Positions 1-64,000 of a stretch of DNA of 64,000 bases are shown here, piece after piece. Position 1 is the first letter of the stretch, and the number at the start of each line of letters is the position of its first letter. This stretch comes from Secundilactobacillus kimchicus JCM 15530 (lineage in GTDB: Bacteria > Bacillota > Bacilli > Lactobacillales > Lactobacillaceae). The DNA lies in NCBI RefSeq assembly GCF_001433995.1, contig NZ_AZCX01000005.1:62001-126000 (forward strand), in the 5' to 3' direction. The position numbers and the translations under genes were made by a program. The notes under the pieces are model-generated. The model did no database searches. It worked only from the letters and a program-made list of their open reading frames with translations, and was not told the origin of the DNA.

Positions 1-550
1 TGACGGTGATGAGTTGGTCGTCAGCCTGCATGTACGGCGTAATTGCGGCGGCGTATTCTTTAGACGCTAGGTTCACGACCGGCCCCTGATCAAAATGCAA
101 TGCGGTGTAGAGCTTAGCGCCCCAGAAATCATAAAGGTTGGCGCTGTGATCAATCTGAATGGCTGACCGCATCTCTAAACGATAGGGCACAATCCCGTCG
201 AATGGCCGCAGGATGCCGTAAAATCCACTAAGAATGCGGAGGTTTTCTTGAACGTAGGCTAAGGCTGGCGCCGTAAAAACTCCAGGTGCCATGTATTGGT
301 ATTGAATACCAGAGTAGGCGATGAGTGCCGGGGTCAATTGACGGGTCAAATCGGTGTGTTGGAGCACTTCAAAGGCCGGTTGGGCGAGTTTGTCACTGGC
401 ATGCCACATCGTTTTCGCCTGTTCGTAGGTTAGGGTCTGCATGACGGCCAGAATGCGTTGCGCCTCTGCCAGGTATTGGGGGTGGTCCGCAACGTCGAAG
501 CTATCCTGATCAACGACCATTTTCTTGGCTGGCGCAATGATGATCTTCAT
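1..550 (-). CDS. yaaA: YaaA peroxide-stress protein (partial, C-terminus off window)
   Basis: The gene runs off the left edge; 183 N-terminal residues are visible of about 250 expected. YaaA (DUF328) is a cytosolic protein known to limit hydrogen-peroxide damage by lowering free iron. The N-terminus MKIIIAPAKK and the block LRPFDGIVPYRLEM at residues 114-127 are family hallmarks. The ATG starts one base after the stop of the OmdA-like gene, so translation is probably coupled. The ribosome site of its own is weak. Family assignment is firm; nothing can be said of the missing C-terminus. Confidence 0.9.
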   Translation of the reverse strand, partial: MKIIIAPAKKMVVDQDSFDVADHPQYLAEAQRILAVMQTLTYEQAKTMWHASDKLAQPAFEVLQHTDLTRQLTPALIAYSGIQYQYMAPGVFTAPALAYVQENLRILSGFYGILRPFDGIVPYRLEMRSAIQIDHSANLYDFWGAKLYTALHFDQGPVVNLASKEYAAAITPYMQADDQLITV

Positions 551-551
551 C

Positions 552-803
552 TTACTTTGCCCGCTGATCGTAGGCGCGCTTTGACTTGAATCCGGCGTTA
601 AAGACCGTCTTCATTTGGTCAATATGGCGTTGCTTTGTTGCCTCGGTTGCGGTACCGAAAATGAAGCGGGCCCACTCGCGTTGGTAGCCGGGTGTTAAGG
701 CGTTGAAAAACTGTTGCATAGTGGCGTCATCGCTGAGTAACTGGGCGACGTCAGGGATGTTTTGCTCGTATTCTGAAAGTGGTTTTTGGGCCACGGGAGT
801 CAC
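552..803 (-). CDS. Small YdeI/OmdA-domain protein
   Basis: An 83-residue protein resembling the C-terminal domain of the YdeI/OmpD-associated (OmdA) family. The diagnostic part is the block around LTPGYQREWARFIFGT (residues ~36-51), followed by a basic helix with a KQRHIDQM motif. In other bacteria the domain is linked to protection against cationic peptides or stress, but its biochemistry is unknown. The first codon is GTG at 803, only one base after an AAAGGA ribosome site. A second in-frame GTG three codons on (792-794) is better spaced and may be the true start. The gene sits directly before yaaA on the same strand, so the two are likely cotranscribed. Confidence 0.75.
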   Translation of the reverse strand: MTPVAQKPLSEYEQNIPDVAQLLSDDATMQQFFNALTPGYQREWARFIFGTATEATKQRHIDQMKTVFNAGFKSKRAYDQRAK

Positions 804-857
804 GTCCTTTCTCGTTGAATTTACTGTAGCAATTTACCGGTGATTGGTCAAATCACT

Positions 858-881
858 AAAAAAAGCCCAAAGGTGGGCTTT
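858..881 (-). terminator. Hairpin terminator, second of a tandem pair after csp
   Basis: Read on the minus strand, AAAGCCCACC/TTTGGGCTTT forms a stem followed by a run of seven T. It lies between the csp terminator and the OmdA-like gene, so it probably stops csp read-through. Confidence 0.6.
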
Positions 882-920
882 GTTGGGATAAAATAGGCGG
901 CTGCGCTTAAAAAATGACGT

Positions 921-956
921 AAAAAAACACCCGGGCTCAAATGAGCTCCGGGTGTC
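921..956 (-). terminator. Rho-independent terminator of the cold-shock gene
   Basis: On the minus strand CACCCGG pairs with CCGGGTG, with an inner GCTC/GAGC stem, and is followed by a run of seven T. It lies 12 bases past the csp stop. Confidence 0.85.
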
Positions 957-967
957 CCAGCTAATCA

Positions 968-1168
968 TTAAGCTGGCGTAACGTTAACAGCTTGTGGGCC
1001 ACGATCGCCGTCTTCAACGTCCAAAGTAACCTTTTGGTTTTCTTCAAGCGTCTTGTAACCATCAATGTTGATGGCGCTGAAGTGAACGAATACGTCTGAA
1101 CCGTTGTCCAAAGTGATAAAACCAAAACCCTTGTCGCCGTTAAACCATTTAACAGTACCTTGTTCCAT
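968..1168 (-). CDS. csp: Cold-shock protein
   Basis: A 66-residue CspA-family OB-fold RNA chaperone. It starts [21 protein letters not shown]1 (KGFGFI, residues 13-18) and RNP2 (VFVHF, 26-30) are intact. The family binds single-stranded RNA, melts secondary structure and aids translation in the cold or in stationary phase. An upstream in-frame ATG at 1190-1192 exists, but the ATG at 1166-1168 has a GGAGGT ribosome site nine bases ahead and gives the standard length. A candidate promoter over 100 bases upstream implies a long leader, as is usual for csp mRNAs. The gene is monocistronic, with tandem terminators behind it. Confidence 0.95.
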
Positions 1169-1469
1169 AAGAATGAAACCTCCGTTGCGCATAGCGCGAA
1201 ATATTTTGCATTGATTACTCTGAATAAAGGAGTCATTCTCGCGAACAAAAGCCTTGTTTCGAAGTTAATGAATACATTACTAAGTAACTTAACATGGTTA
1301 GCACTAAATAGCAAGGCCGGACGCTCGCATTTTTGTGGGTCAGTTTGTTGTAACGTGACTGGGACGCTCTTTTGGCAGCCTAACAATTAATTAACTTTAT
1401 TTTGATATTGCGCATGGGGTGGTCGCGCGATACGCTAACTAATGAGAAAAATGGAATGGAGGAACACGA
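1169..1469. other. Divergent intergenic region between csp and crcB
   Basis: This 301-base stretch holds the csp leader and promoter on the minus strand and the crcB upstream region on the plus strand. Short open frames across it lack family similarity and are judged spurious. The crcB ribosome site is TGGAGGA at 1456-1462. I see no clear promoter for crcB and no convincing fluoride riboswitch. Confidence 0.5.
1286..1314 (-). promoter_or_regulatory. Candidate csp promoter
   Basis: On the minus strand TTGCTA (1309-1314) and TAAGTT (1286-1291) are 17 bases apart, with TG one base before the -10 hexamer (extended -10). Transcription would start near 1280, giving a leader of about 110 bases. Confidence 0.45.
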
Positions 1470-1844
1470 GTGAAAAAGATAATTGCAATTGCGGGGTTCG
1501 GGTTTTTAGGCGCTTTGTTACGCCTCACCCTTACTCAGTTAGCGGGTTCTCATCACGCACTCATGACAATTTTGATCAACGTGGCCGGGTCGCTGTTACT
1601 AGCCGTTGTGACCGGGTTGTTACCGCTCTGGCTACCGGTATCTGACACCATTTTAACCGGTTTAAGCGTTGGCTTTGTCGGGACCTTCACGACTTTTTCG
1701 ACCTTTTGTGTGGACACCGTCACTTTGCAGCAACCGTGGGGAGCAGTTTATTGGCTGATTAGTCTTGCCCTTGGCTATGGCGCCGCTTGGACGGGGGTTA
1801 CTTTAACGGACCGGGCAATCGCCAGGAGGAAGACTCAATGGTAA
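1470..1844 (+). CDS. crcB: CrcB/Fluc fluoride channel subunit 1
   Basis: A 124-residue integral membrane protein with four predicted membrane helices and the Fluc signature GFVGTFTTFSTF at residues ~68-79. Fluc channels export fluoride passively as dual-topology dimers. The start is GTG at 1470, eight bases after TGGAGGA. Its 3' end overlaps the second crcB by 7 bases. Paired crcB genes in Gram-positives encode complementary, oppositely oriented subunits of a heterodimer, which is the likely arrangement here. Basic residues at the C-terminus (IARRKTQW) would set its orientation. Confidence 0.92.
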   Translation: MKKIIAIAGFGFLGALLRLTLTQLAGSHHALMTILINVAGSLLLAVVTGLLPLWLPVSDTILTGLSVGFVGTFTTFSTFCVDTVTLQQPWGAVYWLISLALGYGAAWTGVTLTDRAIARRKTQW

Positions 1845-2188
1845 TGAACGTTATCGTCATGAGTTTGGCTGGCACCGTTGGCGCGGTCCTTCGATACGGG
1901 GTCACCCGGGCCGGAAATGTGTTGTTCAAGACGGTTCGGCTGCCAGTTGCCACGCTAGTGATCAACCTCGTCGGGGCCTTTTGTCTGGGACTAGCAGTGA
2001 GCCACTTGAATTCGGCGAGTTTAAGCTGGCAGTTGAGTAGTGGATTTCTTGCCGGGTTCACCACGTTTTCAACGTTTACCAATGAAGTCGTGACCCTGCA
2101 TAAAAAACGCCCCTCAATCGCCTTCGGGTACTTTGTTTTATCATCTGGGTTAGGGGTGGCGGCGGCCGTCGTTGGGCTGATCGTTTAA
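1838..2188 (+). CDS. crcB: CrcB/Fluc fluoride channel subunit 2
   Basis: A 116-residue partner of the upstream crcB, with the signature GFLAGFTTFSTF and four hydrophobic helices. The ATG at 1838 has an AGGAGGA site seven bases ahead and lies within the last codons of the first gene (7-base overlap), so translation is coupled. Longer in-frame starts upstream would remove this ribosome site and add a hydrophilic tail not typical of the family. The two together are expected to form a heterodimeric fluoride exporter in the cytoplasmic membrane. Confidence 0.92.
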   Translation: MVMNVIVMSLAGTVGAVLRYGVTRAGNVLFKTVRLPVATLVINLVGAFCLGLAVSHLNSASLSWQLSSGFLAGFTTFSTFTNEVVTLHKKRPSIAFGYFVLSSGLGVAAAVVGLIV

Positions 2189-2328
2189 GAAAAACACCTG
2201 TTAGGGTTAGGCCCCACTGAACGTCACTGGCTTGAAAAATAAATCTTAATTGTGGTCAATTGAATTGGCTTAAAATGGTCAAAGTAGGGTAAACTACCAT
2301 TAAGAAATAATACGAGAGAAGGGTGACA

Positions 2329-2799
2329 ATGACAACAATTTATGAGTTTAAGGAAACTGAGATGAACGGCGACGTTTTGGATTTGAGTCGCTATCGTGGT
2401 CAGGTCGTGTTAGTTGTGAATACCGCTAGCAAGTGTGGCTTGGCCCCACAGTTGGAAGGGTTAGAACGGCTCTATCAGACTTATCAGGACCAGGGGTTAG
2501 TTGTTTTGGGGCTGCCGTCAAATCAGTTTAAGCAGGAGTTGGCTACCGACGCGGAAGCCAGCGATTACTGTCAGGTTCACTACGGTGTCACCTTTCCCAT
2601 GACCAAGCGAGTGCGGGTCAATGGTGCCGAAGAGGACCCGCTATTCACGTATTTAAAAGCCGAGTCTGGTCACGGCAAAATCAAGTGGAACTACACCAAA
2701 TTTTTAATTGGTAAGGATGGCCACTTGCGACACCGATACGCACCAATGGCCAAGCCGGCAAAAATCGAGCCGGCGATTCAACAAGCGTTAAGGGAGTAG
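2329..2799 (+). CDS. gpx: Glutathione peroxidase family (thiol peroxidase)
   Basis: A 156-residue thioredoxin-fold peroxidase. Catalytic residues are visible: Cys36 in NTASKCGL, Gln66 in GLPSNQF, and Trp120-Asn121 in KWNYTKFLI. With Cys instead of selenocysteine, such bacterial enzymes usually reduce hydroperoxides using thioredoxin rather than glutathione. The ATG at 2329 is preferred over a GTG two codons upstream because the AGAAGGG ribosome site is better spaced. It is probably transcribed alone: no convincing operon partner lies on either side. It belongs with YaaA and the Dyp peroxidase to the oxidative-stress genes of the window. Confidence 0.92.
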   Translation: MTTIYEFKETEMNGDVLDLSRYRGQVVLVVNTASKCGLAPQLEGLERLYQTYQDQGLVVLGLPSNQFKQELATDAEASDYCQVHYGVTFPMTKRVRVNGAEEDPLFTYLKAESGHGKIKWNYTKFLIGKDGHLRHRYAPMAKPAKIEPAIQQALRE

Positions 2800-2897
2800 G
2801 GGCCTTAGCAACATGTTGGTACAAGTAACTGGGTGAATCTAAGATTAAATCTGGGGGGATTGCGACAAATTATTAGGAGTCCGGGGGGACAGTAGAT

Positions 2898-3455
2898 ATG
2901 AGGAGTGCACAAACAAGACAGCGATTAGCTGAAGCGTTGAAAGAATGTATGACAACAACGGATTTAAAGAAGGTCACAATTGAGATGATCGTCGAAAAAG
3001 CGAAGGTGACACGGACAACTTTTTATTATCATTTTGGCGATGTTCATTATCTGTTAGCCTGGATATTTGATCAAAACATCGTTGATCAACTGCAGCAGTC
3101 AGCCGAAAACAGTCGGTGGCAGGATGATTATCAATTGATGCTTGACTACGTGGCCGAGCATCGGCAATTTTGCTTGGCCTGTTTTCATTCTGCTGACCGT
3201 CAATTGTTAATTAATTTTTTGTGGACGTTGGCCAAACAGTTGATCCGAAAGACGGTTTCGGAGGTGAAACAGCACCCCGATAAAGAGGTCGAAGAGGCGG
3301 TTGCCGATTTTTTGGGTGGTGCCCTTGTGATGCAAATCGAGCAGTGGCTGACAGATGAGTTAACAACTAATCAGGCAGTGTTGATGCGGCGGGCTGAAAT
3401 TGTCATGGCGGGGACGGTTCACCGAATAATCAGGAGAAAGCGACAGCCATCATAG
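2898..3455 (+). CDS. TetR/AcrR regulator, first of a tandem pair
   Basis: A 185-residue TetR-family repressor with an N-terminal helix-turn-helix (residues ~27-46, VTIEMIVEKAKVTRTTFYYH) and a C-terminal ligand domain of the TetR_C_7/DhaS-like kind. The gene after it encodes a protein of the same length (185 residues from its likely GTG start) that aligns without gaps and is identical at about half the positions by eye. The pair therefore arose by duplication. The two precede oleate hydratase on the same strand, so regulation of that gene, perhaps in response to fatty acids, is a reasonable inference. The ligand is not deducible. Confidence 0.85.
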   Translation: MRSAQTRQRLAEALKECMTTTDLKKVTIEMIVEKAKVTRTTFYYHFGDVHYLLAWIFDQNIVDQLQQSAENSRWQDDYQLMLDYVAEHRQFCLACFHSADRQLLINFLWTLAKQLIRKTVSEVKQHPDKEVEEAVADFLGGALVMQIEQWLTDELTTNQAVLMRRAEIVMAGTVHRIIRRKRQPS

Positions 3456-3588
3456 CTAATTTCAGAAAATTTGACCTGGTATTGACTGACCGGCGCATGA
3501 GCTCGATTCGACGCACAGTTTCAGAAGAATTGTGCATTGTTCAGCCAGTCTTGACCCGATAAAATGAATGAGCAAGGGGGCGATCACC

Positions 3589-4146
3589 GTGACGGTAGAT
3601 TCCACCAAACGGCGGTTGGCGGCCGCGCTAAAAAAATGCACGGAAACGACGCCGCTAAACAAGATCACAATTGAAATGATTGCCGAAACGGCACAGGTGA
3701 CACGCAACACCTTTTACTATCACTTTAGCGACCTCCACGACTTATTAGCTTGGACGTTAGACAACGATGTGATTGTTGAATTGGAACCCTACACGAAGCT
3801 CAGTCGGTGGCAGGATGGTTATCGACGGATGTTGGATTATGTGGCGTTGAACCGGCACTTTTGCTTGCAGTGTTTTCGATCATTAGACCGGCAACTTTTG
3901 GAAGATTTTTTAGTCTCGGTAGCGCGGCAAATGGTTCAAGGCGTTGTTCGGGATGCAGCCGTCAGCGTCGATGAAGAAGTTGAAGCGGCCATTATGGACT
4001 TCTATGGCGGGGCCATTGTGATGCAATTGGTCCAGTGGTTGGCCACGGGGCTGCAGGATGATCAAGAAGTATTGTATCACCGTGCGGAAATCGGTCTGGA
4101 TGGGGCCATTGAAAACGCAATTCGACAGGCGACTAAATCTGAATAA
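3589..4146 (+). CDS. TetR/AcrR regulator, second of a tandem pair
   Basis: A paralogue of the preceding regulator with the same helix-turn-helix (ITIEMIAETAQVTRNTFYYH). The best start is GTG 3589: AAGGGGG lies eight bases ahead, and the resulting 185-residue protein matches the neighbour residue for residue at the N-terminus (MTVDSTKRRLAAALKKC against MRSAQTRQRLAEALKEC). An ATG at 3568 has no ribosome site. A terminator follows the gene. Next comes oleate hydratase, with a small palindrome downstream of its promoter, so this protein is the more likely direct repressor of it. That is inferred from position only. Confidence 0.85.
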   Translation: MTVDSTKRRLAAALKKCTETTPLNKITIEMIAETAQVTRNTFYYHFSDLHDLLAWTLDNDVIVELEPYTKLSRWQDGYRRMLDYVALNRHFCLQCFRSLDRQLLEDFLVSVARQMVQGVVRDAAVSVDEEVEAAIMDFYGGAIVMQLVQWLATGLQDDQEVLYHRAEIGLDGAIENAIRQATKSE

Positions 4147-4156
4147 CGGGGTTTTT

Positions 4157-4185
4157 GGGCAAACCGGCAAGGTTGCCCATTTTTT
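4157..4185 (+). terminator. Terminator between TetR-2 and oleate hydratase
   Basis: GGGCAA pairs with TTGCCC around a 10-base loop and is followed by A and a run of six T. It separates the regulator transcript from the oleate hydratase promoter. Confidence 0.7.
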
Positions 4186-4202
4186 ATTGGCTGAAACGGT
4201 CC

Positions 4203-4236
4203 TATAATGAAGGTGTAAAAGGTTGAATTGTCAATT
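4203..4236 (+). promoter_or_regulatory. Oleate hydratase promoter with AT-rich palindrome
   Basis: A consensus -10 TATAAT lies at 4203-4208; the -35 is poor (T-rich, from the preceding terminator). Downstream, at 4226-4236, AATTG-T-CAATT is a perfect inverted repeat and a candidate TetR operator in the initially transcribed region. The weak -35 suggests an activated or regulated promoter. Confidence 0.5.
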
Positions 4237-4256
4237 AATTATCTGGAGGGATTCCT

Positions 4257-5951
4257 ATGATTAAACATAAAGCCGTTATGATTGGTGCCGGGCTAGCGAA
4301 CCTGGCCGCTGCTGTTTACCTGATTCAAGAAGGTCACTGGCAAGGTGACCGCATCACGTTTTATTCGATTGATGATCACGGGTCAAACGACGGCGCGACC
4401 GTGGCCGATTTTAAAGATAATTATTGGAATGAGAACCATCCACTCGAAAACCAACACGGGTTCATTGCTCGTGGGGGACGGATGCTGAACTACCGGACGT
4501 ACGTTGACCTCATGGACCTGTTGGACCGAGTCCCATCCGTGACTGAACCGGGGATGACGGCAGCTGAGGATACTCGTGATTTTGATCGAAAACACCGGAC
4601 GTTTGACAAGGCACGCTTAATGTCAGCCGACCAGGGAATTATCAATGGTGGTCATTTGGGGCTAAATAATCATGACCGCCTCCTATTAAGTAAGCTGGTG
4701 TTAATGCCGGATTCAAAGGAAGAACAACTGGATAATGTGTCGATTGCCGACTACTTTAAGCGGTCCCCGCACTTTTTTGAGACGAACTTTTGGTTGATGT
4801 GGGAGACCACCTTTGCCTTTCGGACGCAAAGTTCAGCTCAGGAATTACGCCGATACATGCATATGATGATCTATGAATTTACGCAAATTGAGCATTTGGT
4901 CGGGGTCAATCGGACCCGGTATAACCAGTTTGAAAGTATTATGAATCCCATCATTAAGTACTTGGAAGCCCAGCACGTGACGTTTGTGTTGAACCGCCGC
5001 GTGATGGACTGGCAGTTTGCCACAACGGCCATGCAAGACGAAATCAAGGTGACGGGGTTGGAAATGCAAAATATTGAGACCGGTGAATCAGAGCACGTGG
5101 CGGTGGATGACGATACTGCAGTGTTCTTCACCAACGGCTCAATCACCGATTCGGCGACGTTTGGTGATCTCACGCATCCAGCTGCTGAAAACATGGACTA
5201 TGGCGCAGCGTCAGGTCTGTGGAAAAAGGCGACGGATCATTTCTACAATCTTGGCAATCCAGATAAGTTCTTTGCGGACCGAAACGCTAGCGAGTGGGTG
5301 AGCTTTACATTGACGACGAAGAACCACTTGCTGTTAAACGAAATTACTAGAATTACGACTCAGGTCCCAGGCAACGCGCTTAATTCGTTTGTTTCTACGC
5401 AACCCATTACCCCACTTGGACAACGGGACGTTAACATGTCGATTGTTGTCCACCACCAGCCCCACTTTACAAGCCAAAAGCCTAACGAGTCAGTCATTTG
5501 GGGTTACTTCTTGTACCCACGGCGGCGTGGTGAATTTGTGGATAAGGCTTATATTAAGATGACCGGCGAAGAAATGGTGGCCGAATTGCTGGGTCAGCTA
5601 TCGAAAGTAGATCCTGGTCCTGGTAACATCATGGACAAAAAGGCAGCGATTATGGATAGTGTTGTCAATAACATCCCGGTTTACATGCCATATGCGTCGG
5701 CCCTCTTTAATAACCGGGCTAAGAGCGACCGACCAGAAGTGATTCCAGCGCATTCCAACAATCTGGCGTTTACCGGTGAGTTTGTTGAACAACCGTATCA
5801 GATGGTCTTCACGGAACAAAGTGCGGTGCGGTCGGGTGAAATTGCCGCCTTTCACTTTGCTGGTATTCCGATGAGTCAGCTGGTTGAGACGCCACGATAT
5901 GACCGCGATCCCAAGACTTTGGCCCGGGCAACTAAGAAAATGATGATGTAA
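4257..5951 (+). CDS. ohyA: Oleate hydratase (MCRA family, CLA-HY type)
   Basis: A 564-residue FAD-binding hydratase that adds water to the cis-9 double bond of oleic or linoleic acid, giving 10-hydroxy fatty acids. The dinucleotide-binding motif GAGLANLAAA is at residues 10-19, and the family block RYMHMMIYEFTQIEHLVG lies near residue 200. Length and sequence match the Lactiplantibacillus CLA-HY enzyme that begins linoleic acid saturation. After ARGGR the residue is Met76 (ARGGRMLNYR), where the longer 640-residue hydratases have the catalytic Glu (GGREM); this is typical of the shorter subgroup. The enzyme is membrane-associated but lacks a signal peptide. The start has a CTGGAGGG site. A strong terminator follows. 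Confidence 0.95.
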   Translation: MIKHKAVMIGAGLANLAAAVYLIQEGHWQGDRITFYSIDDHGSNDGATVADFKDNYWNENHPLENQHGFIARGGRMLNYRTYVDLMDLLDRVPSVTEPGMTAAEDTRDFDRKHRTFDKARLMSADQGIINGGHLGLNNHDRLLLSKLVLMPDSKEEQLDNVSIADYFKRSPHFFETNFWLMWETTFAFRTQSSAQELRRYMHMMIYEFTQIEHLVGVNRTRYNQFESIMNPIIKYLEAQHVTFVLNRRVMDWQFATTAMQDEIKVTGLEMQNIETGESEHVAVDDDTAVFFTNGSITDSATFGDLTHPAAENMDYGAASGLWKKATDHFYNLGNPDKFFADRNASEWVSFTLTTKNHLLLNEITRITTQVPGNALNSFVSTQPITPLGQRDVNMSIVVHHQPHFTSQKPNESVIWGYFLYPRRRGEFVDKAYIKMTGEEMVAELLGQLSKVDPGPGNIMDKKAAIMDSVVNNIPVYMPYASALFNNRAKSDRPEVIPAHSNNLAFTGEFVEQPYQMVFTEQSAVRSGEIAAFHFAGIPMSQLVETPRYDRDPKTLARATKKMMM

Positions 5952-5982
5952 GGGACACACAGAGATTTAACAAGTCACGGCA

Positions 5983-6032
5983 TAAAAGCCGAGGTCGATT
6001 TGAGTAGGTTCTCAAGTCGACCTCGGCTTTTA
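5983..6032 (+). terminator. Strong terminator after oleate hydratase
   Basis: A nearly perfect stem of about 21 bp (TAAAAGCCGAGGTCGA... with its complement) around a six-base loop, ending in TTTTA. The flanking A and T runs would let it work in both directions. Confidence 0.8.
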
Positions 6033-6089
6033 TCTGGAACCAAGGAGACCCGCCAAAAAGCAGTTGCACCCACGTTACACATGTTGTAA

Positions 6090-6103
6090 TATTCATATGA
6101 ATA
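6090..6103. promoter_or_regulatory. ArsR-type palindromic operator before CDF transporter gene
   Basis: TATTCATATGAATA is a perfect 14-base palindrome 27 bases before the transporter ATG. TTCATATGAA-like palindromes are typical targets of zinc/cadmium-responsive ArsR/SmtB repressors. An SmtB/CzrA-type regulator is encoded about 4 kb away. The link is an inference from motif and gene content. Confidence 0.5.
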
Positions 6104-6130
6104 GATAATCATATATAACGGGGGTAAATC

Positions 6131-6742
6131 ATGACAAATTCTGGACAAGCAAAACTCGTCACGAAAAGTTTAACAATCGAGTATTTATCAGTTGGCTGGA
6201 TGACATTTGAATTCTTAGTTGGGTTCTGGTCGGGGTTAAAGGCTGGCTCGATTTTACTCATTGCTTTTGGGTTGGATAGTTTGTTGGAAATCATTTCGGG
6301 TGGGGCGTTAATTTGGCGACTCAAAAAGGAGGCCAATGGGGCTGGTCAACCTGAAATCGAGCGAGCAGAGCGGCGGTCGGCTCGCATTGTGGGCAGTGTG
6401 CTACTATTATTGGCGGCTTATGTGACCATTGTGTCGATCACAAACCTAGTCACTCATGCGGCTGCAGATACAAGCTTTTCAGGGATGGCTATCGCGGTGG
6501 CGTCAGTCATCTTGATGCCAATCTTGACCATTCAAAAGCGCCGGTTGGGCCAGGCCCTTCATTCGCCAGCGCTCATTGAAGACGGCCTGTGTAACATCAC
6601 TTGTGCGTACATGGCAGCGACCGTCTTGATTGGCGCCATTCTCACGGCGTTACTTGGCTGGTGGTGGACTGATTCTCTGGCTGCTTTAGTCCTAGTCTAC
6701 TTTATCGCTAGCGAAGGCTGGGAGGCCTTTTCAGGCGACTAG
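6131..6742 (+). CDS. Cation-diffusion-facilitator-like transporter, short form
   Basis: A 203-residue membrane protein with five or six hydrophobic helices, related to the transmembrane part of cation efflux (CDF) proteins. The motif GLDSLLEIISG in helix 2 and an EDG...N pattern near residues 155-160 fit the CDF core, where acidic residues bind Zn, Fe or Mn. The C-terminal cytoplasmic metal-sensing domain of classical CDF proteins is absent, so this is a minimal form. The ATG has a GGGGG site. An ArsR-type palindrome lies over the promoter region, so metal-responsive expression is likely. The substrate cannot be named from sequence. Confidence 0.75.
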   Translation: MTNSGQAKLVTKSLTIEYLSVGWMTFEFLVGFWSGLKAGSILLIAFGLDSLLEIISGGALIWRLKKEANGAGQPEIERAERRSARIVGSVLLLLAAYVTIVSITNLVTHAAADTSFSGMAIAVASVILMPILTIQKRRLGQALHSPALIEDGLCNITCAYMAATVLIGAILTALLGWWWTDSLAALVLVYFIASEGWEAFSGD

Positions 6743-6803
6743 TTGTTGACGGCAATCGGAGAGCATGGTATGACAGAGGAAACAAATCTATGGAGGCGTC
6801 GGC

Positions 6804-7781
6804 ATGCAAACACGGCATTTTGGAAAAACCGGCTTTGAAATTAGTGAGGTTTCGTTAGGAACCTGGCAGTTAGGGGGAAAATGGGGTGCTCCGTTTGACC
6901 CGCAGGATGCGCAAGCAACACTTCAGGCCGCCTACGACCATGGGGTTAACTACTTCGACACCGCTGATGGTTATCAGGATGGTGAAAGTGAAAAGGCGGT
7001 CGGCCAGTTCGTTAAGACCCATCCTGATGTGCATTTTTCAACTAAAATCGGCCGTAAGGAGATGCCACTAACAGCAACGCATTTTGATCCAGATCACATT
7101 AAACGCTACGTCGACGCGTCATTGCGCAATATGGGCCTCGATAGTCTGGATCTGGTGCTCTTGCACTGCCCGCCAACGAGCGTTTACTACCAACCTGAAA
7201 CGTTTGAAACCCTTGAGCAGTTGAAGCGTGAGGGTAAGTTGAAAAACTATGGCGTCAGCGTTGAAAAAGTCGAAGAGGGGATTAAGTCGTTAGACTACGG
7301 TATTTCAGCTGTTGAAATTATCTTCAACATGTTCCGGTTGCGGCCCGCTAACCTGTTCTTCGATCTTGCTAAGCAACATGACGTGGGTGTCTTGGCCCGG
7401 GTACCATTGGCTAGCGGTCTGTTGACGGGCCGTTACACACTGGAAACGGCCTTTGACAAAGCCGACCACCGGAGCTTCAACCGGGACGGGGCCGCCTTTG
7501 ACAAAGGTGAAACCTTCTCTGGAGTGGACTACGCGACGGGGGTGAAGGCAGCCGATGAGCTAAAAGCGCGTCTTGGGACGGATGACTTAGCTGGTATGGC
7601 GCTTCGCTATATTCTGATGTACGATGCAGTGTCGGCAGTTATTCCGGGAGCTAGCAACCCGAATCAGATTAACCGAAATACAAGTGCCGCAGCATTACCG
7701 GCCTTGACGAGCGAGCAAATGGCCGTTGTTCAAGACGTGTATGATCACTATATTAAAAATCCGGTGGCGTATTTGTGGTAA
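6804..7781 (+). CDS. Aldo/keto reductase
   Basis: A 325-residue NAD(P)H-dependent oxidoreductase of the AKR superfamily (IolS/YdbC-like). The catalytic tetrad is visible: Asp52 and Tyr57 in FDTADGY, Lys81 in STKIG, His121 in LLHCPP. The C-terminal AVIPGASNPNQ is the usual cofactor-phosphate contact. The physiological substrate is unknown; such enzymes reduce small aldehydes and ketones. The ATG has a TGGAGG site and follows the transporter gene by 61 bases, so cotranscription is possible but not proven. It is one of four AKR genes in this window. Confidence 0.9.
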   Translation: MQTRHFGKTGFEISEVSLGTWQLGGKWGAPFDPQDAQATLQAAYDHGVNYFDTADGYQDGESEKAVGQFVKTHPDVHFSTKIGRKEMPLTATHFDPDHIKRYVDASLRNMGLDSLDLVLLHCPPTSVYYQPETFETLEQLKREGKLKNYGVSVEKVEEGIKSLDYGISAVEIIFNMFRLRPANLFFDLAKQHDVGVLARVPLASGLLTGRYTLETAFDKADHRSFNRDGAAFDKGETFSGVDYATGVKAADELKARLGTDDLAGMALRYILMYDAVSAVIPGASNPNQINRNTSAAALPALTSEQMAVVQDVYDHYIKNPVAYLW

Positions 7782-7802
7782 ACCGCGTCACAACGGGTAC
7801 CG

Positions 7803-7831
7803 ACCGACTTCTGAGGAGGTCGGTTTTTTTT
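7803..7831 (+). terminator. Terminator after aldo/keto reductase
   Basis: ACCGAC and GTCGGT flank a 10-base segment with inner pairing (CTT/AGG) and are followed by eight T. Confidence 0.85.
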
Positions 7832-7897
7832 ATTGTTGAAAAAAGTTTGGTACCGACAACTTTTTATTGGAAACTGATGAAAAATATTTTTAAATGC

Positions 7898-7925
7898 TTG
7901 TATTATTTGAAAATGGGTGTATATT
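7898..7925 (+). promoter_or_regulatory. mntH promoter
   Basis: TTGTAT (7898-7903) and TATATT (7920-7925) are 16 bases apart. A start near 7932 would place the TetR-type palindrome at about +6 and leave a leader of about 180 bases before mntH. Confidence 0.55.
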
Positions 7926-7937
7926 GAGTGTTGGAAA

Positions 7938-7953
7938 TTGAGCGAGCGCTCAA
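7938..7953. promoter_or_regulatory. TetR-type operator at mntH
   Basis: TTGAGCG-AG-CGCTCAA is a perfect 7-2-7 inverted repeat just downstream of the -10, the size and form of many TetR-family operators. A second, degenerate copy (TTGAGCGTAGCGAAA) starts at 7975. A TetR gene follows mntH directly and is the natural candidate to bind here. Confidence 0.55.
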
Positions 7954-8100
7954 AATTAGAATTAGCCCTGACATTTGAGCGTAGCGAAATAGCCGCATTA
8001 ATCAGGTTTCAATCCGTGCCGATATGGATTGAAAGTCGATTAATTCGTCCATTTCACGAGTCGTTTCAAATTAGTGCCGAATTTCTAAACCAATAGAAAA
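7954..8100 (+). promoter_or_regulatory. Structured mntH leader (unassigned)
   Basis: This untranslated stretch has no gene. Bases 7998-8004 (ATTAATC) pair with 8038-8044 (GATTAAT), and inside this TTTCAATCC (8007-8015) pairs with GGATTGAAA (8026-8034): a 16-bp stem with one internal loop. I do not see the conserved bases of the yybP-ykoY manganese riboswitch. It may be a regulatory RNA structure or only a stable 5' end. Confidence 0.4.
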
Positions 8101-8112
8101 GAGGTTTTTCTC

Positions 8113-9480
8113 ATGAAGGACACCACAATGAAGACGAAGCACCTGACCACGACTGACGGGACAAACAAGAGTCTCGATGAAGTGAACGGTAGTGTTGAAG
8201 TCCCTAAGAATGCTGGCTTTTTCAAGACGTTAGCGGCTTACACTGGCCCTGGCATTTTGATTGCCGTTGGTTACATGGATCCGGGGAACTGGATCACCTC
8301 AATTGCCGGTGGTGCGCAGTACAAGTACCGGTTGTTAGCTGTTATTTTGATTTCAAGCTTGATTGCCATGATGCTTCAATCCATGGCAGCTAAGCTGGGT
8401 ATTGTCACGGGTAAGGATCTCGCCCAAATGACGCGGGAAAAGACCAGCAAGTCGATGGGGTTCATCCTCTGGATTATCGCTGAATTGGCCATTATGGCGA
8501 CCGATATTGCCGAAATTATCGGGTCTGCGATTGCCATCAAGCTGTTGTTTAACATCCCATTGATTGTGGGGATCTTGATTACCACCGCAGACGTTTTGAT
8601 CTTGTTACTGTTGATGCGGCTGGGGTTCCGTAAGATTGAGGCTATTGTGGCCACTTTGGTAGCGGTCATATTGATGGTTTTCGCTTACGAAGTGTTCTTG
8701 GCCGAACCAAGTATTGGCGGTATTTTGAGCGGGTACATTCCCACCAGTGATATTTTGACGAACCATTCGATGCTTTACTTATCACTTGGGATTATCGGCG
8801 CCACGGTCATGCCGCACGACTTGTACCTGGGGTCATCCATTTCACAAACCCGGAAGGTGGATCGGCGAAACCGCGATGAGTTAGCCAAGGCTGTGCGGTT
8901 CTCCACGATTGATTCTAACTTACAATTATTCTTGGCGTTCATCGTTAACAGTTTGCTGCTGATTTTGGGAGCTGCTCTGTTTTATGGCACGCACAGTTCA
9001 CTGGGCCGCTTCGTTGACCTGTTCAATGCGTTAAATAACAGTCAGATCGTCGGCGCTATTGCCAGTCCAATGTTGAGTATGTTGTTCGCGGTTGCCCTGC
9101 TATCGTCAGGCCAGAGCTCAACGATTACCGGGACTTTATCCGGTCAGATTGTGATGGAAGGCTTCATCCGAGTTAAGGCTCCGCTGTGGTTACAACGGCT
9201 CATTACGCGACTGCTCTCTGTGACGCCGGTCTTGATCTTTGCCATTTACTACCACGGCAACGAAGCTAAGATTGAAAACCTATTGACGTTTTCTCAAGTA
9301 TTCTTAAGTGTGGCCCTGCCATTCGCCATTATTCCGCTGGTGATGTTTACGAGTAACAAGAAGGTCATGGGCGAGTTTGCGAACCACGCTTGGATTAAGT
9401 ACGCTTCTTGGCTCTCTGCCATCGTTTTGATCATCCTTAACATTTACTTGATTCTCCAGACGTTGGGGGTCATGGCTTAA
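8113..9480 (+). CDS. mntH: Nramp manganese/iron transporter MntH
   Basis: A 455-residue proton-coupled divalent metal importer with about eleven membrane helices. The Nramp metal-site motifs are present: DPGNW at residues 56-60 in helix 1 and MPHDLYLGS at 233-241 in helix 6. Lactobacilli accumulate manganese as an antioxidant, and MntH is a main route. The N-terminal 35 residues are hydrophilic. The ATG at 8113 has an AAAGAGG site; an ATG five codons on is possible. It is preceded by a promoter with a TetR-type palindrome and followed by a terminator and a TetR gene. No MntR (DtxR-type) box is evident. Confidence 0.95.
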
Positions 9481-9484
9481 CAAG

Positions 9485-9513
9485 AAAATCGACGCACAAG
9501 TCGTCGATTTTTT
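9485..9513 (+). terminator. Terminator after mntH
   Basis: AAAATCGACG pairs with CGTCGATTTT around a seven-base loop, followed by a T run. It ends about 20 bases before the TetR start, so expression of the regulator probably depends on read-through. Confidence 0.8.
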
Positions 9514-9533
9514 GATATTGTCAGGAGGTTATG

Positions 9534-10148
9534 ATGAAAAAAAGTGAAGCCCAACGGACGCTGATTTTAAAAACTGCTCGTGAGTTGTTTGCCAAAAAAG
9601 GGTACAACGCGACTACAACCCGGCAAATTAGTCGGACTGCCAAGACAGCTGAAGGGTTGTTGTATTATTATTTTCCCCACGGCAAACAAGAAATTTTGGA
9701 AACCATTGTTCAGTCAGGAGTGAGTCATCGGCTCAGCTTGTTTAAAGCAGCTGAGGTCAAAGCCGAAGGCCAGTCGTTAACGCAACAAATCATGGGGATT
9801 TTTGAAGCGTTATGTGACGCATTTCAAAGTGAAGCTAGCTATCAATCGTTCATTATTACCATTCGGGAGCGCTCGGTTTTATCGGGGACCCAAGCAGAAT
9901 GGATAACGCAAGCCATTGAGATGGTCGGCAATCATCTCAGCCACTTATTAGCGACCGATCAGGCCTATGCCGGCCTCCCCGACCAGACACGTCTGAACCT
10001 TGCCAGCATTATTGCCGCTATCTTTCAAAAGGTGTTTTACGATGAGCTTCTCATTCGAAATCTCCAGACGATTTCGCCAGCCGCTCGGCAGACGGTTGCG
10101 CATGAATTAGCATGCCTGTTTCAAATGATGCCTCGCGCCAGTTCGTGA
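9534..10148 (+). CDS. TetR/AcrR regulator downstream of mntH
   Basis: A TetR-family regulator of about 204 residues with an N-terminal helix-turn-helix (residues ~25-48, TTTRQISRTAKTAEGLLYYY) and a helical ligand-binding domain. GGAGG at 9524-9528 is five bases from ATG 9534 and only two from ATG 9531, so 9534 is preferred. No promoter is visible between the mntH terminator and this gene; read-through from mntH is likely. The 7-2-7 palindrome at the mntH promoter suggests that it represses mntH and itself. Whether it senses metal or another ligand is unknown. Confidence 0.85.
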   Translation: MKKSEAQRTLILKTARELFAKKGYNATTTRQISRTAKTAEGLLYYYFPHGKQEILETIVQSGVSHRLSLFKAAEVKAEGQSLTQQIMGIFEALCDAFQSEASYQSFIITIRERSVLSGTQAEWITQAIEMVGNHLSHLLATDQAYAGLPDQTRLNLASIIAAIFQKVFYDELLIRNLQTISPAARQTVAHELACLFQMMPRASS

Positions 10149-10154
10149 AAATTA

Positions 10155-10194
10155 GGGTTGGTTAGCCAGAAGTTTTGGTGCTAACCGACCCTTT
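10155..10194 (+). terminator. Terminator after TetR
   Basis: GGGTTGGTTAGC pairs with GCTAACCGACCC (one G-T wobble), a 12-bp stem with a 13-base loop and a short T tail. Confidence 0.6.
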
Positions 10195-10235
10195 ACTATT
10201 GCCAGGATTTGGCGCAGGTGGGGCCGATAAAATGC

Positions 10236-10241
10236 TATAAT
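10236..10241 (+). promoter_or_regulatory. Extended -10 promoter of the ArsR gene
   Basis: TGC-TATAAT is an extended -10 element without a recognisable -35. An ATG overlapping it (10240) therefore cannot be the start codon. CCGATAA (10224-10230) and TTATCGG (10253-10259) form an inverted repeat that brackets the -10 and may be an autoregulatory site. Confidence 0.6.
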
Positions 10242-10275
10242 GAGTGACAACGTTATCGGTAGCGGAGGGATCAAA

Positions 10276-10620
10276 TTGACGAAGGAACAATCGTTATCAG
10301 AAATTGATTTAATTGATGATCAGCGCTTGAAAGAATCGGAACGAATTTTTAAATTGTTGAGTAATCCGACTCGGCTACAAATGTTAAAAGCGCTAGAAGA
10401 GCGAGAATTAAACGTTAGCGAGCTCGGCGAACTGTTGGGCCTGGAACAGTCAGCCGTCTCACACCAGTTAGCCGCGTTGCGCAAACACCAGCTAGTTTCG
10501 GCTGAGCGCGTGGGCAAGGCCAACTATTACCAACTAGATGATCCGCACATCTTAGACGTGGTTAACGAGATGTTGGAACACGTGGATCACGTGATTCGGG
10601 GGAAACGGCACGGGCAGTAA
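10276..10620 (+). CDS. ArsR/SmtB-family metal sensor (CzrA type)
   Basis: A 114-residue winged-helix repressor. The recognition region is [20 protein letters not shown] (residues ~46-65). The C-terminal helix has Asp89-x-His91-(x10)-His102-(x2)-His105, exactly the alpha-5 site used by CzrA and SmtB to bind Zn(II) or Co(II). It should leave DNA when zinc is high. The start is TTG 10276, with GGAGGGA six bases ahead; an ATG at 10240 overlaps the promoter. No transporter is joined to it. The best candidate target in this window is the CDF gene at 6131, which has a TATTCATATGAATA palindrome. Confidence 0.88.
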
Positions 10621-10682
10621 CTCTGAGAAGTATTGTTTAAGCAGGAATTCGGGATATGATGAAATTTAATTTAAATTTCTCA

Positions 10683-10710
10683 TTGACATCTCATTAATTT
10701 CGAGTATTAT
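10683..10710 (+). promoter_or_regulatory. Promoter of the brnQ T-box leader
   Basis: TTGACA (10683-10688) and TATTAT (10705-10710) are 16 bases apart in AT-rich DNA. It resembles the promoter of the panE T-box transcript, which also begins TTGACATCTC. Confidence 0.8.
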
Positions 10711-10740
10711 TATCACCATACAATATTTAAATATTTTTGA

Positions 10741-11021
10741 TTAAAGACTACGCGTAGAAGAGTAGTTATCAGGAATGTTCAAAGGGAGCCCTGATTAGTG
10801 AGACGGGGTAACTGAACTGATAATGAAAGTAATCTACAAGTCGTGGCCGCGACGGAATTCCGAAGTGGCCGCTGGGAGTGCGCCCATTACAGCAATGAAG
10901 TATCGTCAGCGGATTGCGCATCCGATTGACTGTACTTTCTAAGCTGACCATCGTGAGGTGGTCAGAAAACAAGGTGGTAACGCGTGAAAACGTCCTTAGC
11001 GAAAGCTAAGGGCGTTTTTTA
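10741..11021 (+). promoter_or_regulatory. T-box riboswitch controlling brnQ
   Basis: Stem I carries AGTA (10761-10764) and a GTGAGA apical motif. The T-box core AAGGTGGTAACGCG is at 10971-10984, followed by a terminator (CGTCCTTAGC/GCTAAGGGCG and six T, 10991-11020). The specifier bulge after GAAA reads GTAATC. GTA (Val, 10829-10831) followed by A fits the usual register; ATC (Ile, 10832-10834) is the alternative. Uncharged tRNA would give antitermination and BrnQ synthesis. Confidence 0.88.
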
Positions 11022-11050
11022 GTTATCCCCCACTAACAGGAGGAATCAAT

Positions 11051-12433
11051 ATGAATAAAACGTTAACCAAACGCCAATACTTAATTTTAGGATCATTACT
11101 TTTCGGTTTATTCTTCGGTGCTGGGAACCTGATTTTTCCCATTCATTTAGGTCAGTTAAGTGCTGGTAACTGGGGACCAGCCACCATTGGATTTTTGCTT
11201 ACTGCTATCTTATTGCCCCTTTTATCCATTCTTGCGATTAGTCTGACGCGGAGCAACAGTGCCTACGACTTGGCCTTACCCGCAGGCAAGAAGTTTGCGT
11301 TATTCTTTTTGATCCTGATTCACCTGACGCTTGGAATCCTAGTGGCCTCACCACGGACGGCAACCACCACGTTTGCCATTGGCATTCAACCGTTTTTACC
11401 AAAGCAATTTGACCAAATCGGGTTACTGATTTTCTCCGCTTTGTTCTTCGGTATCGCTTACCTGTTGTCGTTTAACCAGAGCAAAATCACAGATTATGTG
11501 GGAAAGCTATTGAACCCAATCCTGCTTGCCTTGTTGGCCTTTATCTTCTTCATGGCCTTCATTATCAAAGGTGATCTGCGACACATCAATATTTTACCCA
11601 CTGGAACCGGGGCCAATGCTAATCTGATTAACGGGTTTCTACAAGGGTACAACACGATGGACGCGCTAGCAGGTCTTGGATTCGGGGTCACGATTATTGC
11701 AGCCTTGAAACTGTTCGGACTGACCAGTGCCAAGGATCGTTCCAAAGCAGTCGCTAAGGTTGGGGCAATCAGCATGGGCCTCGAGTCCCTCATTTACATC
11801 TTTTTAATTGCGCTGGGTGCTTCGAGTTTGAAATACCTTAAGCTAACGCCTGAAGGGGGCTCAGCCTTCACCCAAATTATGACCCATTATACGGGGCTCG
11901 CTGGGACCGCGATTTTAGGAGCTGTGACGTTTTTGGCCTGCATCACCTCATGTATTGGTATGATGGCGGCGCTGTCGCAGGACTGGGGAAACCGGTTCCC
12001 ACGGTTGGGGTACCACTTTTTCCTAACGATCAGCTGTCTCGGTGCTTTTATTATCGCTAACTTTGGGTTAACCCAAATTATTTTATATTCGACACCTTTG
12101 CTTTCATTTATTTATCCGTTTGCCATGGCGCTCATCTTCTTAGGTATGTTACACCCGTTTATCGGCAAGAACCCGTTGATTTACAAAGCAACGATTGCCT
12201 TAACGACTATTCCCGCCATTTTAGATGGCATTCATACGTTACCACCATTCTTTGCTAACATGAGCTTTTTCTCTTCAATCAACACTTGGGCCGGCCATAC
12301 GGTGCCACTCTTCAATGTGGGCTTGGATTTCTTCCCATTCATGTTGGTTGGCCTGTTGGGGAGCTGGATTATTGCCAAGTTAATGAACTTGACGCCTGCT
12401 CCAACTTTAGGCTCTGAGAAAAACAAGATCTAG
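11051..12433 (+). CDS. brnQ: Branched-chain amino acid carrier BrnQ
   Basis: A 460-residue LIVCS-family symporter with about twelve membrane helices. It has the typical start TKRQYLILGSLLFGLFFGAG and FGAGNLIFP (residues ~22-30). It imports Leu, Ile and Val with a sodium ion or proton. The ATG has an AGGAGG site nine bases ahead. It is controlled by the T-box leader, so it is expected to rise when the cognate tRNA is uncharged. Brn/Liv/Azl genes elsewhere in this window point to active management of branched-chain amino acids. A hairpin downstream ends the transcript. Confidence 0.95.
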   Translation: MNKTLTKRQYLILGSLLFGLFFGAGNLIFPIHLGQLSAGNWGPATIGFLLTAILLPLLSILAISLTRSNSAYDLALPAGKKFALFFLILIHLTLGILVASPRTATTTFAIGIQPFLPKQFDQIGLLIFSALFFGIAYLLSFNQSKITDYVGKLLNPILLALLAFIFFMAFIIKGDLRHINILPTGTGANANLINGFLQGYNTMDALAGLGFGVTIIAALKLFGLTSAKDRSKAVAKVGAISMGLESLIYIFLIALGASSLKYLKLTPEGGSAFTQIMTHYTGLAGTAILGAVTFLACITSCIGMMAALSQDWGNRFPRLGYHFFLTISCLGAFIIANFGLTQIILYSTPLLSFIYPFAMALIFLGMLHPFIGKNPLIYKATIALTTIPAILDGIHTLPPFFANMSFFSSINTWAGHTVPLFNVGLDFFPFMLVGLLGSWIIAKLMNLTPAPTLGSEKNKI

Positions 12434-12505
12434 TTGTGATCACACATAGAACATCATTTGCCAAGTTTTGGCACACATACTGGCGGTTCGCCAGACTGAA
12501 CAGCG

Positions 12506-12537
12506 TAGCGATCGACTTGCCTGCAAGTCGGTCGCTA
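12506..12537 (+). terminator. Terminator-like hairpin after brnQ
   Basis: TAGCGATCGACTTG pairs with CAAGTCGGTCGCTA (one wobble) around a four-base loop. Only a short T tail follows, so termination may be partial. Confidence 0.55.
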
Positions 12538-12659
12538 TTTGCAGTTAAGAGCTGAGTTGTCGGGCCTCGTGGGGTCACAGTTTCGCCCATTGTGTGTATT
12601 TACTTCGGGCCCAATTATCCTTAGGATGGAAGGGAGACTTCAATCCAGGAGGCGTTAAC

Positions 12660-13262
12660 GTGATAACCTACAGTGATATTGATTCAGAATTTGTCGCCCT
12701 TAGCCAACAAGACCGTTGGCAACTATTGGTTAAAATGTTTCGGGACCGCGATTTGCGGCGGCAAATTAACCAAACAACGCTTATCAATAATGATCGCCAA
12801 AAACGGTGGCGAGAAGCCCGTCGACTTGCAAGTCAGGCGGCTGGCCGATGGGCCCTGATTTTCACGTTACTGGTCATTTTGGCCTATCTTGTCATTTCAC
12901 GGAACTGGGCTGGTTTGACTCAATTAACCAGTGTGGCTGCCGTACAGACGGTTAGCCAGTCAACGACGTGGGCCATTGTTGGTATCTGGGGGCTTGGCCT
13001 CGCGCTGCTAGTGGCCTACGGTTACTTGATGAAGGATGGGTTTAAGGTTTACTACCTGATGTTTGCCAACCAGGAAATTAAGGCGCTGGCCCAGTTGCAA
13101 ACAAACGCGGTGGATAGTGAGTCCGTCTACGCGTTATTTGCGGAGTTGAATGCCAGCGGTTATCCTAAGTTTGCAAAATTAGTCAAAGAAAACCCGTATG
13201 AAACGGGCCGCCGTCCTGCGAATAATGGTCCTGATTCTCTATTAGACCGTTTGAAACGGTAA
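12660..13262 (+). CDS. Two-helix membrane protein of unknown function
   Basis: I do not recognise this 200-residue protein. It has a charged N-terminal 60 residues rich in Arg and Gln, two membrane helices (about 65-80 and 104-122) and a soluble C-terminal half. Both ends are probably cytoplasmic. The start is GTG 12660, with AGGAGG seven bases ahead; an earlier in-frame ATG at 12594 lacks a site. It stands alone between brnQ and a bidirectional terminator. No catalytic motif is visible. Confidence 0.65.
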   Translation: MITYSDIDSEFVALSQQDRWQLLVKMFRDRDLRRQINQTTLINNDRQKRWREARRLASQAAGRWALIFTLLVILAYLVISRNWAGLTQLTSVAAVQTVSQSTTWAIVGIWGLGLALLVAYGYLMKDGFKVYYLMFANQEIKALAQLQTNAVDSESVYALFAELNASGYPKFAKLVKENPYETGRRPANNGPDSLLDRLKR

Positions 13263-13276
13263 AAGATTCTTCAAAT

Positions 13277-13332
13277 AAAAGGGGTGCCCTGCCAAACCGA
13301 TGACGGTTTATAGCAGGGCGCCCCTTTGTTTT
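13277..13332. terminator. Bidirectional terminator
   Basis: AAAAGGGGTGCCCTGC pairs with GCAGGGCGCCCCTTTG, enclosing a second small stem (AAACC/GGTTT). It is flanked by A-rich and T-rich ends and separates the converging genes at 12660 (+) and 13352 (-). Confidence 0.8.
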
Positions 13333-13351
13333 ACTGATTCAGTTGGCGTTC

Positions 13352-14002
13352 TTAAAACCGGTGGGTGCCAAACCGGGACGGAATGTGGAGAAGTTCAAAC
13401 ATTAATTCCGTTGTTTCAAACCAGGCCCAGCCAAAGAAGAGTCCCCCGATAATATCGGACGGAAAGTGAACTTGTAAGTACATTCGCGATAGTCCGACCA
13501 GCCCGACCCAGACAATCAATAGGGCGGCTACTATTACACGGGTACTTTGGTGTTGTAGCACGATGGCGATAATTTCCCAAAATAAAATAGCAATGAGCAC
13601 TGCATTGAACGTGTGGCCGCTCGGGAAACTGAAGCCGGTAGCTGGCACCATTTGTTGAAGCGGTCGCGGTCGGGCGACTAAGACTTTGACGCCGTGGACA
13701 ACAAGATTTCCTAAGACGATAAAGACGATGGTTTTGAGGGCGAGCGGATTTTGCCGCATTAGCCATAGTGCGATGGTAATGGTCAGTCCTAAAATCATCA
13801 CGGTCGTCGGATCAGCCATTGCTGTCACCACGTTAAAGAATGTTGTGAGGCCAGGCCGGCCATTGGCCCTCAGAATCCTTAAGAATTGATGATCCAGATG
13901 CCGAAGCGGTTGAAAGCGGCTGACGACAATCGTTGTCCAGACGGCTACCGCCAGCCAGCTAAGGCCAAACACACTTAACCGGTACTTTGATATTTGTTTC
14001 AA
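13352..14002 (-). CDS. PAP2-family membrane phosphatase
   Basis: A 216-residue integral membrane phosphatase of the PAP2 superfamily. All three active-site motifs are present: K106VLVARP, PSGH at 127-130 and SR(x5)H...D at 172-183 (SRMYLQVHFPSD). Such enzymes dephosphorylate lipid phosphates or undecaprenyl diphosphate at the outer face of the membrane, so a role in cell-wall lipid recycling is plausible. The start is TTG 14002 with GGGGGG ahead; longer versions would run into the deformylase-like gene and lose the site. It follows that gene by 20 bases and is probably cotranscribed with it. Confidence 0.88.
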   Translation of the reverse strand: MKQISKYRLSVFGLSWLAVAVWTTIVVSRFQPLRHLDHQFLRILRANGRPGLTTFFNVVTAMADPTTVMILGLTITIALWLMRQNPLALKTIVFIVLGNLVVHGVKVLVARPRPLQQMVPATGFSFPSGHTFNAVLIAILFWEIIAIVLQHQSTRVIVAALLIVWVGLVGLSRMYLQVHFPSDIIGGLFFGWAWFETTELMFELLHIPSRFGTHRF

Positions 14003-14022
14003 GATAATGCCCCCCAGAGATG

Positions 14023-14433
14023 TTAGATTAAGATACCGTTGCAGTGGTCGAGCTCGTGTTGAATGATTTGGGCTGTAAAATCGGTAAACGTTTGGTGCTG
14101 CGACGCAAAGGCGGTCGTTTGATACGTCACGGTGATTTGTTGATAACGCGTCGTCTGGCGTTGTCCAGCCAGGGATAAACACCCCTCAGTGGTTTGGTAC
14201 GGGCCACTTTTAGCCGTGATGGTCGGATTGATCATGGCGACCGGGAGTGGGCCGATGAACAGCGCAATGATGCGTTTATTTTGACTAATCATATTCGCTG
14301 CTAAGCCGACTGCTTCGGCTTTGTGGGCAACTAAGGTATCGAGTAAATCAGTGACAACTTGGCGGTCAGCTGGTGTTGCGACCACGGATGGTTGTTGTAA
14401 TGTCAGGGTGTTTTTATTAATGGGTCGTTTCAT
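14023..14433 (-). CDS. Peptide deformylase-like protein with altered motif 1
   Basis: A 136-residue homologue of peptide deformylase, the metalloenzyme that removes formyl from nascent proteins. The zinc/iron ligands are kept: Cys85 in EGCLS and the HELDH of residues 126-130. Motif 1 reads GLAANM (43-48) in place of G-x-G-L-A-A-x-Q, so the Gln that stabilises the oxyanion is Met. It is also shorter than the main Def of Firmicutes (about 185 residues). It is therefore a paralogue of doubtful deformylase activity, perhaps acting on other acyl groups. The ATG has a GGGAGG site. Confidence 0.85.
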   Translation of the reverse strand: MKRPINKNTLTLQQPSVVATPADRQVVTDLLDTLVAHKAEAVGLAANMISQNKRIIALFIGPLPVAMINPTITAKSGPYQTTEGCLSLAGQRQTTRYQQITVTYQTTAFASQHQTFTDFTAQIIQHELDHCNGILI

Positions 14434-14586
14434 AGCGCGCCTCCCAGAGTGAACTAGGTCTATTATAGGGGGAGTGATTCGGCAAAAGCAATTTAAATTG
14501 GGGTAAAGATGGTGGGCATTAATCGGCGGAATGCGTGATATACTATGGGTGTTGTAGCTAAGCTATTTTGAGAGGAGCGGTTATCA

Positions 14587-15543
14587 ATGAAACAAGTAAA
14601 ACTTGGTGGGCTTGACGCTTTAGAAACGTCGGCCGTTGCTTTAGGGATCATGCGGATGACGGCACTTGATAGTGATCAGGCGGCTAACGTCTTGGAAACA
14701 GCGCACGACCACGGCATTACCATGATTGATTCAGCTGATATTTATGGTAATGGGCACTCTGAAACCGTCTTTGGCGAAGCCCTTAAAAAGACGAGTCTGA
14801 GCCGGGATGACTTTGTCATTCAATCCAAAGGTGGCATTGTTTTGGATCCAGAGCGCAGCCACGGTGATTTGGTATTTGGCCAACGTTATGATTTTTCAAA
14901 GCAACATTTGATTGACGCTGTCGATGGTATTTTGAAACGGATGGGGGTCGATTACCTGGATAGTTTTCTCCTTCACCGGCCTGACACCCTAATGGAACCT
15001 GAGCAAATCAGTGACGCTTTTGACACGTTGACGCGGGCCGGGAAGGTTCGGTATTTTGGGGTATCCAACTTTAACCCCCGGCAAGTTGATCTCGTTCAGG
15101 CCGCGCTTAACCAACGATTGATCATTAATCAGTTGCAATTTAGCTTGATGCACAGTGGGATGGTCGACTTCGGCATTCACACTAATATGAAGGATGACGG
15201 CAGCGTTGATCACGACGGTGGAATCCTTGAGTATAGTCGGTTGAAACAGATGACCATTCAAACCTGGTCACCGTTCCAGTTCGGGATGTTTGGCGGGCCG
15301 TTCATCGATAATCCTAAGTTTCCAGAGTTGAACACCAAGTTGCAAGCCTTAGCTGATAAGTATGGTGTCTCTAAGAACGCCATTGCCACGGCGTGGATTC
15401 TTCGCCACCCAGCTAACATGCAAGTGTTACTGGGGACCATGACGCCAGCGCACATTACGGATTCGGCTAACGGTGGTGACATTGTGTTAGACGCGCAAGA
15501 GTGGTACGACTTGTACTTCGCGGCTGGGAATACGTTACCGTAA
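14587..15543 (+). CDS. Aldo/keto reductase, YdhF-like
   Basis: A 318-residue AKR of the COG4989/YdhF group. The tetrad is Asp48 and Tyr53 in IDSADIYG, Lys81 in QSKGG and His130 in LLHRPD. The Q-rich loop and C-terminal LLGTMTPAHI follow the family pattern. The substrate is unknown; members reduce carbonyls with NADPH. The ATG has a GAGAGGAG site. It is a single-gene unit with its own terminator, and its paralogues at 6804, 37170 and 60709 belong to other AKR groups. Confidence 0.9.
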   Translation: MKQVKLGGLDALETSAVALGIMRMTALDSDQAANVLETAHDHGITMIDSADIYGNGHSETVFGEALKKTSLSRDDFVIQSKGGIVLDPERSHGDLVFGQRYDFSKQHLIDAVDGILKRMGVDYLDSFLLHRPDTLMEPEQISDAFDTLTRAGKVRYFGVSNFNPRQVDLVQAALNQRLIINQLQFSLMHSGMVDFGIHTNMKDDGSVDHDGGILEYSRLKQMTIQTWSPFQFGMFGGPFIDNPKFPELNTKLQALADKYGVSKNAIATAWILRHPANMQVLLGTMTPAHITDSANGGDIVLDAQEWYDLYFAAGNTLP

Positions 15544-15567
15544 GCCTTAGCAAAACAAACAACAAAA

Positions 15568-15612
15568 GAATGCGGAAAACTTGGCGCCACCAAGCTTTTC
15601 GCATTCTTTTTA
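15568..15612 (+). terminator. Terminator after YdhF-like AKR
   Basis: GAATGCGGAAAACTTGG pairs with CCAAGCTTTTCGCATTC (one mismatch), followed by five T. Confidence 0.85.
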
Positions 15613-15638
15613 GGGTTGCAAATGGCGTTGACCAGTCG

Positions 15639-32751: not shown

Positions 32752-35394
32752 ATGACAAAACAAATCTATTCATTTTCCGAAGGTAACATGACAATGCGCG
32801 ACTTATTAGGTGGCAAGGGGGCGAATTTGGCAGAAATGACCCACTTGGGGCTCCCCGTACCGCCTGGGTTTACGATCACAACTGCGGCTTGTCATGAGTA
32901 TCAACAAACGGGCAAGTTAAGTGACGCGCTTTTAGCAGAATTGAATCAGGCACTGATGGCGCTAAGCCAACAGACCGAAAAACGGTTCGGCGGCACCTCA
33001 CACCCGCTGTTGGTCTCGGTCCGGTCTGGGGCCGCCATTTCAATGCCCGGTATGATGGATACGATCCTCAATATTGGTTTAAACGATGAGACGGTCGCCG
33101 CACTGGCCGCCTTTACGCATAATGAACGGTTTGCTTTGGACAGTTACCGGCGATTGTTGGCCATGTTTGGTAACGTGGTTTACGGAATTGATGAGGCTGC
33201 GTTTGACCAAGTGTTGACAACGGTCAAGACTCAAAATGGGTACCATTCCGATTTATCGCTCACGGTAAACGATTTACAGTCAATTATTACGGCATTCAAG
33301 CAACTCTATCTAGAATCGGGCCGAGGCGCCTTTCCTCAGGATCCAAGCGACCAGTTGTTGGCGGCCATCAACGCCGTTTTTGAATCGTGGCATAATCACC
33401 GGGCTCAGGTTTATCGCCGCCAAAACAATATTTCAGAATCGTTAGGAACTGCGGTCAACGTTCAGGAGATGGTGTTTGGCAACGCTGGGGCAGATTCGGG
33501 GACTGGAGTGGCCTTTACCCGAAACCCAGCGACCGGGGAACCGGCCCTTTTCGGCGAATATTTGTTGAATGCCCAGGGCGAAGATGTTGTTGCGGGGATT
33601 CGAACGCCGCAACCGGTTGCGGTTTTACAGGAAGATATGCCAGCGTTATACGAGCAATTAGTCGAAACGGCGGCCGTTCTTGAGACCCACTATCATGACA
33701 TGCAAGACCTTGAATTTACGATCGAAAAAGGCCAGATGTTCCTATTGCAAGCAAGAAGTGGAAAACGAACCCCCACTGCGGCGGTCAAAATTGCAGTTGA
33801 TCAGGTGGCGGAGGGGTTAATCTCAAAAGAAACGGCGCTGCTTCGGGTCAAACCAGAGTCGGTGTCAGAAATGCTTCATCCAGAATTTGACACTGCTGAC
33901 TTAGCCCGTCAGACGCCCTTAACCAAGGGACTCCCTGCTTCGCCAGGGGCGGCAACCGGTCAAGTCTACTTCTCAGCAGCGGCCGCCAAGCAAGCAGCTG
34001 AGAATGGACAAAAAGTCGTGCTGATGCGCCAGGACACGTCACCTGAAGATATTGAGGGCATGATTGTGAGTCAAGCCATCGTCACGTCGCGGGGGGGGAT
34101 GACGTCGCACGCAGCCGTTGTGGCCCGCGGGATGGGAGCGACCGGCGTCGTCGGGACTCACGACCTCGTCGTTGATGCGCCTAACCAGTGCGCACGAGTC
34201 AACCAGCAAGAAATTCATGAAGGAGACTGGGTTTCCGTCGATGGGACTTCGGGTGCTTTGATGCTGGGGCAAATCAAAACCACGCCAGCCGCGGTTAAAG
34301 GCGAGTTATCCACCCTATTGAATTGGGCCAAGGATATCGCTGACATGGGGGTCTATACGAATGCCGATACGCCAAGCGATTTTCAACGGGCCCTGGATTT
34401 TGATGCGGACGGGATTGGACTGACCCGAACCGAGCACATGTTTTTTAAGCCGGAGCGCCTCTTACAGATGCGCCGGTTAATCCTCGCCACTGATGCGGCC
34501 GACCGGAAGGATCCGTTATCCAAGTTATTAACGATGCAACAGGCTGACTTTTACGAGCTATACCAATTAGCGCAAACCAAAGAAGTGACGATTCGACTAC
34601 TCGACCCACCACTCCATGAATTTTTACCCCATGATGAAAAAGAAATTCAGCTTGTTGCAACGCAGATTGGGGTTTCCCCTGACGAGCTTCGTGATCGCGT
34701 GGCCGCGTTAAAGGAGCTTAACCCAATGTTAGGTCATCGGGGGGACCGGTTAGCCGTGACGTTCCCTGATATTTATGAGATGCAAGTTCAAGCTATTATG
34801 ACGGCCGTGTTGAGACATCGAAAACAGGGGCTTGAGGTCCAGCCGCACATTATGATTCCGTTGACGGATTCCAGGGCAGAAATGGCCTGGGTCCGGGCTC
34901 TGGTTGAAGGTCAAATTCAGCGGATGCAGCCTGAAACGGGGGCGAAAGTTAGCTATACCATTGGTACTATGATGGAGATGCCGCGGGCCTGTGTGACGGC
35001 TGATCAAGTGGCCAGGGAGTCGGACTTTTTCAGTTTTGGGACGAACGATTTGACGCAACTGACGTTTGGTTACTCCCGTGACGACGTGGGCGCCTTTCTG
35101 CCAGAGTACCTTCGACAGGGAATTTTACCGGCTGATCCGTTTCAGACCATTGATACGCAAGGCGTTGGTGAGTTAATGAAAATGGCCGTCAATAAGGGTC
35201 GACAGACTAAGCCCGACTTACCAATTGGGGTCTGCGGAGAGGTCGGAGGTGACCCCGCCTCAATCGCGTTCTTCGAAGAAATCGGCGTCACGTACGTGTC
35301 CTGTTCTCCATTCCGGGTACCCGTCGCAAGGCTGGCGGCGGCAAGGGCAAAATTAAACAAAGTGCGGACCCAAACGGGTGACCACGGCGGATAA
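32752..35394 (+). CDS. ppdK: Pyruvate, phosphate dikinase
   Basis: An 880-residue enzyme that interconverts pyruvate, ATP and phosphate with PEP, AMP and diphosphate. Domains are ATP-grasp (1-340), the phosphohistidine swivel with His453 in SRGGMTSHAAVV and the regulatory Thr451, and a C-terminal PEP/pyruvate barrel with Cys828 in GVCGEVGGDP. It allows PEP synthesis for gluconeogenesis or glycolysis with pyrophosphate. The ATG at 32752 has AGGAAAGAG ahead; a GTG at 32743 overlaps that site. It is controlled by ccpN and a cre box, judging by context. Its last ~13 codons are repeated 122 bases downstream. Confidence 0.95.
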   Translation: MTKQIYSFSEGNMTMRDLLGGKGANLAEMTHLGLPVPPGFTITTAACHEYQQTGKLSDALLAELNQALMALSQQTEKRFGGTSHPLLVSVRSGAAISMPGMMDTILNIGLNDETVAALAAFTHNERFALDSYRRLLAMFGNVVYGIDEAAFDQVLTTVKTQNGYHSDLSLTVNDLQSIITAFKQLYLESGRGAFPQDPSDQLLAAINAVFESWHNHRAQVYRRQNNISESLGTAVNVQEMVFGNAGADSGTGVAFTRNPATGEPALFGEYLLNAQGEDVVAGIRTPQPVAVLQEDMPALYEQLVETAAVLETHYHDMQDLEFTIEKGQMFLLQARSGKRTPTAAVKIAVDQVAEGLISKETALLRVKPESVSEMLHPEFDTADLARQTPLTKGLPASPGAATGQVYFSAAAAKQAAENGQKVVLMRQDTSPEDIEGMIVSQAIVTSRGGMTSHAAVVARGMGATGVVGTHDLVVDAPNQCARVNQQEIHEGDWVSVDGTSGALMLGQIKTTPAAVKGELSTLLNWAKDIADMGVYTNADTPSDFQRALDFDADGIGLTRTEHMFFKPERLLQMRRLILATDAADRKDPLSKLLTMQQADFYELYQLAQTKEVTIRLLDPPLHEFLPHDEKEIQLVATQIGVSPDELRDRVAALKELNPMLGHRGDRLAVTFPDIYEMQVQAIMTAVLRHRKQGLEVQPHIMIPLTDSRAEMAWVRALVEGQIQRMQPETGAKVSYTIGTMMEMPRACVTADQVARESDFFSFGTNDLTQLTFGYSRDDVGAFLPEYLRQGILPADPFQTIDTQGVGELMKMAVNKGRQTKPDLPIGVCGEVGGDPASIAFFEEIGVTYVSCSPFRVPVARLAAARAKLNKVRTQTGDHGG

Positions 35395-35461
35395 GGCAGG
35401 AGCTCAAAAAATCCCGGGTTTGGATTTTATGAGCTGATGACTTATCCAGGAGTGGACAGTT
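35352..35461 (+). repeat. 110-bp direct repeat, copy 1 (3' end of ppdK)
   Basis: This copy covers the last codons and stop of ppdK and a following hairpin (AGCTCA...TGAGCT with inner AAAATCC/GGATTTT). It recurs at 35474-35583 with one difference (C to T in the CGG codon). The 12 bases between copies are unique. The period is 122 bases. Confidence 0.95.
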
Positions 35462-35473
35462 TGGGGGAGCCGG

Positions 35474-35583
35474 ATTAAACAAAGTGTGGACCCAAACGGG
35501 TGACCACGGCGGATAAGGCAGGAGCTCAAAAAATCCCGGGTTTGGATTTTATGAGCTGATGACTTATCCAGGAGTGGACAGTT
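35474..35583 (+). repeat. 110-bp direct repeat, copy 2
   Basis: A second copy of the ppdK end, without its own start. It encodes a pseudo-tail (LNKVWTQTGDHGG and stop) and a second copy of the hairpin. It is a recent segmental duplication, or a remnant of a larger one, and has no obvious independent function. Confidence 0.95.
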
Positions 35584-35685
35584 ACACGGATCGAATGAGG
35601 TTGGTCTCGGCCCTCGATTGCCCCTTGTTTTCACCACGGCCGTTAAGGCATAATGGTCCTAGTGAACAGGATGGAGGGCGTTAAA

Positions 35686-36147
35686 TTGATTATCCGAAAC
35701 GATCAACTTACCGAAGCGGATTACAATCAAATAGCCGATATTTGGCTGGCTGATAACCTTAAGAGTCACCAATTTATTGAAGCCAGTTATTGGCAAGAGC
35801 ATCTTGAGACGGCGGTTGCGGCTTTTCCCAAGGCTAATTTGTATGTGGAAAAAACTGATGGTCAGGTGCGCGGTTTTCTCGGCATGACCGGGGATGCGAT
35901 CGAAGGGCTGTTTGTTGCTCAGACGGATCAGCGCCAAGGGGTCGGTCAAGCGCTGATGGAGGCGGCGAAAGCTGAACACGACGTCTTGACGTTACAGGTT
36001 TATTGGAAAAATCATGCTGCACTGAAGTTTTACCTAGCCCAAGAATTTAAGGTGGATGACGACCATGTCGAGGAAGCGACGAAACAAGCGGTTTATGACA
36101 TGGTGTGGCGGAAAAATAAGGATAACCTGCATGGCTTTGACGCTTAG
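35686..36147 (+). CDS. GNAT-family acetyltransferase
   Basis: A 153-residue acetyltransferase related to YjaB. Motif A (FVAQTDQRQGVGQALMEAA) supplies the acetyl-CoA pyrophosphate loop R-Q-G-V-G. The C-terminal LKFYLAQEF and DMVW features are typical. The start is TTG 35686, with GGAGGG seven bases ahead; a longer frame from 35653 lacks a site. The substrate is unknown. It follows the ppdK-end duplication and ends at a strong terminator. Confidence 0.85.
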   Translation: MIIRNDQLTEADYNQIADIWLADNLKSHQFIEASYWQEHLETAVAAFPKANLYVEKTDGQVRGFLGMTGDAIEGLFVAQTDQRQGVGQALMEAAKAEHDVLTLQVYWKNHAALKFYLAQEFKVDDDHVEEATKQAVYDMVWRKNKDNLHGFDA

Positions 36148-36178
36148 AAATGGTTGAAGTAGGGTGGAAAGTGAAGTG

Positions 36179-36222
36179 CCCCATAATCGTTAGCTCAAGT
36201 GGCCAACGGTTGTGGGGTTTTT
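36179..36222 (+). terminator. Terminator after GNAT gene
   Basis: CCCCATAA.CGTTAGC pairs with GCCAACG.TTGTGGGG (two mismatches), followed by five T. Confidence 0.8.
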
Positions 36223-36277
36223 AGATAGCCAAAGCAAAAGCATTGAAAAATAAGCCTCGAAACGATACACTGCTTGT

Positions 36278-36291
36278 TGAAAGCGGTAACA
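36278..36291. promoter_or_regulatory. CcpA cre site before the SDR gene
   Basis: TGAAAGCGGTAACA matches TGWNANCGNTNWCA at all fixed positions. It lies 22 bases before the ATG, so it overlaps the initially transcribed region and should act as a roadblock or repressor site. Confidence 0.7.
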
Positions 36292-36312
36292 AAATGGATC
36301 GGAGGGCTTAAG

Positions 36313-37047
36313 ATGGGACAATTAGATGGTAAAGTAGCGATTATCACGGGTGCCTCCCAAGGAATGGGGGCAGCACACGCTAAGTTATTTGTAGCGGAAG
36401 GTGCTAAGGTGGTCATTACGGATATTAACGCGGAAAAGGGCGAAGCCTATGCCGATGAATTAGGTGAAAATGCTATTTTTGTGAAGCAGGATGTCGCGAG
36501 CGAGCAAGATTGGCAAACGGTTGTGGCAGCGACCCTTGAGAAGTGGGGGCAAATTGATATTTTAGTCAATAATGCCGGTATTACGTACTCTAAGTCGCTG
36601 TTTGACGTGTCACTGGCTGATTATCAAAAAATCGTCAATATTAATCAGGTCAGCGTCTTTCTTGGTATGAAGACGGTCGCGGCTAAGATGAAAGAAGCGG
36701 GTCGTGGTAGCATTGTTAATGTTAGTTCTCTAAATGGTTTAGTGGGTGGTGCAATTGGGTATACTGATACCAAGTTCGCCGTTCGGGGCATGACTAAAGC
36801 GGCTGCACTAGAACTCGCCCATTACGGGATTCGGGTCAACTCGGTGCACCCAGGGGTCATTTCGACGCCGATGATCCACCAAGGGGATACGGATGCAGCT
36901 GTGGCTGAATTTGCAAAGTCAATTCCACTAGGCCGCATTGCGGAACCCGAGGAAGTATCTAAGATGGTCCTGTTCCTGGCCTCTGATAATTCAAGTTATT
37001 CCACTGGTTCTGAGTTTGTGATTGATGGCGGCATATCGGCCCAATGA
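36313..37047 (+). CDS. Short-chain dehydrogenase/reductase
   Basis: A 244-residue classical SDR. The cofactor motif is TGASQGMG (12-19), NNAG is at 86-89, and the catalytic Ser139-Tyr150-Lys154 lie in NVSSLNGL...GYTDTK. The C-terminal IDGG is standard. Asp37 after the second strand (ITDIN) favours NAD(H). The closest groups are glucose 1-dehydrogenase and acetoin/diacetyl or alcohol dehydrogenases; the substrate is open. The ATG at 36313 has a GGAGGG site; an earlier in-frame ATG at 36274 would include the cre box. CcpA repression is likely. Confidence 0.9.
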   Translation: MGQLDGKVAIITGASQGMGAAHAKLFVAEGAKVVITDINAEKGEAYADELGENAIFVKQDVASEQDWQTVVAATLEKWGQIDILVNNAGITYSKSLFDVSLADYQKIVNINQVSVFLGMKTVAAKMKEAGRGSIVNVSSLNGLVGGAIGYTDTKFAVRGMTKAAALELAHYGIRVNSVHPGVISTPMIHQGDTDAAVAEFAKSIPLGRIAEPEEVSKMVLFLASDNSSYSTGSEFVIDGGISAQ

Positions 37048-37077
37048 CTGGTTCGCAAAAATAAGTATCAGAAAGAC

Positions 37078-37127
37078 AAAAAGGTGTTAGCCGCTTGAAA
37101 GTTTCAAGTAGCTGACACCTTTTTTTG
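37078..37127 (+). terminator. Terminator after SDR
   Basis: AAAAAGGTGTTAGC.GCTTGAAA pairs with TTTCAAG.AGCTGACACCTTTTT, a long stem followed by seven T. Confidence 0.88.
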
Positions 37128-37169
37128 AGGGTCAGTGTTTCAATTTTGACCTTGATAGCCGCACCGATG

Positions 37170-38174
37170 TTACCGGGACCAGTCAATCTGGGTTTGACGG
37201 TCCAAAATTCGGTCAATTTCGGCGAGTTCGTCGGTCGTGAAGTCGAGGTGGGCGAGTGCTTTGACGTTGTCGTCAAGTTGGCCTGGTCGACTGGCCCCAA
37301 TTAAGACGCTCACTAATTCGGGCTCCCGCAGGTTCCAGGCCAGGGCCATTTCAGCCAGTGTCTGGTGGCGACTGTGGGCGAGGTCGTTGAGCGCCTGAAC
37401 AGTTTTGATTGTTGAGGCCACCTGCTTGGGTTGTAAGAACGGACTGGATGAGCGAGACGCTCTGGAGTTGGCTGGAATGCCGTTGAGGTATTTATCCGTC
37501 AACAGTCCCTGTGACAGGGGACTAAAGCCAATTGCTGCCTTACCAGCGCTTTTAAGAACGGGGAATAAGTCGGTTTCAGGTTGGCGGTTAAACATGTTAT
37601 AGCGTACTTGGTGGATGATAAACGGGGTCCTCAATTTCTCGAATTCAGCCATCATGGCCGCCGTTTGCGCGCCATCGTAGTTTGAAATGCCAATGTAGAG
37701 GGCCTTACCTTGGCGCACCAAATCGTCCAGGGCACCAGCTGTCTCAGCTAAGTCGGTCTGGGGATCAAAGCGGTGACTGTAAAAAATATCAACGTAATCT
37801 AACCCCATCCGTTGCAGGCTCTGATTAGCACTCGCAATAATGCTTTTACGAGAGCCAAACGAGCCATACGGTCCCGGCCACATATCATAGCCGGCCTTGC
37901 TAGCAATCACAAGTTCATCCCGGTGGCCAGCTAGGTCGTTACGCAGGATGCGGCCGAAATTCTCCTCAGCGCTGCCGGGGATTGGCCCGTAGTTATTAGC
38001 GAGGTCAAAGTAGGTGATGCCAAGGTCAAAGGCTCGCTTGATGAGGGCGCGTTGGCTTGCCATGGGGTCCACGCTGCCAAAGTTGTGCCAGAGGCCAAGA
38101 GAAAAGGCGGGTAGCCGTAAGCCGCTTTTGCCCACGTGGCGGTAAATCATCTGATCATATCTTGAGCTTGTCAT
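37170..38174 (-). CDS. Aldo/keto reductase, YghZ/Gpr type
   Basis: A 334-residue AKR of the AKR14/YghZ group (L-glyceraldehyde 3-phosphate or methylglyoxal reductase). The tetrad is Asp57 and Tyr62 in FDLANNYG, Lys93 in ASKAGYDMWPG and His134 in YSHRFDP. The GPYGSFGSRKSI segment is diagnostic for the group. It probably detoxifies reactive carbonyls with NADPH. The ATG has an AGGAGG site. It is divergent from azlC; the ~135 bases between them hold both promoters, which I cannot place exactly. Confidence 0.92.
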   Translation of the reverse strand: MTSSRYDQMIYRHVGKSGLRLPAFSLGLWHNFGSVDPMASQRALIKRAFDLGITYFDLANNYGPIPGSAEENFGRILRNDLAGHRDELVIASKAGYDMWPGPYGSFGSRKSIIASANQSLQRMGLDYVDIFYSHRFDPQTDLAETAGALDDLVRQGKALYIGISNYDGAQTAAMMAEFEKLRTPFIIHQVRYNMFNRQPETDLFPVLKSAGKAAIGFSPLSQGLLTDKYLNGIPANSRASRSSSPFLQPKQVASTIKTVQALNDLAHSRHQTLAEMALAWNLREPELVSVLIGASRPGQLDDNVKALAHLDFTTDELAEIDRILDRQTQIDWSR

Positions 38175-38309
38175 TGAATAACCTCCTGATGTTTCATGCC
38201 ATTATTATACGTCCATTAAACAAACTTAACCGAATTATTTTGAAGTCGTTGACTTTAGCGAGCGCCATCGTTAACATGAGACTATTAGAAAAATGAGGGG
38301 ATGATGAGA

Positions 38310-39017
38310 ATGACGGATGACCTATCACCACGGGCTGGGGTGATGGAAGCCGTCCCGACGGCGTTTGGCTACATTGGTGTTGGGATAGCCTTTGGCATTA
38401 TTGCAAAGGCGAACGGCTTTAGTTTGTTAGAAATCTTGTTACTGTCAATGGTTACATATGGGGGCTCCGCTCAGTTTATTATGGTGAGCATGATGGCGGT
38501 ACACGCTAGCTTGCTGGCCATTTTACTCTCCGTCTTTCTGGTCAATTCACGGATGATTTTAATGAGCACAGTGGTGGCGCCCTATTTTAAATCGGAATCT
38601 ATGATGCGAAATATCGTTATCGGGTCCCTGATTACTGATGAAACATTCGCGTTGGGCATGAATAAGTTGAATTATACGGACCACACCTTACGATTCGGGT
38701 GGTACAACGCCGCTAATTTATTCGCGTATCTCATCTGGGCTGTGGCGACGGTGGTCGGTGGGGCATTAGGGACTTTGATTGTTGATCCCCAGAAATTTGG
38801 GATGGATTTTGCGATTGTGGCCATGTTCATCGGATTGTTGTACCTGCAAGTCATTGCCGATAAGACGATTCGGCTAACGATTCAACTGGCTGTCATTGGC
38901 TTTGTCATCGTCATTATGGTGGTCGGCCTGATTTTTATTCCCAAAAATGCACTCTTGTTGTTAGCCGCTATTTTGGGATGTTCATTTGGGGTGGTGTTAA
39001 AACATGGCGCTCGATAG
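38310..39017 (+). CDS. azlC: AzlC-family branched-chain amino acid exporter
   Basis: A 235-residue membrane protein with six or seven helices. It is the large subunit of an AzlCD/BrnFE exporter. GIAFGIIAKANGF and the MVTYGGSAQF block (about residues 50-59) are family marks. With AzlD it exports Leu, Ile and Val or analogues, relieving excess after peptide uptake. Three in-frame ATG codons lie at 38301, 38304 and 38310; the last is best spaced from GAGGGG. Its end overlaps azlD by 14 bases. Confidence 0.92.
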   Translation: MTDDLSPRAGVMEAVPTAFGYIGVGIAFGIIAKANGFSLLEILLLSMVTYGGSAQFIMVSMMAVHASLLAILLSVFLVNSRMILMSTVVAPYFKSESMMRNIVIGSLITDETFALGMNKLNYTDHTLRFGWYNAANLFAYLIWAVATVVGGALGTLIVDPQKFGMDFAIVAMFIGLLYLQVIADKTIRLTIQLAVIGFVIVIMVVGLIFIPKNALLLLAAILGCSFGVVLKHGAR

Positions 39018-39330
39018 TTACGTTTTGGGGGTTATTTTAGTTAGTGGGTTAGTCACTTGGTTATCGCGAATTTTCCCTTTTGTCTTATTGAAACACTTTA
39101 GTTTACCAGCAGTGGTGATTAATTTTTTGAGCTTTGTGCCCATTAGTATTATGACCGCACTGTGGATTAATAGCTTGTTTATTCAACACTTGGGGCACTT
39201 TCCAGCAGTGGATTGGCCTAACTTTTTAGCGAGTGGGCCGACCATTTTAAGTGCCATGATTTCTAAGAACTTGATGGTAATCGTGGTTGTTGGCGTGATT
39301 TCTTTAGCAGTCATAAAGGCTGTCATGTAA
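39004..39330 (+). CDS. azlD: AzlD-family small exporter subunit
   Basis: A 108-residue, four-helix partner of AzlC. The conserved SRIFPFVLLKHFSLPAVV segment (about 21-38) and a C-terminal helix ending in AVM fit AzlD. The ATG at 39004 lies inside azlC, so the two are coupled. The pair is convergent in function with the Liv importer that follows on the same strand, but the liv transcript has its own promoter at 39371. Confidence 0.9.
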   Translation: MALDSYVLGVILVSGLVTWLSRIFPFVLLKHFSLPAVVINFLSFVPISIMTALWINSLFIQHLGHFPAVDWPNFLASGPTILSAMISKNLMVIVVVGVISLAVIKAVM

Positions 39331-39370
39331 GGGTTTTGAATATAATAGTGTGAATAATATTAAAAAAACG

Positions 39371-39400
39371 TTGACGTTTTCTCATTCGTATGGGTATACT
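39371..39400 (+). promoter_or_regulatory. liv operon promoter
   Basis: TTGACG (39371-39376) and TATACT (39395-39400) are 18 bases apart. Transcription would start near 39407, 35 bases before the leader-peptide ATG. Confidence 0.75.
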
Positions 39401-39441
39401 CTAATCATTAAATCAAGCAATCTTAACGGGAGGTTACCAAC

Positions 39442-39537
39442 ATGTCAGCTCAATACACCATCATCGCGGTAACCACTACCGTTCAAGATTTAGTCTTATT
39501 ATTAAAAACCAAGGACCCGACATTGACTGCGTTGTAG
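39442..39537 (+). CDS. Leader peptide of the liv operon (31 residues)
   Basis: A 31-codon frame with a strong CGGGAGG site eight bases ahead of its ATG. Eleven of 31 residues are Ile, Leu or Val: Ile7-Ile8, Val10, Val14, and a run Leu-Val-Leu-Leu-Leu at 17-21 using TTA and GTC codons, plus Leu28 and Leu31. It has no membrane or enzymatic features. Promoter, leader frame, alternative hairpins and a terminator precede the branched-chain amino acid import operon. This is the layout of ribosome-mediated attenuation, as known for the ilv-leu leader of Lactococcus. Function is inferred from layout only. Confidence 0.65.
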   Translation: MSAQYTIIAVTTTVQDLVLLLKTKDPTLTAL

Positions 39538-39561
39538 GACACGCCTACACCACATCAACAA

Positions 39562-39650
39562 GTTGAGCCCTTATTTATGTTTTTAATGATGAGGGCTTGA
39601 TCAATATCAGCGGATTTCAAACCTCATTCATTAAAGAATGAGGTTTTTTT
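39562..39650 (+). promoter_or_regulatory. Attenuator of the liv operon (alternative hairpins and terminator)
   Basis: The terminator is a perfect 10-bp stem (AACCTCATTC 39620-39629 with GAATGAGGTT 39636-39645) followed by seven T. Its 5' arm can instead pair with AATGATGAGG at 39585-39594 (10 bp, one bulge). That segment can also pair upstream: GTTGAGCCCT (39562-39571) with AGGGCTTGAT (39592-39601). The three stems exclude one another in sequence. Codons 24-27 of the leader (39511-39521) are partly complementary to 39562-39572, which would link translation to the switch. Confidence 0.6.
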
Positions 39651-39714
39651 ATTGCCTGACACCAAGGGAGGTCAGTTTGTCAGACAAGCTAATTACAGAA
39701 AGTGGGATGGAATA

Positions 39715-40914
39715 ATGATGAAGAAAAGTATGATGAAGAAATTGACTGGGTTTGCCACAATTGCTGCAACAGCAATGATTTTTGCAGGATGTAGTACCGC
39801 TTCAACGACCGGTTCTGGGAATAAGCAAACCGGCAATACAATTAAAATTGGCGTCAACATGGAACTTTCTGGAGCTGCCGGGGGATATGGAAATCAACAA
39901 AAGCAAGGCATCCAGATGGCAGTTGATGAAATCAACGATGCTGGTGGGATAAACGTCAATGGCAAGAAAAAGAAAATTGATTTGATTATCAAGGATAATA
40001 AAACGGCGACGAGTACCAGTGCCTCGGTTGCTGCTCAGTTGGCTAACAACGATAAGGTTTCAGCCATCATTGGACCGGCGACGACCAATGCCGGGACCGC
40101 GCAGACGCCTAACATTACTAAGGCCGCTGTGCCAGCCTTGAGCCCATCAGCGACTGATCCTGACTATACGTTGCAAAAGAACGGCAAAGTTCAGCCCTAT
40201 GTCTTTCGGGCCTGTTACCAAAACAACTTCCAGGGAGGCACAGCCGCTAAGTTTACATACAATAATTTGAAAGCTCGTCGGGTGGCCATTTTGGGAGATA
40301 ACTCAACCGATTATGGGACTGGTTTGGCGAAGGCCTTTAAGAATCAGTTTAAGGGTAAGATCGTCGCCAACCAGACGTTTGCTGCGGGGGATAAAGATTT
40401 CAACGCTGTGTTGACCTCGTTTAAGAGCAAAAAAGCGGATGCCATTTTTGTCCCTGGTTACTACTCAGAAGTTGGACTGATCATTAACCAAGCTCGTCAA
40501 GCTGGCATCAACGTCCCAATTGTGGGGACTGACGGGATGGCCGATCCTCAGTTGGTCAAAATTGCGGGTGCCAAGAACGCGACTAACGTGTACTACACCA
40601 CACCATTTTCAACAATGGCCTCGAAGAAAAACCCAACGGCCGCTAAGTTTATGAAGGCTTACCAAGCTAAATATCATCAAGTCGCCCCAACCTTCTCAGC
40701 TCTGGCTTACGATTCCGTCAACATGGTGAAACAAGCCATTGAAAACGAAAAGTCAGCAGACTCGAAGAAAGTGGCGGCCGGTCTGGCAAAAATTAAGAAC
40801 TTTGACGGTGTCACTGGGACCATTACGATTGATAAGGATCACAACGCTCAAAAGCCAATTGCCATCGAAACTTTGAAGAATGGTAAGGTCGTTAACTCAG
40901 TTTCAATTAAGTAG
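39715..40914 (+). CDS. livJ: Branched-chain amino acid ABC substrate-binding lipoprotein
   Basis: A 399-residue lipoprotein. The signal peptide ends in the lipobox FAGC with Cys26, which is lipidated and anchors the protein to the outer face of the membrane. The rest is a type I periplasmic-binding fold of the LivJ/LivK family (IGVNMELSGAAGGYGNQQ near the start). It captures Leu, Ile, Val or a related amino acid for LivHMGF. ATG 39715 and 39718 are both possible, with GGGATGG ahead. Longer frames upstream would run into the attenuator. Confidence 0.93.
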   Translation: MMKKSMMKKLTGFATIAATAMIFAGCSTASTTGSGNKQTGNTIKIGVNMELSGAAGGYGNQQKQGIQMAVDEINDAGGINVNGKKKKIDLIIKDNKTATSTSASVAAQLANNDKVSAIIGPATTNAGTAQTPNITKAAVPALSPSATDPDYTLQKNGKVQPYVFRACYQNNFQGGTAAKFTYNNLKARRVAILGDNSTDYGTGLAKAFKNQFKGKIVANQTFAAGDKDFNAVLTSFKSKKADAIFVPGYYSEVGLIINQARQAGINVPIVGTDGMADPQLVKIAGAKNATNVYYTTPFSTMASKKNPTAAKFMKAYQAKYHQVAPTFSALAYDSVNMVKQAIENEKSADSKKVAAGLAKIKNFDGVTGTITIDKDHNAQKPIAIETLKNGKVVNSVSIK

Positions 40915-40936
40915 GCTATGAATGGAGGCCAGTACA

Positions 40937-41815
40937 TTGCAAACATTTTTCCAACAACTGATTAACGGCCTCTCCCTAGGTAGCATATACGCCCTTTTGG
41001 CGTTGGGCTATACGATGGTGTACGGCATTATCAAGTTGATCAACTTCGCACACGGGGACATTTACATGCTGGGTGCGTTTTGGGGCTATTACGTCATTAA
41101 CTTTTGGCACTTTAACTTCCTGTTTGCCCTCCTTTCTGCGATGCTGGTGGGGGCTGTTGCTGGGGTGATTATTGAATACTTCGCTTATCGCCCATTACGC
41201 CACGCGCCACGGATTACCGCGTTGATTACCGCGATTGGCGTCTCATTTCTCTTGGAAAACGGGATGTCGTACCTATACGGGTCAACGCCTAGGGACTTCC
41301 CGCAAATTATCGAGCCCGTGAACTATCACGTTTTCGGAGTCCTGATTTCCAACATTCAGATCCTGATTCTGGTCACCGCCTGCCTGCTCATGGTGATCCT
41401 ACAAGTGATCATTAAGAAAACCAAGATGGGAAAGGCCATGCGGGCCGTTTCTGTCGACCCGGATGCTGCCGAATTGGTGGGGATTAACCTGAATCGCACG
41501 ATTTCATTTACCTTCGCATTGGGCTCTTCAATGGCCGGTGCCGCTGGGGTGCTGATTGGCTTGTACTACAACTCAATCGACCCATTGATGGGGATGACGC
41601 CAGGGATTAAGGCTTTCGTGGCGGCCGTCGTTGGCGGGATTGGATCCGTACCAGGGGCGTCAATCGGCGGCTTTTTGATTGGCCTTTTGGAAACGCTCGT
41701 TCAATCGGTCGGCCTGTCGGCATATAAGGATGCCGCAGTCTACTTCGTCTTAATTGTGATTTTGCTGGTTTTGCCGGCTGGAATCTTTGGCAAAAATATC
41801 AAAGAGAAAGTGTAG
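40937..41815 (+). CDS. livH: Branched-chain amino acid ABC permease LivH
   Basis: A 292-residue inner-membrane permease with about eight helices. The start FFQQLINGLSLGSIYALLAL and the GYTMVYGIIKLINFAHGD block are typical of LivH. The best start is TTG 40937, with GGAGG eight bases ahead; the ATG at 40922 overlaps that site. It pairs with LivM. The gene lies 22 bases after livJ and is followed at once by livM. Confidence 0.92.
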   Translation: MQTFFQQLINGLSLGSIYALLALGYTMVYGIIKLINFAHGDIYMLGAFWGYYVINFWHFNFLFALLSAMLVGAVAGVIIEYFAYRPLRHAPRITALITAIGVSFLLENGMSYLYGSTPRDFPQIIEPVNYHVFGVLISNIQILILVTACLLMVILQVIIKKTKMGKAMRAVSVDPDAAELVGINLNRTISFTFALGSSMAGAAGVLIGLYYNSIDPLMGMTPGIKAFVAAVVGGIGSVPGASIGGFLIGLLETLVQSVGLSAYKDAAVYFVLIVILLVLPAGIFGKNIKEKV

Positions 41816-42784
41816 GTGACGATTTTGAAGGCCAATTTTAAATACAATGTGAGCTGGCTTATCATCATGGTCGCTGGCTTTTATCTGATGAACACTCTGA
41901 TGTTGATGGGCATTATTGATTCCTTCATTGAAAATATGTTGGTTGTGATTGGCATCAACATTATTCTGGCGACCGGGTTGAATCTGGTCATCGGTTTTGC
42001 GGGGCAGTTTTCGTTGGGACACGCTGGATTTATGGCCATTGGGGCGTACGCGACGGCCATTATCACGACTAATTCTGCCACGGCCGGTGGGTTTTATACT
42101 TCCATCGTGGTCGGTGTCATCATTGCGATTATCGCCGCTATTATCGTTGGTGTCCCAACGTTGCGGCTTCGAGGGGATTACTTAGCCATTGCGACGATGG
42201 GCGCCGCTGAAATTATCCGAATTATCATTAATAATCTACAGATCACCAACGGACCGTCTGGGATGTTTAATATCCCACAATTCGCCACTTGGCCGGTTGT
42301 GTACATCATGGTTTGCGTCACGACAATTTTAATCGCAAACTTTGTCCGGAGTCGGGCTGGTCGCGCGATTAAATCAGTTCGGGAAGATGAAATTGCGGCT
42401 GAGTCTGCCGGAATTAACACGACCAATTGGAAGCTGGCTGCCTTTGTCTTTGGGGCCGCGACTGCCGCTATTGCGGGGTCGTTAGACGCCTCGTACCTCC
42501 AAACGATTGCCCCAACCAACTTTGGCATTATGGAATCCATTTCCATTTTGATTATTGTGGTCTTAGGTGGGGTTGGTAGCCTGACCGGAAGCGTTGTGGC
42601 CGCCGTTGTTCTGGGGATCTTGGATACGGCCTTGCAAAATTTTGGGACGTTGCGGATGGTGATTTATGCGGCTGCCTTGATCTTGATTATGATTTTTAAA
42701 CCAACCGGATTACTGGGGAGTCATGAATTGTCATTTAAACACCTATTTTCTGGCACTAAGCGAAAGGGGCGTGTCCGCTCGTGA
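41816..42784 (+). CDS. livM: Branched-chain amino acid ABC permease LivM
   Basis: A permease of up to 322 residues with about nine helices; GLNLVIGFAGQFSLGHAGFM is the family block. Two starts are possible: GTG 41816 directly after the livH stop, or TTG 41825 with AGGTGA as ribosome site. It forms the membrane channel with LivH. The stop overlaps the livG start by four bases (GTGA). Confidence 0.92.
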   Translation: MTILKANFKYNVSWLIIMVAGFYLMNTLMLMGIIDSFIENMLVVIGINIILATGLNLVIGFAGQFSLGHAGFMAIGAYATAIITTNSATAGGFYTSIVVGVIIAIIAAIIVGVPTLRLRGDYLAIATMGAAEIIRIIINNLQITNGPSGMFNIPQFATWPVVYIMVCVTTILIANFVRSRAGRAIKSVREDEIAAESAGINTTNWKLAAFVFGAATAAIAGSLDASYLQTIAPTNFGIMESISILIIVVLGGVGSLTGSVVAAVVLGILDTALQNFGTLRMVIYAAALILIMIFKPTGLLGSHELSFKHLFSGTKRKGRVRS

Positions 42785-43563
42785 GTACGATTTTAAAAGT
42801 TGATGATTTGGTCAAGAATTTCGGCGGACTCACGGCCGTCTCAGACGTGTCGATGACCCTTAATGACGATGAACTCGTGGCCCTAATTGGCCCAAATGGC
42901 GCGGGAAAGACGACGCTGTTCAACCTGTTAACGGGCGTGATTACGCCTAGTTCTGGTGCCATTAGTTTTCGCGGTCCCAAGGGAACGGTGACGTTAAACG
43001 GCAAAAAGGCGTACCAAATCGCCAACCTTGGACTGGCCCGCACCTTTCAAAATATTCGGTTGTTTAAGGATCTGACCGTTTTGGATAACGTGCTCGTTGC
43101 CATGACAAGTCAGTACAAGGAGGGCTTGCTATCGACGTTATTCCGCCTGCCAAGCTACTATAAAAAAGAGGCTAAAATTGCCAAAGAAGCGACGGAACTG
43201 CTCGCAATCTTTGATCTACAAGAATCGGTCGATGTTTTAGCCAAAAACTTGCCGTATGGGATTCAACGACGGCTAGAAATTGTTCGAGCCTTGGCGATGA
43301 AACCGCAAATCCTGTTCTTAGACGAACCCGCCGCCGGGATGAATCCGGAAGAGACCGCTGATTTGACACGGTTGATTAAAAAAGTCCAACGGGAATTCCA
43401 TATCACAGTGGTGTTGATTGAACACGATATGTCGCTGGTCATGAACTTGGCCGAACGGATCTACGTGCTCGATCATGGCGCCATGCTGGCTCAGGGAACC
43501 CCAACTGAAATTAAGCAAAATCCGGCTGTTATTAAGGCCTATCTTGGGGAGGAGGTATCTTGA
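42781..43563 (+). CDS. livG: Branched-chain amino acid ABC ATPase LivG
   Basis: A 260-residue ATPase. Walker A is GPNGAGKTT (37-45), the signature is a degenerate LPYGIQRRLEIVRAL and Walker B is ILFLDEPAAGMNP, all typical of LivG. The start is GTG 42781, overlapping the livM stop. It ends one base into the livF ATG. It supplies energy for import with LivF. Confidence 0.93.
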   Translation: MSTILKVDDLVKNFGGLTAVSDVSMTLNDDELVALIGPNGAGKTTLFNLLTGVITPSSGAISFRGPKGTVTLNGKKAYQIANLGLARTFQNIRLFKDLTVLDNVLVAMTSQYKEGLLSTLFRLPSYYKKEAKIAKEATELLAIFDLQESVDVLAKNLPYGIQRRLEIVRALAMKPQILFLDEPAAGMNPEETADLTRLIKKVQREFHITVVLIEHDMSLVMNLAERIYVLDHGAMLAQGTPTEIKQNPAVIKAYLGEEVS

Positions 43564-44267
43564 TGCTGAGCGTTGATCAATTAGTTGTAAACTACGGTGT
43601 CATTAACGCTGTTAAAGGCGTTAGTTTCGACATTAACGAAGGTGAAATCGTGTCGTTGATTGGCGCGAACGGCGCTGGAAAAACCACCATTCTCAAGACT
43701 GTTTCCGGCCTCTTACGGCCAGCGTCAGGAACAGTGACGTACGAGGGTCATGAGATTCAACGGGAAAAGGCGCCGAAAATTGTGGCCCAAGGAATCTCTC
43801 AAGTGCCAGAGGGGCGGCATATTTTTGCGGGCTTGACGGTGAAGGAAAACCTCCAAATGGGGGCGTTTCTCCAGAGCGATCGCGCAAATATTGCCACCAC
43901 TTTTCAAACCGTGTACGACCGGTTCCCGGTGTTAAAGGAACGCCAAAATCAGGATGCGGCGACACTATCCGGTGGGGAACAGCAAATGTTGGCGATGGGG
44001 CGGGCGCTGATGTCACGGCCGAAGCTGCTGTTGCTTGACGAACCGTCAATGGGGCTTGCTCCCATTTTCATTAACGAAATTTTTGATATTATTACGGCCA
44101 TTAAAGAACAGGGGACAACAGTGCTCCTCATTGAACAAAACGCCAAAAAGGCCTTGTCGATTTCTGATCGGGGTTACGTTCTCGCATCAGGTGAAGTCAA
44201 GATGAGTGGTACGGGCTCGGAGTTGCTGGCTAATGCGGATGTTCAAAAGGCCTATCTAGGAGGGTAA
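43563..44267 (+). CDS. livF: Branched-chain amino acid ABC ATPase LivF
   Basis: A 234-residue ATPase: Walker A GANGAGKTT, signature LSGGEQQMLAMGRAL, Walker B LLLLDEPSMGLAP. ATG 43563 has GGAGGAGG seven bases ahead and overlaps the livG stop (TGATG). It completes the LivJHMGF importer. The next gene, a CBS-ACT protein, starts two bases after its stop and is clearly part of the operon. Confidence 0.93.
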   Translation: MLSVDQLVVNYGVINAVKGVSFDINEGEIVSLIGANGAGKTTILKTVSGLLRPASGTVTYEGHEIQREKAPKIVAQGISQVPEGRHIFAGLTVKENLQMGAFLQSDRANIATTFQTVYDRFPVLKERQNQDAATLSGGEQQMLAMGRALMSRPKLLLLDEPSMGLAPIFINEIFDIITAIKEQGTTVLLIEQNAKKALSISDRGYVLASGEVKMSGTGSELLANADVQKAYLGG

Positions 44268-44269
44268 AA

Positions 44270-44893
44270 ATGACGGTTGCAGATTACATGACAGATAAAG
44301 TGATTACCGTTAATCCAGACACGTTAGTCAGCGTGGCGGTTTCGATGATGAAGGACAACCAGATTCATCGGTTACCCGTCATTGAAACTGGGAAGTTAGT
44401 GGGGCTGGTTACGGCTGGCATCGTGGAAGCCGCGTCACCGTCAGCAGCCACTAGTTTGTCGATTTACGAGGTCAACTATATTTTCAACAAAATGACCGTG
44501 GGTGAAATCATGGAAAAAGAAGTCCAAACGATTTCTTACGACGCCATTTTGGAAGATGGAATTTACAAAATGCGCCAACACGATATTGGCGTCCTCCCCG
44601 TTATGGACGGGGAACAGGTTGTCGGTATTTTGACGACAAACGACATCTTAGATGCGTTTTTGGACATCACTGATTACCAACAGAAAGACACGGTGGTGCA
44701 AATTGTCATCGAGCAGGACAGCACTGGTATTATTTTTAAAATTGGGCAACTCATGGCGGACAATGATCTCAACATTCAAACGTTAATGGTGACCCGGCAC
44801 ATGGGCGAGATTGTGATTGAAATGCACGTTGATCCGTCTGATCAAATTTCGGTTCGAGCCGTCCTTGAATCAGCTGGGTTCACCGTCCGGTAG
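44270..44893 (+). CDS. CBS-CBS-ACT regulatory protein (AcuB-like) in the liv operon
   Basis: A 207-residue cytosolic protein with two CBS domains (about residues 1-60 and 74-130) and a C-terminal ACT domain (about 140-205, VVQIVIEQDSTGIIFKIGQL). CBS domains bind adenine nucleotides and ACT domains bind amino acids, so it could sense energy and branched-chain amino acid status. It lies two bases after livF, and a similar CBS protein closes the liv operon in streptococci. It may gate the transporter or act elsewhere; no enzymatic domain is present. The ATG has an AGGAGGG site. Confidence 0.85.
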   Translation: MTVADYMTDKVITVNPDTLVSVAVSMMKDNQIHRLPVIETGKLVGLVTAGIVEAASPSAATSLSIYEVNYIFNKMTVGEIMEKEVQTISYDAILEDGIYKMRQHDIGVLPVMDGEQVVGILTTNDILDAFLDITDYQQKDTVVQIVIEQDSTGIIFKIGQLMADNDLNIQTLMVTRHMGEIVIEMHVDPSDQISVRAVLESAGFTVR

Positions 44894-44986
44894 TTCTTGA
44901 CGGGACTGCTGGGTTCTTCTATGATAGTTCTGGTATCATCACTATCAAAAGTTGCCCCCGGTTTATTGGGGGCCAAAGGAGAACAG

Positions 44987-45673
44987 ATGACTTTTTCAGA
45001 GTTAAAGCGGCAGGCAAGGGAGTCGCTGAACCAGCATTTTCTTTATTACGTGATTTTATTCTTACCCACGCTTATCTTACAGATTGCGACGGGCACCTTC
45101 TATGCGATGTCAGAAAATAATATCAACTACAGTTATCCGGATTACACTGTAAATTGGTCCGTCACTATTTTGGCGTGGGCAGCTAGCTTACTACTCACAG
45201 GGGTTATGTTTGTCCTGATTGACCACGGTCGGCATTTACGGAACTATGAGCAACCGGTGAGCCGCTCCTTTACGATTTTTAATCGTGGCGACTATTTTAT
45301 TGGGACCATTGGGTTAAGTGTTCTAATGTTTATTTACACCTTTTTATGGTCACTGTTGTTGCTGATTCCAGGGATTATCAAGGCGTTGAGTTATTCTCAG
45401 GCCTATTATATTTATCGTGATCACTTGGATCAGGGAACTAAGATCAGCCTTAATCAAGCCATTACCGAAAGCCGCCAGATGATGGTTGGCCACAAGTGGG
45501 AGTATTTTTTTCTGAATTTAAGTTTTTTGGGCTGGTATATCGCTTGTATCTTTGTGTTACCCGCCATTTGGGTGATGCCTTATGCTCAACAAACGTTGGC
45601 TAACTATTACGTGGTGTTGAGTGCTCCCGCAAAAGATGATCAACAAGATGATTTAATGACAATTGCCAAATGA
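44987..45673 (+). CDS. DUF975-family membrane protein
   Basis: A 228-residue membrane protein with four to six helices, of the DUF975/YciC-like group; LIPGIIKALSYSQAYYIYRD (about residues 127-146) is diagnostic. Function is unknown. The ATG at 44987 has an AAAGGAG site eight bases ahead; a longer frame from 44897 covers non-conserved sequence and a likely promoter region. It lies 93 bases after the liv operon and ends at a terminator. Confidence 0.8.
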   Translation: MTFSELKRQARESLNQHFLYYVILFLPTLILQIATGTFYAMSENNINYSYPDYTVNWSVTILAWAASLLLTGVMFVLIDHGRHLRNYEQPVSRSFTIFNRGDYFIGTIGLSVLMFIYTFLWSLLLLIPGIIKALSYSQAYYIYRDHLDQGTKISLNQAITESRQMMVGHKWEYFFLNLSFLGWYIACIFVLPAIWVMPYAQQTLANYYVVLSAPAKDDQQDDLMTIAK

Positions 45674-45687
45674 TTGATTGGCCTCAG

Positions 45688-45722
45688 CCAGCAAGCCCGT
45701 TTATAGGACCTGCTGGTTTTTT
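45688..45722 (+). terminator. Terminator after DUF975 gene
   Basis: CCAGCA pairs with TGCTGG around a long loop with weak inner pairing (AAGCCC/GGACC), followed by six T. Confidence 0.7.
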
Positions 45723-45793
45723 GATGGTCTGCTTTAGCTGGGATGGAATATGTTGCTAAATTTGAATTTTGTCCTTTTATTTAGCGTAAAAAC

Positions 45794-45823
45794 TTGAAAG
45801 TCAAGCTTCTTTTCCTATATACT
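45794..45823 (+). promoter_or_regulatory. Promoter of TetR gene with inverted repeat
   Basis: TTGAAA (45794-45799) and TATACT (45818-45823) are 18 bases apart (TATATA at 16 is an alternative). CTTGA-AAG-TCAAG over the -35 is a small palindrome and may be an autoregulatory operator. Confidence 0.5.
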
Positions 45824-45906
45824 AAGACTAAGTCAAGTGTTCGACGTGGGGGTCGTTCACGGACAAAGTTATTTTGGGTGAATCGCCGGAAAGCAGGTAA
45901 TTTAAT

Positions 45907-46452
45907 ATGGGGAGAATTCAGGAACGTACGCGAATGCAAATCATTACCGCGTTCTTGGAGCTTTTGAGTCGGGATTATTTTGATAAAATCTCGGTTTCAC
46001 AAGTGGCCAAGAAAAGTTTCGTTACACGTAGTACATTCTATCGGTATTTTGATGATAAGAATGACCTACTGTTACAAGCAGCGCTGGAGACCCTTGATGG
46101 TAGTGAATCAGACGAACCGTTACTGGTTCAGTTTGCCACTTACGTTGAGAGTCACGCTGGGTTTTTGAAACATCTGTCACCGAGTCGGCAGAGTCGGATG
46201 AACTTAACCGACGTTGTGAGTGGTGTAATTGGGAAAATGGTGACTGATAAGGTCCAGTACGATGGGGATCAAAGTAACGATCCATTTGTTAACCTGATTA
46301 AAGCAGCTGACAATTCACCGTTGATGGTCGACGCATTAGTTGGCCTACTAATGGGGATGTTGGACCACTATCATCACAACGGGTTCGAAGTTGATGAAGA
46401 CGAATTGAACCGTACCATGCAGCTGTTATCAAGTCACATGACAGTGAATTAA
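45907..46452 (+). CDS. TetR/AcrR regulator
   Basis: A 181-residue TetR-family protein with a helix-turn-helix at residues ~28-47 (ISVSQVAKKSFVTRSTFYRY) and a short ligand domain. It has no strong similarity to the tandem pair at 2898-4146. It is transcribed alone between a DUF975 gene and the deo operon; its target is not evident and may be itself. The ATG has a GCAGG site. A terminator with a ten-T tail follows. Confidence 0.85.
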   Translation: MGRIQERTRMQIITAFLELLSRDYFDKISVSQVAKKSFVTRSTFYRYFDDKNDLLLQAALETLDGSESDEPLLVQFATYVESHAGFLKHLSPSRQSRMNLTDVVSGVIGKMVTDKVQYDGDQSNDPFVNLIKAADNSPLMVDALVGLLMGMLDHYHHNGFEVDEDELNRTMQLLSSHMTVN

Positions 46453-46461
46453 TGCTTTTGG

Positions 46462-46489
46462 AACGAGCTAGGGAGCTCGTTTTTTTTTT
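46462..46489 (+). terminator. Terminator after TetR gene
   Basis: ACGAGCT pairs with AGCTCGT around a four-base loop, followed by about ten T. Confidence 0.88.
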
Positions 46490-46520
46490 ACGGTTTTTTG
46501 GTGGTTTTACATTGTTTCAG

Positions 46521-46570
46521 TGGAAACGTTTACATATGTTCACACTCATGTTAAAATGAAAGCGTTATCA
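46521..46570 (+). promoter_or_regulatory. deo operon promoter with two cre boxes
   Basis: TTTACA (46529-46534) and TAAAAT (46552-46557) are 17 bases apart, with an extended TG before the -10. TGGAAACGTTTACA (46521-46534) matches cre at 13 of 14 positions and covers the -35. TGAAAGCGTTATCA (46557-46570) is a perfect cre just after the -10. CcpA should block this promoter when glucose is present. Confidence 0.8.
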
Positions 46571-46601
46571 AAAGAACGATTATTAGAGGAGTGTTGACGT
46601 C

Positions 46602-47252
46602 ATGGAATTAGCAAAATATATCGACCACACATTACTGAAGCCGGAAGCCACTCAAGATCAGGTGACGCAAGTCATCAATGAAGCTAAGCAATACGGATTT
46701 GCATCAGTTTGTATCAACCCGTACTGGGTCAGATTAACGGCTCAAGCCTTGGCTGGGACGGGGGTGAATACCTGCACCGTGATCGGGTTCCCACTGGGGG
46801 CGACCTCAACGGCTAGCAAGGTGTTTGAGGCCCAACAGGCCATGAAAGATGGCGCGAATGAACTGGATATGGTTATCAATATTGGCGAGCTGAAAGCCAA
46901 GCATGACACGGCTGTGTTGACTGACATCCAAGCCCTAGCAGACGCGATTCACGCGGCGGGACAACATTTGAAGGTGATAATTGAAACCGCTTTATTAACT
47001 GAAGAAGAAAAGGTCCGGGCCTGTGAACTATCCGAAAAAGCCGGCGCTGATTTTGTCAAAACGTCCACTGGATTCTCCACGGCTGGTGCCACGGTTGAAG
47101 ATGTGAAACTCATGCGTGCGACGGTTGGAGATCGGTTAGGCGTTAAAGCGTCAGGTGGTATCCACACTCGAGCTGAAGCTGAAGCCATGATTGCTGCGGG
47201 GGCAAGCCGCTTAGGCGTCAGTGCTAGTGTTGCGATTATGAACGAGAAATAG
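46602..47252 (+). CDS. deoC: Deoxyribose-phosphate aldolase
   Basis: A 216-residue class I aldolase that cleaves 2-deoxyribose 5-phosphate to glyceraldehyde 3-phosphate and acetaldehyde. The Schiff-base Lys153 lies in [16 protein letters not shown] at the N-terminus is also diagnostic. It is the first gene of a five-gene deoxynucleoside salvage operon. The ATG has a GAGGAG site. The two cre boxes upstream give strong carbon-catabolite control. Confidence 0.96.
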
Positions 47253-47261
47253 GAGGAACCC

Positions 47262-48458
47262 ATGATGGCTTTCAAACGAGTATTTGGCATTGTGTTAGAT
47301 TCTGTCGGTATCGGTGAGGCTGAAGATGCTGCTAAGTTTGATGACGTGGGTAGCGATACCCTTGGCCATGTTGGGGCGTTCTGGAAGGGGGATTTGCAGC
47401 TGCCCAACCTGCAAAAGCTTGGATTATCCAATATTCGAGTAACCGCTCCGATTGAAGGGGTCCCAGTTACCGAGCAACCACTTGCGTACTACGGCAAAAT
47501 GCACGAAATGTCGGTCGGCAAAGATAGTATGGACGGTCACTGGGAGATGATGGGGTTACCGGTCACAGAACCGCTTGGCTTTTTCCCGAACGGATTCCCG
47601 CAAGCGCTCCTCGATCAAATTACCGCTTTTAGCGGGCGCAAGTGTCTTGTCAATAAACCCTATTCTGGAACCGACGTCATTCACGACTATGGTGAAACGC
47701 AGATGCAAACGGGTGATTTAATCGTCTATACATCGGGAGATTCAGTTCTCCAGATTGCGGCCCACGAAGACGTGATTCCACTAGATGAACTGTATAAGAT
47801 CTGCGAGTACACTCGGTCGATAACCATCGACCAACCTTACCGAATTGGTCGTATCATTGCGCGGCCGTACGTGGGACCAGATAAGGATCACTTTACCCGA
47901 ACCGCCAACCGGCATGATTTTGCATTAAAACCAACGGGCACGACGGACCTAGACCTTTTAAAGGCGGCGGGGCTGGATGTTTTAGCGGTTGGTAAAATTA
48001 ACGACATTTTTTCTGGTGTTGGGATTACCGACGGGGTGCACACTACCAGCAACGCAGATGGGATGACTAAAACAATTGAAAATGCTAAGCGTGATTTCCA
48101 CGGGTTTAGCTTTACCAACCTCGTCGATTTCGATGCGATGTACGGTCATCGCCGAAATCCAGAAGGGTTTGGAGAGGCGCTAATGGCGTTTGACCAACAG
48201 CTTGGTGAGTTGCTGACGACCCTAAATGATGATGATTTACTGGTTCTAACGGCTGATCACGGAAATGACCCAGGCTTTAAGGGCACCGACCACACCCGCG
48301 AATACGTGCCGTTGCTCGTGTACTCCCCAAACTTCAAGACTGGGGGCCGCACGCTGGGCACTCGGGAGACATTTGGTGATTTTGGGGCCACGGTGCTAGC
48401 AAACTTTGATGTTGCTCAAACAACGCAGGGCCAGTCATTTTTGGATGACCTTAAATAG
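47262..48458 (+). CDS. deoB: Phosphopentomutase
   Basis: A 398-residue, manganese-dependent enzyme of the alkaline phosphatase superfamily. It converts (deoxy)ribose 1-phosphate to 5-phosphate. It shows [13 protein letters not shown] near the start, [13 protein letters not shown] with the phospho-Thr/Ser region, and [10 protein letters not shown]...DHTRE metal ligands near the end. It lies nine bases after deoC, with AGGAGG as ribosome site; ATG 47262 or 47265. Confidence 0.96.
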
Positions 48459-48470
48459 GAGGGTTAAACG

Positions 48471-49187
48471 ATGAGTACACACATTGGTGCAGAAATGGGC
48501 GACATCGCCCCAACCGTTTTAATGCCAGGAGACCCGCTCCGGGCAAAGTACATTGCGGAAACTTTTTTGGATGATGTCGTTCAGTACAATGCCGTGCGAA
48601 ATGCACTGGGCTTTACTGGAACTTATAAAGGCCATCGGGTGTCTGTTCAGGGCACTGGTATGGGGATCCCATCAATCTCAATTTATACCAACGAACTGAT
48701 TAAATTTTTTGGCGTTAAGCACCTCATGCGGGTGGGTAGCATCGGTGGGTTTGGCGAAACCATTAAAATTCGCGATATTCTAATTGCCAGTTCGGCCAGC
48801 ACTGATTCGGCCATTATTCAAAATACCTTTGATCACGGTGTTATCTATGCGCCAACGGCTGATTTTTCGATGTTACTGAAGGCCTACCAATCGGCCCAGG
48901 AAGCCAACGTTGAAGTGAAGGTCGGTAACATCTTCAGTGCAGACCGGTTTTATAATGACGAACTAGACATTCAGCAATTGATTGATTATGGTTGTTTAGG
49001 GACGGAAATGGAAACGGCAGCCCTGTATATGTTGGCTGCAAAATACGGCGTATCGGCGCTTTCTATCAACACGGTGAGTGACAATCTCACAACCGGGGAA
49101 GCTCTTTCTGCCCAGGACCGTCAGTCGTCGTTTGCTGACATGGCAACCGTTGCGTTAGAAACGGCCATTAAGTGTGACGAGGACTAA
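48471..49187 (+). CDS. deoD: Purine-nucleoside phosphorylase DeoD
   Basis: A 238-residue, hexameric-type phosphorylase that splits purine (deoxy)nucleosides with phosphate. VLMPGDPLRAKYIAE (phosphate site) and GTEMETAALY (ribose/base site) are typical. It lies 12 bases after deoB with AGGAGGG. It feeds (deoxy)ribose 1-phosphate to DeoB. Confidence 0.96.
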   Translation: MSTHIGAEMGDIAPTVLMPGDPLRAKYIAETFLDDVVQYNAVRNALGFTGTYKGHRVSVQGTGMGIPSISIYTNELIKFFGVKHLMRVGSIGGFGETIKIRDILIASSASTDSAIIQNTFDHGVIYAPTADFSMLLKAYQSAQEANVEVKVGNIFSADRFYNDELDIQQLIDYGCLGTEMETAALYMLAAKYGVSALSINTVSDNLTTGEALSAQDRQSSFADMATVALETAIKCDED

Positions 49188-49212
49188 TCAATAGCGAAGG
49201 TCGGATAGGTAT

Positions 49213-50169
49213 ATGGAAAAAGAACCCAATGAAAAGCGTATTTTCGATAGCATCAAGGTTGCTCGGCTCTACTATGAATCAGGGCTTGGCCAGGCAGAGA
49301 TTGCGAGTCAGTTAGCCATCTCACGCCCGACGGTTTCTCGATTATTGCAGTTTGCTCAAGACCAAGGTTACGTGCAAATTAAGATTGTTGATCCGTACGC
49401 TAGCGTTCAAAACCTCGAACGCGCACTTGAAAAACGGTACGGGTTATCGTCCGCCCACGTGGTTTATACGAGCAGTAAGGACTATACCGAGTTAACGACG
49501 GCGTTAGGTAAATACGCGGCGGAGTATTTGAGTCAGACGGTTAAAGATAACGACATTATTGGGGTTAGCTGGGGTAAGACGATGTATCAAGTCGCGCGTC
49601 ACCTTGGTGCGCAAACGGCTCAAAATGTTGCGTTAGTTGAACTAAAGGGTAGCGTGACCTACACCCCAACGCCGGTGTATGCCGAAGAAATTCTGATGAC
49701 TTTTAGTCAGGCGTTTCACACTGCACCAAACGTCTTACCCTTACCCGTGATTTTTGGGACTCAAACCACCCACGACATTGTGGTTCAAGACCGGCATATT
49801 CATAAAATGATTGAGCTAGGACAGCGGGCTAACATTGCAATTTACACGGTTGGGACGGTTCGCGACGATGCGTTACTATTTCAAACGGGGTATTTTTCAG
49901 AGACTGAACAGGCGGGAATTCAAGCACATGCGGTCGGTGACATTTGTTCTCGGTTTTACGATGCTGCCGGAAACGTGGCCTGCCCCGAAATTGACCGCCG
50001 AACTGTCGGGGTTCAACTCGCCGACCTAGCTAAAAAAGAACACTCGATATTGGTGGCGGGTGGTGAACGAAAATTTGACGCAATTAAAGGTGCTTTGGCA
50101 GGGGGGTATCCCAACTGCCTCATTACCGATATTGGCACCGCTCACCGCCTCATAGACGAAGCAGATTAG
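49213..50169 (+). CDS. deoR: DeoR regulator (SorC family)
   Basis: A 318-residue regulator with an N-terminal helix-turn-helix (residues ~25-48, [20 protein letters not shown]) and a C-terminal sugar-phosphate-binding domain of the SorC family. In Bacillus, DeoR represses deo genes until deoxyribose 5-phosphate is bound. Here it sits inside the operon between deoD and pdp, so it would regulate its own transcription. The ATG follows GCGAAGG. A clear DeoR operator was not identified. Confidence 0.9.
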
Positions 50170-50188
50170 AACGGGTCAGGAGGAACGA

Positions 50189-51490
50189 ATGATGAGAATG
50201 GTCGACGTGATTGATCATAAGCGAAACGGTGGGACCTTAACAGCCGAGGAAATTCAGTTTTTTGTCGGCGGAGTTACTGATGGTAGCATCCCGGACTACC
50301 AGACCAGTGCGTTGTTAATGGCGGTTTACTTCAACGGCATGACCGATTCGGAACAGGCAGAACTAGCGATGCAGATGTTGAAGTCAGGGGACCAATTGGA
50401 CTTGTCCGACATTCCGGGGATCAAGGTCGATAAACATTCGACTGGTGGTGTTGGTGATAAAACGAGTATCCCGTTAGCGCCAATGATTGCCGCTCTAGGG
50501 ATTCCAATCCCCATGATATCGGGGCGTGGGCTAGGTCATACTGGTGGCACGCTTGATAAGTTAGAGGCCATTCCAGGGTTTAACGTGGAGTTGACAGAAA
50601 GCCAGTTCAAGCATCAGGTTAAGGCCATCAAAGTGGCAATTGTTGGGGCAACGGGAAATATTGCGCCGGCGGATAAAAAGATTTACGCACTACGAGACGT
50701 CACGGACACGGTTGACTCGATTCCGTTAATTGCGGGTTCCATTATGAGTAAAAAGATTGCTTCGGGAACCGATGCCTTAGTGCTAGATGTTAAGACCGGG
50801 TCGGGGGCTTTTATGAAGAGTGAAGCAGATGCAAAAGCCTTAGCGACCGCTCTGGTTTCAATCGGCCAAAACGTTGGGTTGCAGTGCATGGCGGTTATTT
50901 CGGACATGAATCAGCCCCTTGGCAACATGATTGGCAACGCCTTAGAAATTCAAGAATCAATTGATATTTTAAAGGGGCATGGCCCAGCAGACATTACTGA
51001 TCTGGTCTTGACAATTGGAAGTCAAATGGTCGTGTTGGCTAAGCAAGCAGCAGACTTAGACGAAGCTCGCGGGCGACTGCAAGCAGTCATTGATGATGGT
51101 TCCGCGTTGGCGGTCTTTCGGCAAATGATTGAAGCTCAGGGCGGTGATGGTCAGGTTGTCTCAGACCCTACCCGATTACCACAAGCTCGCTACAAGATTG
51201 AGTTGCCAGCTAAAACGGCTGGCGTGGTCGCAAAAATAACCGCGGATGAACTGGGGATTGCGAGCCTATTATTGGGCGGTGGTCGCCAGACTAAGGATGA
51301 CGAACTGGACTACGCAGTTGGGTTGGAACTTCACAAAAAGGTTGGTGACCCGGTGGCGGCTGGTGACTCACTGCTGACGATTCATAGTAATCGAGAAGCG
51401 GTTGATGATATTAAACAACTGTTGTATGACAACATTGAAATTGCGGACGATGCGCAGCCACTGACGTTAATTCACGAGATTATTAACTAA
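50189..51490 (+). CDS. pdp: Pyrimidine-nucleoside phosphorylase
   Basis: A 433-residue thymidine/uridine/deoxyuridine phosphorylase. [12 protein letters not shown] (phosphate site), [16 protein letters not shown] and the C-terminal lipoyl-like domain ([14 protein letters not shown]) match the family. It lies 20 bases after deoR with AGGAGG. It completes the operon so that both purine and pyrimidine deoxynucleosides are used as carbon. No nucleoside permease or deaminase is present here. Confidence 0.96.
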
Positions 51491-51498
51491 TTAAAATG

Positions 51499-51538
51499 AC
51501 CGGATAACCAATCCAAGGGTTGGACTTATCCGGTTTTT
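51499..51538 (+). terminator. Terminator of the deo operon
   Basis: ACCGGATAA pairs with TTATCCGGT, with inner AATCC/GGTT pairing, followed by a T run. Confidence 0.85.
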
Positions 51539-51561
51539 GATGACTGACAGCGGAATTTTTG

Positions 51562-51570
51562 TGCTATACT
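51562..51570 (+). promoter_or_regulatory. Extended -10 promoter of the Dyp peroxidase
   Basis: TGC-TATACT with no clear -35, 44 bases before the ATG. Confidence 0.55.
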
Positions 51571-51613
51571 TTATTTAGAATCACTACAAACTAGGTAATG
51601 GGAGGCGACTTAA

Positions 51614-52555
51614 ATGCCAATTGATTTAACTGATATTCAAGCGGTTTATAAGGACGCAGGAGAACATATTAACTTCACCACACTGGTTTTTAACCGGACT
51701 GACCAGGCCGCAGAACTGGCGGCTGTGCAGGCCTTTGCTGAGAGCTATCCCTCAATTGTCAACAGTATGAATATTCGCTATCCAGATGCCAAATTAGCGG
51801 TGGCAGTCGGTTTCAGTAACGCCGGTTGGACGTATTTGTTTCCCAATGCAGATAAGCCCAAGCAACTGGTTGACTTTGAACCCGTGGTCGGGCCAAAATA
51901 CACGGCACCAGCAACGCCTGGCGATTTATTTTTCCATGTTCGAGCGGTGACCGAGGCCGTTGTTTACGAAATTATGGATCAGTTTAGTGAATTCTTCCGG
52001 GGCGTCACCACCGTTGAAGACGAAACGCACGGTTTTCGGTATTTTGAGGGCCGGGCAATTATCGGGTTTATTGATGGCACCGAAAATCCCAGTGTGTTGC
52101 AGGCACCAGAATACGCTGTAATCGGTGATGAAGACCCAGCCTTCATTAACGGGTCATATGCGTTTGCCCAAAAGTACAACCACAACATGGACGCGTGGAA
52201 AGACTTACCTACGGACCAGCAAGAAAAGGCCATTGGCCGGCACAAGTTTTCCGACCGGGAGCTCCCCGACGAAGAAAAGGCGCCCAATGCGCACAACATT
52301 GCGTCGCAGGATAACGAGGGTGGTGTGGAACATAAAATCGTGCGGATGAACGTGCCGTTTTCCGACCCTGCTTCAAACGTGACGGGGACCTACTTTATCG
52401 GTTATTCCCGTGAGTATGCCGTTGTTCGCCGGATGCTTGAAAACATGTTTTCTCAAAGCGACCGGTTATTAGATTTTAGTACCCCTGTGACGGGCAATTT
52501 ATTTTATATTCCCTCCCTCTCAATGATTGACAGAATTGCTGACGGCGACCTGTAA
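51614..52555 (+). CDS. Dye-decolorising (Dyp-type) heme peroxidase
   Basis: A 313-residue heme peroxidase. The distal Asp154 is in the GFIDGTENP motif. His227 in NAHNIAS is the probable proximal heme ligand, and Arg244 in KIVRMNVPF is the distal Arg. It has no signal peptide, so it is cytosolic, like class B/YfeX-type enzymes. It oxidises dyes and phenolics with peroxide in vitro; its physiological role is unsettled. Lactobacilli rarely make heme, so it likely relies on imported heme. The ATG has a GGGAGG site. It is transcribed alone. Confidence 0.92.
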   Translation: MPIDLTDIQAVYKDAGEHINFTTLVFNRTDQAAELAAVQAFAESYPSIVNSMNIRYPDAKLAVAVGFSNAGWTYLFPNADKPKQLVDFEPVVGPKYTAPATPGDLFFHVRAVTEAVVYEIMDQFSEFFRGVTTVEDETHGFRYFEGRAIIGFIDGTENPSVLQAPEYAVIGDEDPAFINGSYAFAQKYNHNMDAWKDLPTDQQEKAIGRHKFSDRELPDEEKAPNAHNIASQDNEGGVEHKIVRMNVPFSDPASNVTGTYFIGYSREYAVVRRMLENMFSQSDRLLDFSTPVTGNLFYIPSLSMIDRIADGDL

Positions 52556-52581
52556 CGCCCAGCAGTTGTGTCGGGAATGCG

Positions 52582-52610
52582 TTGACAGGCCCACCCACAT
52601 TCGCTACATT
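52582..52610 (+). promoter_or_regulatory. Promoter of the VanZ-RDD gene
   Basis: TTGACA (52582-52587) and TACATT (52605-52610), 17 bases apart. Confidence 0.75.
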
Positions 52611-52654
52611 AAAAGTATTGTGAACAAATTTTGAATTTTGAGAGGTTGAAAACT

Positions 52655-53779
52655 GTGGGGGTCTATTTCTACGACATTAAACTAGCGGTGGTTTTCTTTC
52701 CGCTAGTGGCGATTTTAATTACGTTTCCGTTTTTACTAGTTCACTATCACCGGTTTGGGGCCATTTCTCGGTGGTCGATTTTAATGCTTTACAGCTTTGT
52801 GTTTTATATGATGTGCGCTTATTTCTTGATTGTTTTTCCACTGCCGTCCGTCGCAGCCGTGGCGAAGCTAACAACGCCAGAGTATAATTTGCGGCCGCTG
52901 TTATTTATCCATGAATTTATGGCGTACAACCCATTTCGACTGAGTGATCCGGCAACCTGGTTGGCGGCAATCAAGGCCCCGACGTTGATTCAACCGTTAT
53001 TTAATATTTTTCTGACGGTGCCATTTGGCGTCTTCTTGCGCGTGTATTTTAGGCGGCCATGGTGGCAAGTGGTCCTGCTATCATTTACGCTATCGCTGTT
53101 CTTTGAGTTGACCCAGCTGTCTGGCCTCTACGGCATTTATCCGCGGCCTTATCGGTTGTTTGACGTGGACGATTTACTGCTAAATACCACTGGGGGTTGG
53201 CTGGGCTTTGGCCTTGGACGACTTGTTTTGCCACTGCTACCATCGTCAGCTCATACGATGGCCAAGTTGCAACGCCGGTCACACGTGGTTTCATCTTTTC
53301 GACACGCTACGGCGGCGGTGGTCGACTGGATCTTTGTTTTGGTGGCCACGATTTTGCTGCAGTTAGCCTTGGGTGTGATGCATGTGGAATTGGGCAACTT
53401 GTCACCCGTCTTGTGGCCGGTTGCTGTTGGTCTGGTTATTTTACTGCCAGAATTAATCTGGCATCAAACCATTGGCCAACGGGCCGTTCACATTAAGCTA
53501 GTAGCAAGCAATCCCCAAGAGCGATTAGCTGCTAAGAACGTGGTGTTACGGACCCTCATTGGGTTTTCATTGGTCGGCGTTTGGACCATCGTCGAAGTCG
53601 TGTTGGCCGAATTAAAATTACCACTGGTCCTCTCTGACCGGGTAGCGTTTGGGTTACTGGCCTACACCGGACTTAATTTTCTCGTGATGGGTCTGGATGT
53701 GTTGGTCGATATTTTTCGGCCCAGTCACGATTTATTTTTCGAACGGTGGAGCGGGACGCGCCTGGTTTCCACTTATTAG
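52655..53779 (+). CDS. VanZ-like and RDD-domain membrane protein
   Basis: A 374-residue membrane protein in two parts. The N-terminal half has VanZ-like features (PLFNIFLTVPFGVFLRV, LFFELTQLSG, DVDDLLLNTTGGWLGF). The C-terminal part, about residues 210-370, is an RDD domain (VVDWIFVLV, WHQTIGQRAVHIKL). VanZ proteins raise tolerance to glycopeptides such as teicoplanin; RDD domains occur in membrane proteins of varied or unknown function. The start is GTG 52655, nine bases after GAGAGG. It has its own promoter and terminator. Confidence 0.85.
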   Translation: MGVYFYDIKLAVVFFPLVAILITFPFLLVHYHRFGAISRWSILMLYSFVFYMMCAYFLIVFPLPSVAAVAKLTTPEYNLRPLLFIHEFMAYNPFRLSDPATWLAAIKAPTLIQPLFNIFLTVPFGVFLRVYFRRPWWQVVLLSFTLSLFFELTQLSGLYGIYPRPYRLFDVDDLLLNTTGGWLGFGLGRLVLPLLPSSAHTMAKLQRRSHVVSSFRHATAAVVDWIFVLVATILLQLALGVMHVELGNLSPVLWPVAVGLVILLPELIWHQTIGQRAVHIKLVASNPQERLAAKNVVLRTLIGFSLVGVWTIVEVVLAELKLPLVLSDRVAFGLLAYTGLNFLVMGLDVLVDIFRPSHDLFFERWSGTRLVSTY

Positions 53780-53816
53780 GTAGAACGACGCGATTCGGTT
53801 AGCTTCAAAGTTGGAT

Positions 53817-53849
53817 AAAAAACCCACTTCATTTTTGAAGTGGGTTTTT
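53817..53849. terminator. Bidirectional terminator
   Basis: AAAAACCCACTTC pairs perfectly with GAAGTGGGTTTTT around a six- to seven-base loop, with A and T runs on both sides. It separates converging genes. Confidence 0.9.
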
Positions 53850-53897
53850 AGTATGCCGTTAGCCGGTACAACGAGGCTAATCAGTTGCCGTTAACCA

Positions 53898-54539
53898 TCA
53901 GTAAAAAGCGGGTTTGTCGCCATCGGTGTTGGGTTGATTGACCCCGAGCGAGGCCCCAATGTGAGTGGTTGGGTCGTTAATGATTGAAACGACAAGGTCG
54001 GCGACACTCTTACGTGAGACCTCGGTACCCTTGAAGGAATCGTTGCGTTGAGTGAGTTCGTAGTTAACCGTGTCGTCGTTGGACAACCAAGCGGGCCGGA
54101 TAATGGTGGTGGCTAATCCGCTGGTTTCAATTACGTGGGCCGCTGCGGTATAGGGTTCCAGGTAGCCGCCGTCTAACATTTGGTGATTCCACTCACCGAA
54201 TTTTCCTGGGACTTCGTCGTAGATTCCCAGCGTTGAAATCCAGATGAGGCGCTTAACGTCGCTGTTTTTCATAGCTGATACGACGGCTTGAGCCTGTGCT
54301 TCGATATTACTACCAGCCAGATTGGCGTAAACAATGTCTTGACCGGTCATGGCGCGACTGAGTTGGGCGACATCGGTCGCATCGCCTTCGATGACGCGCT
54401 CGCGACTGGGATCACTGACACTCAAGCGGTCGGCGTGTCGTAAAAAGAGCGTCAGCGAATGCTGGGTCTCGGTTAACAACTGGTGGGTTGCCAACCGCGC
54501 AATTTTACCATTAGCACCTAAAATTAAAACAGAAGTCAT
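53898..54539 (-). CDS. NAD(P)-binding atypical SDR (NmrA/SDR-a5 type)
   Basis: A 213-residue Rossmann protein. The motif LGANGKIARLA (7-17) has the G-x-N-G-x-I form of atypical SDRs, and IWISTLGIYDEVP holds the Ser/Tyr region. Members act as NAD(P)H-dependent reductases or redox sensors; the substrate is unknown. The ATG has a GAGGAG site. It lies 56 bases after a TetR gene on the same strand, the usual regulator-target order. Confidence 0.85.
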   Translation of the reverse strand: MTSVLILGANGKIARLATHQLLTETQHSLTLFLRHADRLSVSDPSRERVIEGDATDVAQLSRAMTGQDIVYANLAGSNIEAQAQAVVSAMKNSDVKRLIWISTLGIYDEVPGKFGEWNHQMLDGGYLEPYTAAAHVIETSGLATTIIRPAWLSNDDTVNYELTQRNDSFKGTEVSRKSVADLVVSIINDPTTHIGASLGVNQPNTDGDKPAFY

Positions 54540-54595
54540 TTAAACCACTCCTCAATGTTTGGATAAGCCAAGTATAACGATCTCAGCTGATCTTT

Positions 54596-55177
54596 TTAAC
54601 GGACAACTGATGAATGACTGTCCGGATGCTGTCGCTCAGTTAGGCCGTCGATACCGTCTTGTAGGTAATTGCAGATAAACTGACGTTCTTCGGTTAACGG
54701 TAGTCGGTCCTGGTCGGTGAGCCAGTCGTTAATGGTGGCGTATAGGGCCGTACTTAACGCGGTTTGCAAGAACTGGGAGTAACGGTTGTCGACCGAAAAA
54801 TGTTTTGTTTGAGCGAGGTCAGCGAGAATTTGTTTAATCATCGTTTTAAAGTGGGCCTTAATAATCGTCTCCGGGGCATTTTGCGTATCGAGCGCGAAAA
54901 TTCGTTGGTAGAAGGTCTGATTATCCTGAAAGTAGTGGAGTAATTGGTCCACGGTTTGCGTCCAGTACCGAAACGTTTCACATTTGGTGGCGGCCGCACC
55001 GACTTCGGTTTGGTAGATCCAAGCTAAGACGTCGTACTTATCGCGGTAAAAATCATAGAATGTTTGGCGTCGCAATTGGGCTTGCTTCATGATAGCGGTT
55101 ACGGAAACGGCGTCAAAGGGGACGCTGACCACAAGTTCTTTCGTGGCAGTCGCAATTTTCTGTTGGGTTTTTAGCAT
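54596..55177 (-). CDS. TetR-family regulator (DhaS-like)
   Basis: A 193-residue regulator with a helix-turn-helix at residues ~26-45 (VSVTAIMKQAQLRRQTFYDF) and a DhaS/TetR_C_7-type C-terminal domain. The ATG at 55177 has GGAGG; an upstream in-frame ATG at 55207 lacks one. It precedes the SDR gene and is divergent from the FusB-like gene. It probably controls the SDR, and possibly the divergent promoter, whose spacer holds a CCCA...TGGG repeat. Confidence 0.85.
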   Translation of the reverse strand: MLKTQQKIATATKELVVSVPFDAVSVTAIMKQAQLRRQTFYDFYRDKYDVLAWIYQTEVGAAATKCETFRYWTQTVDQLLHYFQDNQTFYQRIFALDTQNAPETIIKAHFKTMIKQILADLAQTKHFSVDNRYSQFLQTALSTALYATINDWLTDQDRLPLTEERQFICNYLQDGIDGLTERQHPDSHSSVVR

Positions 55178-55245
55178 TAAAACACCTCCAATAAATCCTA
55201 TGCTCATTGTAACCCTTTTACCGTCATAAATTGCAGCTTAACGCG

Positions 55246-55274
55246 TTGTTTGTCCCACAATGTTTGGGTATAAT
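55246..55274 (+). promoter_or_regulatory. Promoter of the FusB-like/VTC region
   Basis: TTGTTT (55246-55251) and a perfect TATAAT (55269-55274) are 17 bases apart. CCCA-N7-TGGG (55254-55268) fills the spacer and could be an operator for the divergent TetR. Confidence 0.7.
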
Positions 55275-55324
55275 GAAAACCAGACAGCAGTTGACTTGAT
55301 AGCTGCAGAAGGGCTTGGATAGGG

Positions 55325-55957
55325 ATGAAACCTTTTGAATTCACGGTCTTAAAAAACGGGGTGGCAAGACTTGTTGCGGGGTATTCCGCCAACCTTGACC
55401 CGGTTGTTTTAGACGTTTTAAAGGCCGACGCGATTGACTTAGCGAAGACTTTTTTGATTGCGGACGACGCGCTGACAACGAATTTTATTTTTGAGTTGAC
55501 GAATCGACGATTGACCATCGAACAGGCGACCGAAGCGCTGACGACGTTGCGGCCACAGGTGACGGGATTCCCATCGGTGACGCCGGCCACTTTGGCGACG
55601 TTGTTTAAAAAGAGCCACCACTTGGTTGAACCGGATTGGCAACGGTTAGACCTTAGAATGCTGACGTATCTCGGCTGGAATGATATCGCCACCCATCAAA
55701 AATTTATCGTGGCCGTTCAAGCTGATCGGCTCGTTGGCGTCCGTGGGACTTTATCAGCAGGGATCCACAACGGGGTTTGCGCGATTTGCCAAACGATGAG
55801 TCGCGTGTCGATGTTTACGGCAACAACCGCCACCAATCACGTCGGCAATTATCGGACAAATGGGAACTACATTTGTCGTGATAGTGGTCAGTGTAACCGG
55901 CAATTCACTAGCGATGAGGGGTTGCAGGCATTTTTGGAAACGGTGCATCCTCACTAA
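55325..55957 (+). CDS. FusB/FBP-family elongation factor G-binding protein
   Basis: A 210-residue protein with a helical N-terminal FBP domain and a C-terminal treble-clef zinc finger (Cys152, Cys155, Cys184 and Cys190 in VCAIC...YICRDSGQC). FusB-type proteins bind EF-G and free it from the ribosome when fusidic acid traps it; chromosomal homologues occur without drug selection. The family is clear, but resistance has not been shown for this protein. Its stop is 31 bases before the VTC gene and no terminator lies between, so all four genes to 59482 may be one operon. Confidence 0.88.
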   Translation: MKPFEFTVLKNGVARLVAGYSANLDPVVLDVLKADAIDLAKTFLIADDALTTNFIFELTNRRLTIEQATEALTTLRPQVTGFPSVTPATLATLFKKSHHLVEPDWQRLDLRMLTYLGWNDIATHQKFIVAVQADRLVGVRGTLSAGIHNGVCAICQTMSRVSMFTATTATNHVGNYRTNGNYICRDSGQCNRQFTSDEGLQAFLETVHPH

Positions 55958-55988
55958 GGGGAGAAAAGCACACTAGGGGAGTGAGCAA

Positions 55989-56729
55989 ATGGCACTTAAG
56001 CGAGTTTTTGAGCGCCGCGAAATGAAGTACCTGTTAAGTATGGCGGATTATTTAGCGCTTCGCCGTTTAATGGGGTCTCATATGCAGGAAGATGAGTATG
56101 GTCGTACCGCTATCATGTCGTTGTACTTCGATACACCCGACTATCAGATGATTCAGAGCAGTATGGCCGGTGGCGACTATAAGGAAAAGTTTCGGCTTCG
56201 AAGTTATGGCACGCCCGGCCCGGAACAACCGATTTTTTTGGAACTCAAGAAAAAGATTGAGCGGGTGGTCTATAAGCGACGCATTAGCGTCCCGTACCGA
56301 ACAATTCATCAGGTGATTTCACCCGGTCAAATCCGGGTGATGGACCGACCGTTAACGGCCAATGAAGCTCAGATTCAACGCGAGATTCAGTGGGTGTTTG
56401 ACCGTTATCAACTGGAACCTAAGGTCTTGGTCGTTTACGACCGGATTGCGCTGTTTAAAGCCGATGACGCTGAATTTCGGGTCACGTTTGATTTCGATGT
56501 TCGTTATCGCACGGATGACATGACGATGGCTGATGGCAGTTTTGGGCAGCCCATCACAGCCGACTTTGACGTGATTATGGAAGTCAAAGCGATGGGGGCT
56601 TATCCGATCTGGTTTTCCGATATTGTGAATAAGCTGCACCTCGTTCGGGGACGATTTTCAAAGTATGGTTACATTTATGAACACTACATTAGTCAGGGGG
56701 AGACAAATAATGTTACAGAACCTGTTTGA
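55989..56729 (+). CDS. VTC-domain protein (polyphosphate polymerase-like)
   Basis: A 246-residue protein with the VTC tunnel domain. Basic and acidic residues that would line a triphosphate tunnel are kept: ERREMKYLL (8-16), SLYFDTPDY, KEKFRLRSYG and LELKKKIERVVYKRR. In yeast Vtc4 this fold makes polyphosphate from ATP. No membrane helix is present. The ATG has a GGGGAG site. It overlaps the DUF4956 gene by 20 bases, and a CotH gene follows. The trio recurs across bacteria with unknown function. Confidence 0.9.
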   Translation: MALKRVFERREMKYLLSMADYLALRRLMGSHMQEDEYGRTAIMSLYFDTPDYQMIQSSMAGGDYKEKFRLRSYGTPGPEQPIFLELKKKIERVVYKRRISVPYRTIHQVISPGQIRVMDRPLTANEAQIQREIQWVFDRYQLEPKVLVVYDRIALFKADDAEFRVTFDFDVRYRTDDMTMADGSFGQPITADFDVIMEVKAMGAYPIWFSDIVNKLHLVRGRFSKYGYIYEHYISQGETNNVTEPV

Positions 56730-57396
56730 AACCGGTAAGACGGTGCAGTATACAATGCCAACAATTCTAGGCAGCATCATGGCGTCAATCGTGTTAGGAC
56801 TTTTTATCGGGTGGGTGTACATGTTTCGAAACGCCTATTCCAAGAACTTTGTGGTGACACTGGCCACGTTGCCAGTTCTCGTGCAATTGGTTGTGATGCT
56901 CGTTAATATGAACGGGAGCGTGGGCACTGGATTAGCTGTTCTTGGGGCATTTAGCCTGATTCGGTTCCGGTCTGTTGCTGGGAGTTCCCGCGACATTGCC
57001 ACGATTTTTTGGTCAATGGGTACTGGATTGGCGACGGGCATGGGATTCATTTTTTACGCCGTCTTTTTTGCCGTCATCGTTGGCTCGTTAATGCTGATCT
57101 TAAACCTGACTAAGTTTGGGACCCGACAAGAAACGGGTGAGCGGGAGTTGCGAATTACCATTCCTGAGGAGTTGGACTATCCGAATTTGTTCGACGAGTT
57201 ACTTAAAACGTTTACGTACGAGTATCAGTATGATTCGGTTAAAACGACGACGATGGGTTCGGTCTACGAGCTGTCGTATTACGTAAAGCTCAAGGATGTG
57301 AGTCAAGAAAAGCACCTGATTGATGAGGTCCGGGTGCGAAACGGTAATTTGCCAGTTGTGATGAGCAAAATTTCGTCACGAACGCAGGAACTATAA
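56710..57396 (+). CDS. DUF4956 membrane protein
   Basis: A 228-residue protein with three or four helices. The conserved block GLAVLGAFSLIRFRSVAGSS (about residues 75-94) has an RFRS motif typical of DUF4956. The C-terminal third is a soluble, ferredoxin-like region. The ATG at 56710 lies in the last codons of the VTC gene, with GGGGGAG ahead, so the two are coupled. It probably anchors or channels the product of the VTC protein across the membrane; this is inference. Confidence 0.88.
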   Translation: MLQNLFETGKTVQYTMPTILGSIMASIVLGLFIGWVYMFRNAYSKNFVVTLATLPVLVQLVVMLVNMNGSVGTGLAVLGAFSLIRFRSVAGSSRDIATIFWSMGTGLATGMGFIFYAVFFAVIVGSLMLILNLTKFGTRQETGERELRITIPEELDYPNLFDELLKTFTYEYQYDSVKTTTMGSVYELSYYVKLKDVSQEKHLIDEVRVRNGNLPVVMSKISSRTQEL

Positions 57397-57442
57397 AATT
57401 GGATTAAGAGAAGTAGTGAGTTTAATTCTAGGGGGAATCATC

Positions 57443-59482
57443 ATGAGTCAAACTAAACAGACCGCTAAGTACGCAGTATTATTATGTACCGCCACACTTT
57501 CAATGCTGACCATTAATGCATATGGGACGCACGCCCATGCGGCATCAACGGATTCAACTGTCCAAGCAACGCAGCCAGTGACATCAAATCAGGCGGCTAG
57601 CACGAGTTCAGCAACTGGTTCAAGCTCTGAAACCGCCAGTTCTGAGGCCGCCTCAACGCCCGCTTCGGTGGCGTCGACTGCGACGAGCACCGCCGCTGTT
57701 ACGGTGGCCTCGTCTGGTTCGGTTGCTGAGTCGGTTGCGGCAAGCTCGGCAGCGCCGTCGAGTACCGCAATCAGTGAGGTGGCCTCAAGTTCTTCAGCTA
57801 GTGAGACCACTGATAGTGGGAGCACACAATCAGTCGCGCCGAGCGCGGCAAGTTCAGCTGCAACCGCCACAAATTCGGGGTCAACCACGTTTTACCCGAA
57901 CGAGAATACGGCTAGCTCAGCCAATGATTCTCGTTCGAAGATTATTAATGGCAACATCAGTAACCTCAAGGCCGGAAAGTCTAACTTAGTTTGGGATCTA
58001 ACTGGGGGTCTGTTTGGGACCCTTGACGATATGTTCGGCAATTCCGGCACGACCCATAACTGGCTTCAGGATGCAGCACGTGGCACCACAGCCATCACCG
58101 ACCAGTGGTCCCAACAAAACCTCCCGGCTAAACACTTATTTACGGCTTTTTGGCGGTTGGCTCAAGCTGTTGCGTACCCTCTGGGTAAATTTTTACCACT
58201 GAATTTTGCTGGGAACACGCCAAAACCGTTTAAACCAGAAAGTGAACTAAGCACCGCCATTCCGACGATGCAACTTGATGGGAATCTTTTCATGGCGACG
58301 AAGAGTAATCCGTCAACCATGACCTTTACCTACTATGATCCGGTGGCGAAGGTGACAAAGACCGGCTATGCAAAGGTCAACTGGTCGGGAAGTTCAACGC
58401 AGATTTTGCCGAAGAAAAACTATAAGATCAAGTTGTACGAAGATGCTGAGTTGACTAAGAAACTGAACCTCAAGCTCTTTGCAGATTTTAAGAAGGAAAA
58501 CGTCTACCAATTGAAGGCCAATGCAACTGATGTGACAATGTCACGCAATTTGGTGAACGCCGGGCTCTGGAGTCAAATCGTGCAAAGTGAAGATAACGTC
58601 CCCGTAGCTTTGAAATCAGCACCCAACACGGGGTCGGTTGAAGGCTACCCACTCTTTGTCTATACCAACGGTAAGCTGCAAGGCCTTTACACGTTAAACG
58701 TGGATAAAGACGAAAAGCTCTGGGGCATGGATAAGGATAATCCTGATGATATCGCCATTATGGGAAACACGAATAACGCTAAGGCGTTGATGTTTGAAGC
58801 AAATGAAGCCAAACTTGATGATACTGATTTTTCAGTTGAATCAGGGCCGATATCGGATACGGGCCGCGCAAACTTTAACAAGTTACTGACCTTTGTGAAT
58901 ACGTCATCCGATGCCGAATTTAAAGCCCACATTGGTGATTATATGGACGTCCAAAGCGCTGTAGACTATTACCTCTTTGATAATTTAATTGGCGGCATGG
59001 ATAACATTGCCAAGAATGCTACGTACCTGTCATATGATGGTGGGAAAACTTGGCGCATGCAGATGTATGATATGGATTTAACCTGGGGAATGGGCCTGTT
59101 TGGTTTATACCTGACAAAGCCCGATGCTGATTATTTCAGTGCCTCGCGGACGACGAAGTTCCCATCACACAACAAACTGCTACAACGCATCGCCACGTTG
59201 TTCCCCGATGAGGTGGCTAGCCGTTATGCCACGTTACGCCAGAAGGGCTTAATTGATGCAACTAACATCAAGGACGCCTTTCACGACTTCATGATTAAGC
59301 CAACGGAACAAGCATACGTGGTTGACCAATTGGCGAACCCATCAGAAATGAATCAGTGGTTTACAAGTTACAAGCAGATTGCCGATACCGTTGATGTCCG
59401 GGTGAAATTACTGGACGATCACTTTGGTTACCAACCAACAACAGTGACGGCATCTCATTCAAATGCAACGGAAACTGTCTAA
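57443..59482 (+). CDS. Secreted CotH-family kinase-like protein
   Basis: A 679-residue exported protein. The signal peptide ends near AHA (about residue 34). A Ser/Ala/Thr-rich spacer follows at about 35-160, then a CotH kinase domain at about 270-640. DMDLTWG (Asp543, Asp545) is the metal-binding part of the CotH active site, and KKNYKIKL holds the basic residue. CotH proteins are ATP-dependent Ser/Thr kinases of spore coats and surface proteins. There is no LPXTG or C-terminal helix, so it is released or held by charge. It shares an operon with VTC and DUF4956. Confidence 0.9.
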   Translation: MSQTKQTAKYAVLLCTATLSMLTINAYGTHAHAASTDSTVQATQPVTSNQAASTSSATGSSSETASSEAASTPASVASTATSTAAVTVASSGSVAESVAASSAAPSSTAISEVASSSSASETTDSGSTQSVAPSAASSAATATNSGSTTFYPNENTASSANDSRSKIINGNISNLKAGKSNLVWDLTGGLFGTLDDMFGNSGTTHNWLQDAARGTTAITDQWSQQNLPAKHLFTAFWRLAQAVAYPLGKFLPLNFAGNTPKPFKPESELSTAIPTMQLDGNLFMATKSNPSTMTFTYYDPVAKVTKTGYAKVNWSGSSTQILPKKNYKIKLYEDAELTKKLNLKLFADFKKENVYQLKANATDVTMSRNLVNAGLWSQIVQSEDNVPVALKSAPNTGSVEGYPLFVYTNGKLQGLYTLNVDKDEKLWGMDKDNPDDIAIMGNTNNAKALMFEANEAKLDDTDFSVESGPISDTGRANFNKLLTFVNTSSDAEFKAHIGDYMDVQSAVDYYLFDNLIGGMDNIAKNATYLSYDGGKTWRMQMYDMDLTWGMGLFGLYLTKPDADYFSASRTTKFPSHNKLLQRIATLFPDEVASRYATLRQKGLIDATNIKDAFHDFMIKPTEQAYVVDQLANPSEMNQWFTSYKQIADTVDVRVKLLDDHFGYQPTTVTASHSNATETV

Positions 59483-59483
59483 T

Positions 59484-59535
59484 AAAAACGCCACGACTCC
59501 AGGTCTAATAGTTAAGACCGGTCGTGGCGTTTTTA
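59484..59535 (+). terminator. Terminator after CotH gene
   Basis: AAAAACGCCACGAC pairs with GTCGTGGCGTTTTT, with an inner GGTCT/AGACC stem, followed by TTTTT. Confidence 0.9.
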
Positions 59536-59599
59536 GCATGATTAAAGGGATAATCTCCCCCGCTATAGTTCGAACAAAAATCATCCGTCAGCATAAGTA

Positions 59600-59731
59600 T
59601 TGCCGGCGGGATAGGACGATCCTCCGGCAAAATCTGAGTCGTCAGGGGGAGTTGACTGCGAAGAAAGGCGAACCCTTTCTTCAATTAATTAACTGACAGG
59701 GGGAGGTTGTGCAGTCGCAACGACTCAGATT
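59600..59731. ncRNA. Structured element of unknown kind before the SPFH gene
   Basis: Two strong foldable units lie side by side. Unit I (59600-59630): TTGCCGG.GGAT pairs with ATCC.CCGGCAA. Unit II (59631-59731): AATCTGAGTCGT pairs perfectly with ACGACTCAGATT, then GACTGC with GCAGTC, and at the tip GAAGAAAGG (59660-59668) with CCTTTCTTC (59674-59682). CAGGGGGAG occurs twice (59643 and 59697), both in the internal loop of unit II. No gene, promoter or terminator makes clear which strand is used. I could not match it to a known RNA. Confidence 0.35.
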
Positions 59732-59857
59732 CACTTGTGATTATAGCTAAAATCTGTCAGAATCATAGTATAGTGACTCGCGAATCGACCACTTTGAACA
59801 ATAATCGGCAGCTATTGCTATTTAGGTCCGGTGTTCAACATCAAAGGAGTGGGTAAA

Positions 59858-60712
59858 ATGTCTGAAAAAACGGTTTTTCACGTTAACGGGTACCTTGGAT
59901 TGATTGTGGCCATTATTTTGTTATTGGGCGGGGCATGGTGTCTCAAATTAGCGACGGTCACGATGATCATCGTCGGGGTTATTCTGATTTTAATTGCGCT
60001 GGTGGCAGGCAGCTCTCTGACCATTATCGCGCCAAACGAAGCCAAAGCCCTCACGTTTTTTGGCCGTTACATCGGGACAATTCGGACGGCTGGTTTGTAC
60101 ATGACGGTGCCGCTCACTAATAAGCAAACGGTCTCGCTACGGGTCCGCAACTTTAATAGCAACCTGCTAAAGGTCAACGACCTTCGCGGCAATCCGGTTG
60201 AGATCGCGGCCGTGATCGTTTTCAAGGTTGTGGACACGAGCAAGGCGCTATTTGAAGTCGACGACTACGAAGCGTTCGTTGAGATTCAAAGTGAGTCAGC
60301 CATTCGCCACATGGCTTCTGAATTTCCGTATGATTCATTTAACGAGACGGAGACCACGACGCTACGAAGCAACCCAACTGAAGTCTCGGACCAACTGACT
60401 CAAGAGTTGCAATCGCGATTGGAGATTGCAGGTGTGCAGGTCATTGAAACGCGACTGACCCACTTAGCCTACGCGACCGAGATTGCGAATGCCATGCTCC
60501 AGCGCCAGCAATCGTCAGCCATCTTATCAGCCCGGAAGATAATCGTTGAAGGCGCCGTTTCCATTACGGAAGACGCCATTGCCAAGTTGGAGCAGGATAC
60601 CGGCCTGCAATTGTCAGATGATCGCAAACTTCAGTTGATCAATAACGTCATGGTGACCATTATTTCCGAGCGTGGGACCCAACCGGTTATTAACACTACC
60701 AATACAAATTAA
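59858..60712 (+). CDS. SPFH/Band 7 (stomatin/flotillin-like) membrane protein
   Basis: A 284-residue protein with two N-terminal membrane helices (about 12-29 and 33-50), an SPFH domain (about 55-215) and a C-terminal helical region. Such proteins form rings in lipid microdomains and scaffold or protect membrane proteases. SESAIRHMASEFPYDSF and the ARKIIVEGAVSI end are typical of the bacterial slipin/QmcA-like group. The ATG at 59858 has AAAGGAG; an earlier in-frame start at 59831 lacks one. Its stop overlaps the converging AKR gene by 4 bases. No NfeD partner is present. Confidence 0.88.
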   Translation: MSEKTVFHVNGYLGLIVAIILLLGGAWCLKLATVTMIIVGVILILIALVAGSSLTIIAPNEAKALTFFGRYIGTIRTAGLYMTVPLTNKQTVSLRVRNFNSNLLKVNDLRGNPVEIAAVIVFKVVDTSKALFEVDDYEAFVEIQSESAIRHMASEFPYDSFNETETTTLRSNPTEVSDQLTQELQSRLEIAGVQVIETRLTHLAYATEIANAMLQRQQSSAILSARKIIVEGAVSITEDAIAKLEQDTGLQLSDDRKLQLINNVMVTIISERGTQPVINTTNTN

Positions 60713-61557
60713 AGAATGGCCAACGGTGGTTCGCTCGTTGGCTTAGGAAAGGCTTGGTCGAGTTCGATCAGGTCTTTTTTTGTCAGCGTGAGGTTACCCG
60801 CTAACACGTTTGCTTCAGCGTGCGAGGGGTCACTTGTTTGTGGAATGACTAGAATGTTAGGGTTTCGAATCGCCCAAGCGAGTAGAACTTGGTAGGTTGA
60901 AACCTGATGGCGCTCAGCGACAGCCTGAACGGCAGGACTGGCCGTCATGTTAGCACCTAACGAATCACCAGCGCCAACCGGACTATACGCAATAAAGGGA
61001 ATCTGATGGGCCTCTTGCCAGGCCTGAAGCCGGACTTCGGTGCCACGGCTGCCTAAGTTATAGAGGTCCTCGTTAGCTGCGACGTTTTGGCCGGCGGGCA
61101 GTTGTAGGAGTTCTTGCATATCAACGTAGTCGAAGTTTGAGACGCCCCAAGCCCGGATCTTGCCGGTGTGTGTCAGCCGATCTAATTCGGCGACAGTTTC
61201 GGCTAACGGGGTTGTGCCACGCCAGTGATAGAGATACAGGTCCAAGTAGTCGGTTTGTAGCCGCTTAAGGCTGGCATCTAGACTTTTTTCTAGCCGACCG
61301 ATTGAGGCGTTTGAGGGGAGAACTTTTGAAATTAAGAATAACGTCTCTCGAGAATAATCTCGGATGGCTTCACCCACCAGTGATTCAGAGCGGCCGGCAC
61401 CGTACATTTCAGCGGTATCAATGACGCGGGCCCCGGCGTTGAGGCCAGCTTGGATGGCTGAGATCTCGTTTTTTCGAGTCTGGGGGTTATCGCCCATGTG
61501 CCAAGTACCAAGTCCAATGGCCGGGACGGATTGATGGTTAATGATCAGTTTTTTCAT
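60709..61557 (-). CDS. Aldo/keto reductase
   Basis: A 282-residue AKR (2,5-diketogluconate reductase/YtbE-like). The tetrad is Asp47 and Tyr52 in VIDTAEMYG, Lys78 in ISKVLP and His111 in YHWRG. IPQTSDPSHAEAN contacts the cofactor. It reduces carbonyls with NADPH; the substrate is unknown. The ATG follows an AAAGGAGC site. It lies 13 bases after the Nudix gene and shares its transcript. Its end overlaps the SPFH gene by 4 bases in convergent orientation. Confidence 0.9.
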   Translation of the reverse strand: MKKLIINHQSVPAIGLGTWHMGDNPQTRKNEISAIQAGLNAGARVIDTAEMYGAGRSESLVGEAIRDYSRETLFLISKVLPSNASIGRLEKSLDASLKRLQTDYLDLYLYHWRGTTPLAETVAELDRLTHTGKIRAWGVSNFDYVDMQELLQLPAGQNVAANEDLYNLGSRGTEVRLQAWQEAHQIPFIAYSPVGAGDSLGANMTASPAVQAVAERHQVSTYQVLLAWAIRNPNILVIPQTSDPSHAEANVLAGNLTLTKKDLIELDQAFPKPTSEPPLAIL

Positions 61558-61570
61558 AAAAAAGCTCCTT

Positions 61571-62017
61571 TCAAAGCAGTGCGGCTCGTGCTAAAACACG
61601 ACGAGTCAGCGGTGTTAACTCGGGTAATGAGGACGGGGCAAAAAAACGGGCCTCTGAAGTCTCGCTCGGTTGAGGGGTCAGTGGTTGCTGTTGGGTGACT
61701 TGGGTGTCATAGACTGCAATAACGGCATCAATTTGATCGCCGTTGGGATAAGTAAACTGGCAGTTGGGACCGCTTAAGGTGAACCGGGCGGTTAAATTCG
61801 AGAGGTGCAAGCCCGTTTCTTCACAAGCCTCTCGTTGGGCTGTAGTTTCCAAGGCCTCATTGAGTTCTTTCGAACCAGCTGGTAGTCCCCATGTCCGGGT
61901 ATCCGTTCGGTGAACAAGCAAAAACTGGCCGGTTTCATTAAAAATAATCACCGCGGCACCCACCGAAATGAGTGGTTGGCTGCCGACTTTGGCTCGCAGG
62001 TCCAAAATATAGCTCAT
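61571..62017 (-). CDS. Nudix hydrolase
   Basis: A 148-residue pyrophosphohydrolase with a full Nudix box: Gly48-(x5)-Glu54-(x7)-Arg62-Glu63...Glu66-Glu67-x-Gly69. VHRTDTRTWGLPAGSKE fits the general ADP-ribose/(d)NTP class. The substrate is not deducible. The ATG has an AAAGGAGG site. It is the first gene of a two-gene minus-strand unit with the AKR and is divergent from the APC permease. Confidence 0.9.
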   Translation of the reverse strand: MSYILDLRAKVGSQPLISVGAAVIIFNETGQFLLVHRTDTRTWGLPAGSKELNEALETTAQREACEETGLHLSNLTARFTLSGPNCQFTYPNGDQIDAVIAVYDTQVTQQQPLTPQPSETSEARFFAPSSLPELTPLTRRVLARAALL

Positions 62018-62107
62018 AAATGACGCCTCCTTTCAGTCTTCATTGTACGCATTACCCACTACAACGCAAAATATTTGTGAGTGAAGCGGATTCATTGAGC
62101 TCACCTA

Positions 62108-62137
62108 TTGACTTAGCATTAAAAAGATTGTTAAAAT
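62108..62137 (+). promoter_or_regulatory. Promoter of the APC permease operon
   Basis: TTGACT (62108-62113) and TAAAAT (62132-62137) are 18 bases apart, with an extended TG before the -10. The start would be near 62144, leaving a leader of about 60 bases. Confidence 0.65.
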
Positions 62138-62204
62138 ATACTCATTTATTTCTAATAATTTTGTTTTGCACTTTTTGGCGAATCAAAAACAGGAGGAACT
62201 TTGA

Positions 62205-63641
62205 ATGAGTTTTATGCATAACTTCTTACGACGAGAGGATCCAGCGGTCTATCAAGACAAGGATTCACATCTTGCGCGGGTTCTAGGAGTCAAGGATTTC
62301 CTAGCGTTGGGGGTTGGAACGATTGTATCGACTTCAATCTTTACTTTGCCGGGGGTCGTTGCAGCTCAACATGCCGGTCCAGCGGTTGCCTTATCATTTT
62401 TAGCTGCCGCAATCGTAGCCGGACTTGTGGCCTTTGCCTACGCTGAAATGGCCGCGGCAATGCCGTTTGCTGGTTCTGCTTATTCGTGGATCAACGTGGT
62501 CTTTGGTGAAGGGTTTGGCTGGATCGCCGGCTGGGCACTGCTGGCGGAATACTTTATTGCTGTGGCTTTCGTGGCTTCGGGGCTGTCCGCTAACTTTAGA
62601 GGCTTGGTGCAACCGTTAGGCTTTAATTTACCTAAGGCCCTGTCCAATCCGTTAGGGACCGACGGTGGCGTTATCGATATTACAGCCGTTGTGATCATTT
62701 TGTTAGTGGCCTTTCTACTCATGCGCGGTGTTTCTACAGCCGCTCGGGTCCAAAACATTTTGGTGGTGCTTAAAGTCTTGGCTGTTTTGGTCTTCATCGT
62801 GGTAGGGGCAACCGCCCTGCACGCTGAAAACTATGTGCCATTCATTCCAGCTCATCACGTTGGTGCGGATGGTAATCAGTTCGGGGGTTGGCAAGGCATT
62901 TACGCAGGGGTTTCGATGATTTTCTTGTCTTACATCGGGTTTGATTCGATTGCCGCGAACTCTGCAGAAGCGAAGAATCCACAAAAAACGATGCCCCGTG
63001 GTATTTTAGGTTCACTGGCCATCGCCGTCGTCCTGTTCGTTGCGGTAGCGCTTGTGCTCGTTGGGATGTTTCATTACAGCGATTATGCCAACAATGCGGA
63101 ACCCGTTGGCTGGGCTTTACGTAAGAGTGGCCATGGCCTGGTAGCTAGTGTGGTCCAAGGGGTGGCTGTTATTGGGATGTTTACAGCATTGATTGGGATG
63201 ATGCTGGCCGGTTCACGGCTCGTATACTCATTTGGTCGTGACGGAATGTTACCAAAGTGGCTTGGTCAGTTGAACCAGAAAAACTTGCCGAACCACGCCT
63301 TAGCATTGATTACAATCGTGGCCGTTATTATTGGGTCACTGTTCCCGTTTGCCTTTTTGTCACAGTTGATTTCAGCTGGGACGCTCATTGCGTTTATGTT
63401 TGTTTCTCTAGGAATCTACAAACTCCGCTCGCGTGAAGGAAAAGACATTCCGGAACCCTCATTTAAGATGCCATGGTACCCGGTTTTGCCGTTCATTGCG
63501 TTCTTAGGCGCGTTGGCCGTTTTCTGGGGACTTGATATTGATGCTAAAATCTACGCCCTTGGATGGTTCATTGTCGGTCTATTGGTTTACCTATTTTACG
63601 GGATGCACCATTCTTACTTGAATAAAAAAGAACCAAAATAA
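62205..63641 (+). CDS. APC-family (CAT-type) amino acid permease
   Basis: A 478-residue permease with about twelve helices. The soluble start REDPAVYQDKDSHLARVLG and the helix 1 motif GVGTIVSTSIFTLPG are typical of cationic amino acid transporter (CAT)-like APC members. FLSYIGFDSIAANSAEAKNP is the conserved helix 6 block. It probably imports or exchanges an amino acid. The ATG has an AGGAGG site. A class III aminotransferase starts 21 bases after its stop, so transport and transamination of the same amino acid is a fair guess. Confidence 0.9.
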   Translation: MSFMHNFLRREDPAVYQDKDSHLARVLGVKDFLALGVGTIVSTSIFTLPGVVAAQHAGPAVALSFLAAAIVAGLVAFAYAEMAAAMPFAGSAYSWINVVFGEGFGWIAGWALLAEYFIAVAFVASGLSANFRGLVQPLGFNLPKALSNPLGTDGGVIDITAVVIILLVAFLLMRGVSTAARVQNILVVLKVLAVLVFIVVGATALHAENYVPFIPAHHVGADGNQFGGWQGIYAGVSMIFLSYIGFDSIAANSAEAKNPQKTMPRGILGSLAIAVVLFVAVALVLVGMFHYSDYANNAEPVGWALRKSGHGLVASVVQGVAVIGMFTALIGMMLAGSRLVYSFGRDGMLPKWLGQLNQKNLPNHALALITIVAVIIGSLFPFAFLSQLISAGTLIAFMFVSLGIYKLRSREGKDIPEPSFKMPWYPVLPFIAFLGALAVFWGLDIDAKIYALGWFIVGLLVYLFYGMHHSYLNKKEPK

Positions 63642-63662
63642 GCGTCAGTTGGAGGGATCGCT

Positions 63663-64000
63663 ATGGGCAAAAACGAACGATTATTAGCAGATGAAGATGA
63701 CGCGTTTGCGACGGCGGCGCGGGTCAAGTACTACAACATTGTGATTGACTCGGGGCAGGGCGCTGAGATCACGGATGTGGATGGGAACGCGTATATTGAC
63801 TTGCTCGCGAGTGCCAGTGCGACGAATACCGGGCATTCGCATCCTCACGTGGTTCAGGCTATTCAGGATCAAGCTGCAAAGTTGATCCAGTACACGCCCG
63901 CTTACTTTGCCAATACCAATGGTGCCGAGCTGGCGCCCAGATTGACCGCGCTAGCTCCCATTAGTGGACCCACCGAACTCGCTTGGGGGAACTCAGGCTC
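63663..64000 (+). CDS. Class III aminotransferase (partial, C-terminus off window)
   Basis: The first ~112 residues of a fold-type I, class III aminotransferase. The block DVDGNAYIDLLASASATNTG followed by HSHPHVVQAIQDQ and LAWGNSGS (about residues 38-112) is typical of GABA/ornithine/diaminobutyrate-type enzymes. The PLP Lys lies beyond the window. It is cotranscribed with the APC permease, with a TGGAGG ribosome site. The substrate may be the amino acid moved by that permease. Confidence 0.85.
   Translation, partial: MGKNERLLADEDDAFATAARVKYYNIVIDSGQGAEITDVDGNAYIDLLASASATNTGHSHPHVVQAIQDQAAKLIQYTPAYFANTNGAELAPRLTALAPISGPTELAWGNSG

Follow-up and report, generated by a model that had tools for sequence, protein, structure and literature searches.

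The livJHMGF genes (39715-44267) lie on the forward strand of the window, the 64,000-nucleotide stretch of DNA analysed here, with azlCD (38301-39330) on the 5' side and a CBS-domain gene, starting at 44270, on the 3' side. The initial annotation took the five genes for a branched-chain amino acid importer, and their best NCBIfam families (LivJ-type, LivH, LivM, LivG and LivF) agree with this, although all five scores are under the curated cut-offs; Pfam domains are above threshold for LivJ, LivH and LivG, three out of five genes tested. The azlC and azlD genes, recognised by Pfam, encode a branched-chain amino acid exporter pair directly 5' of the importer's putative attenuator, and by sequence AzlD also lies 5' of the element in one relative (L013). 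The features of the region are:

39371..39400, +, promoter-like hexamers TTGACG-18-TATACT (frequency not above chance)
39428..39433, +, leader ribosome-binding site GGGAGG (sequence; a purine-rich site in 81/81 aligned relatives)
39442..39537, +, leader frame of 31 codons (sequence, alignment of relatives)
39490..39504, +, Leu-Val-Leu-Leu-Leu run, codons 17-21, with codons 19-21 as the core triple (core Leu-Leu-Leu in 80/81)
39492..39508, +, segment A1, the Leu-codon RNA, partner of C (folding, co-evolution, covariation)
39511..39525, +, segment A2, partner of B (co-evolution, covariation)
39560..39575, +, segment B, partner of A2 or C (co-evolution, covariation)
39580..39600, +, segment C, partner of A1, B or D (co-evolution, covariation)
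39619..39632, +, segment D, 5' arm of the terminator and antiterminator partner (co-evolution, covariation, terminator scan)
39636..39650, +, segment E, 3' arm of the terminator and T run (co-evolution, terminator scan)
39715..40914, +, livJ, substrate-binding lipoprotein (NCBIfam best family, Pfam)
40922..41815, +, livH, permease (NCBIfam best family, Pfam)
41816..42784, +, livM, permease (NCBIfam best family)
42781..43563, +, livG, ATPase (NCBIfam best family, Pfam)
43560..44267, +, livF, ATPase (NCBIfam best family)

The leader frame runs from ATG 39442 to TAG 39537 (+) and encodes MSAQYTIIAVTTTVQDLVLLLKTKDPTLTAL. As the initial annotation had it, the frame has 31 codons and a ribosome site, and 11 of its residues are branched-chain (6 Leu, 2 Ile and 3 Val), five of them in the Leu-Val-Leu-Leu-Leu run, where codon 17 is the earliest Leu codon in the leader. 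Folding of the 246-nt leader yields -72.2 kcal/mol, compared with -43.3 +/- 4.1 kcal/mol for shuffled sequences (z -7.0; 0 of 200 shuffles equal). The terminator also bears up, with an 11-pair stem at 39619-39646 followed by a T run, found once where shuffles lead one to expect 0.2. The proposed promoter fares less well, since its hexamers are present but no commoner than chance (2 matches found, 1.7 expected). No Rfam family matches anywhere in 39371-39714, even at E up to 5, and the putative attenuator family is absent from Rfam 15.

Read from the sequence, 39585-39594 can pair upstream, as part of the long hairpin of the minimum-energy fold, or with 39622-39632. The segments would thus form a chain of mutually exclusive pairings: A1:C with A2:B as a single long hairpin, B:C, C:D (the antiterminator) and D:E (the terminator). 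The chain was examined in an alignment of 81 sequences from 12 genera (genus labels g1 to g55), drawn from 86 gathered sequences after leaving out a duplicate (L118), two of the leuA type (L121 and L126) and two too diverged (L136 and L156). Among the 81, two are not shown to lie 5' of livJ, one being before a peptide-binding protein gene (L048) and the other at a contig end (L041). Co-evolution was tested by comparing the pairing energy of each strand with its own partner to that with strands of different genera, over 5000 genus permutations. Own partners pair better for A1:C (-12.3 vs -10.8 kcal/mol cross-genus, 3 permutations as good), A2:B (-9.9 vs -7.1, none), B:C (-15.6 vs -13.4, none), C:D (-12.1 vs -10.9, 7) and D:E (-15.6 vs -12.0, none). 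Five control pairings outside the model gave no such signal (1164 to 4722 of 5000 permutations as good), which bears out the earlier proposal of mutually exclusive stems.

Covariation scores point the same way. They are 0.354 for the no-ribosome structure, 0.244 for the antiterminated structure and 0.296 for B:C with D:E, against at most 0.136, 0.100 and 0.126, respectively, with slid partners, and are reached by 0 of 500 shuffles. Counts of double-change pairs (35, 321 and 26 of 500 shuffles do as well in the three states) and of further pair types (173, 451 and 143 of 500) are less decisive. The counted pairings were written by hand, chiefly from the window sequence, and hence lean towards it, and only 5 pairs of B:C are countable in one register. 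Across the 81 sequences, D:E has standard pairs in 97.7% of cells and C:D is paired in 86.6%; an intrinsic terminator precedes the first gene. RNAalifold with segment constraints on the 81-row alignment returned poor consensus stems, because registers shift between genera.

The leader has an in-frame start codon in all 81 sequences (79 ATG, 2 GTG), a length of 23-40 residues and a purine-rich site 5' of the chosen start in 81/81, although the start-choosing score itself favours such sites. The core triple is Leu-Leu-Leu in 80 of the 81, the exception being Val-Leu-Ile (g54), and it is spelled in six ways, nearly always with one spelling per genus. Bases 1 and 3 of the core codons vary, while base 2 is T in 243 of 243 cells; 155 of these T cells stand opposite G in the A1:C stem, a position at which C would make the better pair. 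The alignment indicates that the core codons are selected as codons, and since the A1:C pairing acts on the same bases, the codon and RNA constraints overlap. The second codon 5' of the core triple is Leu in 68/81, and the codon preceding the triple (codon 18 in the window) is Ala in 61/81, Val in 17/81 and Leu in 3/81. The upstream Ile and Val residues show no conservation in the 81 sequences, and leader N-termini differ from genus to genus. Past the run, a run-to-A2 spacing of 5 and 8 (vs 6 and 3) shifts the A2 frame in 13/81 with the A2 RNA kept, so the C-terminus of the peptide is not the conserved thing. This pattern suggests selection for leucine in the run and for RNA pairing in the part after it. 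As the Val and Ile codons are unconserved, the signal would be leucine, and leucine alone is most likely the sensed amino acid. Of the branched-chain signal proposed earlier, the leucine part is retained and the isoleucine and valine parts are not.

The effect of ribosome position was modelled by folding the RNA between the ribosome edge and the 3' end of D, as it would be before E is transcribed, at equilibrium and with kinetics ignored. Averaged over genera, an edge 20 to 4 bases before the core gives C:D a probability of 0.12-0.23. The value rises to 0.51-0.63 for edges 0 to 8 bases past the core start and falls back to 0.13-0.19 for those 20 to 54 bases past it. The corresponding window values are 0.53-0.66 for edges from 0 to +6 past the core start, no more than 0.14 for the other edges tried, 0.02 without a ribosome and 0.00 with the ribosome at the stop codon. 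If the ribosome is taken to cover 9 or 11 bases beyond the first base of the A-site codon, the favourable edge corresponds to a stall at codon 17. The favourable range is narrow: for a 13-base footprint the value is 0.39 at codon 17, higher at codons 15 (0.57) and 16 (0.66), 0.03 at codon 14 (Val), 0.08 at codon 18 and 0.07, 0.01 and 0.00 at codons 19, 20 and 21. According to this model, the antiterminator is favoured in the window only when the ribosome stands at codon 17 or immediately before it. The initial annotation had left the polarity unclear, suggesting that a stall at the Leu run might cover 39511-39521 and favour termination and that an upstream stall would favour read-through. The folding model divides the two outcomes within the run: a codon-17 stall would leave 39511-39525 largely free and favour the antiterminator, while codons 19-21, leader completion or no ribosome would lead to termination.

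With the 13-base footprint, the probability of C:D is 0.3 or more in 59 of the 81 sequences when the A site holds the run's first codon, in 21 when there is no ribosome and in 18 when the ribosome is at the stop. A Leu codon precedes the run in 51/81 leaders, and in 30/81 the first Leu is exactly at the run start; a stall at a Leu codon before the run is predicted to be of no help to the antiterminator. Equilibrium folding fits the window and the genus average, and fits g12, g54, g6 and g9 poorly. With the edge far upstream, where the model wants the switch off, g12 reaches 0.30 and g54 0.74, and with the edge far downstream, where it also wants it off, g12, g54, g6 and g9 reach 0.39-0.50. The peak in g3 is 0.39.

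Homology searches indicate that the liv leader is a conserved RNA family. A DNA search found the element in 15 of 60 genomes, own genome included, with 12 of these among the 15 genomes of the window's genus; the three without the element are also without LivJ at E up to 1e-40. All 15 of these first homologues are directly 5' of a livJ-like gene. A covariance model built from them (cut-off E up to 0.01) gave 98 matches in 87 of 397 Lactobacillaceae genomes, and in the same set LivJ (E up to 1e-40) occurs at 123 places, spread over 111 genomes. Seventy of the 98 matches are on the same strand and at most 450 bases 5' of a LivJ place, so that 70 of the 123 places have a copy in the first pass and 10 more a diverged one, the other 43 having none detected or being incompletely examined. 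Upstream regions were read for 40 of the 53 places without a first-pass match. Ten, all g12, hold the diverged copies, and in 26 a clear counterpart was not seen, the candidates in L137 (Ala-Leu-Leu-Leu) and L156 (Val-Val-Ile-Thr-Leu-Leu) being questionable; the element is therefore not universal for livJ in Lactobacillaceae. A T-box search (E up to 0.01) of 20 of the 40 regions gave no match. An exact-motif scan of named genomes returned 24 records in Secundilactobacillus, Lentilactobacillus, Pediococcus, Paucilactobacillus and Bombilactobacillus. A Lactobacillales search (295 genomes, Lactobacillaceae included) gave nothing outside Lactobacillaceae better than E 6.7e-4, and two inspected matches there looked like chance.

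Thirteen of the 28 model matches away from livJ were inspected: one is at a contig end (G229), one is before a family-5 peptide-binding protein gene (G132, L048), three are before leuA (G002, G011 and G017), three are antisense to a true element, and five are terminators without a Leu leader. Seven candidates (L120, L122, L124, L065, L054, L055 and L059) were excluded by eye before gathering as terminators without a Leu-run leader; this judging did not cover the model matches L056, L058 and L060-L063. A weak model match within the window, at 53726-53852, is an ordinary terminator. The placement of the element before the peptide-binding protein gene in L048 (g54) suggests leucine control of peptide uptake.

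Two other livJ leaders depart from the leucine pattern or from the family. One of the two livJ copies of G094 (g22; L136:281-424, 37.8 bits with the model) has a leader with a Leu-Ile-Ile-Ile run, possibly reflecting a changed sensed amino acid; the other copy, L137, has the frame with Ala-Leu-Leu-Leu. Three of nine g17 livJ regions (L135, L168 and L169) have a leader that looks unrelated and ends Ala-Leu-Leu-Leu-Leu-Leu-Met-Leu. None of the three matches the model convincingly (the sole match in L168 is 20 bits), and they would represent a second leucine leader, perhaps an independent one.

The window's own genome has a second leucine-attenuator-like leader of the same architecture before leuAB (L190:504-671, G000:C23). 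It encodes MTTAQQQHQSTNFETALLALLL, ending Ala-Leu-Leu-Ala-Leu-Leu-Leu-stop directly after the run, and it keeps the segment order of the liv leader; its fold has a z of -8.4, and the model matches it at E 5e-7. The LeuA that follows (L190:710-1870) is above one 2-isopropylmalate synthase cut-off, and the next gene is above the 3-isopropylmalate dehydrogenase cut-off. With an 11-base footprint, run codons 17-22 of this leader give C:D a probability of 0.72-0.73 and codon 16 one of 0.72, codons 14 and 15 give 0.02-0.03, and the stop codon gives 0.17; edges at least 36 bases past the core give 0.64-0.73 and are beyond the reach of a ribosome on the leuA leader. Thirteen of 20 fetched LeuA loci were inspected, and ten of these, own genome included, have such a leader, while none was seen at two leuA loci of other families and at G026; G011, apart from the ten, also has one. 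LeuA proteins of the window's genus have about 390-430 residues, compared with 510-539 in the open frames of other families, and match only the first 380 of 514 model positions, so that the C-terminal part, which we take to be the leucine-feedback domain, seems to be missing. Attenuation may be the main leucine control at leuA in this genus.

Taken together, the results make the liv leader very probably a leucine-sensing, ribosome-mediated attenuator of livJHMGF transcription. This reading has the support of the segments and their co-evolution, of the Leu codons and of the thermodynamic dependence on ribosome position, and the conserved frame, Leu codons and stems in relatives favour the ribosome-sensed attenuator that the initial annotation had put forward. 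We infer the stall itself, the coupling of ribosome and polymerase, and a change of read-through in the cell. On the best reading, the attenuator would be off by default and switched on by a shortage of charged leucyl-tRNA. As long as no ribosome occupies the leader, A1-A2 would pair with C-B, C would be hidden, D:E would form and transcription would stop. When charged leucyl-tRNA is short, the ribosome would stop at codon 17 and cover A1 while A2 stays free; A2:B would then form, C would be free for D, and the operon would be read. When leucine is plentiful, the ribosome would reach the stop codon just past A2 and cover A2, so that B:C and then D:E would form and transcription would again stop.

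It is improbable that the leader senses isoleucine and valine in addition to leucine. The 11 branched-chain residues among 31 in the window leader, and an importer family that carries all three amino acids, would fit such a signal, but conservation is limited to the Leu run and codon 18 is mostly Ala. Average Ile is 0 in g50 and g6, stalls at the Val codons 14 and 18 of the window give the low antiterminator values quoted above for the 13-base footprint, and in the same genome the leader of the leuA type contains five Leu and neither Ile nor Val. A general translation sensor, in which any slow or stalled ribosome (caused, for example, by an antibiotic) switches the operon on regardless of leucine, draws on the prediction that any stall with the ribosome edge at the core start would have this effect. 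This is very unlikely, as the Leu codons are kept through synonymous changes, the genes downstream are amino-acid genes, and a second copy precedes leuAB. Hardly any weight falls on the frame as a functional small protein next to an unrelated terminator: the start, the ribosome site and the Leu-rich stretch are indeed conserved, but N-termini differ between genera, the C-terminal frame shifts in 13/81, and beyond the run conservation tracks the RNA pairing.

In lactobacilli, amino-acid sensing is better known from T-boxes. The two T-boxes that the initial annotation placed in the window exist as matches to the Rfam model, but they score 86.8 and 55.9 bits (E 1.9e-17 and 1.7e-9), under the gathering score of 93:

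10741-11000, +, T-box before a BrnQ-type branched-chain carrier gene (11051-12433)
16692-16919, -, T-box before a 2-dehydropantoate 2-reductase-like gene (15639-16628)

The window also has a cspA-type thermoregulator match at 924-1293 (-), with 71.8 bits against a gathering score of 78. The presence of T-boxes in the window, and their control of other transporters in lactobacilli (PMC2494555), would be in keeping with a T-box, riboswitch or protein-binding leader at livJ in which the short frame is incidental. This is barely credible, given that neither the T-box model (RF00230) nor any other Rfam family matches the leader region at E up to 5, and that the Leu triple persists through six spellings, something that a ligand of the RNA would not call for.

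A broader proposal extends the leucine-sensing attenuator to a single RNA scaffold serving as a portable amino-acid sensor of Lactobacillaceae, with livJHMGF, leuAB and, in a single genome, a family-5 peptide-binding protein gene as its regulon and with its specificity changed by re-spelling the codon run, much as with T-box specifier codons. We offer it tentatively and with somewhat more doubt than belief. The candidates for changed specificity are the g22 livJ copy (Leu-Ile-Ile-Ile) and the g54 copy (Val-Leu-Ile).

The enterobacterial leuABCD attenuator involves a choice between antiterminator and terminator, as the liv leader would. The leuABCD leader has 28 residues with 4 Leu (PMC6123439), and starvation turns the operon on, as predicted for the liv leader with its own Leu codons. 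Compared by description, the liv leader differs in mainly targeting an importer and in its Lactobacillaceae host, and its Leu codons are themselves part of the stem that hides the antiterminator. The ilvD attenuator of S. aureus is also from Bacillota, with a short Leu-codon leader, a terminator and a demonstrated response to Leu depletion, whereas its target is biosynthesis, its leader reads Ile-Ile-Ile-Leu-Leu, and its proposed antiterminator pairs with the U tail of the terminator (PMC5794164). The ilvB-II uORF of Corynebacterium is a conserved Ile/Leu/Val-rich upstream frame with terminator and antiterminator (PMC11109978, PMC10272879), but it belongs to Actinobacteria and biosynthesis and has other codons and another structure (PMC11109978). 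The T-boxes of Lactobacillus transporters likewise sense amino-acid supply before transporter genes (PMC2494555); unlike the liv leader, T-box leaders bind tRNA directly and need no translation. A Streptomyces livJ motif also lies 5' of a LIV-type binding protein gene, but is a riboswitch candidate for which the available text mentions no leader frame (PMC11109978).

Leader-peptide attenuation of branched-chain biosynthesis is described for enterobacteria, S. aureus and Listeria, with predicted cases in Lactococcus, Streptococcus and Corynebacterium (PMC6123439, PMC5794164), and is called common for Gram-positive biosynthetic operons (PMC6123439). Among lactobacilli, Table 1 of one source appears to place an isoleucine T-box before an ABC transporter in L. 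acidophilus and L. johnsonii and to give no T-box for a branched-chain ABC transporter of L. plantarum (PMC2494555). Leader peptides replace T-boxes at hisS in bacilli (PMC2965389), histidine attenuators occur in other Bacillota lineages (PMC9413887), and upstream-frame and livJ motifs are reported in other groups (PMC11109978, PMC8632094). No earlier description of the liv-leader element was found in the literature searched, which was mostly without subscription papers; the mechanism is known, and the RNA family itself seems to be undescribed.

The leader-peptide leucine attenuator proposed here recurs in at least 12 Lactobacillaceae genera, before an importer instead of a biosynthetic operon. 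In its own genome it would also serve leuAB, and two T-box-like leaders share the window with the liv copy. Since attenuators and T-box-like leaders occur in one organism, it can be tested why the ribosome reads one amino acid and a tRNA-binding RNA reads others. The element also offers a test of whether the closeness of ribosome and polymerase early in the transcript is sufficient for such a switch in these bacteria.
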